Shown: positions 1 through 64,000 of the stretch, one piece after another
How the letters are laid out: the number at the start of each line of letters is the position of its first letter
Numbering within the stretch: the first letter of the stretch is position 1
NCBI GenBank assembly: GCA_026996605.1
Contig: JALWLE010000031.1
Coordinates: 1 to 64,000 of the forward strand
Length of the DNA: 64,000 bases
Reading direction: 5' to 3'
From: Flavobacteriales bacterium
Lineage (GTDB): Bacteria; Bacteroidota; Bacteroidia; Flavobacteriales; Flavobacteriaceae
Made by a program: the position numbers and the translations under genes
Notes under the pieces: generated by a model
What the model was told of the DNA's origin: nothing
What the model saw: the letters and a program-made list of their open reading frames with translations, nothing else
Database searches by the model: none

Positions 1-1
1 A

Positions 2-103
2 TATTATAGTTTTTCCATTATGACAAATTATTTTATCGGCAAACATAAAGCCGTTAGAAAAGCTATTGAAAAATTATTGAAAAGTTATATAAAAAGTTTG
101 TAG
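2..103 (+). CDS. C-terminal end of an unidentified gene (partial)
   Basis: An open frame enters from the window edge and stops with TAG, giving about 33 residues that end in a lysine-rich helix-like tail (KAIEKLLKSYIKSL). An internal ATG exists at position 20, but a 27-residue gene is less likely than the end of a longer upstream one. The family cannot be recognised from so little sequence. It lies 69 bases upstream of the DUF3109 gene on the same strand and could be co-transcribed. Confidence 0.25.
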   Translation, partial: YYSFSIMTNYFIGKHKAVRKAIEKLLKSYIKSL

Positions 104-172
104 AGAGCATTTTAAATAATCTAAAAAAACAAATAAACAAATAATCATATTGCCAATTAACCAATAAAAGAA

Positions 173-760
173 ATGTTTCAAATAGGAAAAACTATAATCA
201 CTGACGATTTGTTTGAACAAGAATTTGTCTGTAACTTGCAGTCATGTAAAGGCATATGCTGTATCGAAGGCGATTCCGGCGCCCCGCTTTTAGAAGAAGA
301 AAAAGCCATTTTAGATCGCATTTATCCCCAAATCGTACCATACTTGACGCCGGAAGGACGTGCAGCTATCAAACAGCAAGGAAAATATGTTATTGACCAA
401 GAAGGTGACTTAACAACGCCGCTGGTTAACGATAGAGAATGTGCCTATGTAACACAAGATGAAAATGGTATTTACCAATGTGGAATAGAAGTTGCTTATA
501 ATAAAGAAAAAATAGGTTGGAAAAAACCGATTTCATGTCATTTATATCCTGTAAGAGTTAAAGATTATGGTGAATTTCTAGCTGTTAATTATAATCGTTG
601 GGATATTTGTAGCAGTGCTTGCGAACTAGGTAAACAATTACAAGTGCCTTTGTTTAAATTTTTAAAAGAACCTCTAATTAGAAAATTCGGGGAGGATTGG
701 TATAATGAAGTAGAGATTTTTGCTCGAGAATATTTTAAAATGAATATAAAAGAAAAATAA
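173..760 (+). CDS. DUF3109 family cysteine-rich protein
   Basis: A 195-residue cytoplasmic protein without a signal peptide. It has the conserved cysteine pattern of the DUF3109 family: a cluster near residues 20-30 (CNLQSCKGICC), single cysteines in ECAYV and YQCGIE, an SCHLYPVR motif, and a C-terminal CSSAC. The spacing resembles YkgJ-like putative zinc or iron-sulfur binding proteins, but no reaction is established for the family. The length is normal. It is followed after 7 bases by a lipoprotein gene on the same strand, so the two probably share a transcript. The family call is confident; the function is unknown. Confidence 0.85.
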   Translation: MFQIGKTIITDDLFEQEFVCNLQSCKGICCIEGDSGAPLLEEEKAILDRIYPQIVPYLTPEGRAAIKQQGKYVIDQEGDLTTPLVNDRECAYVTQDENGIYQCGIEVAYNKEKIGWKKPISCHLYPVRVKDYGEFLAVNYNRWDICSSACELGKQLQVPLFKFLKEPLIRKFGEDWYNEVEIFAREYFKMNIKEK

Positions 761-767
761 TAAGCAT

Positions 768-1196
768 ATGAAAAAAATTGTATTGATTACTTTATTGGGA
801 TTGTTAAATTTCAGTTGTCTATCAGATATTATTACCATTAATAAAGCTGAAGAACAAACGGTGTTCCCGGGCGTAGAAGGCGCCCCTATTATAGAAAAGT
901 TTACGGTAAAATTTATGTTGTCTAAACCGGTACAATTGGAAGCGGTCCAATTTAAAAACAATAATTTGTCTTTTGAAATAGATAAATTTTTACTCAAAAA
1001 CTACGATACCGGTCATAATTATTTACTGCATAAAACATTGGACCCCGGAAGTTATATTTTTGAAACAACTACACAAAAAAAAGACGGAATGGAAACGGAT
1101 AAAAACGTTTTGATCTTTAAAATTAAAACTTCTAAAAATAAAACCTACGATTATAAAGTTAAACTCATAAAAGGAAAAGATATTTTTATGTTATAA
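768..1196 (+). CDS. Hypothetical lipoprotein
   Basis: A 142-residue protein with a lipoprotein signal: a hydrophobic N terminus followed by the lipobox LNFSC, giving a lipidated cysteine near residue 17. The mature part is beta-rich and lysine-rich, with a proline/glycine segment (VFPGVEGAP) and no cysteines. No family is recognised. It starts 7 bases after the DUF3109 gene, suggesting an operon. The protein is probably anchored in the outer or inner membrane facing the periplasm. Confidence 0.7.
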   Translation: MKKIVLITLLGLLNFSCLSDIITINKAEEQTVFPGVEGAPIIEKFTVKFMLSKPVQLEAVQFKNNNLSFEIDKFLLKNYDTGHNYLLHKTLDPGSYIFETTTQKKDGMETDKNVLIFKIKTSKNKTYDYKVKLIKGKDIFML

Positions 1197-1303
1197 ACTT
1201 GTGTATTTTTATTTTTTTAAGACTAATAAGTGTTTAAATTTAAAAACAAACCTAAAATTTGCTTTTTTTTTATATTTTTGCAAAAATAAAATTTTAAAAC
1301 ACG

Positions 1304-2152
1304 ATGAAAATGAGAAAATTATTTTTTACATTATTAATTATGGGAAGTTTAATGATAAACGCCCAAGACAAAAAAGAAGTTAAAGAAGGTTGGAATAATA
1401 ATGGTGACATTAGTTTGATGTTCAATCAAGCTTCATTTGACAATTGGATCAAAGGAGGAGAAAATTCATTAGCACTTAATGGCTTAATTAATTACAATTT
1501 TAATTACAAAAAAAGTAAAAATGTTTGGGATACCAAATTGATTATTGCTTACGGTTTGAGTCATATCAATGATTTGACTAAAAAAACAGATGATCGTTTC
1601 GAAATTAATTCGACGTATGGTCATCAAGCGTCTAAATTATGGTATTATTCATTTTTCGGTAATTTTATAACCCAAATGACAGATGGTTACGATTATAGTG
1701 TAACGCCCAAAATTACGACTTCCAAATTGTTTGCGCCGGCTTATTTAAGTTTCGGTCCCGGTATGTTGTGGAAAAAATCGGATAACTTAAAAGTAAACTT
1801 TGCTCCGGCAACTTCCAAATTAACACTGGTTATGGACGATGCCTTGTCTGCTGCAGGTGCTTATGGCGTGGACCCCGGCAAAAACTTACGTTATGAACTC
1901 GGTATGGCCATCAACGCATACTATAAATTTAATTTGATGAAAAACATATCAATGGAAAATATACTTGGTTTATATAGTAACTATTTAGACCATCCGGAAA
2001 ATGTAGATGTTGATTATCAAATGAATATGGTAATGACAGTTAACAAATATATCAGTGCTAATTTCGGTATTAATTTGCTATATGACGACAATGCTTTACA
2101 AGATATTCAGTTAAAAGAAGTTTTCGGACTGGGTTTTAATGCAAAATTTTAA
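1304..2152 (+). CDS. DUF3078 family outer-membrane-associated protein
   Basis: A 282-residue protein with a type I signal peptide ending near INAQ. It matches the DUF3078 family found throughout Bacteroidota: a GWNNNGDISLMFNQASFDNW opening, alternating aromatic/polar strands typical of a beta-barrel, and a terminal phenylalanine (NAKF) expected of BAM substrates. Function is unknown for the family. ATG codons at 1304 and 1310 are both possible. It has its own 3' terminator, and a TATTTTTG -7-like box lies at 1273-1280 without a clear -33 partner. Confidence 0.8.
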   Translation: MKMRKLFFTLLIMGSLMINAQDKKEVKEGWNNNGDISLMFNQASFDNWIKGGENSLALNGLINYNFNYKKSKNVWDTKLIIAYGLSHINDLTKKTDDRFEINSTYGHQASKLWYYSFFGNFITQMTDGYDYSVTPKITTSKLFAPAYLSFGPGMLWKKSDNLKVNFAPATSKLTLVMDDALSAAGAYGVDPGKNLRYELGMAINAYYKFNLMKNISMENILGLYSNYLDHPENVDVDYQMNMVMTVNKYISANFGINLLYDDNALQDIQLKEVFGLGFNAKF

Positions 2153-2177
2153 TGCATAAATTTTTTTTTAATACTAT

Positions 2178-2206
2178 AAAGACTGCTATTATGCGGTCTT
2201 TTTTTT
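2178..2206 (+). terminator. Intrinsic terminator after the DUF3078 gene
   Basis: Stem AAAGACTGC / GCGGTCTTT with one T-G wobble, a six-base loop (TATTAT), then a run of T. It separates the DUF3078 gene from the cbb3 oxidase cluster. Confidence 0.8.
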
Positions 2207-2307
2207 ATAAAAATTCATAAAAAACACACAAAATCATAAGTTAATATTAAAAACGATACAAATATGCTAAAAATTTGAAACTCAAATATTCATATCAAAA
2301 AAGATTT

Positions 2308-2337
2308 TTTGGTATTTTATAATTATTTGTATTTTTG
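2308..2337 (+). promoter_or_regulatory. Bacteroidota-type promoter for the cco cluster
   Basis: A TTTG -33 element at 2308-2311 and a TATTTTTG -7 element (consensus TAnnTTTG) at 2330-2337, spaced 18 bases. They lie 20 bases before the ccoS start. A dyad ATTTGA-AAC-TCAAAT lies upstream at 2273-2287 and could be an operator; its spacing does not fit an Fnr box. Confidence 0.5.
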
Positions 2338-2356
2338 TGAAGTTTAAGATAGATTT

Positions 2357-2536
2357 ATGATTGCGCTATATTTAACCATTTTTGTCAGTTTGATTATCGC
2401 TTTAGTCTTTTTGATTTTATTTTTATCTTCTGTTAAAAACGGTCAATATGAAGACACTTATACACCGTCAGTCAGAATGGTACTAGACGAATTTAATGAA
2501 GAAGAAAATAAAGAACAAACAACTTTAAATAATTAA
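2357..2536 (+). CDS. ccoS: cbb3 oxidase assembly protein CcoS
   Basis: A 59-residue single-pass membrane protein: a hydrophobic helix over roughly residues 2-24, then the family's short cytoplasmic signature SVKNGQYEDTYTPSVRMV (compare SGQFDD in other CcoS proteins) and an acidic tail. CcoS is needed to incorporate the cofactors (haem b and copper) of cbb3 oxidase subunit I. It is the first gene of the cluster, 15 bases before ccoNO. The copper ATPase gene ccoI that often precedes ccoS is absent here. Confidence 0.88.
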   Translation: MIALYLTIFVSLIIALVFLILFLSSVKNGQYEDTYTPSVRMVLDEFNEEENKEQTTLNN

Positions 2537-2551
2537 CCAAAATTAAATTGT

Positions 2552-4744
2552 ATGGAAAAACAGAAATTTTATTATGATGACAAAATTGTAAAACTGTTTT
2601 CGTGGGCAACTGTTGTCTGGGGAATTACGGCTTTTACAATTGGACTCATGGTTGCCTACCTATATTGGTTTCCACATTATATGGATGGCATATCATGGTT
2701 AAGCTATGGACGTTTACGTCCCTTACATACCAACGCTGCCATTTTTGCCTTTGTAGGTAACGGTATTTTTGCCGGTGCTTATTACAGTACGCAACGTTTA
2801 CTCAAAACACGAATGTTTAATGATACATTAAGTCGTATTCATTTCTGGGGATGGCAATTGATCATAGTACTAGCAGCTATAACATTACCATTAGGTATCA
2901 CTCAAAGTAAAGAATATGCAGAATTGGAATGGCCTATTGATATTTTAGTGGCTTTAGTTTGGGTTGTCTTTACCGTTAATTTGGTGATGACCGTTGTCAG
3001 AAGACGTGTCCGCCATATCTATGTTGCTATTTGGTTCTACTTATCAACGGCGGTAACTATTGCCATGTTGTATATTTTTAACAATTTAAGCTTACCTGCT
3101 ACACTAACCAAAAGTTATTCTGCTTACTCCGGTGTTGAAGATGCTGTGGTGCAGTGGTGGTACGGACATAATGCTGTTGCGTTTTTCTTAACCACACCTA
3201 TTTTAGGTTTAATGTATTATTTTGTACCTAAAGCCGCCAAACGTCCTATTTATTCATACAGATTATCGATTATTCACTTTTGGTCCTTAATTTTTATTTA
3301 TATTTGGGCAGGTCCTCACCATTTACTTTATTCAGCAGTACCTGAATGGGCACAAGTATTGGGAACCATTTTTTCAGTTATGCTTATTTTCCCGTCTTGG
3401 GGTGGTATGATCAATGGTTTACTAACTCTACGCGGTGCATGGGACCGTGTACGAGAAGATCCTATCTTAAAAATGTTTGTAGTAGCAATAACATCTTATG
3501 GTATGAGTACTTTTGAAGGACCGATGTTGTCATTTAAATCATTAAATGCTATTGCGCATTTTACCGATTGGATTGTAGCACACGTTCACGTTGGAACACT
3601 GGGATGGAATGGTTTTATGGTTATGGGAATGCTATACTGGATGGTACCGCGATTGTATAAAACCAAATTGTATTCTAAAAAATTGGTTAATTACCATTTC
3701 TGGATTGGTACTATTGGTATTTTATTATACGTTATTCCAATGTATGTTGCAGGATGGTTACAAGCAATTATGTGGAAGGATTTTGATGATAAGGGGTATT
3801 TAAGATATGGAGATTTTATGGATACTGTAACTGAAATCTTACCTATGCATTACATGCGCGCCATAGGCGGCACCTTATACTTAACCGGAGCTTTAATTCT
3901 GGTTTATAATTTGATTAAAACGGTTCAAGGACATAGCGTTGAGGATACAGCTGACGAAGCATTACCACTAGAACCTATTCCGGCAGCTCGTCAAAAAGGA
4001 GAAGATTTTCACAATTGGCTCGAAAGACGTGGTGTTTTATTTACGGTTCTCGCTTTAATTGCTACAGCAATAGGCGGTGCTGTTGAAATCATTCCGACTA
4101 TATTTATTGATTCTAATATCCCGAAAATAGCTAGTGTAAAACCTTATACACCGCTGGAATTGGAAGGTCGTGATATATATGTACGTGAAGGTTGTTACAA
4201 CTGTCATTCACAGATGATTAGACCCTTCCGTAGTGAAGTAGAACGTTACGGACCTTATTCCAAAGCCGGTGAATATGTTTATGACCGTCCATTTCAATGG
4301 GGATCTAAACGAACCGGTCCGGACTTACTTCGTGAAGGTGGAAAACGACCTAACTTATGGCATTTTACTCATATGTACGAACCCGGTTCTATGATAGATC
4401 GTTCAATTATGCCTAATTATCGTTGGATATTAACCAATGATTTGGATGCTTCAAATATCCAGGCTAAAATGAAAACTCTACGAAAACTAGGCACCAAACT
4501 TGCTGATGGTACGGAGTATTATACCGATGAGTACATAGCCAATGCTCCTAAATTATTAGAAAAGCAAGCCAAAGAGATAGTGGCTGATTTAGAAGCTAAC
4601 AATGTTAAGGAAACTGTAGCTTATGAAAAAGCCTTTGGTAAACAAAAGGTAGATTTGAGTAAAAAAGAAATTGTTGCATTAATCGCCTATTTGCAACGAT
4701 TAGGAACAGACACAACTAAAAAAGTTGAAACCGCTAAAAACTAA
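2552..4744 (+). CDS. ccoNO: cbb3 cytochrome c oxidase fused subunits I and II (CcoNO)
   Basis: A 730-residue fusion of catalytic subunit CcoN with monohaem cytochrome CcoO, the usual form in Bacteroidota. The CcoN part has about a dozen membrane helices and the haem-copper ligands: low-spin haem His59 (RPLHTNAAIF), copper-B histidines in WYGHNAVAFF and AGPHHLL, and the haem histidines in VAHVHVGTLGWNGF. The CcoO part begins near residue 500 after a membrane segment, with one haem site CYNCH near residue 548 and a candidate methionine ligand in SIMPNYRW. It reduces oxygen with electrons from CcoP and pumps protons. It is 3 bases upstream of ccoQ. Confidence 0.97.
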   Translation: MEKQKFYYDDKIVKLFSWATVVWGITAFTIGLMVAYLYWFPHYMDGISWLSYGRLRPLHTNAAIFAFVGNGIFAGAYYSTQRLLKTRMFNDTLSRIHFWGWQLIIVLAAITLPLGITQSKEYAELEWPIDILVALVWVVFTVNLVMTVVRRRVRHIYVAIWFYLSTAVTIAMLYIFNNLSLPATLTKSYSAYSGVEDAVVQWWYGHNAVAFFLTTPILGLMYYFVPKAAKRPIYSYRLSIIHFWSLIFIYIWAGPHHLLYSAVPEWAQVLGTIFSVMLIFPSWGGMINGLLTLRGAWDRVREDPILKMFVVAITSYGMSTFEGPMLSFKSLNAIAHFTDWIVAHVHVGTLGWNGFMVMGMLYWMVPRLYKTKLYSKKLVNYHFWIGTIGILLYVIPMYVAGWLQAIMWKDFDDKGYLRYGDFMDTVTEILPMHYMRAIGGTLYLTGALILVYNLIKTVQGHSVEDTADEALPLEPIPAARQKGEDFHNWLERRGVLFTVLALIATAIGGAVEIIPTIFIDSNIPKIASVKPYTPLELEGRDIYVREGCYNCHSQMIRPFRSEVERYGPYSKAGEYVYDRPFQWGSKRTGPDLLREGGKRPNLWHFTHMYEPGSMIDRSIMPNYRWILTNDLDASNIQAKMKTLRKLGTKLADGTEYYTDEYIANAPKLLEKQAKEIVADLEANNVKETVAYEKAFGKQKVDLSKKEIVALIAYLQRLGTDTTKKVETAKN

Positions 4745-4747
4745 TAT

Positions 4748-4945
4748 ATGATTAGTCATATCAAAGATTATCTGGCATCGCATCCGGGGTTGAACTTTTT
4801 TGGTGTTTTTCCCATTGTATTATTTACTATCATTATGATAATGGTACTAATTTACGTTTTTGGGGTGTCAGATAAACATATTGATGAACTAAAAAATTTT
4901 CCGTTAAACGACCAAAACGATACAGATTATGGCAAAAAAGAATGA
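4748..4945 (+). CDS. ccoQ: cbb3 oxidase subunit IV-like protein (CcoQ)
   Basis: A 65-residue protein with one membrane helix (about residues 17-40, from FFGVFPIVLF onward) and a short acidic tail. Position between ccoNO and ccoP, size and topology identify it as the CcoQ-type accessory subunit, which stabilises the complex elsewhere. Its last 17 bases overlap the start of ccoP in another frame, suggesting translational coupling. Sequence conservation of CcoQ is weak, so the call rests mostly on context. Confidence 0.75.
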   Translation: MISHIKDYLASHPGLNFFGVFPIVLFTIIMIMVLIYVFGVSDKHIDELKNFPLNDQNDTDYGKKE

Positions 4946-5549
4946 ATCGGCTTTTGACAGACTTTTAAAAAAACTGACCAAAGCCACACCCATAGAACAA
5001 GAAAGTTCCGTAAAATTAGATCATAATTTTGACGGCATTCAAGAATTGAATAATCCGCTACCGCCATGGTGGACTGCCGGATTTATTATTACCATTATTA
5101 TTTCGGTATTTTATATCTTTTACTATACAGTGCAAGGAAATGATAGTCAGTATGATGAGTTTAAACGTGAAGTAGCTAAAGCTGAAGCACAAAAAAAAGA
5201 ATTAGAAAAGAAAGAAAAATCAATTGATTTCAACACGATTAAACTATTAACTGATAAAAACGATTTAGAAGAAGGAAAAAAAATATATCTTAAAAATTGT
5301 GCTGCTTGTCACGTAGCCGACGGTGGTGGCTTAGTTGGTCCCAACTTAACCGATAATACTTGGATTTACGGTTGTGACATAAAAGATGTTTTTAAAACCA
5401 TTTACAACGGAGCAAATAATGGAATGCAATCGTGGAAACAGTTAGGAATTGACAACGTACAAAAAGTAGCCAGCTATGTTATTTCATTACAAGGTACTAA
5501 ACCGGCTAAACCAAAAGCGCCGGAAGGACAACCTTGTAACAAAAGCTAA
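4929..5549 (+). CDS. ccoP: cbb3 oxidase cytochrome c subunit III (CcoP), single-haem form
   Basis: A 206-residue protein: an N-terminal cytoplasmic segment, the conserved NNPLPPWWTAGF motif before a membrane helix (about residues 48-67), a lysine/glutamate-rich linker, then one cytochrome c domain with CAACH near residue 124 and a possible methionine ligand in NGMQSW. Proteobacterial CcoP is near 300 residues and has two haems; only one CXXCH is present here. The lone CDIKD and the CNKS tail are not haem sites. It passes electrons to CcoO. A perfect hairpin follows the gene. Confidence 0.93.
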   Translation: MAKKNESAFDRLLKKLTKATPIEQESSVKLDHNFDGIQELNNPLPPWWTAGFIITIIISVFYIFYYTVQGNDSQYDEFKREVAKAEAQKKELEKKEKSIDFNTIKLLTDKNDLEEGKKIYLKNCAACHVADGGGLVGPNLTDNTWIYGCDIKDVFKTIYNGANNGMQSWKQLGIDNVQKVASYVISLQGTKPAKPKAPEGQPCNKS

Positions 5550-5568
5550 TATTCAATAGAACTACTTT

Positions 5569-5605
5569 AAAATAAAGCAGTTTGATAGCCAAACTGCTTT
5601 ATTTT
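5569..5605 (+). terminator. Hairpin after ccoP (terminator or attenuator)
   Basis: A perfect 15-bp stem (arms 5569-5583 and 5591-5605) with a 7-base loop; the 3' arm ends in ATTTT, giving a U-rich end. It sits between ccoP and ccoG and may lower expression of the assembly genes relative to the structural subunits. Confidence 0.6.
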
Positions 5606-5625
5606 GATTCAAAAAATTATTTAAA

Positions 5626-7035
5626 ATGAATACAAATAACAATGAGAGTTTTAGAGATCATATCGGAACGATTAATGAAGAAGGCTTAAGAAACTGGATC
5701 CATCCGAAAAAACCTAAAGGCAGGCATTATACCAACAGAACCATATTGAGTATTGTTCTTTTAATAGCTTTTATCATTGGTCCATTTATTAAAGTTGACG
5801 GAGAGCAGTTTATGCTTTTTGATATTCTCGGGCGTAAATTTCATATTTTCGGAAAGCCGTTTTTTCCACAAGATTTTTATTTGTTGGCATTGGCTACAGT
5901 AATTTCAGTTGTATTTTTGGTATTATTTACGGTTGTTTACGGTCGAATTTTTTGTGGTTGGTTATGCCCGCAAACTATTTTTATGGAAATGTTATTCCGT
6001 AAAATTGAATACTTTTTTGAAGGCGATAGACCTAAGCAAATCAAATTGGATCGTATGCCTTGGAATGCCGAAAAAATCAGAAAACGCGGACTCAAATGGG
6101 GGGTTTTTTATTTAGTTTCATTGATTATAACAAGTGTCATGTTGGCATATGTTGCCGGTTCGGATTATGTCATTAATTTTTGGAAACACCCTTTTGCCGA
6201 TGTAAAAGCTTGGTTGATCTATTTGGCATTTACCACAGTATTTTACTTTGTATTCGCTTGGTTTAGAGAGCAAGTTTGTATCATTGCTTGTCCTTACGGA
6301 CGTTTACAAGGGGTCTTGACAGATGAAAACACCATTATGGTTGCCTATGATTATAAACGAGGCGAAAAACGTGGACCGTTGCGCAAAGGACAAGACCGTG
6401 AAGCCGAAGGTTTCGGTGATTGTATTGATTGTAAACAATGTGTGCTGGTCTGCCCAACCGGTATAGATATACGTAATGGTACGCAACTCGAATGTATTAA
6501 CTGTACCGCTTGTATCGATGCTTGTGATGCCACTATGGATGCCATAGGAAAACCACGCGGTTTGATTCGATACGCATCTAAAGTTAGTATTGAGGAAGGA
6601 CACAGTAAATTATTTACCACTCGAGTTAAATTTTATACATTAATATTAACAGCTTTATTAGGTATATTTGTATACTTGTTTGCAAATAGATCATCAGTCG
6701 AATTAAAAATAATAAGAACACGAGGACAGGTTTTTTCAGAATTACCGGATGGAAATATTCAAAATTCATACAGAACGACTCTAATAAATAAAAGTAGTCA
6801 TCCGTATAAAAATTTAAAAATTGAATTAATAGAACCGAAAGATGGAAAATTAATCACGGCAGTTCCTAATAATAGCTTAGATTTAGGTAAAGAAGAAATT
6901 AAACAATTTATGATATTTGTTCATTTACCCAAAAACAAATTCCATGGTAAGCATCTAATTAAATTAGGTGTTTACAATAAAAACAAATTACTCGATAGCT
7001 ATAAGACCGTCTTTATAGCTCCGGTTGCTAGATAG
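5626..7035 (+). CDS. ccoG: cbb3 oxidase accessory iron-sulfur protein CcoG
   Basis: A 469-residue polytopic membrane protein of the CcoG/RdxA/FixG family. It has about five membrane helices, a CGWLCPQ motif and a second cysteine pair (CIIACPYGRLQG) at the membrane face. A ferredoxin domain with two [4Fe-4S] motifs follows (CIDCKQCVLVCP and CINCTACIDACD, around residues 268-305), then a C-terminal periplasmic immunoglobulin-like domain. CcoG reduces copper(II) for delivery to the oxidase in characterised systems. It lies between the structural genes and ccoH, and the length is normal. Confidence 0.95.
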   Translation: MNTNNNESFRDHIGTINEEGLRNWIHPKKPKGRHYTNRTILSIVLLIAFIIGPFIKVDGEQFMLFDILGRKFHIFGKPFFPQDFYLLALATVISVVFLVLFTVVYGRIFCGWLCPQTIFMEMLFRKIEYFFEGDRPKQIKLDRMPWNAEKIRKRGLKWGVFYLVSLIITSVMLAYVAGSDYVINFWKHPFADVKAWLIYLAFTTVFYFVFAWFREQVCIIACPYGRLQGVLTDENTIMVAYDYKRGEKRGPLRKGQDREAEGFGDCIDCKQCVLVCPTGIDIRNGTQLECINCTACIDACDATMDAIGKPRGLIRYASKVSIEEGHSKLFTTRVKFYTLILTALLGIFVYLFANRSSVELKIIRTRGQVFSELPDGNIQNSYRTTLINKSSHPYKNLKIELIEPKDGKLITAVPNNSLDLGKEEIKQFMIFVHLPKNKFHGKHLIKLGVYNKNKLLDSYKTVFIAPVAR

Positions 7036-7058
7036 AATTATTAAGAATAAAAATATGT

Positions 7059-7088
7059 GCCGGTTATTTGCTATCATTAATAACCGGC
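7059..7088 (+). terminator. Hairpin between ccoG and ccoH
   Basis: A 10-bp stem GCCGGTTATT / AATAACCGGC with a 10-base loop, followed by TTTAATAAAT. The U-tract is weak, so it may be an attenuator or mRNA-stability element rather than a full terminator. Confidence 0.4.
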
Positions 7089-7103
7089 TTTAATAAATAA
7101 ATT

Positions 7104-7556
7104 ATGAGAAAATTTAAATTAAATTGGGGTTGGAGCATCTTATTGTTTTATATCACTTTTATACTTGTTTTTTTGTTTTTCTTTTATAGATCTTTTAAAG
7201 AACTTAAAACTAATGAACTTGTGACTAAAGATTATTATGAAAAAGAATTGGCATATGGTGATGTCATCAAAAAACGACAAAATGCTGATACTATGCGCGT
7301 GTCGGTTAAAATATTTCAAAAAAACAAAAATTTGATAATAGAATTTCCTCCCTACGTCCAAAAAGCAGAAGGTAAAATTATATTATATAAACCTGACAAT
7401 TCAAAGCTTGATCAAGAAATTTTATTAGAACTTGACGAAAAGAGTCGGCAGATAATTAATCATGACCAATTGATTTCCGGTCGATGGGACGTGATTGTCG
7501 ATTGGATATTCAATGAAATACCCTACCGCATCGAACAAAAAATGACTTTAAATTAA
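7104..7556 (+). CDS. ccoH: cbb3 oxidase assembly protein CcoH (FixH family)
   Basis: A 150-residue protein with one N-terminal membrane helix (about residues 8-30, LNWGWSILLFYITFILVF), a conserved LVTKDYYEKELAYGD segment and a C-terminal periplasmic beta domain ending in WDVIVDWIFNEIPYRIEQ. This matches the FixH/CcoH family, which associates with CcoN and is needed for oxidase assembly. Its stop is 6 bases from the start of the next gene, with which it probably forms a translational unit. Confidence 0.9.
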   Translation: MRKFKLNWGWSILLFYITFILVFLFFFYRSFKELKTNELVTKDYYEKELAYGDVIKKRQNADTMRVSVKIFQKNKNLIIEFPPYVQKAEGKIILYKPDNSKLDQEILLELDEKSRQIINHDQLISGRWDVIVDWIFNEIPYRIEQKMTLN

Positions 7557-7562
7557 TACTTT

Positions 7563-8321
7563 ATGAGTATTCTGCTTACAGCGCTATTACTAGGTCTAAT
7601 GGGGAGTTTTCACTGCTTGGGTATGTGCGGTCCCATTGCGTTTATCCTACCGGTTGACCGTAACAATAAAGCTAAAATGAGCTTACAAACCTTGCTCTAT
7701 CATTTAGGACGAATGACGTCTTATGCACTAATCGGGCTGGTTTTCGGGTATTTGGGTAAAGGTATTTCACTCGTTGGCTTTCAACAAAAAGTATCTTTGA
7801 TATTGGGCATTGTCATGGTTATTTTGGCATTTGTACCGGCAAGCAAAGTGCTGAATTTAAAACCTTTAGTAGGATGGAACAAATTTGTGTATTTTGTAAA
7901 AAATTCATTGAGCAATTATCTGCAAAAACGCTCCACACTTGGGTTTTATGTGATTGGATTTTTTAACGGTTTGTTACCTTGCGGATTAGTCTATATCGCA
8001 CTGGTCGGTGCTATGGCAACCGGCGCCCCATTAATGGGCGCTTTGTATATGGCTATATTCGGACTGGGAACCGCACCAATGATGACTTTGGCTATTTATC
8101 TCGGCAACTTCGTATCGGTAAAAGTCAGAAATAATATCAATAAACTGATTCCGTATGCCGTTGCTTTGGTCGGTATGCTCTTTATTTTAAGAGGCTTAAA
8201 TCTTGGTATTAAATACATTTCACCATCAGATAAAATGCTTAACACCAACAGCAAAATGATTAAAATGAAATCTAAAAAAATGCATTCAAAAATTGAAAAA
8301 ATTATTCCTAAAAAAAAGTAG
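7563..8321 (+). CDS. TauE/SafE (DsbD_2)-type membrane protein of the cco cluster
   Basis: A 252-residue protein with about six membrane helices. It has the signature GSFHCLGMCGPI near residues 15-26 and a second GLLPCGLVY motif in the fourth helix, the paired-cysteine pattern of the cytochrome c biogenesis transmembrane family often annotated as sulfite exporter. It lies at the end of cbb3 clusters in many Bacteroidota, and a role in copper or thiol handling for oxidase assembly is inferred from that. The C terminus is a lysine-rich tail (KMKSKKMHSKIEKI). No transport substrate can be read from the sequence. Confidence 0.85.
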   Translation: MSILLTALLLGLMGSFHCLGMCGPIAFILPVDRNNKAKMSLQTLLYHLGRMTSYALIGLVFGYLGKGISLVGFQQKVSLILGIVMVILAFVPASKVLNLKPLVGWNKFVYFVKNSLSNYLQKRSTLGFYVIGFFNGLLPCGLVYIALVGAMATGAPLMGALYMAIFGLGTAPMMTLAIYLGNFVSVKVRNNINKLIPYAVALVGMLFILRGLNLGIKYISPSDKMLNTNSKMIKMKSKKMHSKIEKIIPKKK

Positions 8322-8521
8322 AGTTTTAACATACAAAAAAAGACATATGCATGGTTATTTATCCAATTTTGCTAATTTCGAGTGGATATTTTCAACAATA
8401 AAATAATTTTCATATCTTGTAATTTAATTGTATGTTTTTTTATTGAAAAATAGCGAACTTTTCTTATTTGTTTTATGTTTATAATGGTATTGTAAATTTA
8501 TAAAAAATAAAAATGGTTTAA

Positions 8522-8553
8522 TTTGGTTGAAATCAATAATTACTTTACTTTTG
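8522..8553 (+). promoter_or_regulatory. Upstream promoter of the tRNA-tuf operon
   Basis: TTTG at 8522-8525 and TACTTTTG (TAnnTTTG) at 8546-8553 with a 20-base spacer, a close match to the Bacteroidota sigma-A consensus. It is the first of two tandem promoters in the 338-base gap before the tRNA genes; the remainder of that gap is AT-rich with no gene. Confidence 0.65.
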
Positions 8554-8606
8554 CAAAAACAAAAAAAACGGATAAAAAATATTTTAAAAAAATACTTATT
8601 TTTTTC

Positions 8607-8637
8607 TTTGCAGTTTAAAAAAATGTTTATAAATTTG
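8607..8637 (+). promoter_or_regulatory. Proximal promoter of the tRNA-tuf operon
   Basis: TTTG at 8607-8610 and TAAATTTG at 8630-8637, separated by 19 bases, and 23 bases before the first tRNA. This is the best promoter match in the window, fitting a highly expressed translation operon. Confidence 0.8.
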
Positions 8638-8659
8638 CAACCCGTTACAAGAACGTGAT

Positions 8660-8733
8660 GCCGATGTAGCTCAGCTGGCTAGAGCAGCTGATTTGTAATC
8701 AGCAGGTCGTGGGTTCGAGTCCCTCCATCGGCT
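8660..8733 (+). tRNA. tRNA-Thr (UGU anticodon)
   Basis: A complete cloverleaf: acceptor GCCGATG / CATCGGC, D-loop with AGCTCAG, anticodon stem GCTGA / TCAGC around loop TTTGTAA (anticodon TGT), and T-arm with GGTTCGAGTCC. CCA is not encoded. First of four tRNAs in the thr-tyr-gly-thr-tuf arrangement known from other bacteria. Confidence 0.97.
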
Positions 8734-8756
8734 CTTAATTGAAATATTTACAATAT

Positions 8757-8837
<81 letters not shown>

Positions 8838-8905
8838 CAAAAAGGGAGTAGCTCTTCCGGCGATGTTCGGGTGTTAAAGTAACCTGAAAGTAAAAAAAAG
8901 CTTTT

Positions 8906-8982
<77 letters not shown>

Positions 8983-8988
8983 CGTAAG

Positions 8989-9060
8989 GCCGATGTAGCT
9001 CAGGGGTAGAGCGCTTCCTTGGTAAGGAAGAGGTCACGGGTTCAAATCCCGTCATTGGCT
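8989..9060 (+). tRNA. tRNA-Thr (GGU anticodon)
   Basis: Acceptor GCCGATG / CATTGGC with one G-U pair, anticodon stem CTTCC / GGAAG around TTGGTAA (anticodon GGT), and T-arm CGGGTTCAAATCCCG. It ends 47 bases before tuf, so it is processed from the tuf transcript. Confidence 0.97.
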
Positions 9061-9107
9061 CTAAGGAGAGCTTAATAAAGTAAAAATAAAGATTAAAAAT
9101 TAGTATT

Positions 9108-10295
9108 ATGGCTAAAGAAAAATTCGAAAGAACCAAACCGCACGTTAATATAGGTACTATTGGTCACGTTGACCACGGTAAAACTACATTGACCGCTGCA
9201 ATTACAGAAGTTTTAGCAAACAAAGGTCTTGCTGAAAAAAAAGACTTTGATGCTATTGATAATGCTCCCGAAGAAAAAGAAAGAGGGATTACAATCAATA
9301 CGGCTCACGTAGAATACGAAACGGAAAAGAGACACTACGCACATGTTGATTGTCCGGGTCACGCCGATTATGTTAAAAATATGGTAACAGGTGCTGCGCA
9401 AATGGATGGTGCTATTTTAGTTGTTGCCGCTACAGATGGTCCTATGCCACAAACTCGTGAACATATACTTTTAGCACGTCAGGTTGGTGTGCCTAAAATT
9501 GTGGTGTTTATGAATAAAGTGGATATGGTTGATGATGAAGAATTATTGGAATTAGTCGATATGGAAATTCGCGACTTGTTGAGTTTCTATGAATATGATG
9601 GTGATAATACGCCCGTTATCCAAGGTTCTGCACTTGGTGCTTTGAACGGCGAAGATAAGTGGGTTAAAACAGTTGAAGAATTAATGGATGCTGTTGATGA
9701 ATGGATTCCCGAACCTGAAAGAGATACTGATAAGCCTTTCTTGATGCCTATTGAAGATGTATTTTCAATTACCGGTCGTGGTACTGTTGCTACCGGACGT
9801 ATTGAAACCGGTGTAATCAATACAGGAGATCCTGTTGAGATTTTAGGTATCAGCAATGAAAAATTAACATCAGTTGTAACCGGAGTTGAAATGTTCCGTA
9901 AAATATTAGATCGTGGAGAAGCCGGAGATAACGTAGGTTTGTTATTGCGTGGTATCGATAAAAACCAAATCCGTCGTGGTATGGTTATCGCTGCGCCCGG
10001 TTCTATCACTCCTCACAAAAAATTCAAAGCTGAGGTTTATATCTTGAAAAAAGAAGAAGGTGGTCGTCACACGCCATTCCATAATAACTATCGTCCGCAG
10101 TTCTATTTAAGAACAACTGATGTTACAGGTGAAATTCACTTACCTGATGGTGTTGAAATGGTATTACCCGGTGATAACTTAACCATTGAAGTTGAGTTGA
10201 TTTACCCTGTAGCTATCAACAAAGGTTTGCGTTTTGCAATCCGTGAAGGAGGTAGAACAGTTGGTGCCGGTCAGGTAACTGAAATTTTAGACTAA
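9108..10295 (+). CDS. tuf: Translation elongation factor Tu
   Basis: A 395-residue GTPase that delivers aminoacyl-tRNA to the ribosome. The GTP-binding motifs are clear: P-loop GHVDHGKT near residues 19-26, switch [14 protein letters not shown], and the SALGAL base-recognition loop. Domains 2 and 3 follow with conserved [10 protein letters not shown] and [13 protein letters not shown] motifs. Full length and highly conserved. It is co-transcribed with the four upstream tRNAs. Confidence 0.99.
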
Positions 10296-10322
10296 ATATA
10301 GTTCTATAATATAAGTTTATGA

Positions 10323-10352
10323 AATTTGAAGCCCGAAATCGGGCTTCAAATT
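10323..10352 (+). terminator. Perfect hairpin between tuf and tRNA-Trp
   Basis: A 13-bp perfect stem with arms AATTTGAAGCCCG and CGGGCTTCAAATT and loop AAAT. The following CTCTATAA is a poor U-tract, so partial termination or RNase processing ahead of tRNA-Trp is as likely as full termination. Confidence 0.55.
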
Positions 10353-10387
10353 CTCTATAAATTAGGGGAACTAAATTTTCCTGATAA

Positions 10388-10460
10388 ACGGGTGTAGCTC
10401 AGTTGGTAGAGCACCGGTCTCCAAAACCGGGTGTCGGGAGTTCGAGTCTCTCCACCCGTG
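10388..10460 (+). tRNA. tRNA-Trp (CCA anticodon)
   Basis: Acceptor ACGGGTG / CACCCGT, anticodon stem CCGGT / ACCGG around CTCCAAA (anticodon CCA), and T-arm GGGAGTTCGAGTCTCTCC. It lies directly before secE, as in many bacteria. Confidence 0.97.
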
Positions 10461-10491
10461 CAAAATATTATTTAATATTAAAATTATAGCA

Positions 10492-10692
10492 ATGCTTAAA
10501 AATTTTATAGAATATGTAAAAGGCGCTTACGAAGAATTGGTAAAACATGTCGTATGGCCAAAATGGGATGAAGTTTATAAAATGACTATCGTAGTCGCGA
10601 TTTTTTCAGCTATATTCTCTATTTTTATCGGAATCGTCGATTATATATTCAGATATGTATTGCAAGCTTATTATAAGCTGTTAAAAAGCTAG
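10492..10692 (+). CDS. secE: Preprotein translocase subunit SecE
   Basis: A 66-residue protein of the short single-helix SecE type. It has the amphipathic segment with the conserved VVWPKWDEVYKMTIVV motif, followed by one membrane helix to about residue 58. SecE clamps the SecY channel. It lies between tRNA-Trp and nusG in the standard order, 6 bases before nusG. Confidence 0.95.
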   Translation: MLKNFIEYVKGAYEELVKHVVWPKWDEVYKMTIVVAIFSAIFSIFIGIVDYIFRYVLQAYYKLLKS

Positions 10693-10698
10693 TATTAG

Positions 10699-11247
10699 AT
10701 GAGTGAACAAGTTAAAAAGTGGTATGTCGTTAAAGTGATTAGCGGCAAAGAAGCTAAAATACAAAAGCTCATTGAAAATGAAATCCAACGTAATCATTTG
10801 GAAGATTATGTAGGAGATATTCTTGTGCCTACCGAAAAAGTAGTACAAATCAGAAACGGGAAACGTATTCAAAAGGATAAAACCCTTTTTCCGGGTTATA
10901 TATATATTGAGGCAAATTTGTCCGGTGAATTACCGCATGTGATAAAATCAATCCCCGGTGTGATGGGTTTTTTAAGCGGTGTTAAAGGAGGGGATCCTAT
11001 GCCGTTAAGTAAAAAAGAAGTCAATAGAATTCTTGGCAAGATAGATGAATTGGCTATGAATGATGACAATATCGTGATACCTTATAAAGTTGGTGATTCG
11101 GTAACCGTTACCGATGGTCCCTTTAAAGGATTTGATGGTACTATTGAAGATGTGAATAAAGATAGAAAGAAAGTAACTGTTATGGTTAAATTTTTCGGTA
11201 GAAAAACACCACTTGAGTTAGGATATTTCGAGGTAAAAAAAGTATAA
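10699..11247 (+). CDS. nusG: Transcription termination/antitermination protein NusG
   Basis: A 182-residue protein with an N-terminal NGN domain (WYVVKVISGKEAKIQKL, then LFPGYIYIEA and PGVMGFL) and a C-terminal KOW domain (VGDSVTVTDGPFKGFDGTIE near residues 130-150). NusG binds RNA polymerase to couple transcription with translation and Rho. Normal length, immediately after secE. Confidence 0.98.
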   Translation: MSEQVKKWYVVKVISGKEAKIQKLIENEIQRNHLEDYVGDILVPTEKVVQIRNGKRIQKDKTLFPGYIYIEANLSGELPHVIKSIPGVMGFLSGVKGGDPMPLSKKEVNRILGKIDELAMNDDNIVIPYKVGDSVTVTDGPFKGFDGTIEDVNKDRKKVTVMVKFFGRKTPLELGYFEVKKV

Positions 11248-11262
11248 ACTGTTACGCATATC

Positions 11263-11296
11263 AAACTATTAAGCTTCCAAAATAATAGTTTTTTTT
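11263..11296 (+). terminator. AT-rich hairpin between nusG and rplK
   Basis: Stem AAACTATTA / TAATAGTTT (9 bp) with an 11-base loop, running into further T residues. It has the form of a weak intrinsic terminator or attenuator between the secE-nusG pair and the ribosomal protein genes. Confidence 0.45.
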
Positions 11297-11314
11297 GTAA
11301 AAAACATATCAAAA

Positions 11315-11755
11315 ATGGCAAAAGAAATAAGTAAAGTAATTAAATTACAAATTCGGGGAGGTCAAGCGAATCCTTCGCCACCGGTTGGACCCGCATTAGG
11401 TGCCGCAGGTGTTAATATCATGGAGTTTTGCAAGCAATTTAATGCTAGAACGCAAGACAAAATGGGTAAAGTACTACCTGTAGCCATTAATGTTTATAAA
11501 GACAAATCTTTTGATTTTGTCGTTAAAACGCCACCCGCTGCCGTCCAATTGTTGGAAGCGGCTAAAATCAAAAAAGGATCCGGCGAACCAAACCGAAAAA
11601 AAGTAGGCAGTGTCACTTGGGAACAAGTCAGACAAATTGCAGAAGACAAGATGCCCGATTTAAACGCATTTAGCATTGAATCGGCTATGCGTATGGTCGC
11701 TGGAACCGCAAGATCAATGGGTTTAACTATTGATGGTGATAATCCTTTTAATTAA
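11315..11755 (+). CDS. rplK: 50S ribosomal protein L11
   Basis: A 146-residue ribosomal protein with the L11 signatures: [20 protein letters not shown] at the N terminus, the proline-rich TPPA linker, and the RNA-binding C-terminal domain ending in RSMGL. It forms part of the GTPase-associated centre. It is 14 bases before rplA, the standard gene order. Confidence 0.98.
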
Positions 11756-11769
11756 AACGATTTTAGAAA

Positions 11770-12459
11770 ATGGCAAGATTAAGCAAAAAAAGAAGAGAAG
11801 CATTATCAAAATTAGATAAAAACAAAGTTTATACTTTGGAAGAAGCCGCCAAATTAGTTAAAGAAATTTCTAATGCTAAATTTGACGAATCTATTGATAT
11901 TGCCGTAAGATTAGGAGTGGACCCTCGTAAAGCTAATCAAATGGTTCGGGGCGTAGTAACCTTACCGCACGGAACCGGTAAAGACAAAAAAGTTTTAGCT
12001 TTGGTAACACCCGATAAAGAAGAAGAAGCAAAAGCAGCCGGTGCTGATTATGTTGGCTTAGATGACTACCTTGAAAAAATTAAAGGTGGTTGGACAGATG
12101 TCGATGTTATTATCACTATGCCTGCTGTCATGAGAAAATTAGGACCTTTGGGACGTATTTTAGGACCACGTGGCTTAATGCCCAATCCTAAAACCGGAAC
12201 AGTTACTATGGAAGTGGGTAAAGCTGTTAAAGAAGTAAAAGCCGGTAAAATTGATTTTAAAGTGGATAAAACCGGTATTGTGCATGCTGCTATCGGAAAG
12301 AAATCATTTTCTGCTGAGAAACTAAAAGAAAATGCCGCTGAATTGATAACTACTTTAAATAAATTGAAACCATCTGCAGCTAAAGGTACATATATGAAAA
12401 GTATCAGTTTGTCTGCAACCATGAGTCCCGGTATTAAAGTCGACCCTAAAAGTGTCTAA
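11770..12459 (+). CDS. rplA: 50S ribosomal protein L1
   Basis: A 229-residue protein of normal length with L1 motifs including LPHGTGK, the [20 protein letters not shown] block (about residues 120-139) and AAIGKKSF. L1 forms the mobile stalk near the E site and commonly represses its own operon; no clear L1-binding hairpin is evident in the short leader before rplK. Confidence 0.98.
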
Positions 12460-12482
12460 TTAAGACCCTAAAAATCTAATCA

Positions 12483-13007
12483 ATGAGAACAAGAGAACAA
12501 AAAGCTCAATTAATAGAAGAATTAACCCAAAAATTATCTGAGTACGAAGTAATTTATATCGTAGATATTTTAGGATTAAATGCTCAGATAACTTCCGATT
12601 TACGTCGTGCTTGTTATGGTAGTGATGTCAAGTTACAAGTCGTTAAAAATACGATGTTGCAACAAGCCATGGACCAATCTAACAAGGAATTTGGCGAATT
12701 AAGAGAAGTTTTAAAAGGTAATTCTGCATTGATGTTATCCAATGTTGGAAATCAACCTGCAAAAATCATTAAAAATTTCAGAAAAAAGTCTAAAAAGCCC
12801 GTTTTAAAAGGCGCTTGGATTGAAGAATCTGTTTATGTAGGTGATAATCAACTGGACACATTAGTTAGCATCAAATCCAAAGAAGAATTGCTTGGCGAAT
12901 TAATAGGATTGTTACAATCTCCTGCTAAAAATGTTATTTCCGCACTTAAATCAGGGGGTGGTAAAATTGCAGGTATATTAAAAACTTTATCAGAGAAGTC
13001 TGAATAA
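12483..13007 (+). CDS. rplJ: 50S ribosomal protein L10
   Basis: A 174-residue protein. Its N-terminal half binds 23S rRNA (conserved VVKNTMLQQA motif) and its C-terminal helix (near residues 150-174) docks L7/L12 dimers. It follows rplA by 23 bases and precedes rplL. No unusual features. Confidence 0.97.
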   Translation: MRTREQKAQLIEELTQKLSEYEVIYIVDILGLNAQITSDLRRACYGSDVKLQVVKNTMLQQAMDQSNKEFGELREVLKGNSALMLSNVGNQPAKIIKNFRKKSKKPVLKGAWIEESVYVGDNQLDTLVSIKSKEELLGELIGLLQSPAKNVISALKSGGGKIAGILKTLSEKSE

Positions 13008-13050
13008 ATACTTACTTAAAATAAATATTAAACTATAAAAACGATAGAAA

Positions 13051-13428
13051 ATGGCAGATTTAAAAGCATTAGCAGAACAATTAGTTAACTTAACCGTAAA
13101 AGAAGTTAACGAATTAGCCGATATTATGAAAGAAGAATACGGCATTGAACCGGCAGCCGCAGCAGTTGCAGTAGCAGGTCCCGCAGCAGGCGGTGGAGAA
13201 GGTGGTGCAGAAGAGAAAACCGAATTTGATGTAATTCTTAAAGCTCCCGGTTCTTCTAAATTAGCAGTTGTTAAATTAGTAAAAGAGTTAACCGGATTAG
13301 GTCTTAAAGAAGCCAAAGCGGTTGTTGACAGTGCGCCTGCACCTGTTAAAGAAGGCATTTCTAAAGATGAAGCCGAAGGCATCAAAAAATCTTTAGAGGA
13401 AGCCGGCGCTGAAGTAGAGCTGAAGTAG
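13051..13428 (+). CDS. rplL: 50S ribosomal protein L7/L12
   Basis: A 125-residue stalk protein: N-terminal dimerisation helices (about 1-33), an alanine/glycine-rich hinge ([20 protein letters not shown]) and the C-terminal factor-binding domain with [14 protein letters not shown]. It recruits translation GTPases. A strong hairpin separates it from rpoB. Confidence 0.98.
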
Positions 13429-13450
13429 TTCTAACATAGAATATTTTTTT

Positions 13451-13491
13451 GGTTTAGGTCTTCCCGATATGAAACGGGATAGACCTAAACC
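13451..13491 (+). terminator. Long hairpin in the rplL-rpoB gap (attenuator or processing site)
   Basis: Outer arms GGTTTAGGTCT and AGACCTAAACC pair perfectly, the stem continues TCCCG / CGGGA past a single bulged T, and the loop is 8 bases. CATTTTGC follows. The rplL-rpoB gap is a known attenuation/processing point in other bacteria, where it sets the ratio of ribosomal protein to polymerase mRNA. Confidence 0.6.
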
Positions 13492-13579
13492 ATTTTGCAT
13501 ATAAAATATGTAATGCTCTTTATGCGCTGATTTTCAGCTGTTTTAACATTTTGATAACCTTTAATTTTGTCCTACCGAT

Positions 13580-16500
13580 ATGACAAATAAAACCCAATCA
13601 CTTCCTATAAAGGATACTAGTAGCAGAATCAATTTTTCATCTGTTAAAAACATTCCGGATTATCCGGATTTGTTAGCTATCCAGTTAAAATCCTTCCAAG
13701 ATTTTTTCCAATTGGAAACCAAACCCGAAAATCGAAATAATGAGGGTTTATACAAAACTTTTCAAGATAATTTTCCGGTAAGCGATACCCGCAACCAATT
13801 CGAATTGTCTTTCCTTGATTATTTTGTTGATCCGCCCCGTTATTCTATTCACGAATGTATAGAACGCGGATTAACTTATAGTGTGCCACTTAAAGCACGC
13901 TTAAAATTGGAATGTAATGATCCCGAACATGAAGAATTTGAAACCGTTGTGCAAGATGTTTATTTGGGCAACATACCTTATATGACACCACGTGGTACTT
14001 TTGTTATCAATGGTGCAGAACGGGTGATTGTATCGCAATTACACCGCTCCCCGGGCGTGTTTTTCGGACAATCCATGCATACTAACGGTACCAAACTATA
14101 TTCGGCACGTATTATCCCTTTCAAAGGATCTTGGATTGAATTTGCGACTGACATCAATAACGTCATGTACGCATATATTGACCGAAAAAAGAAATTACCT
14201 ATTACTACCTTATTAAGAGCTATCGGTTATGAACGGGACAAAGATATTTTAGAAATCTTCGATTTGGCAGATGAAGTAAAAGTCTCTAAAACCGGATTAA
14301 AGAAAATTATAGGTCGAAAATTAGCAGCACGGTTACTTAAAACTTGGCATGAAGATTTCGTTGATGAAGATACCGGAGAAGTGGTTTCCATCGAACGTAA
14401 TGAAATTATCTTAGACCGCGATACGGTTATCGAGAAAGAACATATACAAGACATTCTCGATTCCGGTGCTAAAACAGTTTTATTACATAAAGAAGATATC
14501 TCGCAGTCTGATTTCGCAATTATTTATCATACGTTGCAAAAAGATTCAACCAACTCTGAAAGCGAAGCGGTTGAATACATTTATAGATTATTACGTAATG
14601 CCGATCCACCGGATGATGAAACGGCACGCGGTATTATAGATAAATTATTCTTTTCCGACCAACGCTACAGTTTGGGAGAAGTCGGTCGTTACAGAATCAA
14701 TAAAAAATTAAACTTGGATATTCCGCTCGATGTACAAGTCTTAACACGAGAGGATATTATTACCATTACCAAGCAGCTAATTGAGTTGGTCAATTCAAAA
14801 ACAGAAGTCGATGATATTGACCACTTGTCAAATAGACGTGTAAAAACGGTTGGTGAGCAATTGTCACAACAATTTGGTGTCGGTTTGGCGCGTATGGTTC
14901 GAACTATCAGAGAACGCATGAATGTTCGCGATAACGAAGTCTTTACGCCCATTGATTTGATCAATGCCAAAACCTTGTCATCGGTTATTAAATCCTTTTT
15001 TGGGACAAATCAGTTGTCACAATTTATGGACCAAACCAATCCTTTGTCCGAAATTACACACAAAAGACGTTTGTCTGCATTAGGACCGGGTGGTTTGTCC
15101 AGAGAACGTGCCGGTTTTGAGGTACGTGATGTTCACTACACACATTACGGACGTTTATGTCCTATCGAAACCCCTGAGGGTCCGAATATCGGTTTGATTT
15201 CATCTTTGGCGGTTTATGCCAAAGTTAATGATATGGGTTTTATAGAAACGCCTTATCGAGAAGTTGAAGATGCCAAAGTCAAATATGATAAACCGATCAA
15301 ATATTTGACGGCAGAGGAAGAAGAAGGGATGAAAATAGCTCAAGCAGAAACACCAACGGATGACGAAGGCAATATCATACCGGATCATTTGGTAGCCCGT
15401 GAAGAAGGCGACTTCCCTGTAGTAGATAAAGAAGAAGTGAATTATATGGATGTGGCGCCTAACCAAATTGCGTCTATTTCAGCATCTTTAATTCCGTTCT
15501 TGGAACACAATGATGCCAACCGTGCTTTAATGGGGTCAAATATGATGCGGCAAGCAGTACCTTTATTGACGCCCGAAGCCCCGATTGTAGGGACAGGTAT
15601 GGAGCGCAAATTGGTACAAGATTCCCGTATTTTGATCAATGCCGAAGGCGAAGGCGTTGTTACTTATGTCGATGCTAAAAAAATCATTATCAAGTATGAC
15701 CGTACGGAAGAAGAACGCTTGGTTAGTTTTGATGAGGATGAAAAAGTTTACGATTTGGTTAAGTTTAGAAAAACCAATCAAAATACGACCATTAACTTAA
15801 CTCCTATTGTTAAAAAAGGCGACCGCGTTATCAAAGGACAAGTTTTAACCGAAGGTTATGCCACAGACAAAGGCGAATTGGCACTAGGACGTAATTTGCG
15901 TGTGGCATTCATGCCTTGGAACGGTTATAACTTTGAGGATGCAATTGTGATTTCGGAAGATGTCGTTAGAAATGATTACTTTACATCGCTACATATCGTT
16001 GAGCATGCTTTGGAAGTTAGGGATACCAAATTGGGTCAAGAAGAATTAACCAATGATATTCCTAATGTCAGTGAAGAAGCGACTAAAGACTTGGACGAAA
16101 ACGGTATGATTCGTATCGGTGCTGAGGTGAAACCCGGAGACATTTTAATCGGTAAAGTAACCCCGAAAGGTGAATCAGACCCGACACCTGAAGAAAAACT
16201 CTTACGGGCGATTTTCGGTGATAAAGCCGGAGATGTTAAAGATGCATCTCTTAAAGCATCACCATCCTTGCGAGGGGTCGTTATTGATAAAAAATTGTTT
16301 ACCCGTTCTATCAAAGATCGTCGTAAAACAGCACAAGATAAAGTTAAAATAGAAGAACTCGAAAGAGATTTTGAAGCTAAATATGAATCTTTACGCTTAA
16401 AGTTAATAGAAAAATTATTTGCGTTAGTCAATGGTAAAACAGCTCAAGGAGTTAAAAATGATTTGGGTAAAGACATCTTTCCTAAAGGTAAGAAGTTTAC

Positions 16501-17461
16501 CCTAAAAATGTTAAATAGCGTTCAAGATTTTGAACATTTGACATTGGGCACTTGGACGACTGATAAACACCTTAACGAGTTGATTTCCGAATTGATTAAC
16601 AATTATAAAATCCGTGTGAATCAATTAAAAGGAAACTTGAGACGTGAGAAATTTGCCATTAGTGTAGGGGATGAATTACCCCCCGGAATCTTGAAATTGG
16701 CAAAAATCTTTATCGTTCAAAAACGTAAATTAAAAGTAGGAGATAAAATGGCAGGACGTCACGGAAACAAAGGTATTGTTGCCAAGATTGTCCGCCGTGA
16801 AGATATGCCGTTTATGGAAGACGGTACTCCCGTTGATATCGTGTTGAATCCTCTTGGAGTACCTTCGCGTATGAATATCGGACAGATTTATGAAACCGTA
16901 TTGGGTTGGATTGGTCTGAAAACCGGTAAAAAATTCGCTACCCCTATTTTTGACGGGGCATCAGAAGACGACATCATCGCTTTAACCAAAGAAGCCGGTT
17001 TGCCTGAATTCGGTGAAACCCACTTGTATGACGGTGGTACCGGAGAGCGTTTTGATCAGCCTGCAACCGTTGGGGTTATTTATATGCTGAAACTCGGTCA
17101 CATGATTGACGATAAGATGCACGCCCGTTCAATCGGACCTTACTCATTGATTACACAACAGCCCTTGGGCGGTAAGGCACAATTTGGTGGTCAGCGTCTC
17201 GGAGAAATGGAAGTCTGGGCTTTGGAAGCTTACGGCGCGTCTCATACCCTGCAAGAAATGTTGACTATCAAATCCGATGATGTTATGGGACGAACCAAAG
17301 CTTACGAGTCCATTGTTAAAGGCGAAGTTATGCCCGAACCGGGTATTCCCGAATCATTTAACGTGTTGATGCACGAACTTAAAGGTTTGGGACTCGATGT
17401 CCGTTTGGAAGATAAAGAAGGTAATGATGTTTTGGAAAAAAACAAAACAGATAAATTTTAA
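13580..17461 (+). CDS. rpoB: DNA-directed RNA polymerase subunit beta
   Basis: A 1293-residue subunit forming half of the polymerase active-site cleft. The rifampicin-binding region is intact with wild-type-like residues ([20 protein letters not shown], then [15 protein letters not shown] and [10 protein letters not shown]). Downstream are the conserved [19 protein letters not shown] and [10 protein letters not shown] motifs and the C-terminal [12 protein letters not shown] clamp segment. It starts 151 bases after rplL and 14 bases before rpoC. Length is typical of Bacteroidota. Confidence 0.99.
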
Positions 17462-17475
17462 TACAAGCAAAAATT

Positions 17476-20400
17476 ATGGCAAAAAAGAAAAAATATACAA
17501 CTATCAAGTTTGATAGAATTTCCATTGGTTTATCATCACCCGAACGCATCAAAAAAGCCTCGCGTGGTGAAGTTTTAAAACCGGAAACTATCAACTATAG
17601 AACCCATAAACCCGAAAGAGACGGTTTGTTTTGCGAACGTATTTTCGGACCTATTAAAGATTACGAATGTGCTTGTGGAAAATACAAACGTATCAGATAT
17701 AAAGGCATCGTTTGTGACCGTTGCGGTGTAGAAGTTACCGAAAAGAAAGTCAGAAGAGAACGTGTCGGTCATATTGAGTTGGTAGTGCCGGTGGTTCATA
17801 TATGGTATTTTCGTTCATTACCCAATAAAATAGGGTATTTGCTCGGACTGCCTACCAAGAAATTGGAAATGATTGTATATTACGAACGTTATGTGGTAAT
17901 CAATCCGGGACCGGCTGTTGACGAGGAAGGTAATCCCATACAAAAAATGCAATTCTTGACAGAAGAAGAATACCAAGATATTCTTGAAAAATTGCCGGCT
18001 GAAAACGAGTATTTGGAAGATAGCGATCCCAACAAATTTGTTGCTAAAATGGGCGGTGAAGCCATTCGTGACTTATTGGCATCGATCGATTTAGATGAAT
18101 TGTCATACGAATTGCGTCATAAAGCCAGCCATGAAACATCTAAACAACGAAAAACCGAAGCGCTCAAACGTTTACAAGTGGTTGAAGCCTTCCGTAAGGC
18201 AAATGAAAACCGCCCCAACAAACCGGAGTGGATGGTGATGAATATCATACCGGTTATTCCACCCGAATTGCGTCCTTTGGTACCTTTGGACGGAGGACGT
18301 TTTGCTACATCAGACTTAAATGATTTGTACCGTCGTGTCATTATTCGTAACAACCGTTTAAAACGCTTGATGGACATTAAAGCACCGGAAGTTATCTTGC
18401 GTAATGAAAAACGTATGTTGCAAGAATCTGTTGATTCATTGTTTGACAATACCCGAAAATCATCGGCAGTTAAAACAGAATCTAACAGACCACTGAAATC
18501 CTTATCAGACTCGTTAAAAGGTAAGCAAGGACGTTTTCGTCAAAACTTATTGGGTAAACGAGTTGATTATTCCGCACGGTCTGTCATTGTAGTCGGGCCA
18601 AATTTGAAATTATACGAAGCCGGTATTCCCAAAGATATGGCGGCTGAATTATACAAACCTTTTATCATCAGAAAATTGATTGAAAGAGGGGTTGTTAAGA
18701 CGGTTAAATCCGCCAAAAAAATTATAGATCGTAAAGACCCGATTGTTTGGGACATTTTAGAAAACGTTTTAAAAGGACATCCTATTTTGCTCAACCGGGC
18801 GCCGACTTTGCACCGTTTGGGTATTCAGGCATTTCAACCCAAATTGATAGAAGGAAAAGCTATTCGTCTGCATCCTTTGGTCTGTACGGCATTTAATGCG
18901 GATTTTGACGGTGACCAGATGGCAGTCCATTTGCCTTTGGGACCGCAGGCTATTTTAGAATCACAACTCTTGATGTTGGCTTCACAAAATATCTTGAATC
19001 CGGCTAACGGTTCACCGATTACCGTACCGTCTCAAGATATGGTCTTGGGATTGTATTATATCACCAAACAACGCAAAGGGGTTCGTGGTGAAGGTATGAT
19101 TTTCTATTCTCCCGAAGAAGTTAAAATTGCGTTGAACGAAGACAAGATAGATCTTCATGCCGGTATCAAGGTTCAAATTACCGATTATGACGATGATGGT
19201 AACTCTTATGAACATATTGTTGAAACAACAGTCGGACGTGTTTTGTTCAACGAAGTAAAACCCGAAGGTGTACCTTTTATCAATAAAGTTTTGACTAAAG
19301 GTTCGTTAAGAGGTATTATTTCCGATATATTAAAACGTACCGATGTTCCTACAACCGCTGAATTTTTAGATGCCATTAAACAAATGGGTTATTACTATGC
19401 GTTTAAAGGCGGCTTGTCATTCGGGTTGAGCAACATTATGGTGCCGGAAGAAAAGAAACGTATTGTAGCAGAAGCACAAGAAAAAGTGGATAGTATCAAA
19501 GAGCAATATACCGAAGGTATTATTTCGCAAAAAGAACGTTATAATAAAACTGTTGATATTTGGACGACTGCTAATGCCGAATTAACGGAAATATTGATGA
19601 ATCGTATTACCAATGACAAAGCCGGATTTAATTCGGTATATATGATGCTCGATTCGGGCGCAAGGGGGTCAAAAGACCAGATTCGTCAGTTAATCGGTAT
19701 GCGTGGTTTGATGGCAAAACCCAAGAAATCAACAGCCGGTGGGGGAGAAGTTATCGAAAACCCGATTTTGTCCAACTTTAAAGAGGGGCTGTCTATTCAA
19801 GAATACTTTATTTCTACACACGGTGCCCGTAAAGGTTTGGCAGATACGGCATTAAAAACGGCAGATGCCGGTTATTTGACCAGACGTTTGGTTGATGTAT
19901 CGCAAGATGTAGTTGTTAGAGAAGATGATTGTGGTACTTTGAGAGGTATTGAAGTAACGGCTCTTAAGAAAAACAACGATGTGGTTGAAACACTCGGAGA
20001 ACGTATTTTGGGACGCGTAGCACTAGATGATGTTTATGACCCGGATACTAATGAATTAATCATAGCTGCCGGTGAAGAATTTACCGAGGACATCGTTGAA
20101 AAAATAGAACAAACCGCTATTGAATCCGTTGAAGTACGTTCACCTTTAACTTGTGAAGCCAAACACGGTATTTGTGCCAAATGCTACGGGCGTAACTTGG
20201 CAACCGGTGAAATGGTCGAAAAAGGAGAAGCGGTTGGTGTTGTAGCTGCGCAGTCTATTGGTGAGCCGGGTACGCAGTTGACCTTGAGAACTTTCCACCA
20301 AGGTGGGGTTGCCGGTAACGTTTCCGAACAATCCAATATTGCAGCCAAGTTTGACGGTATCATTGATATTGACGAGCTAAAAACCGTTAAAGATGAAGAA

Positions 20401-21753
20401 GATAATGTTGATATTGTTATTTCGAGAACATCTGAACTGAAAATTATCGGTGAAAAATCCGGAAAAGTTTTAAGCACACATCAGTTACCTTACGGTTCTA
20501 AATTGTACAAAAAACCGGGCGAAAAAGTTTTGAAAGGTGAAATTATTGCCGAATGGGATCCTTGGAACTCGGTTATCGTTTCGGAATTTGCCGGAAAAGT
20601 TTTGTATGAAAATATTATTCAAGGTGTAACGTATCAAATTGAAAAAGATGAGCAAACCAATCGTGAAGAGAGAGTAATTACCGAAAGTAAGAATAAAAAA
20701 TTGATACCTACTTTGAAAATTGTTGATAAAAAAGGAGAAGTTTTACGTTCTTATAATTTACCGCTCGGGGCGCGTATCAATGTTGAAGACGGACAAAAGA
20801 TTAAAATCGGTACACCTTTGGTCAAAATCCCTAGGAAATCGGTTAAAGCAGGTGATATTACCGGTGGTTTACCGCGTGTAACCGAATTGTTTGAAGCACG
20901 TAACCCGTCTAATCCGGCTGTAGTGTCAGAGATTGACGGTGTGGTTTCCTTTGGAAAAATCAAACGGGGTAATCGTGAGATTATCGTAACGGCTAAAACC
21001 GGTGAAACCAAAAAATATTTGATTAAATTATCGAATCAAATTTTGGTTCAAGAAAACGATTTTATCCGTGCCGGAACCCCATTATCTGACGGTGCTATTA
21101 CGCCGAATGATATTTTGAAAATTAAAGGACCATCTGCCGTTCAACAATATTTGGTGAACGAAGTACAGGAAGTTTATCGTTTGCAAGGGGTAAAAATTAA
21201 TGACAAGCACTTTGAAGTGGTTGTGAGACAAATGATGCAAAAAGTGATGATTGAAGACTCGGGAGACACAACTTTCTTGCCGGGAGAATTGGTTCATAAG
21301 CTCGACTTTATTGAAGAGAATGACCGTATTTCGTCAATGAAAGTAGTAGAAGATCCGGGAGATTCCGAGAACTTTAAACCCGGTCAGTTGGTAACGACAA
21401 GACAGCTGCGTGAAGAAAACTCCATTTTGCGTCGTCAAGATAAAAAATTGGTCGTAGCACGTGACGTGATTCCTGCAACGGCATCGCCTGTACTGCAAGG
21501 TATTACCAGAGCGTCCTTACAAACTAAATCATTTATTTCTGCCGCATCGTTCCAAGAGACTACCAAGGTCTTGAACGAAGCTGCTATCCGAGCCAAAGTT
21601 GATGATTTGGAAGGCTTGAAAGAAAATGTGATTGTCGGTCGAAAAATTCCTGCCGGAACCGGCTTGAAGGAATATGAAAACATCAGCGTTTCTCAAAAAG
21701 AAGATTATGAGAATATGATTATTGATAAAATACAAAACAATTTTGTAGATTAA
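17476..21753 (+). CDS. rpoC: DNA-directed RNA polymerase subunit beta-prime
   Basis: A 1425-residue subunit. It has the N-terminal zinc finger [20 protein letters not shown] (about residues 69-88), the catalytic magnesium loop [12 protein letters not shown], the bridge helix/trigger loop region ([20 protein letters not shown]), the second zinc site around [16 protein letters not shown], and the FHQGGVAG motif. Complete, and in the standard position after rpoB. A DUF3467 gene follows after 17 bases. Confidence 0.99.
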
Positions 21754-21770
21754 TTTTTAAAACAAATATT

Positions 21771-22082
21771 ATGAACGATCCAAAGCAACAACAGCAAATC
21801 AATATAGAATTAACCGAAGATGTTGCCGATGGTATCTATGCCAACTTGGCGGTTATTAATCATTCGGCATCTGAGTTTATTGTTGATTTTATCAACATTA
21901 TGCCGGGGGTTCCCAAGGCAAAGGTTAAATCACGTATCATTTTGACCCCGCAACATGCCAAACGTTTGGTTCGGGCGTTGAATGAAAATGTCAAACGCTT
22001 TGAAAACGTTCACGGTGTTATTAAAGATTATGAAAAAGCAGGAAATCCACCCATTAATTTTGGACGTGGTAGCGAAGCATAA
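21771..22082 (+). CDS. DUF3467 family protein
   Basis: A 103-residue cytoplasmic protein matching DUF3467: a glutamine-rich start, then ADGIYANLAVINHSASEFIV, the PGVPKAKVKSRIILTPQHAK motif and a C-terminal helix. Genes of this family regularly follow rpoC in Bacteroidota, which suggests but does not prove a role linked to transcription. It ends the operon, directly before a strong terminator. Confidence 0.9.
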   Translation: MNDPKQQQQINIELTEDVADGIYANLAVINHSASEFIVDFINIMPGVPKAKVKSRIILTPQHAKRLVRALNENVKRFENVHGVIKDYEKAGNPPINFGRGSEA

Positions 22083-22102
22083 TGTTTTGTAAATAAGATT
22101 AT

Positions 22103-22138
22103 AAAAAACCGCTTGACAATCAATCAAGCGGTTTTTTT
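22103..22138 (+). terminator. Terminator of the rpoBC operon
   Basis: A 14-bp stem AAAAAACCGCTTGA / TCAAGCGGTTTTTT with a 7-base loop and a terminal T-run. The reverse strand also has an A/T-rich flank, so it can serve the convergent lipoprotein gene as well. Confidence 0.9.
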
Positions 22139-22158
22139 GTATTGTTAATTTCAAATTT

Positions 22159-22917
22159 CTAATAATATATAAGGTCGTAAGCTAGTTGACTACTACCGGA
22201 CACTTCCTCAATATGACTTGGATAATTATCGGCATTATATGATATGTTATACTGCGTATCGTCTATGAGTGTATTGTTTTGATCATATTTTTTAACACGG
22301 TTAAAATTATTGGGACTGACAAAATCGGCAAATTCATCTAAAATCTCAGAAAAAGGGATATTTAAATCAAAATAAGGATTGCGCTCGCTGTCATATTCAA
22401 ATACCATACGAGATTGCAATTCCCAAATACTTCCAAATCGGTTAAATTTATAAGCTTCGACAAGATTTTGACCACTGTATGTAAATGTATGTTTTATAGA
22501 TTCACCACCTGAAATATACTCAATGGCAGTGTCGATTTTCCCATCGGTATTATATTGCATTTCCCAATAAGTATTAGTTGCACCCATTATTATTACGCGA
22601 GTTAAACGGTTATTGTTATATTCAAATCCATATTGTGCAATAATATTGCCGTTATACTTTTCGGTTTGTGATGATAATTTGTTATCGGTGTACTCATACT
22701 CGATAGTCATTTGGCTGCCTTGCTGATAAATTTTTTTTGTTTTGAGTTTTCTGTTTCCGTAATATGAAAATTCAACAATGGGTGAACCATTCATTTCAAC
22801 AGCTTTTATTAATCCTGTTAAATCCTGATTCTCATTAGTATCGTCTTCTGATTTATCTTTTTTGCATGAGATTAAAACTAATCCGAATATGAGTAATAAT
22901 AAAGTGAGTTTTTTCAT
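22159..22917 (-). CDS. Hypothetical lipoprotein with YD-like strand repeats
   Basis: A 252-residue protein with a lipoprotein signal ending in LISC (cysteine near residue 18) followed by a charged linker (KKDKSEDDTNENQ). The body is a series of short tyrosine-containing beta strands (VEFSYYGNRKL, IEYEYTDNKL, YGFEYNNNRL, MQYNTDGKI, HTFTYSGQNL, FEYDSERNPY) like those of DUF4595 or RHS-type surface proteins. Function is unknown. It is transcribed towards the rpoBC terminator and stands alone. Confidence 0.7.
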   Translation of the reverse strand: MKKLTLLLLIFGLVLISCKKDKSEDDTNENQDLTGLIKAVEMNGSPIVEFSYYGNRKLKTKKIYQQGSQMTIEYEYTDNKLSSQTEKYNGNIIAQYGFEYNNNRLTRVIIMGATNTYWEMQYNTDGKIDTAIEYISGGESIKHTFTYSGQNLVEAYKFNRFGSIWELQSRMVFEYDSERNPYFDLNIPFSEILDEFADFVSPNNFNRVKKYDQNNTLIDDTQYNISYNADNYPSHIEEVSGSSQLAYDLIYY

Positions 22918-23102
22918 TTGAGTTTTTTTAGATTTAGACTGTAAATTTAATATGATTAATTTTAAAATTCAAATTATTGTTTAAAATTATGTTATTAACC
23001 GAGATGAATATTATTTAACTATTGTAAATTCAAATATAGCCCCATATAATTTTTTATAATTATAACTTTTGACGTAAATTTGTTTTTCTAAAATTATACT
23101 AA

Positions 23103-25538
23103 ATGAAGATATCATATAATTGGTTAAAACAGTTTATAGACATAGATTGGGAAGCGGAAAAAACCGGTGAATTATTGACCGATTTAGGACTTGAAGTAGA
23201 AGGTATTGAGAATTTTGAATCTGTTAAAGGCGGTTTAAAAGGCGTGGTTACCGGAAAAGTTTTGGAAGTTTTTAAACATCCGAATGCTGACAAATTGTCG
23301 GTAACCAAAGTAGATTTAGGTACCGGTGAGCCTGTACAGATAGTTTGTGGCGCCCCGAATGTAGCCGAAGGACAAATAGTGCCTGTGGCTACTGTTGGAA
23401 CCGTTTTGTATGATAAAGACAACAACGAATTTAAAATCAAAAAAGGTAAGATTAGAGGTGAAGTCAGTTATGGAATGATATGTGCCGAGGACGAATTGGG
23501 TTTGGGAGATAATCATGATGGCATTATGGTCTTGGACGAAACGCTTGAAGTAGGAAAGGCATTACGAGATGTTTTAGATGTGGAAACCGATCAAGTTTTT
23601 GAAATAGGTTTAACCCCTAACCGTGCCGATGCTATGAGTCATATGGGAGTTGCCAGAGATTTGCGAGCCGGTTTGTTGCATCGTAATGTGAATGTAAATT
23701 TTAATACCCCTTCCGTTTCAAAATTTAATATTGATAGCAAAACCCGTCCTATTCAAATTGAGATTCAAGATAAAGAGAAATGCCCGCGTTATGTTGGTAT
23801 TACTATTAAAAATGTTAATGTCGGACCTTCACCCAAATGGATGCAAAACCGCTTAAAAGCGATTGGTCTATCACCGATTAATAATATAGTTGATATTACC
23901 AATTATGTGATGCATGAATTAGGACAACCTTTACACGCTTTTGATGCGGAAAAAATACATGGACACAAAATCATCGTTAAAACTGCTGAATCCGGTGATA
24001 CTTTGGTTACATTGGACGGTGTTGAACGTAAATTACATCCGGAAGATTTGATTATTTACAATGAAAAATCGCCGATGGTTATTGCAGGCGTATTTGGAGG
24101 TATTGATTCCGGTATTACAGAAGATACAACCGATGTTTTCTTAGAAAGTGCTTATTTTGATCCGGTCACTGTCAGAAAATCAGCCAAACGTCATGGCTTA
24201 AATACCGATTCATCCTTTAGATTTGAACGTGGTATTGATCCGGATATGACGGATTATGCTTTAAAAAGAGCGGTAACTTTAATTAAAGAATATGCCGATG
24301 CAGAAATTATTACGGATTTAATAGATGTTTATCCCAACAAAATAGAACCACATAAAATTTCATTGTCTTATGAATATCTAAATACTTTGGTTGGTAATAA
24401 AATAGACAAGAACATCATTAAAAATATTTTGGCTTCTTTAGAAATTAAGATTGCTTCGGAAACCGACCATGGTTTAAATTTAATAGTTCCTGCTTATCGT
24501 GTTGATGTGACCAGACCGGCGGATATTGTAGAAGAAATATTGCGGGTTTACGGATATAACAATATCGATTTTTCTTCTAAAATAAATGCCAGTGTTGAAG
24601 CATCTGACAAATTTGCTTCCTATAAAATTGAAAATATAGTAGCTGACCTTTTGTCTTCTCGTGGTTTTACCGAAATTATGTCTAATTCGTTAACGACACC
24701 GAAATATATCTCATTATCATCTCAAATCAATGAAAAATCTACGGTTGAAATTCTCAATCCGTTGAGTCAAGATTTAAGTGTTTTACGGCAATCGCTGTTG
24801 TTTAGTGCTATGGAATCGGTTACTTACAATATGAATCGCAGACAATTGGATTTAAAATTCTTTGAGTTTGGTAAAGTTTACAATCAATATGGCGAAGGTA
24901 AGTATGAAGAAGAAAAACATTTATCTTTAACAATGACAGGCAAATTATTACCTGAAAATTGGTTAGCACCAACAATTGCAACCGGTTTTTATCATTTAAA
25001 AGGACAAGTTGAAGCCGTTTTAAAACGTTTCGGTATAAATGATTACCGCTTAAAACCGGGTAAAAATAAAGATTTATATGAAAGTGTCGTGTTTGAAGTT
25101 CATAAAAAGCCTTTAGTCATATTAGGAAAAGTTAAACCGGCTATCAAAAAACATTTTGGTATCAATAAAGATGTTTATTATGCCGATTTTCTTTGGGATA
25201 ATCTTTTGGAACAAGTCAAAAAGCATAGTCAAGTGTCTTATCGTGATATTCCTAAATTTCCTTCAGTCAGACGCGATTTAGCATTGGAAGTTGATAGAAA
25301 CGTAAGTTATAAAGATTTGTATGATATGGCTTTTGATGTAGAGAAAAAGTTATTACAAGGTGTCAATTTGTTTGATGTGTATGAAGGTGATAAAATAGCA
25401 GAAGACAAAAAATCATATGCTTTGAGTTTTATTTTACAAGATAGATATAAGACATTGAATGACAAACAGATTGATAAAGTAATGAAGAAGATATTTCAAA
25501 CTTATGAACAAAAATTTGGGGCTAAATTACGACAATAA
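23103..25538 (+). CDS. pheT: Phenylalanine-tRNA ligase beta subunit
   Basis: An 811-residue protein with the full domain set: an N-terminal tRNA-binding OB fold (about 40-150, with VDLGTGEPVQIVCGAPNV), the B3/4 editing domain (around 200-400, NNIVDITNYVMHELGQPLHAFD), the B5 domain, a catalytic-like core, and the C-terminal anticodon-binding FDX-ACB domain (KFPSVRRDLALEVD). It pairs with PheS, which is not in this window. A TAAATTTG -7 element lies at 23075-23082, 20 bases before the start, without a good -33 match. Confidence 0.98.
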   Translation: MKISYNWLKQFIDIDWEAEKTGELLTDLGLEVEGIENFESVKGGLKGVVTGKVLEVFKHPNADKLSVTKVDLGTGEPVQIVCGAPNVAEGQIVPVATVGTVLYDKDNNEFKIKKGKIRGEVSYGMICAEDELGLGDNHDGIMVLDETLEVGKALRDVLDVETDQVFEIGLTPNRADAMSHMGVARDLRAGLLHRNVNVNFNTPSVSKFNIDSKTRPIQIEIQDKEKCPRYVGITIKNVNVGPSPKWMQNRLKAIGLSPINNIVDITNYVMHELGQPLHAFDAEKIHGHKIIVKTAESGDTLVTLDGVERKLHPEDLIIYNEKSPMVIAGVFGGIDSGITEDTTDVFLESAYFDPVTVRKSAKRHGLNTDSSFRFERGIDPDMTDYALKRAVTLIKEYADAEIITDLIDVYPNKIEPHKISLSYEYLNTLVGNKIDKNIIKNILASLEIKIASETDHGLNLIVPAYRVDVTRPADIVEEILRVYGYNNIDFSSKINASVEASDKFASYKIENIVADLLSSRGFTEIMSNSLTTPKYISLSSQINEKSTVEILNPLSQDLSVLRQSLLFSAMESVTYNMNRRQLDLKFFEFGKVYNQYGEGKYEEEKHLSLTMTGKLLPENWLAPTIATGFYHLKGQVEAVLKRFGINDYRLKPGKNKDLYESVVFEVHKKPLVILGKVKPAIKKHFGINKDVYYADFLWDNLLEQVKKHSQVSYRDIPKFPSVRRDLALEVDRNVSYKDLYDMAFDVEKKLLQGVNLFDVYEGDKIAEDKKSYALSFILQDRYKTLNDKQIDKVMKKIFQTYEQKFGAKLRQ

Positions 25539-25605
25539 GTAATTAGAAGTATTGGCTCTATATCGATCTAGGTGGGTAATATATGTAATATCTCAAAGAA
25601 TAATG

Positions 25606-25645
25606 TCACCCCTTCGGGCTTATTTAATAAACCCCGAAGGGGTGA
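25606..25645. repeat. Palindromic intergenic repeat
   Basis: A 13-bp inverted repeat TCACCCCTTCGGG / CCCGAAGGGGTGA with a 14-base loop in the 308-base gap between pheT and accC. A degenerate partial copy (AACCCCGTAAGGTGTGA) lies at 25681-25697. It looks like a dispersed palindromic element and may also end pheT transcription. The rest of this gap contains no gene that I can see. Confidence 0.6.
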
Positions 25646-25798
25646 TATAATTATAGAAAATTTATGACGTTAAAAACATAAACCCCGTAAGGTGTGAAAA
25701 TATTTAAAAAGATAATAACCATGATTATATGATTCTTAAACCTAATTTATTATTACCCATACAAAACAACATAGAGCCGAAGTATTATTTATAAAGTT

Positions 25799-25826
25799 AA
25801 AAGCCGGAAAAAAAATTCCGGCTTTT
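25799..25826. terminator. Bidirectional terminator between pheT and accC
   Basis: Stem AAAAGCCGGAA / TTCCGGCTTTT (11 bp) with an A-rich 6-base loop. A and T runs on both sides allow termination of the minus-strand accBC operon and of any pheT read-through. Confidence 0.85.
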
Positions 25827-25846
25827 TATGATTTATATTGTTATGA

Positions 25847-27220
25847 TTATTTTACGTTTCTCTCGTATTCTTTAAGATACTTTTCATCTAAATCAAAGTC
25901 TTCCATAAATTTTGTGGTATAATTACCGGCAATAAAATCAGGATTGTCCATTAATTGTCTATGGAACGGTATGGTTGTTTTAACACCTTCAATCACAAAC
26001 TCATCCAAAGCCCGTTTCATTTTTTCTATTGCTTCTTCTCTGGTTTGAGCTGTTGTAATGAGTTTGGCAATCATAGAATCGTAATAAGGCGGAATGACGT
26101 AACCTTGATAGGCGTGTGTGTCGAGACGAACGCCGTGTCCCCCCGGGGCATGAAAGGTTTTAATAACACCCGGTGATGGGCGGAAATCATTATAGGGGTC
26201 TTCTGCATTGATACGACATTCTATAGAATGTAATTTCGGGAAATAATTTTTACCTAAAATAGGCACACCTGCTGCAACTTTAATTTGTTCTCTTATTAAG
26301 TCATAGTCAATTACTTGTTCTGTAATAGGATGTTCAACTTGAATACGAGTATTCATTTCCATAAAATAAAAGTTGCGATGTTTGTCAACTAAAAACTCAA
26401 CGGTTCCAACACCTTCGTAATTAATACTCTCTGCAGCTTTAACTGCAGCTTTTCCCATTTTTTCTCTTAATTCGTCAGTCATAAAAGGAGAAGGAGTTTC
26501 TTCAATTAATTTTTGATGTCGTCTTTGAATGGAACAGTCTCGTTCAGAGAGGTGTGCGGCTTTGCCGTATTGGTCACCAATGATTTGTATTTCTATATGA
26601 CGTGGCTCTTCAATAAGTTTTTCAAGATACATACCATCATTACCAAAGGCTGCTTTCGATTCTTGACGCGCATCTTCCCAAGCTTTTTTAAGGTCTTCTT
26701 TTTTCCAAACGGCACGCATACCTTTACCACCGCCACCGGCAGTAGCTTTAAGCATTACCGGATAACCGATGTTGTCTGCAAGTTTTTCGGCTTCTTCGTA
26801 GGATTCGAGAAGTCCTTTAGAGCCGGGAACCGTTGGAACACCGGCTGCTATCATGGTTTTTTTAGCAGTAGCTTTATCACCCATTTGATTAATCATTTCG
26901 GGTGTAGGTCCTATAAATTTTAGATTATGATCATCACAGAGTTTGGCAAACTTGGCATTCTCTGCTAAAAATCCATAGCCGGGATGTATGGCATCGGCAT
27001 TAGTAATTTCTGCTGCTGCTATGATACCTGGGATGTTAAGATAAGATTCACTACTGGCGGGCGGGCCTATTTTTACGGCTTCATCAGCAAATCTGACATG
27101 CAAACTATTTTCGTCAGCTGTTGAGTAAACCGCTACTGTTTTAATGCCCATTTCTTTACAAGTACGTATAATACGCAGGGCAATCTCGCCACGATTGGCA
27201 ATTAATATTTTATTAAACAT
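25847..27220 (-). CDS. accC: Acetyl-CoA carboxylase biotin carboxylase subunit
   Basis: A 457-residue ATP-grasp enzyme that carboxylates the biotin on AccB using bicarbonate, the first half-reaction of fatty acid synthesis. Visible motifs are the N-terminal [20 protein letters not shown], the glycine-rich ATP loop [12 protein letters not shown] (about residues 160-171), the [14 protein letters not shown] segment, the catalytic [14 protein letters not shown] (about residues 289-302), and the C-terminal RINAEDP. It is 20 bases downstream of accB in the same operon. Confidence 0.97.
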
Positions 27221-27240
27221 AAATTAATACATTTTGGTTA

Positions 27241-27729
27241 CTATAAAGGCTCTACTAAAAATAGCGGTTGATCGAATTCGACCGGTGTGGCGTCGTCAAC
27301 CAAAACTTTTACAATTTTACCGGAAACTTCCGATTCAATTTCATTGAAAAGCTTCATCGCTTCAATAATACAAACCACGTCACCTTCTTTAATAGTGTCA
27401 CCTACTTCAACATAAGGGGGTTTGTCAGGCGAAGGTTTGCGATAAAAAGTTCCGATTATAGGTGCTTTAATAGTAATATATTTTGAGTCATCTACTTCAT
27501 TTTTTGGTGTTTCTGCAGCCGGAGCTGTTGCAGTTGCAGGTGCAGCCGGAGCTGCTGGTTGTGGGATACTTGCCGGAATAGCTGTTACGGTTGTAGCAAC
27601 AGGAGCAGATGTTACATATTCCGGTTTGTTTTTGATAGTAAGTTTAAAATCTTTATTTTCGATTTTTACTTCGCTGACACCTGATTTGGCGACAAATTTT
27701 ATGAGATTTTGTACTTCTTTAATGTCCAT
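27241..27729 (-). CDS. accB: Acetyl-CoA carboxylase biotin carboxyl carrier protein
   Basis: A 162-residue carrier: an N-terminal region typical of AccB (DIKEVQNLIKFVAKSGVSEV), an alanine/proline-rich linker (about residues 43-75), and a biotinyl domain with the lysine in EAMKLFNEI near residue 125. It shuttles carboxybiotin between AccC and the carboxyltransferase. Upstream of accC on the same strand. Confidence 0.97.
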   Translation of the reverse strand: MDIKEVQNLIKFVAKSGVSEVKIENKDFKLTIKNKPEYVTSAPVATTVTAIPASIPQPAAPAAPATATAPAAETPKNEVDDSKYITIKAPIIGTFYRKPSPDKPPYVEVGDTIKEGDVVCIIEAMKLFNEIESEVSGKIVKVLVDDATPVEFDQPLFLVEPL

Positions 27730-27820
27730 ATTAAAAAATTTTAGTTAGTTATTTGATTGTTTTATCGAGCAAAATAGAAAAAAAATTAGAAAAAAAAACT
27801 GTTTTTTGTTTAAAAATAGA

Positions 27821-27855
27821 AAAAACGCCATTTATTGAAATAAAATGGCGTTTTT
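27821..27855 (-). terminator. Terminator after rpmF
   Basis: A 13-bp stem AAAAACGCCATTT / AAATGGCGTTTTT with a 9-base loop and U-runs. On the minus strand it lies just after rpmF and before accB, so accBC may need its own promoter; CAAAATA (minus strand TATTTTG) at 27769-27775 is a weak -7 candidate. Confidence 0.8.
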
Positions 27856-27874
27856 AACAATTTTTTTGTGATTT

Positions 27875-28069
27875 TTAAGCTTCTTCTTGCTCAGGGTCAA
27901 TTACAACTTTGCCTTTGTAATATAATTTTCCTTCATGCCAGTGTGCTCTATGGTATAAATGTGCTTCACCGGTTGTAGGGTCAATTGCTATTTGAGGCAT
28001 ATCAATTTTGTAATGTGTTCTTCTTTTACGACCTCTTTGTTTGGATATTTTTCTCTTAGGATGTGCCAT
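27875..28069 (-). CDS. rpmF: 50S ribosomal protein L32
   Basis: A 64-residue basic protein with the L32 start [20 protein letters not shown] and the central HLYHRAHW segment. The zinc-binding cysteines of some L32 proteins are absent, so this is the cysteine-free form. It begins 2 bases after the DUF177 gene, the conserved yceD-rpmF pairing. Confidence 0.96.
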
Positions 28070-28071
28070 CG

Positions 28072-28620
28072 TTATTGCTTTTTATCTGTTAATATTTTTT
28101 TTAATTCCGCCCAGCGCGGATCTATGTTATTATCTTGGTTTATAGCTGTTTCATTATCATCATAGTTGATAATATATTTTGCATTATTGGCTACTTTTTG
28201 TCCCGAAATAATATCGGGATGTATACGTTTTGAGGGAATACTCAAAATAACAGATTCATAAATCTGTTGTGCTATGTTAAACAAGTGCGAATTATATGGA
28301 ATCAAGATTAAATCGTCACGGTCATCATTAAAAGTGTCGCTAAACTTGACAATGAAATTTAAATCACCTTCAATCTCTTGGTTAAACATTTCTCCACTAA
28401 TGTCACAGGGTACTTGAACAGTACCTTTGTTGTGAATGCTAAATTCTAAAAGCTGGTCGCTCTTGTTAAAATCTATCACTATGTCAATATCACATTGGTC
28501 AAAATCATCGTTGTCAAACTGCTTAAAAAATTCTTGATCTAAATGAAACCGGTATTGGTGTTTGCCGTTTTTCAGACCACTAAATTTTATGTCATACGAT
28601 TTCAATATCCTCATCTTCAT
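28072..28620 (-). CDS. DUF177 (YceD-like) protein
   Basis: A 182-residue acidic protein of the DUF177/YceD family. Typical elements are the two-cysteine central segment ([17 protein letters not shown]), the acidic [12 protein letters not shown] stretch and the terminal [11 protein letters not shown] motif. It is thought to act in 23S rRNA accumulation or large-subunit assembly in other organisms. It is always found with rpmF, as here. ATG codons at the first and third positions are both possible. Confidence 0.9.
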
Positions 28621-28633
28621 GATTTTGAGCTTG

Positions 28634-28664
28634 CAAAATTACAAATATTTTTGGGAATATGAAA
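28634..28664 (-). promoter_or_regulatory. Promoter of the DUF177-rpmF operon
   Basis: On the minus strand a TAATTTTG -7 element (plus-strand 28634-28641) lies 13 bases before the start, with TTTC as a -33-like element 19 bases upstream. Confidence 0.5.
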
Positions 28665-28692
28665 TTATTTGATAGGTAATTTTTTTTTGAAG

Positions 28693-28974
28693 TTACCGCT
28701 GTATCACAAAACCATCAAAGTTTTTACAAGGTGTTTCACTTAAAATTTTAACTTTTTCAACTTTTGAAAGCGGTGAGCCTTGGTGTAGCCATTTAATAAA
28801 TTCATTAAGTATATGTTCCAGTTCGCTTTCCACTTCAACATAAACACTACCGTCAGGTTCATTGCGGACAAAACCATTTAAGTTTAATGATAGGGCTTTA
28901 TCTTGTGTGTGTTTTCTAAACCAAACGCCTTGAACTTTTCCGGTAACGATAATGTTTAAATGTTTGCAGGTCAT
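28693..28974 (-). CDS. acyP: Acylphosphatase
   Basis: A 93-residue enzyme that hydrolyses acyl phosphates. The active-site signature VTGKVQGVWFRKHTQ gives the catalytic arginine, and GFVRNEPDGSVYVEVE supplies the second conserved motif. The start MTCKHLNIIV is chosen because it gives the standard family length and is preceded by a TATCTTTG -7-like box (minus strand, 28992-28999). An ATG further upstream would overlap the neighbouring regulator gene and add 25 atypical residues. Confidence 0.93.
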   Translation of the reverse strand: MTCKHLNIIVTGKVQGVWFRKHTQDKALSLNLNGFVRNEPDGSVYVEVESELEHILNEFIKWLHQGSPLSKVEKVKILSETPCKNFDGFVIQR

Positions 28975-29033
28975 ATAGTTGATTTTTTTTGCAAAGATAA
29001 TACTTTGTGTTTTTTTGCTTGGGAGTAGTAATA

Positions 29034-29777
29034 TTATATTCCCAACCATTTTTTAAAAGCTTTAACACGTTCACGAGCCACAATAACATCGGTTTGTGTT
29101 TTAGGCTGCAAGATGATTTTGAGACGACTGTTGGTATATTGCACCATGTCTTTTATGGCTTTTGTTGATAGAATAAATTGCCGGTTAATACGAAAGAAGC
29201 TTTCGGGATTGAGCTGTTTTTCTATCTTTTCAAGTGCTTGGTCATATATGAATTCTTCACCGGAATAGGTTACCAACCAAGTGGTTTTGTCTTGACTGTA
29301 AAAATAAGCTACCTCTTCTACGGGAATGCTTTGTAAATGCGCACCATATTGCACCCCAAAACGTTTTTTATAAATCTTATCATGTTTAAGAGTTGATATA
29401 AGTTGTTGAATATCAACTTCTTTATCTTTATTTTTATAAAATTTACCTAAGGCAAAATGCAACTCATCTTGTTTGACCGGCTTGAGTAGATAATCTATAC
29501 TGTTAAGCTTAAAAGCTCTGATGGCATATTGGTCATAAGCCGTAGTAAAGATGATAGCGCTTTGTACCGGAACTTGTTCAAAAATATCAAATGATATCCC
29601 GTCGGATAATTGAATATCAGCAAAAATCAAATCCGGTGCCGGATGTTGTCTTAACCAACTTACTGCTTCTGTTACACTATGTAACATAGTGCTGACCAAA
29701 ACAGATTCTTTAGCAAGCATGCGTTGTAAGCGGCGTGCAGCGGGTTTTTCGTCTTCTATGATGACAACTCTTAACAT
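29034..29777 (-). CDS. LytTR-family response regulator
   Basis: A 247-residue two-component regulator. The receiver domain occupies about residues 1-115 with acidic pocket IIEDE, phospho-acceptor Asp54 in FADIQLSDG and the conserved K of LLKPVK. The LytTR DNA-binding domain covers about residues 135-245 (FFRINRQFILSTKAI). Its start overlaps the last base of the histidine kinase stop, so the two are translationally coupled. Targets cannot be read from the sequence. Confidence 0.95.
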   Translation of the reverse strand: MLRVVIIEDEKPAARRLQRMLAKESVLVSTMLHSVTEAVSWLRQHPAPDLIFADIQLSDGISFDIFEQVPVQSAIIFTTAYDQYAIRAFKLNSIDYLLKPVKQDELHFALGKFYKNKDKEVDIQQLISTLKHDKIYKKRFGVQYGAHLQSIPVEEVAYFYSQDKTTWLVTYSGEEFIYDQALEKIEKQLNPESFFRINRQFILSTKAIKDMVQYTNSRLKIILQPKTQTDVIVARERVKAFKKWLGI

Positions 29778-30772
29778 TATTTGAATGTTGGTAAATTAAC
29801 GATAAAACTATCTTGGTTTTGTGTAATTTCAACCGGTGAATTTAATAATTTATAGCGTTCTTTTAAATTTTTAAGTCCGATTTTGTATGATTTGCTGTTA
29901 GGTTCTTTTAGATTCAGATTGTTTTTAACAATTAATTGTCCGGATTTAATGGAAATAGCGATTTTTAAAGGATTTTCAGCCGAAATTTTATTGTGTTTTA
30001 TGGCATTTTCCAAAAGCAGTTGCAATGATAATGGCGGTATTTGCGCATCGGTGTCAATTTGTTGTGGAAGCGAATAGTTTAGTCCGTCTTCAAAACGCAT
30101 TTTGAGTAAATCTAGATAATTTTCGGCAAAAGTGATTTCATCTTTTAAAGGGACGAGATTTTTGTCTTTTTGTGCCAAAACATATTGATAAATATCTGAC
30201 AATTTCAGGGTGAATTCTTCTGCTTTTTCAGGATTTTCGCCGATCAGTGATGCCAAAACATTTAGGTTGTTAAACAAAAAATGCGGGTCGAGTTGCGCTT
30301 TTAAACTTTCAAACTTGATACGTTCGTTTTGTGTTTTCAGTTGTTCGGATTTAAGTTGGGTTTCGCGTATTTTTTTAAAGGAATATTTGGTGATGATAAA
30401 TAAAGCTATAACCAAAGCAAATAAAACCACTAGAGTATATTCAAAAGGATTGATTTGGTTTATGAAATCTTGAAAATTTTGCTTAAAAACCCATACCTTA
30501 ACAAACAAATTAAGTAAGAAATAGATTAATGCATTGACCGGAATGACTCCCAAAATACTGATGATTAAGGTTTTTTCAGGATTTTTATCCCAATTCAAAT
30601 ATTTTCCTATCAGGTTAAAATATAACGTATTGCCCAAGCTGAATGCGAATGAATATATTATAAAATATGGGATATTTTGCCAAGCAGAATGCGTGTCGCC
30701 AAGTAGTATGTTGAGTAAAAAAACCACAATAGCTGCAATGATGCCTGTTGAGATGATTTGTTTTGTTTTCAT
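29777..30772 (-). CDS. LytS/YehU-type sensor histidine kinase
   Basis: A 331-residue kinase: about four membrane helices in the first 130 residues, a short coiled coil, then the His_kinase domain with phospho-accepting histidine in LDPHFLFNNLN (near residue 163) and an ATPase domain with LLLENAIKHN (N box) and GLKNLKERY. No extracytoplasmic sensor domain is visible beyond the membrane segment. It partners the overlapping LytTR regulator. Confidence 0.93.
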   Translation of the reverse strand: MKTKQIISTGIIAAIVVFLLNILLGDTHSAWQNIPYFIIYSFAFSLGNTLYFNLIGKYLNWDKNPEKTLIISILGVIPVNALIYFLLNLFVKVWVFKQNFQDFINQINPFEYTLVVLFALVIALFIITKYSFKKIRETQLKSEQLKTQNERIKFESLKAQLDPHFLFNNLNVLASLIGENPEKAEEFTLKLSDIYQYVLAQKDKNLVPLKDEITFAENYLDLLKMRFEDGLNYSLPQQIDTDAQIPPLSLQLLLENAIKHNKISAENPLKIAISIKSGQLIVKNNLNLKEPNSKSYKIGLKNLKERYKLLNSPVEITQNQDSFIVNLPTFK

Positions 30773-30792
30773 AATTTATGCGTTTAAAGTTA

Positions 30793-31221
30793 TTAAAATA
30801 ATTCGATTTCAAGTTGTAAATTCTGTTTTAGTTCAAATTTTGCATCTTTCCAAGTCGGAGGTCCCATGCGTATTTTGTTATTAGACAAACCCCAAGGCTC
30901 ATTCGGTATATAATTGTTAAAATCCAAGCGGTGATTGCCATTGAGATCCTGAAAACATAATATGGCATACGTGCCTTCCGGTAAATCTTCTATGTTTAAT
31001 GTGGTTTTTTGTGAAGGTAAAACCGTGTATTTTTTAAAGTTTTTTTTGTTGTTAAAATCCTTTTCCGATTGGTACAGCGCCACGTAAATGGGCTTATCCT
31101 TTTTTTGAATATTTTCAAATTTGATTTCCAAATTGAAAATTTGTTCCATAGCGGTTTGTGGTATGTCAAGATACATGAAGTAGCCGAAAGCTACTATAAT
31201 AGTGGTAAGTAGATCTTTCAT
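30793..31221 (-). CDS. DUF2141 family secreted protein
   Basis: A 142-residue protein with an N-terminal hydrophobic segment and the DUF2141 pattern: VALYQSEKDF, the LPEGTYAILCFQDLNGNHRLD motif (about residues 79-99), and PWGLSNN. The fold is a small beta-sandwich and the function is unknown. It lies 20 bases upstream of the kinase gene on the same strand and may be in its operon, giving a possible envelope input to the two-component system. Confidence 0.82.
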   Translation of the reverse strand: MKDLLTTIIVAFGYFMYLDIPQTAMEQIFNLEIKFENIQKKDKPIYVALYQSEKDFNNKKNFKKYTVLPSQKTTLNIEDLPEGTYAILCFQDLNGNHRLDFNNYIPNEPWGLSNNKIRMGPPTWKDAKFELKQNLQLEIELF

Positions 31222-31384
31222 TTTTATAAATTTTTATGATTAATACAGGGCAAAGATGCGGTAGTGAGTAGAAGCATGCAATTTTTTATTGCTGAACTGT
31301 CGATTTTGACGATTGAAGTGTTTTTTTAGCTTTTCATCTTTATTTTCTTGTATTTTTGAGTATTAATTTTTTTTAAGAAAATTC

Positions 31385-32533
31385 ATGAAACATAAAGTTC
31401 TATTTTTGCTTATTTTAGCGTTATATTCTATAAAAATAAGTTCGCAATCAAATTCGGATGAATTTAAAAAAACAGTAAAAATAAACGGACGTATTCAGTA
31501 TGATTACGAATTTTTAAAGCGTGATAAAACAGATAAATGGTTTAACGGCAACGAATTCAGGCGTGTGTATTTGTCGACTTCCGGCAGTTTGTCATCATAT
31601 TTTAAATATAAAGTTGAATTGGGCTATGCGCATGGTTTACCTATTTTTAAAGACCTATATATTAAGTATGAAAACAAACAAATAGGAAATTTTTATATGG
31701 GAAGTAAGCCCGAACCCACCGGTCTGGATATGATGACCAGTAGTAAATATATTCCTTTTTTTGAAAGAGCTATGTTGACCACCATGCAAAACGATCGGAA
31801 TGGTAGTGGGTTGCATTATGATAATTTTCATTTATTAAACGGTAGATTGTTCTTGCAGTTGGCATTGACCAACAACGGCAAAGCCGGTGAGGGTTTTAAA
31901 GATGCCAATTTGGAACTAGGTGAAAATTTTTCAGCAAGAATCGGTGTTTTGCCGTTGTTAAATAAAGATAAAAATGCTTTATGGCATATAGGCGTCAATT
32001 TTGCCAACCGACCTTATAAAGATTTGAAATTCAGACCTGAAAACCATATGGGAGAGAAATACCATTATGTTTTTCCGGATGCTAAAAACAGACAAACTAT
32101 CGGGTTTGAATTAGCCGGTGTTTACAGCTCATTTTCCGTGCAATCGGAATATAAAACATTGACGGTTACTAATGATATTTCAAAGAATTACAATGTCAGT
32201 AGCTTTTATGTCATGGGCAGTTATTTTTTAACCGGAGAACACCGACCCTATAAACACGGCGCTTTTACCAGAGTCAAACCTAATGTCGACGTTGAACATG
32301 GCGGTTGGGGTGCCTTTGAACTTTTAGTGCGTTTTTCTAAAATGCATTTTTCAAATGATGTCATCATTGCCAATCCGGATAATCCGGCAGAAGTTAACAA
32401 TTTGACTTTTGGATTTAATTGGTATCTGACATCGCATATTAAATTAATGTATAATTATACGCTTACCGATGATAAAAATCAAATACTAGGTAATTTGCAA
32501 GGAAATCTTATCCGTGTACAGTTAGATTTTTAA
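31385..32533 (+). CDS. OprO/OprP-type porin, copy 1
   Basis: A 382-residue outer-membrane beta-barrel with a signal peptide ending near ISSQ. It shows OprO/P features: VKINGRIQYDYEF at the start of the barrel, FRRVYLSTSG, a GSKPEPTGLDMMTSSKYI loop, HMGEKYHYVFP, GEHRPYKHGAF, and a terminal LDF. It is closely related to the next gene (shared VKINGRIQYDYEFLKRDK block). Such porins pass anions. A TATTTTTG box at 31351-31358 is a possible -7 element. Confidence 0.88.
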   Translation: MKHKVLFLLILALYSIKISSQSNSDEFKKTVKINGRIQYDYEFLKRDKTDKWFNGNEFRRVYLSTSGSLSSYFKYKVELGYAHGLPIFKDLYIKYENKQIGNFYMGSKPEPTGLDMMTSSKYIPFFERAMLTTMQNDRNGSGLHYDNFHLLNGRLFLQLALTNNGKAGEGFKDANLELGENFSARIGVLPLLNKDKNALWHIGVNFANRPYKDLKFRPENHMGEKYHYVFPDAKNRQTIGFELAGVYSSFSVQSEYKTLTVTNDISKNYNVSSFYVMGSYFLTGEHRPYKHGAFTRVKPNVDVEHGGWGAFELLVRFSKMHFSNDVIIANPDNPAEVNNLTFGFNWYLTSHIKLMYNYTLTDDKNQILGNLQGNLIRVQLDF

Positions 32534-32763
32534 ATATATTTGAGAGGTATTTATTTCACAATCATTTTTCATTATTTTTTCAAAGAACTTTTCAATATGA
32601 TTAATTCGTTGTGCTAGTAATCAGCAATAGCTATAAAAATTAATCTATTTGTTCAATCATATTTATCTTGATTTATTATATCGATTTAATAAGCTAAAGT
32701 CCGGTTATTTGCGTTTCATTATTAATGTTTTTATCTTATATTTCAATGAAATAACACGATAAA

Positions 32764-32777
32764 ATGACTTTTGTCAT
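32764..32777 (+). promoter_or_regulatory. Crp/Fnr-like dyad upstream of porin copy 2
   Basis: A perfect dyad ATGAC-TTTT-GTCAT (arms 5, spacer 4) in the 318-base gap between the porins. A TATTTTTG -7 element at 32819-32826 has no -33 partner; the dyad centre is roughly 59 bases before the implied start site, a usual place for an activator. The rest of the gap holds no gene that I can see. Confidence 0.45.
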
Positions 32778-32851
32778 AAAATCATAAAAATACGCCAAAA
32801 TACAAGAAAATTTTTTTATATTTTTGAATGCTAACTATAAAAACAATTACT

Positions 32852-34000
32852 ATGAAGTCAAAATTTCTTTTCTTATTTATTTTTATGATATATTTCGTAA
32901 AAATAAATGCACAATCAAGTTCGACGGAATTTAAAAAAACGGTTAAAATTAACGGTCGAATCCAGTATGATTACGAGTTTTTAAAACGGGATAAAGCCGA
33001 TGACTGGTTTAACGGTAACGAGTTTAGACGTTTACACTTGTCTGCAGCTGGTAAAATTGCACCGCAAATCAAGTACAAAATAGAAGCGAGTTTTGCGCAT
33101 GCTTCCATTGGTTTCAGAGATGTCTATATTAAATATGTTGCCGGCAAGTGGGGTAATTTTGCCGTTGGAAGTATGGCAGAACCTACAGGTTTAAATATGG
33201 CAACCAGTAGTAAGTATATTACCTTTTTTGAACGTTCCATGACCACTTCGTTACAAAACTTCAGATGGGGAAGCGGTTTACATTATGAAAACTTCGGTTT
33301 GCTTGACGGTAAACTAACTTTACAAATGGCATTGACCAATAATGGTGCTAACAGTCAGGGCTTTAAAGATGCGCACTTAGAAGATGGAAATAATTTTGTA
33401 GTACGTATGACGTCAGCGCCTATATATGACAAGGACAAATCTTTACTATTGCATTTGGGTATAAACTATGATAGTCGTCCGGAATCTGATCTCAAATTTA
33501 GACCCGAAAACCATATGGGTGAAAAATACCATTATACTTTTCCCGGCTCTGACAAACGCAACGATTTGGGATTTGAATTGGCAACTACTTACCAATCTTT
33601 TTCATTACAAGGCGAATACAAACAACAAGAGTTGTCTAATGACGTCGATAAAGATTATCAAGTATCAAGCTATTATATTATGGGCAGTTTCTTTTTAACG
33701 GGAGAGCATCGTCCGTATAAACATGCAGCATTTGGTCGTGTAAAACCTAAAAAAGAATTTGGTAAGGATGGTTATGGCGCTTTTGAGTTGGCAGTTCGTT
33801 TATCTAATCTTTCCGTATCGGATGATGTAGCTGATGTTAATCCCGGATTGCCTAAACAAGTTAATAATGTGAGCTTGGGGCTAAACTGGTATCTTACGTC
33901 ACATGCCAGAATAATGTACAATTATGTTGTAACGGATGATGATAATCAAAGCTTAGGTAACTTATCAGGACATTTGATTAGAATACAAATGGATTTTTAA
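32852..34000 (+). CDS. OprO/OprP-type porin, copy 2
   Basis: A 382-residue beta-barrel porin, the tandem paralogue of the previous gene: same length, same signal-peptide pattern ending in INAQ, the same opening VKINGRIQYDYEFLKRDK, GSMAEPTGLNMATSSKYI, HMGEKYHYTFP, GEHRPYKHAAF and terminal MDF. The start at MKSKFLFLF is chosen because it begins the signal peptide; an ATG 24 bases upstream is possible. It precedes the YeeE/YedE gene by 41 bases, so the pair may import a sulfur compound. Confidence 0.88.
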   Translation: MKSKFLFLFIFMIYFVKINAQSSSTEFKKTVKINGRIQYDYEFLKRDKADDWFNGNEFRRLHLSAAGKIAPQIKYKIEASFAHASIGFRDVYIKYVAGKWGNFAVGSMAEPTGLNMATSSKYITFFERSMTTSLQNFRWGSGLHYENFGLLDGKLTLQMALTNNGANSQGFKDAHLEDGNNFVVRMTSAPIYDKDKSLLLHLGINYDSRPESDLKFRPENHMGEKYHYTFPGSDKRNDLGFELATTYQSFSLQGEYKQQELSNDVDKDYQVSSYYIMGSFFLTGEHRPYKHAAFGRVKPKKEFGKDGYGAFELAVRLSNLSVSDDVADVNPGLPKQVNNVSLGLNWYLTSHARIMYNYVVTDDDNQSLGNLSGHLIRIQMDF

Positions 34001-34041
34001 ACAATAGAATTAAAATTAACTAATAATAAAAATAATCAACT

Positions 34042-35649
34042 ATGAATTTCAAAAAACTAATTACAAATCAATGGTCATATGTGTATGCCGGTGTATTATT
34101 CGGTGTAGCACAAATTATTTATATGATCGGTTTATGGATAAACAATGTATCACATGGTAAAACACCCCATCTCAAACCGATAACCGTTACAACGGATTTG
34201 GGTAAAATGTTTCGTGGGATGGAGGTCTTTTTCAATAATCTTTTCGGTTTTAAATCGGAATTGTACGGTAAATATTCCACTACTGTTGTGGATGGAGTAG
34301 AAAAAGTTTTACCTGCAACCGGTGGCGCATTTGTACCCGGTATCGGTTGGCCTATCGTTGGTATGATTATCGGTGGGTACTTGGTTGCTAAAATGGAACG
34401 CGAAAGCCGTTCTTGGGCTTATTATAGTAAAAAATTGTTATTCGTATCATTTATAGGTGGCGTTTTATTTAGTTATGGAACCCGTTTGGCAGGTGGTTGT
34501 ACATTGAACCATTTGATGGGTGGTTTACCTATGATGAATATTCATTCACTTGTGACAGTTGTGTTTATGGCAATAGGAGGCGCTTTAGGCTTTTTTGTTA
34601 TGGGAAAACTCAAATTGGCAAACTATTTTAAACATCAAGAAACCTTGTCTTATGTCAAAAATGCCGATAAAGGTGAGCGACCTACCTATAAACCCGGCTA
34701 TAAACCAATGAAAAATCCATACTATATAGCCGGATTAATTTTTGCATTGATATTTATTTTTGTGGCTATTTATAACGGTTTCTTTAATGGTGAAAGCATG
34801 CAGCATTTGAAAGGTGAATCCTTAATACCCTTCAATAAATCAGTAGACCATAAAGGCATGGCATATGTACTTATCACTTTGATCGCCGGAATTATCGGTG
34901 GTATTGCTTTGGCAAAATCCGGTTTTGGAACCGAATGTTCATTGGTTGCTTTGGAAACCGGAAAGGATATGACAAAAAATGATAAAAAATATGCATTCTT
35001 GGGCGTTCCTAAAATTACAAGAACTTTAATGCGTAGTTATGCTCCATTTATTGGTTTGGCTACGCACTGGGTTGTCATGTTGGGATTTATCATCATAGCT
35101 TGGGTGTTTTTAGGTGCTGAACCGGCTTTTGCGGGTAAAGTCAAATATTCGTTAACCGCAGGTAGTTTAATCGGGGGTATATTATTAGGTATGGGTGCCG
35201 TTTTATTGATTGGTTGTGAAATCCGTTCTTATATGCGTTTGGGGATGGGCTACTTGAATACTATGATAGGTTTTATGGGATTTGCAATCGGTTACTTGCC
35301 TTTTACTTTATTTTACAAAGAACACAAACACTTTTTGAGTAGTACTGTTATTGCAGGTAAAAACGGTTCATGGACTGATAAATATAAAGTATATGAATTA
35401 TTTACAGATAATATTACAGGACAGCAGATTATCTTGTTTATTTGGTGGTTGATTATTTTATTCTTGCTATTCTATTTTATCAAACAAGGTATAAAAAACA
35501 CCGGCTTGAGAAAAGTTACTTTGATACACCAGAGTACTGAAGAAGCACAAGAATACATTGAGAGCGAAGCGGCAAAAAATAATGGAGTGGTCAATGGTGT
35601 TCCTGCTCCAATGCCTGTGCCGCCTGAAGCTTATCCGGATGATAATTAG
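34042..35649 (+). CDS. YeeE/YedE family sulfur (thiosulfate) transporter
   Basis: A 535-residue inner-membrane protein with two sulfur-transport repeats and about a dozen helices. Three conserved cysteines fit the YeeE thiosulfate-relay mechanism: GGCTLNHLMGG near residue 153, FGTECSLVA near residue 297, and IGCEIRSYMRLG near residue 393. Characterised YeeE proteins take up thiosulfate with a TusA-like partner, which is not encoded next to this gene. The C-terminal tail is acidic and proline-rich. The substrate is inferred. Confidence 0.87.
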   Translation: MNFKKLITNQWSYVYAGVLFGVAQIIYMIGLWINNVSHGKTPHLKPITVTTDLGKMFRGMEVFFNNLFGFKSELYGKYSTTVVDGVEKVLPATGGAFVPGIGWPIVGMIIGGYLVAKMERESRSWAYYSKKLLFVSFIGGVLFSYGTRLAGGCTLNHLMGGLPMMNIHSLVTVVFMAIGGALGFFVMGKLKLANYFKHQETLSYVKNADKGERPTYKPGYKPMKNPYYIAGLIFALIFIFVAIYNGFFNGESMQHLKGESLIPFNKSVDHKGMAYVLITLIAGIIGGIALAKSGFGTECSLVALETGKDMTKNDKKYAFLGVPKITRTLMRSYAPFIGLATHWVVMLGFIIIAWVFLGAEPAFAGKVKYSLTAGSLIGGILLGMGAVLLIGCEIRSYMRLGMGYLNTMIGFMGFAIGYLPFTLFYKEHKHFLSSTVIAGKNGSWTDKYKVYELFTDNITGQQIILFIWWLIILFLLFYFIKQGIKNTGLRKVTLIHQSTEEAQEYIESEAAKNNGVVNGVPAPMPVPPEAYPDDN

Positions 35650-35733
35650 CGTGTCAAATCATTTGGTTCATTGCAGTTAGCAATAAATTGCAAAAACCAG
35701 TTAGAAAAGATATAATCACAAGCTATATTTTTC

Positions 35734-35745
35734 TGATTTACATCA
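35734..35745 (+). promoter_or_regulatory. Fnr-like box upstream of yeiH
   Basis: TGAT-TTAC-ATCA matches the core TGATnnnnATCA of an Fnr site. A TACATTTG -7 element at 35767-35774 lacks a -33 TTTG. The box centre is about 41 bases before the implied start site, the class II activator position, so activator-dependent transcription is plausible. Confidence 0.5.
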
Positions 35746-35752
35746 TAAAATT

Positions 35753-35803
35753 AAGCGGTTTTAATGTACATTTGTATAAAATTACATTTTAACCGCTTTT
35801 TTT
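35753..35803 (+). terminator. Terminator hairpin abutting the yeiH start codon
   Basis: Outer arms AAGCGGTT / AACCGCTT and inner arms AATGTA / TACATT, separated by a 2x2 mismatch, followed by a T-run that ends at the ATG. It would stop transcripts from the porin-yeeE unit. The candidate yeiH promoter element TACATTTG begins in the inner arm and runs into the loop. Confidence 0.65.
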
Positions 35804-36793
35804 ATGAGATTGATTAAAGTTTTGTTTCCCGGACTTTTATCCACCTTATTGCTGGCTTTGCTTGCCTTTTGGCTGTCCGGTTTTTTACCGGTTGGGGCTG
35901 TGGTCATCGGTATTAGCTTAGGGATAATATTTAGCAATGTAATTGGCGTTAAAGAAACTTGGCTGCCGGGTATTCAATTTGCCGAAAAACAAATTTTAGC
36001 ATGGGCAATTATTTTTATGGGCGTTAAATTAGACTTTAATATCGTTAAAGAGCTGGGATTCAAAGCGATATTAATTATCATTGCTGCTATTGTTTTTACG
36101 ATAGGTATTTCACAAATTTTGGGTCGCTTATTGCATATAAACCGGCGTTTGGCTTTGTTGTTGGGTATTGGTAACGGGGTTTGTGGCAGTTCAGCGATTG
36201 CTGCGACTGAAAAAATTATAGGCGCCGATAAACATGAAGTCGGTATTTCGGTAACGGTGGTCAATTTTTTGGGGGTTATCGGGATGTTTTTATTGCCTTT
36301 GATTGCGAAATTTATGTTGGCTTTCAACGATTTACAATCCGGTTTTCTCATAGGGAATACCTTACAAGCTGTAGGGCAAGTGGTTGCAGCCGGTTTTTCA
36401 ATCAACGAAACCGCAGGGCATACCGCGACCATTGTCAAAATGATGCGGATACTCATGCTGACGCCTATTGTATTGACTTTGCTCTTTTATTTTCATCAAA
36501 AAAGTAAAAAAGTAGTTACAGTAGATAAAAAACAGGGCTTGCCATATTTTATAATAGGTTTTATTTTAATGTCTTTAATTCCGTCTTTTCATTTATTGAA
36601 CCACGAAATAATTACAATTTTGGGTAAATTGAGTCATTATTTATTGTTGATAGCTATGGTTGCCATTGGTTTAAAAATCAGTTTTAAACATATTATCAAG
36701 CAAGGTGGCAAAGCCTTATTAGCCGGTAGTTTGATATTTTTGTTTCAGATTTTGTTTAGTGTTTTGATGATTGTTTTGTTTGTACATAAATAA
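35804..36793 (+). CDS. YeiH family putative sulfate exporter
   Basis: A 329-residue protein with about ten membrane helices, matching the UPF0324/YeiH family. Conserved features are FMGVKLDFNIV, the GNGVCGSSAIAATEKIIGAD motif (about residues 121-140), a VNFLGVIGMFLLPLI helix and the GLKISFKHII segment. The family is annotated as sulfate or organosulfur exporters from gene context; transport has rarely been tested. It follows the YeeE transporter and fits a sulfur-handling locus. Confidence 0.9.
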   Translation: MRLIKVLFPGLLSTLLLALLAFWLSGFLPVGAVVIGISLGIIFSNVIGVKETWLPGIQFAEKQILAWAIIFMGVKLDFNIVKELGFKAILIIIAAIVFTIGISQILGRLLHINRRLALLLGIGNGVCGSSAIAATEKIIGADKHEVGISVTVVNFLGVIGMFLLPLIAKFMLAFNDLQSGFLIGNTLQAVGQVVAAGFSINETAGHTATIVKMMRILMLTPIVLTLLFYFHQKSKKVVTVDKKQGLPYFIIGFILMSLIPSFHLLNHEIITILGKLSHYLLLIAMVAIGLKISFKHIIKQGGKALLAGSLIFLFQILFSVLMIVLFVHK

Positions 36794-36813
36794 TTTTTAT
36801 AATTAATATCGGT

Positions 36814-37055
36814 ATGGATTCAAATTAACTTTAAAATTAAACCGAAGTGTTATTGAAAAGGCAAAACAATACGCAAGAGAACACAATATCAGTCTTTCAC
36901 GATTGATAGAAAACTATTTAACGGCAATTACCAAAAATGTTGAAAATGCCGATGAAATTAGCCCGCTTGTTAAGAGTTTGACCGGTGTGGTTCAATTGAA
37001 TGATAAGGATTATAAAAAAGATTATATCGACTTTTTGAATCAAAAATATTCATAG
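36814..37055 (+). pseudogene. DUF6364-like antitoxin gene with a frameshift at codon 4
   Basis: From TTAACTTTAAAA onward the frame encodes an antitoxin-like protein: KLTLKLNRSVIEKAKQYARE, then ISLSRLIENYL, ISPLVKSLTGVV and a C-terminal YKKDYIDFLNQKYS. This is the pattern of VapB-like DUF6364 antitoxins with an N-terminal ribbon-helix-helix. The only ATG (36814) is one base out of frame and reads ATG GAT TCA AAT TAA. One extra A in the AAA run at 36822-36824 would restore M-D-S-K-L-T-L-K. No ATG, GTG or TTG start exists in the correct frame near the N terminus. Its TAG shares a base with the GTG start of the toxin. It may be a true mutation or a sequencing error. Confidence 0.7.
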
Positions 37056-37528
37056 TGGACCGCATTTTAGTTGATACCAATATTGTTTTAGACTTGCTTG
37101 GAAAACGTTTGAATTTTTATCGGGAAGCACAGGAGTTATTTACATTGTCCGATAAAAAACAAGTTAAACTATATATTTCAGCTCTTACATTTGCCGATAC
37201 GTATTATACTCTCTCACAACAAATGAAAAAGCATAATGTGAGAAAAATATTGAGAAAGTTTAAAGTTTTGGTGGATATTTTACCTGTGGATGACAAAGTA
37301 ATTGAATTAGCTTTGGAATCTGATTTTAAAGGTTTTGAAGATGCCATTCAATATTATACTGCTATAGAAAATAATATCAGCATCATAGTAACCCGGAACC
37401 TAAAAGATTTTAAACCTGCAAAAATATCCGTATTTACGGCAAAGCAGTATGTTAAATCAAAAAAACAACTAAAATTTAAAATCAAATTCCAAACGCATTC
37501 TGGTGGCTTCAAACAATCCGTTTTGTGA
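37055..37528 (+). CDS. PIN-domain toxin (VapC-like ribonuclease)
   Basis: A 157-residue PIN nuclease starting at GTG that overlaps the antitoxin stop by one base. Acidic residues expected for the metal site are present: Asp7 (VDTNIVLD), Asp48 (FADTYY, often Glu in relatives), Asp96 (GFEDAIQY) and Asp118 (TRNLKDF). The domain normally ends soon after VFTAKQYV; here about 20 basic and polar residues follow. The last 60 bases are antisense to the end of the convergent porin gene. It probably cleaves RNA when free of antitoxin. Confidence 0.88.
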   Translation: MDRILVDTNIVLDLLGKRLNFYREAQELFTLSDKKQVKLYISALTFADTYYTLSQQMKKHNVRKILRKFKVLVDILPVDDKVIELALESDFKGFEDAIQYYTAIENNISIIVTRNLKDFKPAKISVFTAKQYVKSKKQLKFKIKFQTHSGGFKQSVL

Positions 37529-38548
37529 AGAAAAGTATTGAATCTGTTTGGCATACCAGACATTAAAAATGACTGAAAAATTGCGGTTTATCTTATAGGA
37601 AAAACGGGAATTTATTCCTTTAAAATTACTGCCAAATTGAGAATCATCAGTAGTAGGTAAAAGCCAATTATCTTGCGACAAAAAATCTATGACGGCATAT
37701 TTTTCGATATAGGCATACATAAGTTTTAGCATAAATTTGCGATAATACCAACCCAATCCAAGGTCAAATCCGCTTTTTTGATTTTGCAAATTTACATCTA
37801 CCTGATTTTCATAAGTGCTAAAATTATGGTAATAATCAGCATAAAAAATATAGTCATATAAAAATTTGTAGTGAAACATTACGGCAAAAATATTATAATC
37901 AAAAGTTTTTGATATATTGCCGTAAAAATAAGTCGGGCTTAAAATCAAATGATGTCGATTAATACTGAAAATTGTTTGTAGCTGAACAAAGGATAAAAAA
38001 TTTTGTTGGTCAAAAGTGGTAGCAATTTTTGTGTTGTTATAAGGATTGCTGTTAATAAAGAAATAACCGGTATTAATTTTAAATTCAGGCACATAATCGC
38101 CATAAAAATGCAGTTTTTTACCAATGCCAATACCTTCGGGTTTGATATCGTTATCCCATAATATTTCGTTGGTTTTCCATAGATTAATACTGTTTTTGCC
38201 TATCCAAGCAGTCCACCCACTATGTTTATATTTGATATAGGCTTTATCCAATAAGATAGATTTTCGACTATAGCCATTACCTAAATATACATATGGCGAA
38301 TTGGGGTGGGCAGTATTTCCGGTTGACACTCTGCCGCTAAAAGTAAAATTATCATACAAGTATTTGAAACCGAAATTCATTTTCAGCAAGAGTCTGTCAT
38401 AACCGGCTTGGGTACTGTTGTCAGCTAACCGGATATTTCTGTTCAGTTCAGGACCTGTTGATATATGTCCAAATATTTTTAAATTGTTTTGTGAATAGCC
38501 TGCTTGTAAGATTGTAATCAACAACAATGATAAGAAAATATTTTTCAT
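37469..38548 (-). CDS. Putative porin (Porin_5-like beta-barrel)
   Basis: A 359-residue outer-membrane barrel with a signal peptide ending near GYSQ and a terminal DFKF. It shares blocks with the porin at 51827-52918: LLDKAYIKYKHSGW, WIGKNSINLWKTNEILWDND, KPEGIGIGKK, and YAYIEKYAVIDFLSQDNW. It is therefore a paralogue of the porin paired with the multihaem cytochrome, but has no cytochrome beside it. The substrate is unknown. Its 3' end overlaps the PIN toxin gene. Confidence 0.82.
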   Translation of the reverse strand: MKNIFLSLLLITILQAGYSQNNLKIFGHISTGPELNRNIRLADNSTQAGYDRLLLKMNFGFKYLYDNFTFSGRVSTGNTAHPNSPYVYLGNGYSRKSILLDKAYIKYKHSGWTAWIGKNSINLWKTNEILWDNDIKPEGIGIGKKLHFYGDYVPEFKINTGYFFINSNPYNNTKIATTFDQQNFLSFVQLQTIFSINRHHLILSPTYFYGNISKTFDYNIFAVMFHYKFLYDYIFYADYYHNFSTYENQVDVNLQNQKSGFDLGLGWYYRKFMLKLMYAYIEKYAVIDFLSQDNWLLPTTDDSQFGSNFKGINSRFSYKINRNFSVIFNVWYAKQIQYFSSQNGLFEATRMRLEFDFKF

Positions 38549-38634
38549 AAAATCAGTGATTTATGCAAATATAGGAATTTTAGAATTTCCGGATAATAAA
38601 AAATTAATGAGATGAAAGGGATTGATTATTAGTA

Positions 38635-38674
38635 AAATAAAAAGACCTGAAAGGTTTTGGAAACCTATCAGGTC
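38635..38674 (-). terminator. Terminator of htpG
   Basis: On the minus strand, GACCTGATAGGTTT pairs with AAACCTTTCAGGTC with a mismatch, followed by TTTTTATTTT. It lies just downstream of htpG. Confidence 0.75.
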
Positions 38675-38730
38675 GGGTATAGGTTCAATTTATTTAACCA
38701 TTTAATCAAATCATCGGACACCCGACATTA

Positions 38731-40653
38731 TCACTTCATCAATTCCAAACTACGTTTGATAAAGCGGGTCAATTCTTCACCTTTAAGCAAATTTTGAGAG
38801 AGTTTGGCCAAATCCAGTGCTTGTTGTACATATTCGGCTTGTTTTTTCTTTGCTTTAAGAATTTTTGGCATCCAATCGCTGTTAGTATTGACAATCAAAT
38901 TATACATACCCGGAAAATCATTACCGCCGAACATAGCCCCGCCGGTTTGTTGCATTTCTTTAAAACGCCGCATAAATTCCGGTTGCGTGATGATAAAGGG
39001 TGCCGAATCGGAATCGAGGGGTTCTAACTGAACCGCAAATTGTTCCGCCGGAATGTTTTTTTCTACGATTTCCTTAAGTTTGTTTTGCTCGTCTTCTGAC
39101 AATTTGGATACTTTGGTCTCATCTTTTTTAATCAAATTGTCAATAGCATCGGCATCCACACGGGCAAATTTCACCGGTTGTTTTTGGTCGGACAGCTCGC
39201 TGTGGTCCATTTCCAGTTTTTGAAGCAGATGCGCTACGATAGGCGAATCAAGCAAGAGAACCAAATAGCCTTTATTTTTAGCTTCTTCGATATAAGCGTG
39301 TTGCGCTTTGGCATCGGAAGTGTACAATGCTACAATATTTCTGTCTTTGTCAGTTTGTACCGGCTTGATTTTTTCAATGAGTTCTTCAAAGGTATAATAG
39401 TTACCGTCGGTATCGGGGAAAAGATAAAAATTAAGCGCTTTCTTATAAAATTTTTCATCGGATAGCATTCCGTACTCGATGATAATTTTGATATCATTCC
39501 ATTTATCTTCAAAGTTTTTGCGGTCTTTGTCAAACAAGCTTTGCAGTTTATCAGCTACTTTACGGGTGATATAACCCGATATTTTTTTGACGGCTGCATC
39601 GGCTTGCAGATAACTACGTGAGACGTTAAGCGGAATATCAGGTGAATCAATAACGCCACGCAACATCTGTAAGAAATCCGGCACGATACCTTCTACATTG
39701 TCAGTTACAAACACCTGATTTTGATAAAGTTGTATTCTGTTTTTGGTCGGATCGAGATTTAAGTTCAGTTTTGGAAAAAATAGAATACCGGTCAAATGAA
39801 ACGGATGATCCACATTCAAATGTATATGAAACAGCGGTTCATCTAAAGCATCCGGATAGAGTTCATGATAAAATTTATTATAATCTTCATCGGTCAATTC
39901 CGAAGGCTTTTTAGTCCACGCCGGTTGGGTATTGTTGATGATATTATCAACAATGATTTTTTTAGGTTTTTCATCTTTGTTATCTTCACTAGGCTGCCAT
40001 TCAGGATCAATGATTTCTTTAGTGCCGAATTTAATGGGAACGGAATTGAATTTGTTGTATTTGTGTAACAGTTCATTGATACGATTGTCCTCTAAAAATT
40101 CTTTTGAATCTCCTGAAATATGCAGAATAATTTCGGTGCCATGGTCTTTTTTATCATCAATCTCTTCCAGTTGAAATTCAGGCGAACCGTCACAAGACCA
40201 ATGCACGGCTTTACTGTCTTTTTTGTAGGATTTGGTACGAATTTCCACTTTGTCCGACACCATAAAAGCGGAATAAAAACCCAAACCGAAATGTCCGATA
40301 ATGCCGGCATCTTCGGCTTTTTTATCTTTGTATTGTTCTAAAAAATCTTCGGCACCCGAAAAAGCTATTTCGTTGATATATTTGACAACTTCATCTTTGG
40401 TCATTCCTATTCCTTGGTCAATAACTCTTAAAGTTTTGTTGTCTTTATCGAGTTTGACTTCAATTTTCAGATTTTCGGTATCACCGTCAAATTCGCCTAT
40501 ACTTGCCAAATGTTTGAGTTTGTTAGTCGCATCAGTGGCGTTTGAGATTAATTCGCGTAAAAATATTTCGTGGTCGGAGTATAAAAATTGTTTAATCAGT
40601 GGAAAAATATTGTCCACTGCGACATTTATTTTACCTTTAGTCATTGTTGCCAT
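38731..40653 (-). CDS. htpG: Molecular chaperone HtpG (Hsp90)
   Basis: A 640-residue Hsp90 homologue. The N-terminal GHKL ATPase domain has FLRELISNATDA, DQGIGMTKDE and GHFGLGFYSAFMV. The middle domain has NVSRSYLQAD with the catalytic arginine and the GYLVLLLDSPIV region, and a C-terminal dimerisation domain follows. Normal bacterial length, no MEEVD tail. It stands alone on the minus strand. Confidence 0.97.
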   Translation of the reverse strand: MATMTKGKINVAVDNIFPLIKQFLYSDHEIFLRELISNATDATNKLKHLASIGEFDGDTENLKIEVKLDKDNKTLRVIDQGIGMTKDEVVKYINEIAFSGAEDFLEQYKDKKAEDAGIIGHFGLGFYSAFMVSDKVEIRTKSYKKDSKAVHWSCDGSPEFQLEEIDDKKDHGTEIILHISGDSKEFLEDNRINELLHKYNKFNSVPIKFGTKEIIDPEWQPSEDNKDEKPKKIIVDNIINNTQPAWTKKPSELTDEDYNKFYHELYPDALDEPLFHIHLNVDHPFHLTGILFFPKLNLNLDPTKNRIQLYQNQVFVTDNVEGIVPDFLQMLRGVIDSPDIPLNVSRSYLQADAAVKKISGYITRKVADKLQSLFDKDRKNFEDKWNDIKIIIEYGMLSDEKFYKKALNFYLFPDTDGNYYTFEELIEKIKPVQTDKDRNIVALYTSDAKAQHAYIEEAKNKGYLVLLLDSPIVAHLLQKLEMDHSELSDQKQPVKFARVDADAIDNLIKKDETKVSKLSEDEQNKLKEIVEKNIPAEQFAVQLEPLDSDSAPFIITQPEFMRRFKEMQQTGGAMFGGNDFPGMYNLIVNTNSDWMPKILKAKKKQAEYVQQALDLAKLSQNLLKGEELTRFIKRSLELMK

Positions 40654-40804
40654 AGTTTGATAGATTTTTGTTGTTTACAAGATTTAATGACAAAAAAAGT
40701 ACCAAAGCTTATGGCTGACAAGATGACAGATTTAATTTTAAGACTTTTATCAATGTCTATTATGGATACTTTTTATAAGTTTGTATTTCCAAATAAATAA
40801 AACA

Positions 40805-42724
40805 ATGAAACTCTCTTTAAAAAATATTGTATATCAACCACCGGGGCAATTTGAAGAAACCCGTTATGAAAAGATTCACAATGTTATTTTTGACAATTCT
40901 GTTGACGGTTCTAAAGTAGTAGCTGCCGAAATAGCAAATTTAATCAAAGATAAGCAGGCAAAAAATGAGATTTGTGTATTGGGGTTGGCAACCGGTTCGT
41001 CACCTATCAAGGTCTATGAAGAGTTGGTACGATTACATAAAGAAGAAGGTTTGAGTTTTAAAAATGTAGTGACCTTTAATTTGGACGAATACTATCCGAT
41101 GCCAAAGGAAAGTATCCATAGTTACCATTATTTTATGCACCAGCATTTGTTTGATCATATTGATATATTGCCGGAGAACATAAATATTCCGGACGGTATG
41201 GTTCCTAAGGAGCAATTAATAGAATATTGTATCAGTTATGACGAAAAAATCAAGTCGTATGGCGGATTAGATTTTCAATTATTGGGTATTGGACGTACCG
41301 GACACATCGGTTTTAACGAACCCGGTTCGCATATTAATTCCGGTACGCGCTTTATTACGCTCGACCCTTTGACACGATATGATGCGGCACCGGATTTTTT
41401 CGGGATTAACAATGTGCCTCGATGGGCAATTACTATGGGGGTTAAAACCGTTATGTCAGCCAAGCGTATCGTGCTTTTGGCATGGGGAAATAAGAAAGCT
41501 GATATCATCAAGAAAACCATAGAAGGCAAGATGACATCCGATGTGCCGGCAACTTATTTACAACAACACAACAACACTACTTTTGTGCTTGACCAAGAAG
41601 CATCGTCTGAATTGACACGTATCAAAACACCTTGGCTGGTTAAAGATTGTAAATGGGATGATACCTTGATAAAAAAATCGGTTGTTTGGTTATCCGGTGT
41701 AACAGACAAATCCATTCTAAAATTGACGGAAAAAGATTATAATGCGCACGGTATGTCCGGACTGCTGGCACAAGAAGGTGACCACTACGACATTAATATC
41801 AAAGTCTTTAATCAACTGCAACATACCATAACCGGTTGGCCCGGCGGCAAGCCCAATGCCGATGATACTAATCGTCCCGAACGGGAATATCCCCATAAAA
41901 AACGTGTACTGATTTTTAGTCCACACCCTGATGATGATGTCATTTCAATGGGTGGCACACTCGACAGATTGGTACAACAAGGACATGAGGTACATGTTGC
42001 CTATCAAACTTCAGGTAGCATTGCTGTATCTGACGAACAGGCACTTAAATACGCAGAAATTTTGTTGCATTATCAACCGGATAATAATAAAATAAAATCT
42101 TTGATAAAAGATTTACAAACTAAAAACAAGCCCTACGAAGATACAGTTGAAGTACGAAAATTGAAAGCGGAAATCAGAAAACATGAAGCCATAGGTGCCT
42201 TGAGATATTTGGGTGTTCCCGAAAAGAATATGCATTTCTTAAACATGCCGTTTTATGAAACCGGAACCATAAAAAAGAAACCATTAAGTATACGGGATAT
42301 CAATATTGTTAAAGATATTATTGTGACTATTCAACCCCACCAAATTTTTGCAGCCGGTGATTTAGCCGACCCGCATGGTACACATAAGGTGTGTTTAGAT
42401 GCTATTTTTGCGGCAATTGACAGTTTAAAAACTCAAGATTTTATGAATGACTGTCGTGTGTGGTTATATCGCGGGGCTTGGCATGAATGGGATGTGCCGC
42501 AAATAGATATGGCAGTACCTATGAGTCCCGACCAAGTTTTGCGCAAACGTAAAGCTATTTTCTATCATGAAACACAAAAAGACGGCGTAATGTTTCAAGG
42601 CAACGATCCACGTGAATTTTGGGTAAGAACAGAAGATAGAAACCGGCAAACCGCCGAAAAATATAATAGATTGGGGTTGGCAGATTATGCGGCTATCGAG
42701 GCTTTTAAACGTTACCTTTTTTAA
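40805..42724 (+). CDS. nagB: Glucosamine-6-phosphate deaminase fused to a PIG-L deacetylase-like domain
   Basis: A 639-residue two-domain protein. The N-terminal deaminase (about 1-280) has LGLATGSSPIKVYEEL, the FNLDEYY active-site motif and GRTGHIGFNEPGS, and converts glucosamine-6-phosphate to fructose-6-phosphate. The C-terminal domain (about 360-639) starts with FSPHPDDDVISMGGTL, the zinc motif of PIG-L/LmbE N-deacetylases, and has a further DPHGTHK histidine motif. This fusion is known in Bacteroidota. The start MKLSLKNIV is chosen over an upstream ATG because TAAGTTTG, a -7-like element, overlaps that upstream codon. Confidence 0.92.
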   Translation: MKLSLKNIVYQPPGQFEETRYEKIHNVIFDNSVDGSKVVAAEIANLIKDKQAKNEICVLGLATGSSPIKVYEELVRLHKEEGLSFKNVVTFNLDEYYPMPKESIHSYHYFMHQHLFDHIDILPENINIPDGMVPKEQLIEYCISYDEKIKSYGGLDFQLLGIGRTGHIGFNEPGSHINSGTRFITLDPLTRYDAAPDFFGINNVPRWAITMGVKTVMSAKRIVLLAWGNKKADIIKKTIEGKMTSDVPATYLQQHNNTTFVLDQEASSELTRIKTPWLVKDCKWDDTLIKKSVVWLSGVTDKSILKLTEKDYNAHGMSGLLAQEGDHYDINIKVFNQLQHTITGWPGGKPNADDTNRPEREYPHKKRVLIFSPHPDDDVISMGGTLDRLVQQGHEVHVAYQTSGSIAVSDEQALKYAEILLHYQPDNNKIKSLIKDLQTKNKPYEDTVEVRKLKAEIRKHEAIGALRYLGVPEKNMHFLNMPFYETGTIKKKPLSIRDINIVKDIIVTIQPHQIFAAGDLADPHGTHKVCLDAIFAAIDSLKTQDFMNDCRVWLYRGAWHEWDVPQIDMAVPMSPDQVLRKRKAIFYHETQKDGVMFQGNDPREFWVRTEDRNRQTAEKYNRLGLADYAAIEAFKRYLF

Positions 42725-42924
42725 AATAATAGGAATATATCATTTGCTCTAATGCCTTGTTATTAAAATTATATATATCATGAAATGTATCGGATCATAT
42801 TATACCAAACTATTTTTTTGATTATTTTATATTTTTTTTGATAATCAAAATTTTATATGATTACAGTATAGGTATTGAGTAGAGTATTTTATATGTGAAA
42901 GATTGTATAGGTGTGTTATAATTG

Positions 42925-44961
42925 TCATAATAGTGATATTTGATAGTCTAATAATTGTTTTTTGTGGATAAAAAATACCTGTGTTAGTGTTTTAATGTAA
43001 TGATCTAAGACATCGAAAAGCATCAGTAAGTTTTTTTCAAAGTATTGTTGAACACCGATATATTTCCAATCTTTGGACAGGTATAGTTCAAATTTATTTT
43101 TGACGCTTGGTGTCATTTCCACATTATTTTCTAGTAATTCCGTAATATTTCTTTTTAATTTTTTTTCTAGGTATTTAATTTTTTCGAAATTCCTTTTTAT
43201 TTCATTTACTTCTATTGTATGATGGATAAACTGTAAATTATGAATCAAATCTTTGTAAACATTTATCTTTGCATCAATTTCACTATCAAATTCAAGAAAA
43301 GTATTGTATAAGTTCACAAGCTTATTTTTATTACGTTGTCTTTCTTTTTGTTTAAAATATTTATATATTTTCAAATCATTTTCTTTGAGTTTATGATTAA
43401 TTTCTTCTAATTCTTTTATTAGTTTTTCTTGAAGTTTTTGGCTGTCTTTTCTTTTATATTTAACACTGTCATAGTCAAATGTTTTGACTTTTATTTCTTT
43501 TTTTGAAATTAGTTTTAACGTATCTATATCATTTTTAAGAGCAATTCTTGTGTAAACCAGATCTACCTTTTCATTTGAAAACAATTCTTCTATCTTATAA
43601 TTATCACCATCGTTATATGATTGACTAAGATCTATTTGAGTTGGGTTTTTATCATTATAATAACCATTGTAAATCTTTGAAAAGGAATTATTCAAATAAG
43701 ATTCAACAAAGTCTTTTTTAAATTCATCAAACTCAAGTGTAATTTGTTTTTCTTGTGTTTTAATGTCTTTGAACATTTTTTTAGTAACCCGTTCTTGTGT
43801 CTTGACAATGTTAGAAAAAAGCTGGTTTGCCGCGCTCATTTTGTTATGCCCTGATTTCAGGTTTGTTTTTTTTAAATGTTCAATTCGGTCTTTAATACTT
43901 GGATGTGATGCCCATTGGTCTTTAATATTAAGCTTTGATTTGTTGTATTTATTCAAATCATCTAGTGTAACTTTTGGAAACCCGTCTATTATATCTAATT
44001 CATCTTCTTTTGCCAGAAAATTCATAACAAATAATTGTTCTTTAAATATGTTTTTGCTTACTATACCGTTTTCAATTCTTTCATTGTAAAAAGTTATAAC
44101 GGAATTATAAGCTGAGTCAGCCAGTTCCATTCTTAATAAAGAATTCATCAACGGCTCATAGCCGGTTACATGTGCTGCAATTTCATCTGCATGAAATTCC
44201 ATTTCTCTTGAAAGTGCCAAATAGTTCTTATTTATGATTTCATAAAATTTTTGTAGAATCCATTGTATGCCTTGAATCAGATTGAATGCCAAAACAACAA
44301 AAACACCAATGTAACTAGTTGTGTTTGTCCATCTTTGTGCAAGTTTTTCAAATGATTGATTTTCATACAGCATATTAAATATAACTTGATTTACATTGTA
44401 AACATAGCTACCTGTTTTCATCGATTTTTGAGAAAAATGTCCAAATTCATGTGACAGGATTGCTTTGAGTTCTTCTTTTGAAGTGGTATTCACTAGACCT
44501 AATCCGATTTGAAGGTTTTTTTTAATGGGGAAAAACATGCTCCAAAAGCTTGAATTGTAAAAAACACCTGCATTTACATCAGAAGATATGAAAACTTTTT
44601 TTGGAAAATCCGTACCTATTTGTTGAGTTAATTCATCTAACATTTTAAAAAGCTTTGGTTCGTCTTTCCTGTGTATTTCAATCAAATTTGAGTAATCAAC
44701 TTTGTGAGATTTAAAAATAAATTTGATTAAGAAAATAAAAATTAACAATCCAAAACTTGCAAGCCCCATACCTAAAGCTAAGGTGATAAGTCTTGGAAAT
44801 AAGACGATTAACATAACACCGCCGTACATACTGGCAATTGTTAACCCGATGGCTAACAGAAAGAGAATTATATAAACAATTACAAAAAGAACAATTGATA
44901 ATTTTGTTTTAGTTAATTGTGTCTTAAAATTATCAGAAATACTTATTTCGTTAACTTTCAT
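42925..44961 (-). CDS. M48 family membrane-bound zinc metallopeptidase
   Basis: A 678-residue protein with two membrane helices in the first 95 residues and a third pair near residues 215-240. The M48 catalytic motif HEFGHFSQ lies near residue 170, with the third zinc ligand in EMEFHADEIAAH. The C-terminal half is lysine/glutamate-rich and largely helical. It is longer than HtpX (about 290 residues) because of that extension. The active site probably faces the cytoplasm, as in HtpX. No operon partner; 200 bases with no feature precede it on the 3' side. Confidence 0.9.
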   Translation of the reverse strand: MKVNEISISDNFKTQLTKTKLSIVLFVIVYIILFLLAIGLTIASMYGGVMLIVLFPRLITLALGMGLASFGLLIFIFLIKFIFKSHKVDYSNLIEIHRKDEPKLFKMLDELTQQIGTDFPKKVFISSDVNAGVFYNSSFWSMFFPIKKNLQIGLGLVNTTSKEELKAILSHEFGHFSQKSMKTGSYVYNVNQVIFNMLYENQSFEKLAQRWTNTTSYIGVFVVLAFNLIQGIQWILQKFYEIINKNYLALSREMEFHADEIAAHVTGYEPLMNSLLRMELADSAYNSVITFYNERIENGIVSKNIFKEQLFVMNFLAKEDELDIIDGFPKVTLDDLNKYNKSKLNIKDQWASHPSIKDRIEHLKKTNLKSGHNKMSAANQLFSNIVKTQERVTKKMFKDIKTQEKQITLEFDEFKKDFVESYLNNSFSKIYNGYYNDKNPTQIDLSQSYNDGDNYKIEELFSNEKVDLVYTRIALKNDIDTLKLISKKEIKVKTFDYDSVKYKRKDSQKLQEKLIKELEEINHKLKENDLKIYKYFKQKERQRNKNKLVNLYNTFLEFDSEIDAKINVYKDLIHNLQFIHHTIEVNEIKRNFEKIKYLEKKLKRNITELLENNVEMTPSVKNKFELYLSKDWKYIGVQQYFEKNLLMLFDVLDHYIKTLTQVFFIHKKQLLDYQISLL

Positions 44962-45036
44962 TTATAATACAATTTTATCTAACTATTGATAATAATACTC
45001 AACATGTTAAAATTAAATATGTTGGAATTCAAATAA

Positions 45037-48000
45037 TTACTTCACTTTCTTAAACCGCCAATAAGAAACTATAGTAAAAATAACGAAAAATCCTATAGCA
45101 TAATAGATCCAAGCGGGAATGGGTACAGGATCACCTGCAGCATACGAGTGCATGCCACTCAAATAAAAGTTTACACCGAAAAAGGTCATGATAAGTGTCG
45201 CAATTGACCATAGACTCATAGCGTTAAATATGAATTTTCCACGTAAACCGGGTACGATACGCATGTGAAGGATGAACACATAAACCATCATTGAAATTAA
45301 AGACCAAACTTCTTTCGGGTCCCAGCTCCAATAGCGTCCCCAACTTTCATTTGCCCAAACACCGCCTAAGAAAGTGCCTAACGACAGCGTATAAAGCCCA
45401 ACTGTCATTGACATTTCATTTATGGAGGTTAATTCATCTATGGTATCTTTTAATTTTGAGGCATTTTTTTCATTTCTGATAATGAATAGGAACATTACAA
45501 CAAAGCCCAGCAATGCACTCAATCCCAAGAAGCCGTAACTGGAAGTAATCACGGCTACGTGTATCATAAGCCAGTACGATTTAAGCACAGGAACCAAATT
45601 AGTTATTTCAGGATTCATCATACTGCCATGAGCAATTCCTAATAAAAATGAAGCAAAAATAACGGTAGATGCCAGTGTGAATTTACTTTTTTTGTAAGAA
45701 AAAATTAATCCTGCCAAAACGGTTACAAATGCCACAAATACAACGGCTTCATATCCGTTGCTCCATGGTTCGTGCCCCGAAATATACCAGCGCAATCCCA
45801 TGCCTACAATGTGAGCAGCCATTCCTATAATGGTTAAGACTGTAAACAATGTCAATAAGCGCTTAATGGTCTTATTGTTGGGTTTAAATAAATCGATAAA
45901 TGCTAAAATCAAAAATACAAAACCTATCAGCATGTAGTAGAATAGTAGTACTTTAAAAATATTCCACTTGTTATATTTGATTTCCAAATCGATTTTCTTT
46001 TGTGGAGGAATTACGGCAGCTCCTATCTTTTTTTGGAAATCGCTGATGTAAGAAAGATACTCGTCGGCTTTGCTATAATCACCGGTTTTCATAGCTTCAT
46101 TTAAAGAGATTAAATATAGTTTGTGCATTTGTGTAATCATAGTATCTTTGCCTACCCAAACCTTTTCGTTAAAGCCATTGTACCACTTGTTGTTAGGGTC
46201 ATCTTTTTTTGGATAAATATGCATTAAACTTCCTTTCAAAGCCGCTAACCATATATTAGCTTTTTCATCTAACTTGATGATTTCGTTGTCAGAGGCATCT
46301 CTATTGGATTTTTTCTTTCTAAAGGCAGCATTAACTTTGTCTTCTAAGATATACCGGTTGTGCTTATCAAAAAAATGAATTATATCGGTGTAGCCGTTTT
46401 CATTTATGTCCAATTGATTGGCTAATTGACTTCCCAGTGCATATCTCACGGTCTTGATTATAGGTTGTTTTGCCCAAAAAGCCGGATGTACTTGTGCCGA
46501 TAAGATAACTTGCTCTGCAGTTAAGCCTTTGTAAGAATCTTTTTTATAAATTTTTCTCAATACTTCGAGGGCATAAGTATTTATAGGTTTGATACGTCCT
46601 TGGTGGTCTTGAATCAATAAATGTCCGAATTTGTCGGCGTGGTCTTTGCTTACCGTATTTTTTTCGATATCGGATTGTGCAAAAATATGTGAAGGTAATA
46701 GGATAAATAATAATAAGATACTAAATTTTCTTTTAGAAATAATCTGAACTTTTTCAGACAGTTTTTGAAAACGAGTTCCTTTCCAAAATAAAGCAAAAAA
46801 CATACCTAGTCCCATCAAAAAATAACCGATGTATGTAATTAATGTGCCAAGATGATCGTGATTTACAGATAGAACGGTGCCTTTCTCATCTTTGTCGTAT
46901 GATGCCTGATAAAATCTATAACCTTTATAATCTAAAACGTGATTCATAAAAATGCGATAGTCAAAAGTATGATCTTTGTCGTGAACGGTTACTTCGCTGG
47001 CATAGGACGATGCGGAATTGGTCCCCGGGTAGCGTTTCATTTCAAAGTCTCTTAATTCTAATTCAAACGGGGTTTTAATTTCTCTGGAACCGTATTTAAT
47101 AGCAAAATTCAATCCTCCAACTTTGGTGGTTTCGGGCTTAATTACAGCTCCTTGAATGCCTCTTATTTCCAATGTATCAGATTCACCTTTGCTATTTACA
47201 ACAATACGCAAAGCATCATATGGGTATTTTTCGTGTTCAGGCTTTGGTGCTGTCTCTTTAACAATCTTACCGGTTGCTATTTCGGATACCACAAATTTGA
47301 TTTGATCATTAAAATTGTATAATTGTAAGAGTGTGAGTTTTTGAATACTGTCTTTGGGTACTGCGGATATATTTTGCGTTTTCATATCCATTAGTTTACC
47401 ATCAAAAGGACTTTGGAGTCTATGTTCTCCGTTTTTGCTGAAAAAATTGAAGCCACCTTGTACAGGATTGTTAAAACTGAATAATATATTACGAATGCTT
47501 TTTATATCTCCGTTTTTTAAGTAATAATCTTTACGCATACCCGAGCCAGATTCAACCAGATGAAGGTAAAGACTTCCGTTATTGTCTTTAATAAATGATT
47601 CTTTAGCATGAGGGATAAAGTCTATTAGTTTGAGTGAAAATTTTTGAGGTTTTTCTAACCCGAATTCATCGGTTATATCAAAGTCTCTGGGACTTAATTT
47701 ACCCAACAATTGCAAGCTGTGAGTATATAAACTTTGTTTCTCATTCGGTATTTTGCTATTGGTTATTTTACTGAAAAGGACTTCCCAATTGTAATCGCGC
47801 TTAATGTCGCCGTTATCTACTTCAGCGGTAATATAAGTTTTATCAGAATAGATGATGTTAGTTTTAGTACCTTCACGTATAGGCATAATGCCTTCAAAGC
47901 TATAATAACGTGTTACAAATGCCCCAAGAAGAATGATGATAAAAGCCAAATGAAACAAAAAAACCGTCCATTTTTCTTTGCGATACAATCTGAATTTAAA

Positions 48001-48198
48001 AATATTTCCGATGAAATTAATCGTAAGTAGTAGTAATATCAATTCAAACCATTTGGCATTATAAATAATAGCTTTTGCCGAGGTGGTGCCAAAATCATTT
48101 TCTACAAAAGTGGCAATAGCCATGGATATTGCAAAGATACCAATCAACACGGCCATGGTTTTGGTACTGTAAATCAGATTGTACAATTTTTTAAACAT
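45037..48198 (-). CDS. ccsBA: Cytochrome c biogenesis fusion protein CcsBA (ResB-CcsA)
   Basis: A 1053-residue fusion of ResB/CcsB (N-terminal half, four membrane helices and a large periplasmic domain) and CcsA (C-terminal third). The haem-handling signature WGRYWSWDPKEVW lies near residue 960, with flanking histidines in AHIVGMGLRWYISGHEPWSNGYEAV and MIHVAVITSS. System II haem lyases attach haem to CXXCH proteins in the periplasm. Here they would serve CcoO, CcoP, NosZ-B and the multihaem cytochrome. The fusion is typical of Bacteroidota and Campylobacterota. Confidence 0.95.
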   Translation of the reverse strand: MFKKLYNLIYSTKTMAVLIGIFAISMAIATFVENDFGTTSAKAIIYNAKWFELILLLLTINFIGNIFKFRLYRKEKWTVFLFHLAFIIILLGAFVTRYYSFEGIMPIREGTKTNIIYSDKTYITAEVDNGDIKRDYNWEVLFSKITNSKIPNEKQSLYTHSLQLLGKLSPRDFDITDEFGLEKPQKFSLKLIDFIPHAKESFIKDNNGSLYLHLVESGSGMRKDYYLKNGDIKSIRNILFSFNNPVQGGFNFFSKNGEHRLQSPFDGKLMDMKTQNISAVPKDSIQKLTLLQLYNFNDQIKFVVSEIATGKIVKETAPKPEHEKYPYDALRIVVNSKGESDTLEIRGIQGAVIKPETTKVGGLNFAIKYGSREIKTPFELELRDFEMKRYPGTNSASSYASEVTVHDKDHTFDYRIFMNHVLDYKGYRFYQASYDKDEKGTVLSVNHDHLGTLITYIGYFLMGLGMFFALFWKGTRFQKLSEKVQIISKRKFSILLLFILLPSHIFAQSDIEKNTVSKDHADKFGHLLIQDHQGRIKPINTYALEVLRKIYKKDSYKGLTAEQVILSAQVHPAFWAKQPIIKTVRYALGSQLANQLDINENGYTDIIHFFDKHNRYILEDKVNAAFRKKKSNRDASDNEIIKLDEKANIWLAALKGSLMHIYPKKDDPNNKWYNGFNEKVWVGKDTMITQMHKLYLISLNEAMKTGDYSKADEYLSYISDFQKKIGAAVIPPQKKIDLEIKYNKWNIFKVLLFYYMLIGFVFLILAFIDLFKPNNKTIKRLLTLFTVLTIIGMAAHIVGMGLRWYISGHEPWSNGYEAVVFVAFVTVLAGLIFSYKKSKFTLASTVIFASFLLGIAHGSMMNPEITNLVPVLKSYWLMIHVAVITSSYGFLGLSALLGFVVMFLFIIRNEKNASKLKDTIDELTSINEMSMTVGLYTLSLGTFLGGVWANESWGRYWSWDPKEVWSLISMMVYVFILHMRIVPGLRGKFIFNAMSLWSIATLIMTFFGVNFYLSGMHSYAAGDPVPIPAWIYYAIGFFVIFTIVSYWRFKKVK

Positions 48199-48360
48199 TT
48201 TTCTTTATTTGGTGATTTGTTTAATTTATGAATCGGTTATATGGTTAATTTAGTTAAAATCTTATAACGTAGAATATGATAGTCAACTCATCATTTCATC
48301 TGTTTATTTTTTATTTTAATCGTGTTGGTTTCATCAGATTATCTCTTATTCAACTTATAA

Positions 48361-49095
48361 TTATTTATGCATCCCTAATCCTTTGGGGTCAATACCCATT
48401 TTCTCTGCATCTTCGGGTTTAACGACTGTTTTGTACTCAACTTTGTCCCATTCTTCAATTTTGTCTTGAGCCAGTTTTTTCCATTTTTCATTATTAGTAA
48501 TACTGATAAATTTTTTTAAGTCGGCTTTAGCTTTGTCAAAGTCGTGTAACTGTTCATATGTAAATGCACGGTTAAAATAGGGTGGTGCTACATCAGGTTG
48601 TGCTTTGATACAGGCTGAAAAATCTTCTAAGGCTTTGTCAAATCTGTTAGTGTTGAAATATAATGCGCCACGATTAAATAAAGCGCCTAAATGTTTAGGG
48701 TTTATTTCAAGTGCTTTGTTAAGTTCTTTAAGGGCTTCTGTATTCTTTTTAAACTGCCGAAGTAGTTGTGCGCGATTGGTACGGTAATCAGCGTTGTTAG
48801 GGTCTAAATCTACTGCCATACTTATATCGTGAAGCGCTTGGGTTATTTCTTTTAAATCCACGTAAAGTTGCGCACGCTCTGCATATAGTTTGGCACTTTT
48901 AGGATGGTCTTCGAGGAGTTGAACTAGTTCTTCCAGTTTTCTTCTTTGTTCAGGGGGTATATCTTTTTTTAAGACTGTTTTTTGGTTTGTTTTTTCTACC
49001 TTTTTATAGGTGTCTTTTTTGGTTTTATCGTTGTTACAATGAATAAGCGCTAAGCTGATTCCTAATGATAATACAATGCTTACTATTCGTTTCAT
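48361..49095 (-). CDS. TPR-repeat lipoprotein
   Basis: A 244-residue lipoprotein: signal MKRIVSIVLSLGISLALIHC gives a lipidated cysteine at residue 20, then a lysine-rich linker and at least four tetratricopeptide repeats (about residues 60-200, e.g. AKLYAERAQLYVDLKEITQA, LGALFNRGALYFNTNRFDKA). The start is placed at MKRIV because it begins the signal peptide; an in-frame ATG 42 bases upstream would add a polar prefix. It lies between ccsBA and the multihaem cytochrome on the same strand, so a scaffold role in cytochrome maturation is possible. Confidence 0.85.
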   Translation of the reverse strand: MKRIVSIVLSLGISLALIHCNNDKTKKDTYKKVEKTNQKTVLKKDIPPEQRRKLEELVQLLEDHPKSAKLYAERAQLYVDLKEITQALHDISMAVDLDPNNADYRTNRAQLLRQFKKNTEALKELNKALEINPKHLGALFNRGALYFNTNRFDKALEDFSACIKAQPDVAPPYFNRAFTYEQLHDFDKAKADLKKFISITNNEKWKKLAQDKIEEWDKVEYKTVVKPEDAEKMGIDPKGLGMHK

Positions 49096-49202
49096 GTTTT
49101 TTGATTGTTTTGAATTGAGTTGGTTACAAATTTGCATTTTTTTATTGAAGTAAACAAAATTTCCTGTTTATGATTATTTTTTGTTGATATTACAACTAAA
49201 TA

Positions 49203-49236
49203 AACAAAAGGAGTTTGCAGTCAAACTCCTTTTGTT
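49203..49236 (-). terminator. Terminator of the multihaem cytochrome gene
   Basis: A perfect 14-bp stem AACAAAAGGAGTTT / AAACTCCTTTTGTT with a 6-base loop, followed on the minus strand by TTTATTTAG. It separates the porin-cytochrome unit from the TPR gene. Confidence 0.7.
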
Positions 49237-49255
49237 ATTGTCATCTACTCACTGC

Positions 49256-51805
49256 TTATTTTTGCTCTTTGGCATAAGCATGTAACATTTTGTTCATTTT
49301 TTCAATATGTTCTTCGAAATTAAGTATTCCTGAGCTTGAAACTTTTTTCCAAAGTTCATCGTTACTCATTTCGCGGTGACATCCCATACATAATCCGGTT
49401 CTGTCCATACCTTCTCTTTCTTTTTTGTTCAATGCTCTGGATAATGGCCAGTGTGAACCTACTACTTGGGTTTGATTTCCTGTTTTCGGATCAACTATAG
49501 TTGACCAATCCCATTTCAGATTAGGTATCTTTTCAATTTGGATTTTATAATTTTTAGGAATGACTTTACCGGTTCTTTGATCAATCAAGTCTTCAACAAT
49601 ATCTTTGGGATATTTTGTTTGGAATACGCCACCGCTTATACCGTACCCCATTGTTTTAGGATTGTTATGGCAGCTTTCACAGCTACGAGCTTTACGTTGA
49701 GCAGAGTGTGGTTGTACCGGTGCCATATCAATTAGTAAGGGTTTCATGGATTGGTTAGCGGCTTGAGCTTCATCATCGGCATAGCCGATAACATTGTCTG
49801 CCACACGTTTACCATTTCTATCGATAACAGAATATACTATTTGACAGCCCGGCATCAATGGTGTGATACGTCCTTCACCGTTAACACCTAAGATAGGGTC
49901 TTCCCAGCGTAGGTATGAACGTCCTTCGCGTACTTTACCCGGGCTTTTTATTCCGGGTACACCGAGACGTGACTCGGCTGTTTGCCCGTGTGAATCGTGT
50001 TCAGAACCCGAGGCAATCCAGTCAATATTCATTTTAGGTTTTCCGTTTTTACCTTTACTGTAATCAACCTGAACGTGACAACCGTAACATTGCGGCACCC
50101 AAGACGCGTGACAAGTATAACATTCTAAATTTTCATTGTGTTTTTTGACTTTATCCATTGCCACTTCAGCATCGGGTGATTTCCAAGTACCGTCTTTTTT
50201 GATTTGTTTTAACACCGGGACTTCAAAGTCTAATCCGGTTGCTGAGTGAACAATTACTTTATTACCGTCTTTAACCACATTACCTAAAGCATTACCACGT
50301 GTTGATAGCAGATAACCGTCTTTTTTATCGTACAATGTGGCAAATTGAGCAGTTACTTGTTCAGCATCTTGTGCTAAACCACGTGGTGTATCAGGTAATT
50401 TTTTATTGAATTCTTCAGAATAACCGATAGGCAATTCCCAAGGGAATTTGTCTGTTGTGCCGTGACAGTCTTGACATTCAATTTCTACCTGAGCCAATGT
50501 TGTTCCGAATATGTTACCATCGCCGTGCATATCAATTGAGGTATGACAGTCTTGACAAAGCATACCGCCTTTCGGATTACCGTCTCTACTTTGATCTATT
50601 TGGTGGTGTAAGTCATCGGAGATAAACAAGTATTTTTTGGTATGTAATTTGGGTTGTATGGAGCCTTCATCAGTAAAAGGTGTTCCGTAAGGGAATTCCA
50701 TTAATCCTTGATAAGTTACCCCGATACGTTTGCCACGGTTGTGACATGAATTACAAGTTTCAACCGGAATACCGGAAAGTTCCATGCCATTGTGTTTGTA
50801 TTTTGATTTACGGGTACCCAGCATTCTATGACGCAACATATGTCCTTGTTCTCCTTTGTTAATTGTAGGGTCGTTACCTTCATAGTAACCTTCATTACCG
50901 TAAATAACATGACATGATGTACATCCCATACCGCGATAGTCACCACGTTTTTCACGTCCTCGTACGTTTACGTGACAACGTTGACATTCTTGACGTTGGT
51001 ATGTAAAACCGGCTAAGTGCGGATCTTTTTCAATTTCATCAACCGATGGAAGCGGTATTTGTTTTAATTCGTCAGGGAATTGTTTGGGATGTTCTTTCAT
51101 GATTTGTGCCATGTATTCTTTGTACTTTTTAGAACCGAATCTAGGCGTTTTACCATCCGGATCTTTTACATCATAATTTCCCCAAGGCACATTGTAATAT
51201 TGCACTTCTTTGACTCCCCATGTGTGCAAGTTTCCTTGAATTTTACCGGCTTCGGTACTCATTAAAGCTCTTGACATATTGTAAACATGATCTTTATGAC
51301 AAGCGGCACTTTGTCCACAGGTTTTGTCGGCAATCCAAAGAGAGCCGGGATCCGGATAGAAATCTTTCGGTCCATCAACTTTTTTCATGGTTTCGGGAAT
51401 CCCCTTGTGAGCAGCTTCATAAGTAGTAGCTTTAGGATTACCGCCGTGACAAACTACACAACCTTTAGGGTCACCGTGTTGTTTGCCAATACCGTAGATC
51501 ATTTGCATCATAGGAGTTTTCGGATCTCTAAAATCGTCAATTCCTTCATGGCAACTCAAACAACCCATTTTGTCAGCTTTTTCTTGAGTTGTTGTTTTGT
51601 ACTTAGCATCAATTTCTTTTTGTGCAGCCTTTTTATCAGGATGCTTGAAATTGGTTTCTTGTTTTTTGGTTTCAACCTTAGCGTATTCTTTAGCTACTTC
51701 TTTTTTATTGCTTTGTTGATCTTTACAAGATGTAAAAGTCAAAAAGGCAAAAATTATAAGTAGTACAGAACTGGCTAAAATCGGTTTTATAAACCTTTTT
51801 TCCAT
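49256..51805 (-). CDS. Dodecahaem c-type cytochrome lipoprotein
   Basis: An 849-residue lipoprotein (LTFTSC, lipidated Cys27). It has eleven CXXCH haem sites: CLSCH (82), CVVCH (116), CQRCH, CTSCH, CNSCH, CQDCH twice, CYTCH, CYGCH, CESCH and CMGCH. A twelfth likely site has unusual spacing, CGQSAACH (CX5CH, residues 163-170). I do not recognise a characterised family; it is not an NrfA, Hao or OmcA-type enzyme by visible motifs. The gene follows a porin gene by 21 bases on the same strand and sits next to ccsBA and the divergent nos cluster. Electron transfer across the envelope is inferred. Confidence 0.88.
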   Translation of the reverse strand: MEKRFIKPILASSVLLIIFAFLTFTSCKDQQSNKKEVAKEYAKVETKKQETNFKHPDKKAAQKEIDAKYKTTTQEKADKMGCLSCHEGIDDFRDPKTPMMQMIYGIGKQHGDPKGCVVCHGGNPKATTYEAAHKGIPETMKKVDGPKDFYPDPGSLWIADKTCGQSAACHKDHVYNMSRALMSTEAGKIQGNLHTWGVKEVQYYNVPWGNYDVKDPDGKTPRFGSKKYKEYMAQIMKEHPKQFPDELKQIPLPSVDEIEKDPHLAGFTYQRQECQRCHVNVRGREKRGDYRGMGCTSCHVIYGNEGYYEGNDPTINKGEQGHMLRHRMLGTRKSKYKHNGMELSGIPVETCNSCHNRGKRIGVTYQGLMEFPYGTPFTDEGSIQPKLHTKKYLFISDDLHHQIDQSRDGNPKGGMLCQDCHTSIDMHGDGNIFGTTLAQVEIECQDCHGTTDKFPWELPIGYSEEFNKKLPDTPRGLAQDAEQVTAQFATLYDKKDGYLLSTRGNALGNVVKDGNKVIVHSATGLDFEVPVLKQIKKDGTWKSPDAEVAMDKVKKHNENLECYTCHASWVPQCYGCHVQVDYSKGKNGKPKMNIDWIASGSEHDSHGQTAESRLGVPGIKSPGKVREGRSYLRWEDPILGVNGEGRITPLMPGCQIVYSVIDRNGKRVADNVIGYADDEAQAANQSMKPLLIDMAPVQPHSAQRKARSCESCHNNPKTMGYGISGGVFQTKYPKDIVEDLIDQRTGKVIPKNYKIQIEKIPNLKWDWSTIVDPKTGNQTQVVGSHWPLSRALNKKEREGMDRTGLCMGCHREMSNDELWKKVSSSGILNFEEHIEKMNKMLHAYAKEQK

Positions 51806-51826
51806 AGTTGTATTATTAATTAATGA

Positions 51827-52918
51827 TTAAAATTTAATATTAAAGTCCCAACGGATACGTGTTCCGGTTTCCAAATCACTAGCTCCGGTTGGTTTCACTA
51901 AACCTTCAACATTCCAAAATTTTAATTGGGTGTTAAAGTTTTTGGCAAGTTTGTATTTTAATGCTAAACCAAAGCCGCCAAAGTTACTGGATCGGGTCAT
52001 AACATCATTTCCCCAACGTACCCAGTCGTCCTGAGCAAACATGTCGATAACGGCATATTTTTGAATTTGTGCATAACTGACTTTAGCCGATAATTTTTTT
52101 GAAAAACTATAGCCGATTGTGCCGGCAAAACCGGTAGTTTGATCCTCATAATTAGGATCTACTTGATCTGTCAAATCTGCTAAGTTTTTAAAGAAATCAA
52201 TATGTATATTGAGTCCTGTTTTGGTTTTAAATTGTACAAAACCGGAAAAGATTTGATAATCCCATGTCATTCCATGTATATAGGTCTGTAACATACCCGG
52301 TGCAATAATCAATTTGTTATCACCTAATTTGGTGCAGAATTTTGCTTGAACAAAAGCGGCATTATTATGTTTGCCAAAAGTTTGTTTACTTACATCACCT
52401 TCAGTTATGGTATTGTTTTTAAGAATGAAATAACCACCGTTTAATTGTAATTTGGCATTGTCGCCTAATTTAAACCGGTTTCCTAAACCGATACCTTCAG
52501 GATTTACATCGCCGTCCCAAAGCATTTCATCCGGTTCCCACATATTCATGGAATTTTTACCCCCCCAAATATAAAAGCCGTTGTTTGTATATTTAATATA
52601 TGCTTTATCAATTGACAGCTCTTTACTGTTGAACTCATCCCCTAAGGTAACATGTGGTGATTGTGCATTATCCGGATTTCCGGAACGGATACGTCCACCA
52701 AACTCAACGTTTTCATTTAAGGTATATTTGAACCCAAAACGGAATCTGAATCTAAATCGATCGCGGTCAGCACGCATATCGCCATTACTTTTCTTGGAAT
52801 CTCTGTCTAATTCGGTTCTAAACCGGACATCACCATACAATTTTAGCTTGTCAGCTTTTTTTTGTGCATTTGCTACCATAGCCAACAACACAAAACTTAA
52901 AATTAGAATTTTTCTCAT
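51827..52918 (-). CDS. Putative porin (Porin_5-like) paired with the multihaem cytochrome
   Basis: A 363-residue beta-barrel with a signal peptide ending in VANAQ and a terminal NIKF. It has an arginine-rich segment (RADRDRFRFRFRFGFKY), SIDKAYIKYTNNGFYIWGGK, NPEGIGLGNRFKLG and IQKYAVIDMFAQDDW, shared with the paralogue at 37469-38548. It is 21 bases upstream of the cytochrome gene and is probably co-transcribed, suggesting that barrel and cytochrome act together. A minus-strand TATTTTTG -7 box lies at 52959-52966. Confidence 0.85.
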   Translation of the reverse strand: MRKILILSFVLLAMVANAQKKADKLKLYGDVRFRTELDRDSKKSNGDMRADRDRFRFRFRFGFKYTLNENVEFGGRIRSGNPDNAQSPHVTLGDEFNSKELSIDKAYIKYTNNGFYIWGGKNSMNMWEPDEMLWDGDVNPEGIGLGNRFKLGDNAKLQLNGGYFILKNNTITEGDVSKQTFGKHNNAAFVQAKFCTKLGDNKLIIAPGMLQTYIHGMTWDYQIFSGFVQFKTKTGLNIHIDFFKNLADLTDQVDPNYEDQTTGFAGTIGYSFSKKLSAKVSYAQIQKYAVIDMFAQDDWVRWGNDVMTRSSNFGGFGLALKYKLAKNFNTQLKFWNVEGLVKPTGASDLETGTRIRWDFNIKF

Positions 52919-52991
52919 AGCATTTGATTTTATGTTGATTAATAGTAAATTAGTTTTTCAAAAATAATTAAGCTCTAGATTACAAAATATG

Positions 52992-53008
52992 ATAAATGTA
53001 ACATTTAT
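52992..53008. promoter_or_regulatory. Dyad in the porin/nos divergent region
   Basis: A perfect inverted repeat ATAAATG-TAA-CATTTAT, about 48 bases upstream of the implied minus-strand start site of the porin-cytochrome unit. It could be an operator; the odd spacing does not fit Fnr. Confidence 0.35.
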
Positions 53009-53080
53009 TACAAAAAAAATATTCTTCGATATTTTCCCAAAAAAATTTTATTAAAAATAAGTTATCTGTTTATTTGGAAA

Positions 53081-53094
53081 ATGATAAATATCAT
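53081..53094 (+). promoter_or_regulatory. Fnr-like box upstream of the nos cluster
   Basis: ATGAT-AAAT-ATCAT matches TTGATnnnnATCAA except at the two outermost bases. A TAGATTTG -7 element lies at 53129-53136, putting the box about 55 bases before the implied start. The 285-base gap between the divergent porin and thioredoxin genes holds this box, another dyad and the promoters. Confidence 0.5.
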
Positions 53095-53203
53095 ATAGTG
53101 AATTATTTATATTAATTATAAACTAAAGTAGATTTGATATTTTCTTTTGTTTGTCAGTTTTTCTTCGATATTTTTAACTATTTTCGAACCAAATTTTTTT
53201 ATT

Positions 53204-54613
53204 ATGAAAAACATATTTCTATTTTTATTGAGTCTATTACTTTTTGTTACTTGTAAACAAAATGATGAATCATATAAAAAAACATCTTTTAACAAGGGTG
53301 ATGCAGTCTTTAGTATTCATATTAAAGATCAAAACCAAGCATATTTAAGACTTAAAAGTTATGGTATTTATAAAGAACTGTTTTTGGATGATGAAGGTTA
53401 TTTAACTGATACCTTACAGGATATTACCGAAAGTTATTTCATGTTTTCCGATAAGCGTAATGGTGTTGGTTTTTATGTTAAACCCGGTTCGCATATTAAT
53501 GTTGACTTGGATACTAAAGATTTTATCAGAACAGTTACATACAAAGGTGATTTATCTAATGAAAACACCTATTTGCGTGATTATTTTTTGTTAAATAGAA
53601 ATATGAGTAAGATTAACGCCATTCAGCATTTAGCTTTTTTAGATGAAAAATTATTTAAAAAAACTATCGATTCGATTAGGAACATCAGAATGCAGTTGCT
53701 TGATGATTATGATCATAAACATCAATTAGATAAGCATTTTAAATATTTAGAACAAAATCGAATTAAATATGAATGGGCTAACCGCTTAGAGACCTATGAG
53801 GCATATCGCCAATTTGCGTTACAAGATTCTACTTTCCATGTTTCAAAAGATTATTATGCTTTTAGAAAGCAGTTGGACATGGATGATGAAAATTTGATTA
53901 TTATCCCTTCTTATCATTATTATCTTGAAAATTTTTATCAAAAAATAGCAAATCAACAATCTGAAAAAGATCATTCCGATGTATTTGTAACTTTTTTAAA
54001 TGTAGTTAATAAAAAGGTTAAAAATCCGGTTATTAAAGAACGCTTATTGTACTCTTATGCCTTGCAAAATATGAAGCAATCAAATGACATGAGCCGGTTT
54101 TATGTTCAATTTAAAACTTTTTCTACAGATAGTTTGCATCAAAAAAAGATACAGTCTATGTATAAGGAAGTAAACAGGTTAAATCCCGGTCAACCGGCGC
54201 CGGACTATGAGTTAATTGACGATAAAGGAAATAAAGTAAAACTATCGGATTTAAAAGGTAATTATGTGTATATTGATATTTGGGCAACTTGGTGTAAACC
54301 TTGTATGGCGGAGATGCCTTATTTGGAAAAGTTAAAAGAAAAATATAAAGATGCTAAAATCACTTTTGTGGGGATTAATGTAAATGATTTTAAAACGGAT
54401 TGGTTAAACTATATTAAGCATTATAATCCCAAAGGTTTGAGATTATATGCCGGTGATGACCGTATCTTTAAAGATTTATACCAAGTGAATCAGGTCCCAA
54501 AGTCTATTTTGATTAACCCTGAAGGTAGAATTTCTACGGCAAACGCACCGCGTCCTTCACAAACAGATTTGATAGAGCTATTGTTCGATCGTATTAAAAC
54601 AGCCTATAAATAA
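53204..54613 (+). CDS. TlpA-like lipoprotein thioredoxin
   Basis: A 469-residue lipoprotein (signal MKNIFLFLLSLLLFVTC, lipidated Cys17) with a long N-terminal alpha/beta region (about 30-320) as in Bacteroidota TlpA/DUF4369-type proteins. A C-terminal thioredoxin fold has the active site WCKPC (IWATWCKPCMAEMPY) near residue 370 and the cis-proline in NQVPKSI. It would reduce disulfides or haem/copper-site cysteines in the periplasm. Being the first gene before the CuA-bearing NosZ-like protein, it may keep CuA cysteines reduced. The start is placed at the signal peptide; an in-frame ATG 57 bases upstream adds an unlikely prefix. Confidence 0.85.
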   Translation: MKNIFLFLLSLLLFVTCKQNDESYKKTSFNKGDAVFSIHIKDQNQAYLRLKSYGIYKELFLDDEGYLTDTLQDITESYFMFSDKRNGVGFYVKPGSHINVDLDTKDFIRTVTYKGDLSNENTYLRDYFLLNRNMSKINAIQHLAFLDEKLFKKTIDSIRNIRMQLLDDYDHKHQLDKHFKYLEQNRIKYEWANRLETYEAYRQFALQDSTFHVSKDYYAFRKQLDMDDENLIIIPSYHYYLENFYQKIANQQSEKDHSDVFVTFLNVVNKKVKNPVIKERLLYSYALQNMKQSNDMSRFYVQFKTFSTDSLHQKKIQSMYKEVNRLNPGQPAPDYELIDDKGNKVKLSDLKGNYVYIDIWATWCKPCMAEMPYLEKLKEKYKDAKITFVGINVNDFKTDWLNYIKHYNPKGLRLYAGDDRIFKDLYQVNQVPKSILINPEGRISTANAPRPSQTDLIELLFDRIKTAYK

Positions 54614-54659
54614 AGGACTTATCGGTGTTTTATATAAACAATTTAGAATAAACATGTTT

Positions 54660-54675
54660 TGTAATTAAAATTACA
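54660..54675 (+). promoter_or_regulatory. Crp-like dyad upstream of nosZ-A
   Basis: TGTAAT-TAAA-ATTACA is a perfect 16-base dyad with the TGTnA-N6-TnACA form of Crp/Fnr family sites. The downstream ATACTTTG at 54705-54712 is a one-mismatch -7 element, about 40 bases from the dyad centre. Confidence 0.4.
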
Positions 54676-54773
54676 TTAACATTTTTTTAGAAAAATGACA
54701 TTTAATACTTTGTATTTAAATGAAAATCATTATATTTACAGCTGAATTAAAAGCTAAAATAACAAGTAGTATT

Positions 54774-56972
54774 ATGAGAAAATCAAATTGGTTGACCCAA
54801 TCTGTTCTTGTAGTTTTGATATTCTTAATGGGAATATCAACACTAGCAGCCCAAGAAACAGTGGACGCTGTAATGAAAGCGCGGGGTCTGTCTGACAAAG
54901 ACAAGATTGCTGCTGTAAAAACCTTCATGCCTCGCGGAGGACGTGATGAGTACTTTGGTATTGTAGGTACCGGTAACTCGGGAACTATGATTGTATATGG
55001 TATCCCCAGTATGCGTATCTACAAATATGTAGGTGTTTTTACACCTGAACCTTGGCAAGGTTTCGGATTTGACGATGAAAGTTCACTTTTGTTGAAAAAA
55101 TCAAATCCTGACAACCGTATTCCTACTTATGGAGATATGCGTTTCCCGGCATTTTCCGAAACTAACGGAAAATATGATGGAAAATACGCTTTCTTCTCTG
55201 ATGGCGCTAATGCACGTATTGCACTTTTAGGTTTAGATGACTTTGAAACCAAGCAGGTTTTATCTAACACTATTTTAAAAAGTGTGTTTCCGCAAGCAGT
55301 GGTCACTCCTAATACTGAATATGTAATTCAATCCGGACAATTTCCCATGCCTTGGGATAGTAAAATAACTGATTTGGCAAAAGCTAAAAACGGTATCACT
55401 TTTTGGAAAGTTCACCGTATTGAAAAGGAAGGAGAACACAAAGGTCGTATCTTAAAAGAAGAATCATTTACCGTAGAAATGCCAGCTTATACATTAGATT
55501 ATAATGATGTTGGAAAAGCCGATTCTGACGGTTTAATGTTCGGTTTGGCTTTCAATGATGGTAAAGCTTATGTTTATGTATTAGATTATAAAAAAGTTTC
55601 CGGTTTGAAAAAAATTCCGACAACTTTTTCTCAGTTTGTTTCGTTAGATGAAGTAAAAAAAGCCGGTGCTTTAAGTATGATTGAGTTACCCGCCGGTGCC
55701 AGTACAGTAAAAGTTTCACCAGACGGAAAATATGTAGTGGTTGCTACCGATAATGTTTTAACATTAGATGTTGCAAAAATTAAATCTAATTTAGGAAAAG
55801 ATGTTAAAGCAGATGCTGTAATGCATAAATCAACTGCTATCGGTAAAGGTGTAGTAGATGTTACTTTTGATTATAGAAAAAATGTGGCTTATGCATCGGC
55901 TCACGATGATAAAAAAGTTGTCCGTTTCAATTATGTTGACGGTAAAAAAATGGATGAAGTGGCCTTAACTTATAAACCTTCTTATTTAATGACACCGCAA
56001 GGACTTTCTTCAGAACCGCACTCTAACTATTTGATTGCTGTTGATAAAGAAGCTTATTTACCTAACTTACCTAAAACAGGTCCGGTTCGTCCAAGTGTGC
56101 AACATTTAATTGATATTTCTGCTGATGACCAAATGGTTGAAACATATACCATGACTTTACCTCAAGCTAACGTATATGGTAATGTTGCTATTTTAAGAAC
56201 CACAATCAAACCGATTATTCGTTATGCTACCGGAACTAACTCACGTACCGGAGAACCTTCTCCTTTCCGTGCTGTTGCCGGACAAGAAAAAATAGAACGT
56301 CAAGGAAACCGTGTACACGTATTCGGTACGTTGATTCGTTCACATATTACTCCGGAAATTGTTGAGGTAAACGAAGGTGATATCGTTACTTTCCATTTAA
56401 CCAACTTAGAAAGAGCAGAGGACGAAACTCACGGATTTACCGTTGATACTTACGGAAGACATGGTTCTTTCGAACCCGGTAAAACAGCTTCATTAACTTT
56501 TGTGGCTGATAAACCCGGTGTATTCCCTTACTATTGTACAGAGTTCTGTTCCGCCTTACACTTGGAAATGGAAGGTATCTTATTGGTTAGACCTAAAGGA
56601 TATAAAGGAGGACCGGTTGGTTCAATTAGTGAAAAATTAACTAAGGAACAATTGGCTGAATACAAGAAAAACTATGAAGCTAAACTTAAAGTTATCAAAG
56701 AAACCGGTGATATTATTGGTGGTGTAGTTGATTACTTAAAGAAAAATCACTTCGAAAAATACCCTTACGTAAAAGCTTTGGTTGATGATGCTTTTGACCA
56801 ATTAAATAAAGCTAAACCTGCTGAAGAAAAATATAAAAAATATGCCAAAGAAGGCAAATGGAAAGATGCATTCTTGTGGGCTGAACAATATTGGCAGTAT
56901 CAAGTTAAAACCGCTGATGTCGGTTTAAGAGCTAAGAAATTGTTAGATGAAAAATTAGCTCAAGATAAATAA
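54774..56972 (+). CDS. NosZ-like CuA subunit lacking the CuZ site (NosZ-A)
   Basis: A 732-residue Sec-exported protein (signal ends near LAAQ) with NosZ architecture: a seven-bladed propeller (about 60-500) and a cupredoxin domain (about 505-605). All CuA ligands are present: His553, Cys588, Glu590 backbone position, Cys592, His596 and Met599 (YYCTEFCSALHLEM). All seven CuZ histidines are replaced. Alignment on conserved flanks gives Arg123 and Phe124 (GDMRFPAFSETNG), Phe172, Ser310, Asp362, Tyr404 and Tyr468. A 125-residue helical, lysine-rich tail without CXXCH follows. It cannot reduce N2O alone; a role as CuA electron-entry partner of the next gene is inferred. The start is set at the signal peptide; an ATG 54 bases upstream exists. 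Confidence 0.92.
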   Translation: MRKSNWLTQSVLVVLIFLMGISTLAAQETVDAVMKARGLSDKDKIAAVKTFMPRGGRDEYFGIVGTGNSGTMIVYGIPSMRIYKYVGVFTPEPWQGFGFDDESSLLLKKSNPDNRIPTYGDMRFPAFSETNGKYDGKYAFFSDGANARIALLGLDDFETKQVLSNTILKSVFPQAVVTPNTEYVIQSGQFPMPWDSKITDLAKAKNGITFWKVHRIEKEGEHKGRILKEESFTVEMPAYTLDYNDVGKADSDGLMFGLAFNDGKAYVYVLDYKKVSGLKKIPTTFSQFVSLDEVKKAGALSMIELPAGASTVKVSPDGKYVVVATDNVLTLDVAKIKSNLGKDVKADAVMHKSTAIGKGVVDVTFDYRKNVAYASAHDDKKVVRFNYVDGKKMDEVALTYKPSYLMTPQGLSSEPHSNYLIAVDKEAYLPNLPKTGPVRPSVQHLIDISADDQMVETYTMTLPQANVYGNVAILRTTIKPIIRYATGTNSRTGEPSPFRAVAGQEKIERQGNRVHVFGTLIRSHITPEIVEVNEGDIVTFHLTNLERAEDETHGFTVDTYGRHGSFEPGKTASLTFVADKPGVFPYYCTEFCSALHLEMEGILLVRPKGYKGGPVGSISEKLTKEQLAEYKKNYEAKLKVIKETGDIIGGVVDYLKKNHFEKYPYVKALVDDAFDQLNKAKPAEEKYKKYAKEGKWKDAFLWAEQYWQYQVKTADVGLRAKKLLDEKLAQDK

Positions 56973-57008
56973 TATATAATGTATAAAAAATCTAAATTGA
57001 ATTGGATT

Positions 57009-59423
57009 ATGAAAAATATAAAAAATAAATCTTGGTTGCGTATCTTTAGTGCAGCCATGTCCTTAATGCTTGTTGCTTTGTTTGCCATCAGTTGTGGCGG
57101 TAACGGCGAAAAAGGTAAAAAAGGCGGTGCCACCGGTGATATAGGTGCGCCGAGAGGAAAAGAGTCTTTCCAAGACATTGTTAAACGAAGAGGTTTAAAC
57201 GAAGATGATGTTTTAGCTGCTGTTAAAACATATACACCGGATAATGTAAAAGATGAAGCAATAACTGCTAATTCAGGAGGACAAGAAGGTAACTTACCTG
57301 CATATGTTGTACCTTCTATGCGTTTGGTAAAATATGTCCCTATCAATACCCGTCAACCTTATGCAGGTTACGGTTATTCCGAAGAAACCTTTGACTTATT
57401 GAAAAAAGGTTTTATTGACGGAACTGAAATTCTATGGGGAGATACACACCATCCGGGATTCTCTGAAACTGATGGTGATTATAATGGTAAATGGCTTGCT
57501 ATCAATGATAAAGCTAACCCTAGAGTATATGTGGTTGATTTAAGAGACTGGTCAGTTAAGCAAGTAGTACAAAACCCTATTTTCCGTTCTGACCATGGTG
57601 GTTGTTTCTTTACACCTAATTCTGAGTATTTTATGGAGGCAGCTCAGTATCCGGCTCCGTTTGATAGAAAGTATTATCCGCTTACCGAAGAAAACTATAA
57701 AAAATATTGGAGAGGTGGTTTGACCTATTGGAAATTTGATAATGATAAAGGTAAAGTGATTGAAAAAGAGTCGTTTACTTTTGAATTTCCGCCATATACT
57801 CAAGATTTATCAGATGCCGGAAAAGCCAAATCTTATGGTTGGGGTTTCACTAACTCTTTCTGTTCAGAAGTTTATTTCGGAGGTATCATGCAAGGTCGTC
57901 CGCCGTTTGAAGCCGGTTGTTCTTCAAGAGACGTAGATTATTTACACGTAACCAATTGGAAAAAAGCCGAAGAGTTAATTAAAGCCGGAAAAATAGGTAA
58001 GAAAATAGTAAATGGAATGCGTGTAATTACCATTCCGGAGTCTATCAAATACGGTTTGTTATACTTAATTCCTGAACCTAAATCACCCCATGGTGTTGAT
58101 GTGAACCCTAGTGGAGAATACATTATCGTTGCCGGTAAGTTAGATTCTCATGCGTGGGTTTATAGCTTTGATAAAATTATGAATGCCATCAAAAACAAAA
58201 AATTTGAAGGTAAAGATGATTATGGCATTCCTATTATCAAATTAGAAGATGCTTTACACGGTTCATTGGAGGTTGGTTTAGGACCTCTTCACAACCAATA
58301 TGATAGTAGAGACGGCGTAGTTTATACTTCAATTTATGTTGATTCGCGTGTTACCAAGTGGGACTACAAAAACTTAAAAGTTTTAGATTTTGTACCGTCA
58401 CATTACAATATCGGTCACTTGGTGTCTTATCACGGTGATACTAAACACCCGAAAGGAAAATACTTGGTTGCTTTGAATAAATTATCTATTGACCGTTTCA
58501 ATCCTGTGGGTCCTTTGCATCCGCAGAACCACCAGTTGATTGATATTGCCGCTGAGCATCCTAAGTTAATTTATGATATGCCGTTACCTATGGGTGAGCC
58601 ACACTATACAGCCATGATTGACCGTACGGTTTATGAGGCTAACAATATGGAAGTTTATCCTGTAGGAACAAATATTGTAACAATGGAAAAATCAGCATAT
58701 GCTACAGAAGCCGGTGCTGAAAAAGTTGAAACAAAAGGTAATACTGTTGAAGTATTCGGTACTATTAAAGATGGTAAAGTAACCCCTGCTGATATCAATG
58801 TTAAACAAGGACAAGATGTAGTATTGCACTTAACTAACCTTGGACAAACACCTATGGATCATTATGTATATGAGATAATCTCTTATGACAAAATGTATCC
58901 TTATGCTCCGGGTGAAACTGCTACTATCAAATTTAATGCTGAAAAAGCCGGTGTTTATCCTATAGTTGTTGATGCACAAAACAGTCCTGCTAAACGTCAG
59001 TTAGTTGGACACTTAACCGTAACATTTGACCAAGATGCTGAGAACAAACGTGTATTAGCTTATACTAAACGTATCAATTGGGATAACAAGGTACAAGCCT
59101 TTAAGCCTTCAGCTATTGAGTTGAAAAATATGTTGCCGGGTGAAATTGAATTCTTGAACTATGGTTGTAACGCTTGTCATAAATTTGGAGAGCCGTTTAA
59201 CGGTCCCGACTTGTTAATGATTCACAAGCGTCGTGATGACAAATGGTTAAGAGAATGGATATTAGATCCTGAATCTAAATACAAAGATCCGGATATTGAA
59301 GCTTTACGTCAACAGTTCAAATTGGCTATGCCTAATCAACATGTTGATCCTAAAGATGTTGACAAGTTGATTGAGTATATGAAAGCTAAATCGGAACAAA
59401 TCGTTAAAGAGATGTCAAAATAA
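57009..59423 (+). CDS. NosZ-like CuZ subunit lacking CuA, with C-terminal cytochrome c (NosZ-B)
   Basis: An 804-residue lipoprotein-like protein (FAISC, Cys29). All seven CuZ ligands are present: His147 and His148 (DTHHPGFSETDG), His196 (SDHGGC), His361 (KSPHGVDV), His428 (GPLHNQYD), His470 (YNIGHLV) and His532 (GEPHYTAM). The cupredoxin domain (about 575-675) is kept, but CuA is gone: the positions of Cys, Cys, His and Met are Val654, Asn658, Lys662 and Leu665; only His618 remains. A cytochrome c domain follows with CNACH (720-724) and probable ligand Met774. A cytochrome tail also occurs on Wolinella NosZ. It lies 36 bases after NosZ-A. The start could also be 30 bases upstream. Confidence 0.94.
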   Translation: MKNIKNKSWLRIFSAAMSLMLVALFAISCGGNGEKGKKGGATGDIGAPRGKESFQDIVKRRGLNEDDVLAAVKTYTPDNVKDEAITANSGGQEGNLPAYVVPSMRLVKYVPINTRQPYAGYGYSEETFDLLKKGFIDGTEILWGDTHHPGFSETDGDYNGKWLAINDKANPRVYVVDLRDWSVKQVVQNPIFRSDHGGCFFTPNSEYFMEAAQYPAPFDRKYYPLTEENYKKYWRGGLTYWKFDNDKGKVIEKESFTFEFPPYTQDLSDAGKAKSYGWGFTNSFCSEVYFGGIMQGRPPFEAGCSSRDVDYLHVTNWKKAEELIKAGKIGKKIVNGMRVITIPESIKYGLLYLIPEPKSPHGVDVNPSGEYIIVAGKLDSHAWVYSFDKIMNAIKNKKFEGKDDYGIPIIKLEDALHGSLEVGLGPLHNQYDSRDGVVYTSIYVDSRVTKWDYKNLKVLDFVPSHYNIGHLVSYHGDTKHPKGKYLVALNKLSIDRFNPVGPLHPQNHQLIDIAAEHPKLIYDMPLPMGEPHYTAMIDRTVYEANNMEVYPVGTNIVTMEKSAYATEAGAEKVETKGNTVEVFGTIKDGKVTPADINVKQGQDVVLHLTNLGQTPMDHYVYEIISYDKMYPYAPGETATIKFNAEKAGVYPIVVDAQNSPAKRQLVGHLTVTFDQDAENKRVLAYTKRINWDNKVQAFKPSAIELKNMLPGEIEFLNYGCNACHKFGEPFNGPDLLMIHKRRDDKWLREWILDPESKYKDPDIEALRQQFKLAMPNQHVDPKDVDKLIEYMKAKSEQIVKEMSK

Positions 59424-59448
59424 GCATTTAATTGTTTGTAATATAATG

Positions 59449-59477
59449 AATTGGGCTGTCAGACTGACAGCCCAATT
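59449..59477 (+). terminator. Terminator after nosZ-B
   Basis: A perfect 12-bp stem AATTGGGCTGTC / GACAGCCCAATT with a 5-base loop, followed by TGTTAAAAAA. The U-tract is short, so some read-through to nosB is likely. Confidence 0.65.
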
Positions 59478-59501
59478 TGTTAAAAAATAACTTAAAAAAA
59501 A

Positions 59502-59533
59502 TTTGACTCTTATTTAAAATCATTATAAATTTG
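59502..59533 (+). promoter_or_regulatory. Promoter of nosB and downstream nos genes
   Basis: TTTG at 59502-59505 and TAAATTTG at 59526-59533 with a 20-base spacer, a full consensus Bacteroidota promoter 23 bases before nosB. The accessory genes can therefore be expressed separately from the two nosZ-like genes. Confidence 0.75.
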
Positions 59534-59556
59534 TTTAAAATTTAAAACTGACTATT

Positions 59557-60315
59557 ATGAATGACAAGGCAAAAAAATTTAAATTATTATATATGGTTTT
59601 CGGTCTTTTGGGAACCGGCTTAATCATAGCAACCTATTTCCTACCTATATGGTGGGTAGCGTTGGAAAGCATACAATATCCCAAAGCCATGTACCCCAAA
59701 GGTATTCGTATTGAATTTAAGTACGATGGGGTTTATAACGGTTGTAAAGGCGTGCGCGAACGCGAAGAACTAGCAATGGATGCCGGAGCAGACTGTTTGA
59801 TAGAAATGAATAAAATCAATCACTTTATCGGTATGTATCCCATAGTACAAGGAGTTAATGATGTTGACGAACTGGGTAACCATGTCAGATATCCTGTTTA
59901 CGCCGGTGATAGCATACCTGATGATAAAATTCCCGGTGCTTTAAAAACGCTTGATAGTATTATGCGTAATGCCCATATTGCTTTTGTTTTATTAGGGCTT
60001 TTAGGACTGGCATTTGTTTTTGTACAAAAGAAAAAACTAACTTGGGCAGCTATTCTAACGGCATTAGCACCTATTTATTTCTTGTTAATTTATGTTTACT
60101 ATCTTTATTGGTATGGACACCATTTAGGTTTACACGGTGGAGGTGCCTTTAACGGTATTAAACCTTTTATGCCTACCGTATTTGGTGAAGGTAAAGTGGC
60201 ACAGTTTACAACCATGTCTTATCCTTATACCGGATTTTTTGTAGGATTAGCCGGTATGGTTTTACTATTTTTGGCTATTAATTTTAAAAATAAATATCTA
60301 AAATCCGTCAAATAA
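59557..60315 (+). CDS. nosB: Nitrous oxide reductase cluster membrane protein NosB
   Basis: A 252-residue membrane protein with one N-terminal helix, a periplasmic loop (about residues 32-130) with conserved cysteines in VYNGCKG and GADCLIEMNKINHFIGM, and three to four C-terminal helices including YLYWYGHHLGLHGGGAF, which is histidine-rich at the membrane face. This matches NosB of clade II clusters, thought to take part in electron transfer or N2O reductase maturation. Its presence identifies the cluster as clade II (Wolinella/Bacteroidota type). Confidence 0.9.
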   Translation: MNDKAKKFKLLYMVFGLLGTGLIIATYFLPIWWVALESIQYPKAMYPKGIRIEFKYDGVYNGCKGVREREELAMDAGADCLIEMNKINHFIGMYPIVQGVNDVDELGNHVRYPVYAGDSIPDDKIPGALKTLDSIMRNAHIAFVLLGLLGLAFVFVQKKKLTWAAILTALAPIYFLLIYVYYLYWYGHHLGLHGGGAFNGIKPFMPTVFGEGKVAQFTTMSYPYTGFFVGLAGMVLLFLAINFKNKYLKSVK

Positions 60316-60405
60316 CAAAAACTTTTATTAAATCTATTTTTGATATGGCGGAAATACAATTTTTATAGTATTTTCGTCATATTATTTATTTTCGATACTA
60401 AATCA

Positions 60406-61746
60406 ATGTCAAAATATTTCTTCTATATATTATTTTTTTTACTGACTTTCAGTTATGCACAGGTTGATAAATCATATCACCCCGGTTTAGCAACTGCTGT
60501 TACAGGTTCAACAGATAGAACAAACATGCGCAATTTGCAACCGTTAATTGATGCACTGAACCCCGGTGACACCTTACTTTTAGACCCCGGATTTTATTAT
60601 GGGCCTGCTTATGTTAAAACACCAAACGTTACTATAGACGGACAAGGTAGAGCTACTGTTTCCGGGCGTAATCTTAAATCGGTTTTATATATTGAAGCCG
60701 ATAATGTAACTATTAAAAATTTGCATTTAATAGAATCCGGAGACTCGCCGGATAGAATTGATTGTGCCATAAAAATTAGTAAATCAAAGAATTTTATGGT
60801 TATCAATAACAAAATTGAAGAAACTTTATTTGGTATAGATGTTTTTTGGTCAGAAGGAGGACTGATAAAGTACAATGATATTACTTCCATATCACGTAAA
60901 CCTAAGGGGTTAAAAGGAGACGCAATCCGTTTTTGGTATTCCAAACACAATTTGGTACAAGAAAACATTTGGCACCAAGTCCGTGATATGGTGGTTTGGT
61001 ATTCATCGGACAATCAATTTATCGGCAATCGCGGGATTGATAACCGCTATAGTATTCATTTTATGTATTCGCACAATAATCAGATTTCGCATAATCATTT
61101 TTCATCATCATCTGTGGGTATATTCTTGATGTATAGCGAAAAAACCATTATGAATAATAATTTGATTGAAGGTTCACAAGGCGTTACCGGTATGTGTTTG
61201 GGCATGAAGGAAACATCGTCCAATCAAATTATCGATAACAAATTTATTTATTCTGCAAGGGGTATATATATTGATGTATCGCCTTTCGTACCTTGGAAAA
61301 CCAATACCATATCCGGTAATGAAATTGCATTTTGTAACACCGGTATCGAATTTTTAAAAGATCAGGAAGGAAATTTGTTTAGTGATAACATGTTTCATGA
61401 CAATTTAACGCAGGTTTTTATACAAGGTGGCGGTACTGCCAACCGTAATAAATGGATAAATAACTATTGGGGTGATTATGCCGGATTTGATAAAGACGGT
61501 GATAATATCGGTGATTTTCCTTATCGTATCTATGAATATCATGCCCGTTTGTGGCGGTTTAACCCAAATGTCAAGTTTTTTTACGGAGCACCTATTTTGT
61601 CTATTTTAGATTATTTAGAAAAATTAGCACCTTTTTCAAAACCGCAATTTGTTTTGAAAGATCCCAAACCTATTTTTAGTTTGGAAGAATTTAAAAAGAA
61701 GCGACATTTTGAATTAAAGATGGATACAAAAATTAAAAAAAAGTAA
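60406..61746 (+). CDS. nosD: Copper-site maturation protein NosD
   Basis: A 446-residue periplasmic protein with a signal peptide (MSKYFFYILFFLLTFSYAQ) and a right-handed parallel beta-helix made of PbH1 repeats (about 60-360). The conserved INNYWGDYAGFDKDGDN and AHARLWRF-like C-terminal NosD motif are present. NosD works with NosF and NosY to assemble the CuZ cluster of NosZ. The start is placed at the signal peptide; a TTG 66 bases upstream would add an atypical prefix. The next gene starts one base after the stop. Confidence 0.93.
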   Translation: MSKYFFYILFFLLTFSYAQVDKSYHPGLATAVTGSTDRTNMRNLQPLIDALNPGDTLLLDPGFYYGPAYVKTPNVTIDGQGRATVSGRNLKSVLYIEADNVTIKNLHLIESGDSPDRIDCAIKISKSKNFMVINNKIEETLFGIDVFWSEGGLIKYNDITSISRKPKGLKGDAIRFWYSKHNLVQENIWHQVRDMVVWYSSDNQFIGNRGIDNRYSIHFMYSHNNQISHNHFSSSSVGIFLMYSEKTIMNNNLIEGSQGVTGMCLGMKETSSNQIIDNKFIYSARGIYIDVSPFVPWKTNTISGNEIAFCNTGIEFLKDQEGNLFSDNMFHDNLTQVFIQGGGTANRNKWINNYWGDYAGFDKDGDNIGDFPYRIYEYHARLWRFNPNVKFFYGAPILSILDYLEKLAPFSKPQFVLKDPKPIFSLEEFKKKRHFELKMDTKIKKK

Positions 61747-61747
61747 G

Positions 61748-62437
61748 ATGACCAAAACCAAGCAAATGCTTAAGATGCAACAGCAACTCAACGATGCTAC
61801 AGGCGGTATAGGCTGGGAATACGGTTATACCAATAAAGGTAAACGCATTGATTGGAAGCGTTGTATTTATTTAGAAGCAGCAGAATTGGTTGATTCTTAC
61901 CCGTGGAAACATTGGAAAAATATTGATGCTACACCGGACTATGACAACATCAAAATTGAAATAGTTGACATTTGGCATTTTGTGATGTCCGAAGCTTTGC
62001 GTGATTATAAAATAAATAAAAAAGGAGATGTTGATCAACTGGCATTTGATATAACGAAAGTTGTTAATTATCAAATATTTACAAATAACGTCAAACCGCT
62101 TGAAGCGGATATTTATAAGCAAATAGCATGGGTTGAAAGTTTTATGAAAACGCTGTTTACAAGCGACGATATTTTAATGCTCATCGATGCATTTTTTAAT
62201 ATGGCTTATAAATTACAAGTCAATTTAGATATTTTGTATCGTTTATATATTGGAAAAAATATTTTGAATAAATTTAGGCAAGATCACGGTTACAAAGAAG
62301 GGAAATATGTTAAAGAGTGGAATGGCGTAGAAGATAACGTTGTGATGCAAGATGTTTTAGAAAAACAACCGGATGTAACACCGATAGAACTGTATGAAGC
62401 ATTGGAGCGTGTATATGCAGAAGTCGAAGGTGTCTAG
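61748..62437 (+). CDS. Dimeric all-alpha dUTPase
   Basis: A 229-residue enzyme of the dimeric dUTPase/MazG-like superfamily, which hydrolyses dUTP and dUDP to dUMP. Motifs fit the Campylobacter type: KMQQQLNDATGGIGWEYGYT, CIYLEAAELVDSYPWKHWK, IEIVDIWHF with metal-binding acids, and YIGKNILNKFRQDHGYKEG. It overlaps no other gene but starts one base after the nosD stop, placing it inside the nos operon. That location is unusual, since it has no known role in N2O respiration. Transfer together with the cluster is one explanation. Confidence 0.9.
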   Translation: MTKTKQMLKMQQQLNDATGGIGWEYGYTNKGKRIDWKRCIYLEAAELVDSYPWKHWKNIDATPDYDNIKIEIVDIWHFVMSEALRDYKINKKGDVDQLAFDITKVVNYQIFTNNVKPLEADIYKQIAWVESFMKTLFTSDDILMLIDAFFNMAYKLQVNLDILYRLYIGKNILNKFRQDHGYKEGKYVKEWNGVEDNVVMQDVLEKQPDVTPIELYEALERVYAEVEGV

Positions 62438-62528
62438 TGCGTAGTAGAAAGCGGTAAAGTGGAAAGTGCGCCAAGCTGTGTGGGGATAGTATGAAAGTTG
62501 GGTAAGGGATAAGGCAAAAAGCTGCGAT

Positions 62529-62621
62529 TGTCATTTCGACAGAGCGAGGCACGAGCGATGAGAAATCTAAACTATAAATCTGAAATGGATAATAAGATTT
62601 CTCACTACGTTCGAAATGACA
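62529..62621. repeat. Inverted-repeat (MITE-like) intergenic element
   Basis: About 93 bases bounded by TGTCATTTCGA and TCGAAATGACA, with inner arms TGAGAAATCT / AGATTTCTCA. This has the form of dispersed palindromic repeats common in Bacteroidota genomes. It occupies much of the 243-base gap between the dUTPase and nosG, which is richer in G+C than its surroundings. No transposase is present. Confidence 0.75.
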
Positions 62622-62680
62622 GCGGGCGTTTGAAATGACATCCGACATTAAATAACCGATTAACCAAATAACCATATAAA

Positions 62681-63511
62681 ATGGCACCAAATAACACTAA
62701 AATCAACAGAAGGCAATTCTTAAAAGCAAGTGCATCGGCAGTAGTGTCGTTGGCAGTTGTAGGAAGTGCCGCCTACTACTTTAAAGACAAAAGTAGTTTA
62801 AGAGAGAAAGGCTTTTTGAGACCACCCGGCTCAAGAGCCGAAAAAGATTTTTTATTTTCTTGTATCAAGTGTGGTCTATGTGTCCAAATTTGTCCTGTTC
62901 ATGCGATTAAATTGGCAGATTGGAATGACGGACTTTCTTATGGTACACCATTTATTGATCCTAATGTACAAGCTTGTGATTTTTCGTGTGACGCCATTCA
63001 ATGTGCAGAAACCTGTCCTACAGCAGCCATTGATTTTCAGATATTTAAACATGCCGGTGACGAAGCTGTTGCGCCTTTGTATAAAAAATATCCGGATGGT
63101 AGATTCCCAAAAGGAATCAATCCTTTTGAAGTACAAATTATTGCCATGAAAAGTGCCGATAAAATCGGTGAAGCCGAAATACCTAATCCAAATCAATGTT
63201 TGGCATATCATGGTCATGGGTATAAAGGTACTTTGGGACATGGTAATAAAGGTATGTTAAGACCACCGGGTAAAAGTGAACGAATTAAAATTGAAGAAAC
63301 ACAAGTCAATAGAGAAATTTGTGACTTATGTGTGATTTATTGTCCTTTAGGAGATGAAGCCATTGTACTTGACAAAGTAGAAGACGGTAAATTCATACCT
63401 AAAATTAAAGATGGTTGTGTCGGTTGTGGCGTTTGCCAAATGGTTTGTCCGACCAATCCGGTGGCTATTGTTGTTAAACCTGTGGATAAAAAACCGCAGT
63501 TTAATGTTTAA
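62681..63511 (+). CDS. nosG: Ferredoxin-type protein NosG (NapG-like)
   Basis: A 276-residue periplasmic iron-sulfur protein with a twin-arginine signal (NRRQFLKASASAVV, residues 9-22). It has four [4Fe-4S] binding motifs: CIKCGLCVQICP, CDFSCDAIQCAETCP, CDLCVIYCP and CVGCGVCQMVCP. In clade II nos clusters NosG and NosH are proposed to pass quinol electrons through cytochromes to NosZ. It precedes nosH by 18 bases. Confidence 0.93.
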   Translation: MAPNNTKINRRQFLKASASAVVSLAVVGSAAYYFKDKSSLREKGFLRPPGSRAEKDFLFSCIKCGLCVQICPVHAIKLADWNDGLSYGTPFIDPNVQACDFSCDAIQCAETCPTAAIDFQIFKHAGDEAVAPLYKKYPDGRFPKGINPFEVQIIAMKSADKIGEAEIPNPNQCLAYHGHGYKGTLGHGNKGMLRPPGKSERIKIEETQVNREICDLCVIYCPLGDEAIVLDKVEDGKFIPKIKDGCVGCGVCQMVCPTNPVAIVVKPVDKKPQFNV

Positions 63512-63529
63512 TTTTTAAAACTTTAAATT

Positions 63530-64000
63530 ATGTCATTTTTATACGATTGGATTACCAGAGATAAAAAAAGGAAACCGCTACCTGCCAAAGATAGATCACA
63601 ATTACCTTTTGCCCGTTTAGGATTTAGTTTTAAAGAATGGCACGATGGGCATGAAAATAAACACAAATGGCGTAACCGTCGTTGGGCATTTTTGATTTTT
63701 ATCAATATATTATTTATAACGTCATTTGCTTTAGATTTGTCTGTTTTAGAAGGTTCGTTAAGTGGTTCGCGTTTGATAGGTATTTATTTGATGGATCCGT
63801 ACAATTCCGCTCAAGAACTGGTTATTGGTTCACGTTTAGGATTTATCGGAATTTTGACAACAAATTTCTGGATTGGTTTTTTTGTCATCATGACCTTCTA
63901 CTGGTTATTGGGTGGTCGTGCCTTTTGTTCTTGGGTATGTCCTTACCACTTCTTTGCCGAAATGGGTGAAAAAGTAAGAGCATATTTCATTAAAAAGAAA
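63530..64000 (+). CDS. nosH: Membrane ferredoxin-type protein NosH (NapH-like), partial
   Basis: The first 157 codons of a membrane protein running off the window end. It has a basic cytoplasmic N terminus, helices near residues 61-80 and 105-127, and the RAFCSWVCPYHFFAEMGEKV motif of NapH/NosH proteins. The C-terminal [4Fe-4S] motifs lie beyond the window. It would be the membrane partner of NosG in quinol oxidation for N2O reduction. Confidence 0.88.
   Translation, partial: MSFLYDWITRDKKRKPLPAKDRSQLPFARLGFSFKEWHDGHENKHKWRNRRWAFLIFINILFITSFALDLSVLEGSLSGSRLIGIYLMDPYNSAQELVIGSRLGFIGILTTNFWIGFFVIMTFYWLLGGRAFCSWVCPYHFFAEMGEKVRAYFIKKK

Follow-up and report, generated by a model that had tools for sequence, protein, structure and literature searches.

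The stretch of DNA analysed here (the window, 64,000 nucleotides) carries two adjacent genes for NosZ-like proteins on its forward strand, separated by 36 nt and each an intact open reading frame. The first (54774..56972) encodes NosZ-A, a CuA-only NosZ homologue of 732 aa, which begins with a signal-like N-terminal helix and continues with a propeller domain without CuZ (aa 50-505, 54921..56288), where a deletion after about aa 256 has removed the Ca2+ clamp loop, a CuA cupredoxin domain (aa 506-607, 56289..56594), and a C-terminal helical tail (56595..56969) homologous to that of the long single-chain NosZ from Alphaproteobacteria and Myxococcota. The second (57009..59423) encodes NosZ-B, a CuZ-only NosZ homologue of 804 aa fused to cytochrome c, in which a lipoprotein-like N-terminus is followed by a propeller domain (aa 72-571, 57222..58721) with its Ca2+ clamp loop (aa 281-308, 57849..57932), a cupredoxin domain without CuA (aa 572-673, 58722..59027), and a C-terminal cytochrome c domain with one CxxCH, the haem c motif CNACH (aa 720-724, 59166..59180). 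This cytochrome domain was absent from the sequence-only reading that preceded our analysis.

Directly 3' of NosZ-B, also on the forward strand, lies the gene of a membrane protein of about 250 aa (59557..60315), without any Pfam or NCBIfam match, which is conserved and adjoins nosZ in split and single-chain operons alike. It is followed on the same strand by nosD (60406..61746; TIGR04247, 361 bits) and nosG (62681..63511), which encodes a NapG/MauM-type ferredoxin. Of the nos maturation genes, nosD and nosG are thus in the window, and nosH, nosF, nosL, and nosY come next in a locus of the same genus and in most relatives. A dUTPase gene (61748-62437) separates nosD from nosG, both here and in close relatives (L033, L066-L068, L079), and more distant A/B carriers have the nos operon without it. 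Upstream, on the opposite strand, lies a gene (49256-51805) for a multihaem cytochrome c of 849 aa with distant similarity to ExtM, accompanied by a porin; a role in extracellular electron transfer is possible, and the multihaem cytochrome was not seen near nos in relatives.

Alignment to single-chain NosZ revealed how the copper ligands are divided. NosZ-A has no His in any of the seven CuZ columns (R123, F124, F172, S310, D362, Y404, and Y468 instead) and keeps all five CuA ligands (H553, C588, C592, H596, and M599). NosZ-B holds all seven CuZ ligands (H147, H148, H196, H361, H428, H470, and H532) and none of the five CuA ligands (Y619 at the His position, V654, N658, K662, and L665). The one-chain set of seven CuZ His and five CuA side-chain ligands, which was complete in 71 of the 71 single-chain NosZ collected for reference, is therefore found in neither protein and is complete only in the two jointly. 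All 23 residue identities given in the sequence-only reading were right, and the alignment confirmed their placement in the ligand columns. Its description of the losses as point-wise needs correction: the changes are not only point-wise, since A is without the Ca2+ clamp loop and the C-terminus of B is a cytochrome c domain.

Profile scores and structural models relate both proteins to NosZ. NosZ-B scored 665 bits against TIGR04246 (clade II NosZ), above the curated cut-off of 625, and NosZ-A scored 403 bits, below it, though the match spans the whole length; surveys may consequently score such a genome as having one odd NosZ, or two. Neither protein scores as a member of the clade III lactonase-type NosZ family (L-NosZ, NF052460; cut-off 700, with 70 bits for A and 104 for B), and A falls below the copper nitrite reductase cut-off (TIGR02376; cut-off 296, with 24 bits for its cupredoxin domain only). 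In AlphaFold2 single-chain models (mean pLDDT 81 for A and 78 for B), each protein is predicted to have the seven-bladed propeller plus cupredoxin fold, and the best PDB matches of both models were all NosZ, with TM scores by target of 0.73-0.78 for A and 0.83-0.87 for B. The segment of B that links its haem domain (around aa 690-730) was modelled with low confidence. The cytochrome domains of B proteins share up to 39% identity with the cytochrome whose gene adjoins canonical nosZ in the family. In L080, L082, L085, L105, L124, and L142, the B proteins are about 900 aa long and possess two cytochrome c domains, which suggests that their haem chain is longer.

We scanned 84,980 species genomes with the A proteins of two species, by two exact heptapeptides, and obtained 80 loci: 68 were A-type, defined as having at most one His in the seven CuZ columns, and 12 were single-chain NosZ with all ligands. 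Because two exact heptapeptides were required, the count of A-type loci is a lower bound. A-type loci occur in Bacteroidota, Ignavibacteriota/Chlorobiota, and Cloacimonadota, in hosts named as Flavobacteriales, Saprospiraceae, Bacteroidales, Chlorobiota/Melioribacteraceae, and Ca. Cloacimonetes, and every A/B genome found is a metagenome-assembled genome (MAG). This wide spread had not been noted in the sequence-only reading. A single CuZ His is kept in 13 of the 68 A-type proteins and never more than one, and the CuA ligands are 5/5 in all 63 of these that extend to that region. Every B-type protein readable to that point has seven of seven CuZ His, lacks all CuA ligands, and carries one or two haem motifs where its sequence is not truncated. 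The replacements are themselves fixed: Asp (61/61), Tyr (61/61), and Arg (58/61) in CuZ columns of A, and Tyr for the first CuA His of B (53/53). In the former CuZ pocket of A, the new residues Arg, Asp, Tyr, and Asn are fixed in nearly all members, a pattern that suggests a remodelled pocket and not drift. The ligand pattern recurs in 68 homologues of A-type and 53 of B-type, the latter fully readable, which indicates that it is due neither to chance nor to assembly error, and an assembly or frameshift artefact was ruled out by the presence of the same pair in dozens of independent MAGs.

The two genes also travel together. The gene after A is a NosZ open reading frame in 61 of the 68 loci, with an open-frame gap of -60 to +39 nt, and the other seven lie at contig ends; far from never co-occurring, A and B are thus neighbours at every locus where the contig allows. 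The operon order A-B-membrane protein-nosD-nosG-nosH-nosF-nosL-nosY is kept across phyla, and in the nearest single-chain relatives a single nosZ fills the A-B slot of the same operon. Whole-genome searches of 50 A-carrying genomes found both A and B in 50 of 50 and a canonical NosZ in three, so that the pair is the sole NosZ in 47. Of the 13 genomes in the genus of the window, 11 contain the pair, and canonical NosZ is absent from all 13; the wider family as a rule has a canonical single-chain NosZ. The three genomes that have canonical nosZ beside A/B are those of L174 (G596), L144 (G597), and L145 (G602), and they should be useful for asking whether the enzyme types divide conditions between them; G596 contains two B-type genes, on different contigs.

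A canonical NosZ elsewhere in the genome was one of the findings that the sequence-only reading named as counting against it, and the host, like those 47 genomes, has no third or canonical NosZ elsewhere in its genome (2.38 Mb, 149 contigs, 97% complete). The host genome contains norCB and a cbb3-type oxidase, both named from their sequence, and neither nirK nor nirS, and the host can thus probably make N2O from NO. The A/B pair is its only candidate N2O reductase.

In the phylogenetic tree, A forms one clade and B another, each with full support. The retained halves are nearest to the long-tailed single-chain NosZ of Pseudomonadota and Myxococcota, with identities of at most 75% for the A cupredoxin and at most 59% for the B propeller; an origin from ordinary Flavobacteriaceae NosZ was ruled out, since both proteins are nearer to these long-tailed enzymes. 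The helical tail of the long-tailed relatives is kept in A, and a cytochrome occupies that place in B. The AU test did not reject a tree in which A and B were held as one clade (p 0.62, with a slightly better likelihood), so A and B may be direct sister duplicates, but both stems are long.

Comparison with close relatives gave dN/dS values of 0.07-0.12 for A, 0.04-0.07 for B, and 0.01-0.04 for the cupredoxin domain of A; A and B are both under purifying selection. Among 39 representatives, mean identity was 91% in the cupredoxin and 66% in the propeller of A, and 76% in the propeller and 66% in the cupredoxin of B, so that each protein is conserved where its centre is kept and looser where its centre is lost. 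The distance matrices of A and B are correlated (r = 0.88, with 0 of 5000 permutations as high), as expected for co-inheritance, and shared species history contributes to this value. The loss of one catalytic centre from each protein could in principle reflect complementary loss by chance, during pseudogenisation after a duplication, which would leave two non-functional relics. We regard this as extremely improbable given the low dN/dS of both proteins, their deep conservation across several phyla, the single origin of each clade, and the fixed replacement residues; pseudogenes as such are ruled out by the dN/dS values. Judged from these patterns, the division of NosZ is to be read as functional and not as decay.

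In solved NosZ, the two chains of the homodimer lie head-to-tail, and each active site combines CuA from one chain with CuZ from the other (PMC11573801). The conduit between them involves F621 of the CuA chain, which faces E492 and K454 of the CuZ chain (P. stutzeri numbering), and a Ca2+-bound loop of the propeller clamps the cupredoxin domain of the partner chain (PMC11573801). We found that these residues are divided between A and B in the same way as the ligands. The equivalent of Phe621 (F591 in the window) is present in A in 39 of 39 representatives and lost in B, and the equivalent of Glu492 (E530 in the window, where K491 corresponds to K454) is Glu in B in 39/39 and Asn in A in 39/39. 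The Glu and Asp ligands of Ca2+ (E287 and D308) are kept in B in 39/39, whereas A has a deletion at the Glu column in 39/39 and has lost the Asp in 37/39. Furthermore, replacement of CuZ His residues abolished metalation in six of seven cases (PMC11573801), so A should hold no CuZ. The only interface predicted to be complete is the one that joins CuA of A to CuZ of B. At the sequence level, these divided residues are the strongest evidence that A and B form a heteromer and not two homodimers. Separate homodimers, with A as a CuA electron carrier (e.g., feeding an oxidase) and B as a degraded or differently used NosZ, would agree with the resemblance of the CuA domain of A to cytochrome oxidase subunit II as well. 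We nevertheless consider them very unlikely, as the residues of one canonical interface are shared out between A and B, A never occurs without B where the contig allows, and the pair sits in a nos operon.

Taken together, domain conservation, the split of the trans-interface residues, purifying selection, and co-occurrence support the A-B heteromer with one CuA/CuZ pair that the sequence-only reading had proposed, and the two checks that could have refuted it, for a third NosZ and for separate occurrence of A and B, did not do so. A and B are thus very probably the subunits of one heteromeric nitrous oxide reductase of clade II, each pair having a single productive CuA/CuZ site, and it appears that only A and B together could make a working enzyme. 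From the ligand division, co-occurrence, selection, and fold that we observed, we infer the following complex, metal content, electron path, and activity. The propeller of NosZ-B would hold the catalytic CuZ cluster, and the cupredoxin domain of NosZ-A would supply CuA, docked head-to-tail on the B propeller and gripped by the Ca2+ loop of B. Electrons would pass from CuA of A via Phe591 (A) and Glu530-Lys491 (B) to CuZ of B, where N2O would be reduced. The haem c fused to B through a flexible linker would be a likely donor to CuA of A. The canonical arrangement would tether this haem to the dead cupredoxin domain of B, away from CuA of A, so that haem-to-CuA transfer would need a swinging linker or another geometry. 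The reciprocal interface, formed by the A propeller and the B cupredoxin, would be structural only, which would leave one active site per A:B pair instead of two.

The main rival to this heteromer is direct entry of electrons from haem into CuZ: B would be a stand-alone N2O reductase in which haem c replaces CuA as the direct donor, and A would be a scaffold or maturation factor. The one or two haem c motifs of B, in a domain that shares homology with the cytochrome whose gene precedes canonical nosZ, fit such a role, as does the fact that B alone scores above the NosZ cut-off. However, the CuA domain of A is more conserved than any other part of the pair (91% identity, with dN/dS about 0.01-0.04), A keeps the Phe that reaches over to the CuZ of its partner, and B has retained a metal-free cupredoxin fold, as for a part of a dimer; a stand-alone B is therefore unlikely, less so than separate homodimers. 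We think it probable that the pair constitutes an asymmetric heteromer with a single site, and a self-contained haem c-CuA-CuZ chain over two gene products, which serves as the sole N2O reductase of uncultured bacteria in several phyla.

NosZ is described as the one enzyme known to act as a biological sink for the greenhouse gas N2O, and in many MAGs the pair appears to be the only N2O reductase. NosZ is regarded as a homodimer whose two active sites are identical, and the natural split offers a clean test of site cooperation in it, because each pair can have one site only. In a divided enzyme, CuA and CuZ can moreover be mutated, loaded, and followed by spectroscopy separately.

The pair shares with the canonical clade II (Sec-type) NosZ homodimer the fold, the CuZ His (in B), the CuA ligands (in A), and the operon nosZ-D-G-H-F-L-Y; unlike that enzyme, which has both centres in each chain and two sites per homodimer, it has its centres on different gene products. 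The cNosZ of Wolinella succinogenes is generally known as a NosZ with a C-terminal haem c and with CuA and CuZ in the same chain; B shares the C-terminal cytochrome c but is without CuA and would depend on a partner. With clade III lactonase-type NosZ, A and B have distant NosZ homology, both far below its cut-off of 700. A literature search, the scope of which left out most subscription papers and preprints, found no description of such an A/B pair and one published case of NosZ lacking CuA or CuZ, split or paralogous, namely that of DPANN archaea. These archaea have CuA-only NosZ-like proteins that lie between Cox2 and NosZ in the tree of that study, which left their function open, and in two DPANN MAGs a neighbouring protein with five conserved His clusters with clade II NosZ (PMC10936187). 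A CuA motif without CuZ is thus common to these proteins and NosZ-A, but in the present pair both partners have full NosZ folds and complete sites, and they are accompanied by a whole nos operon.
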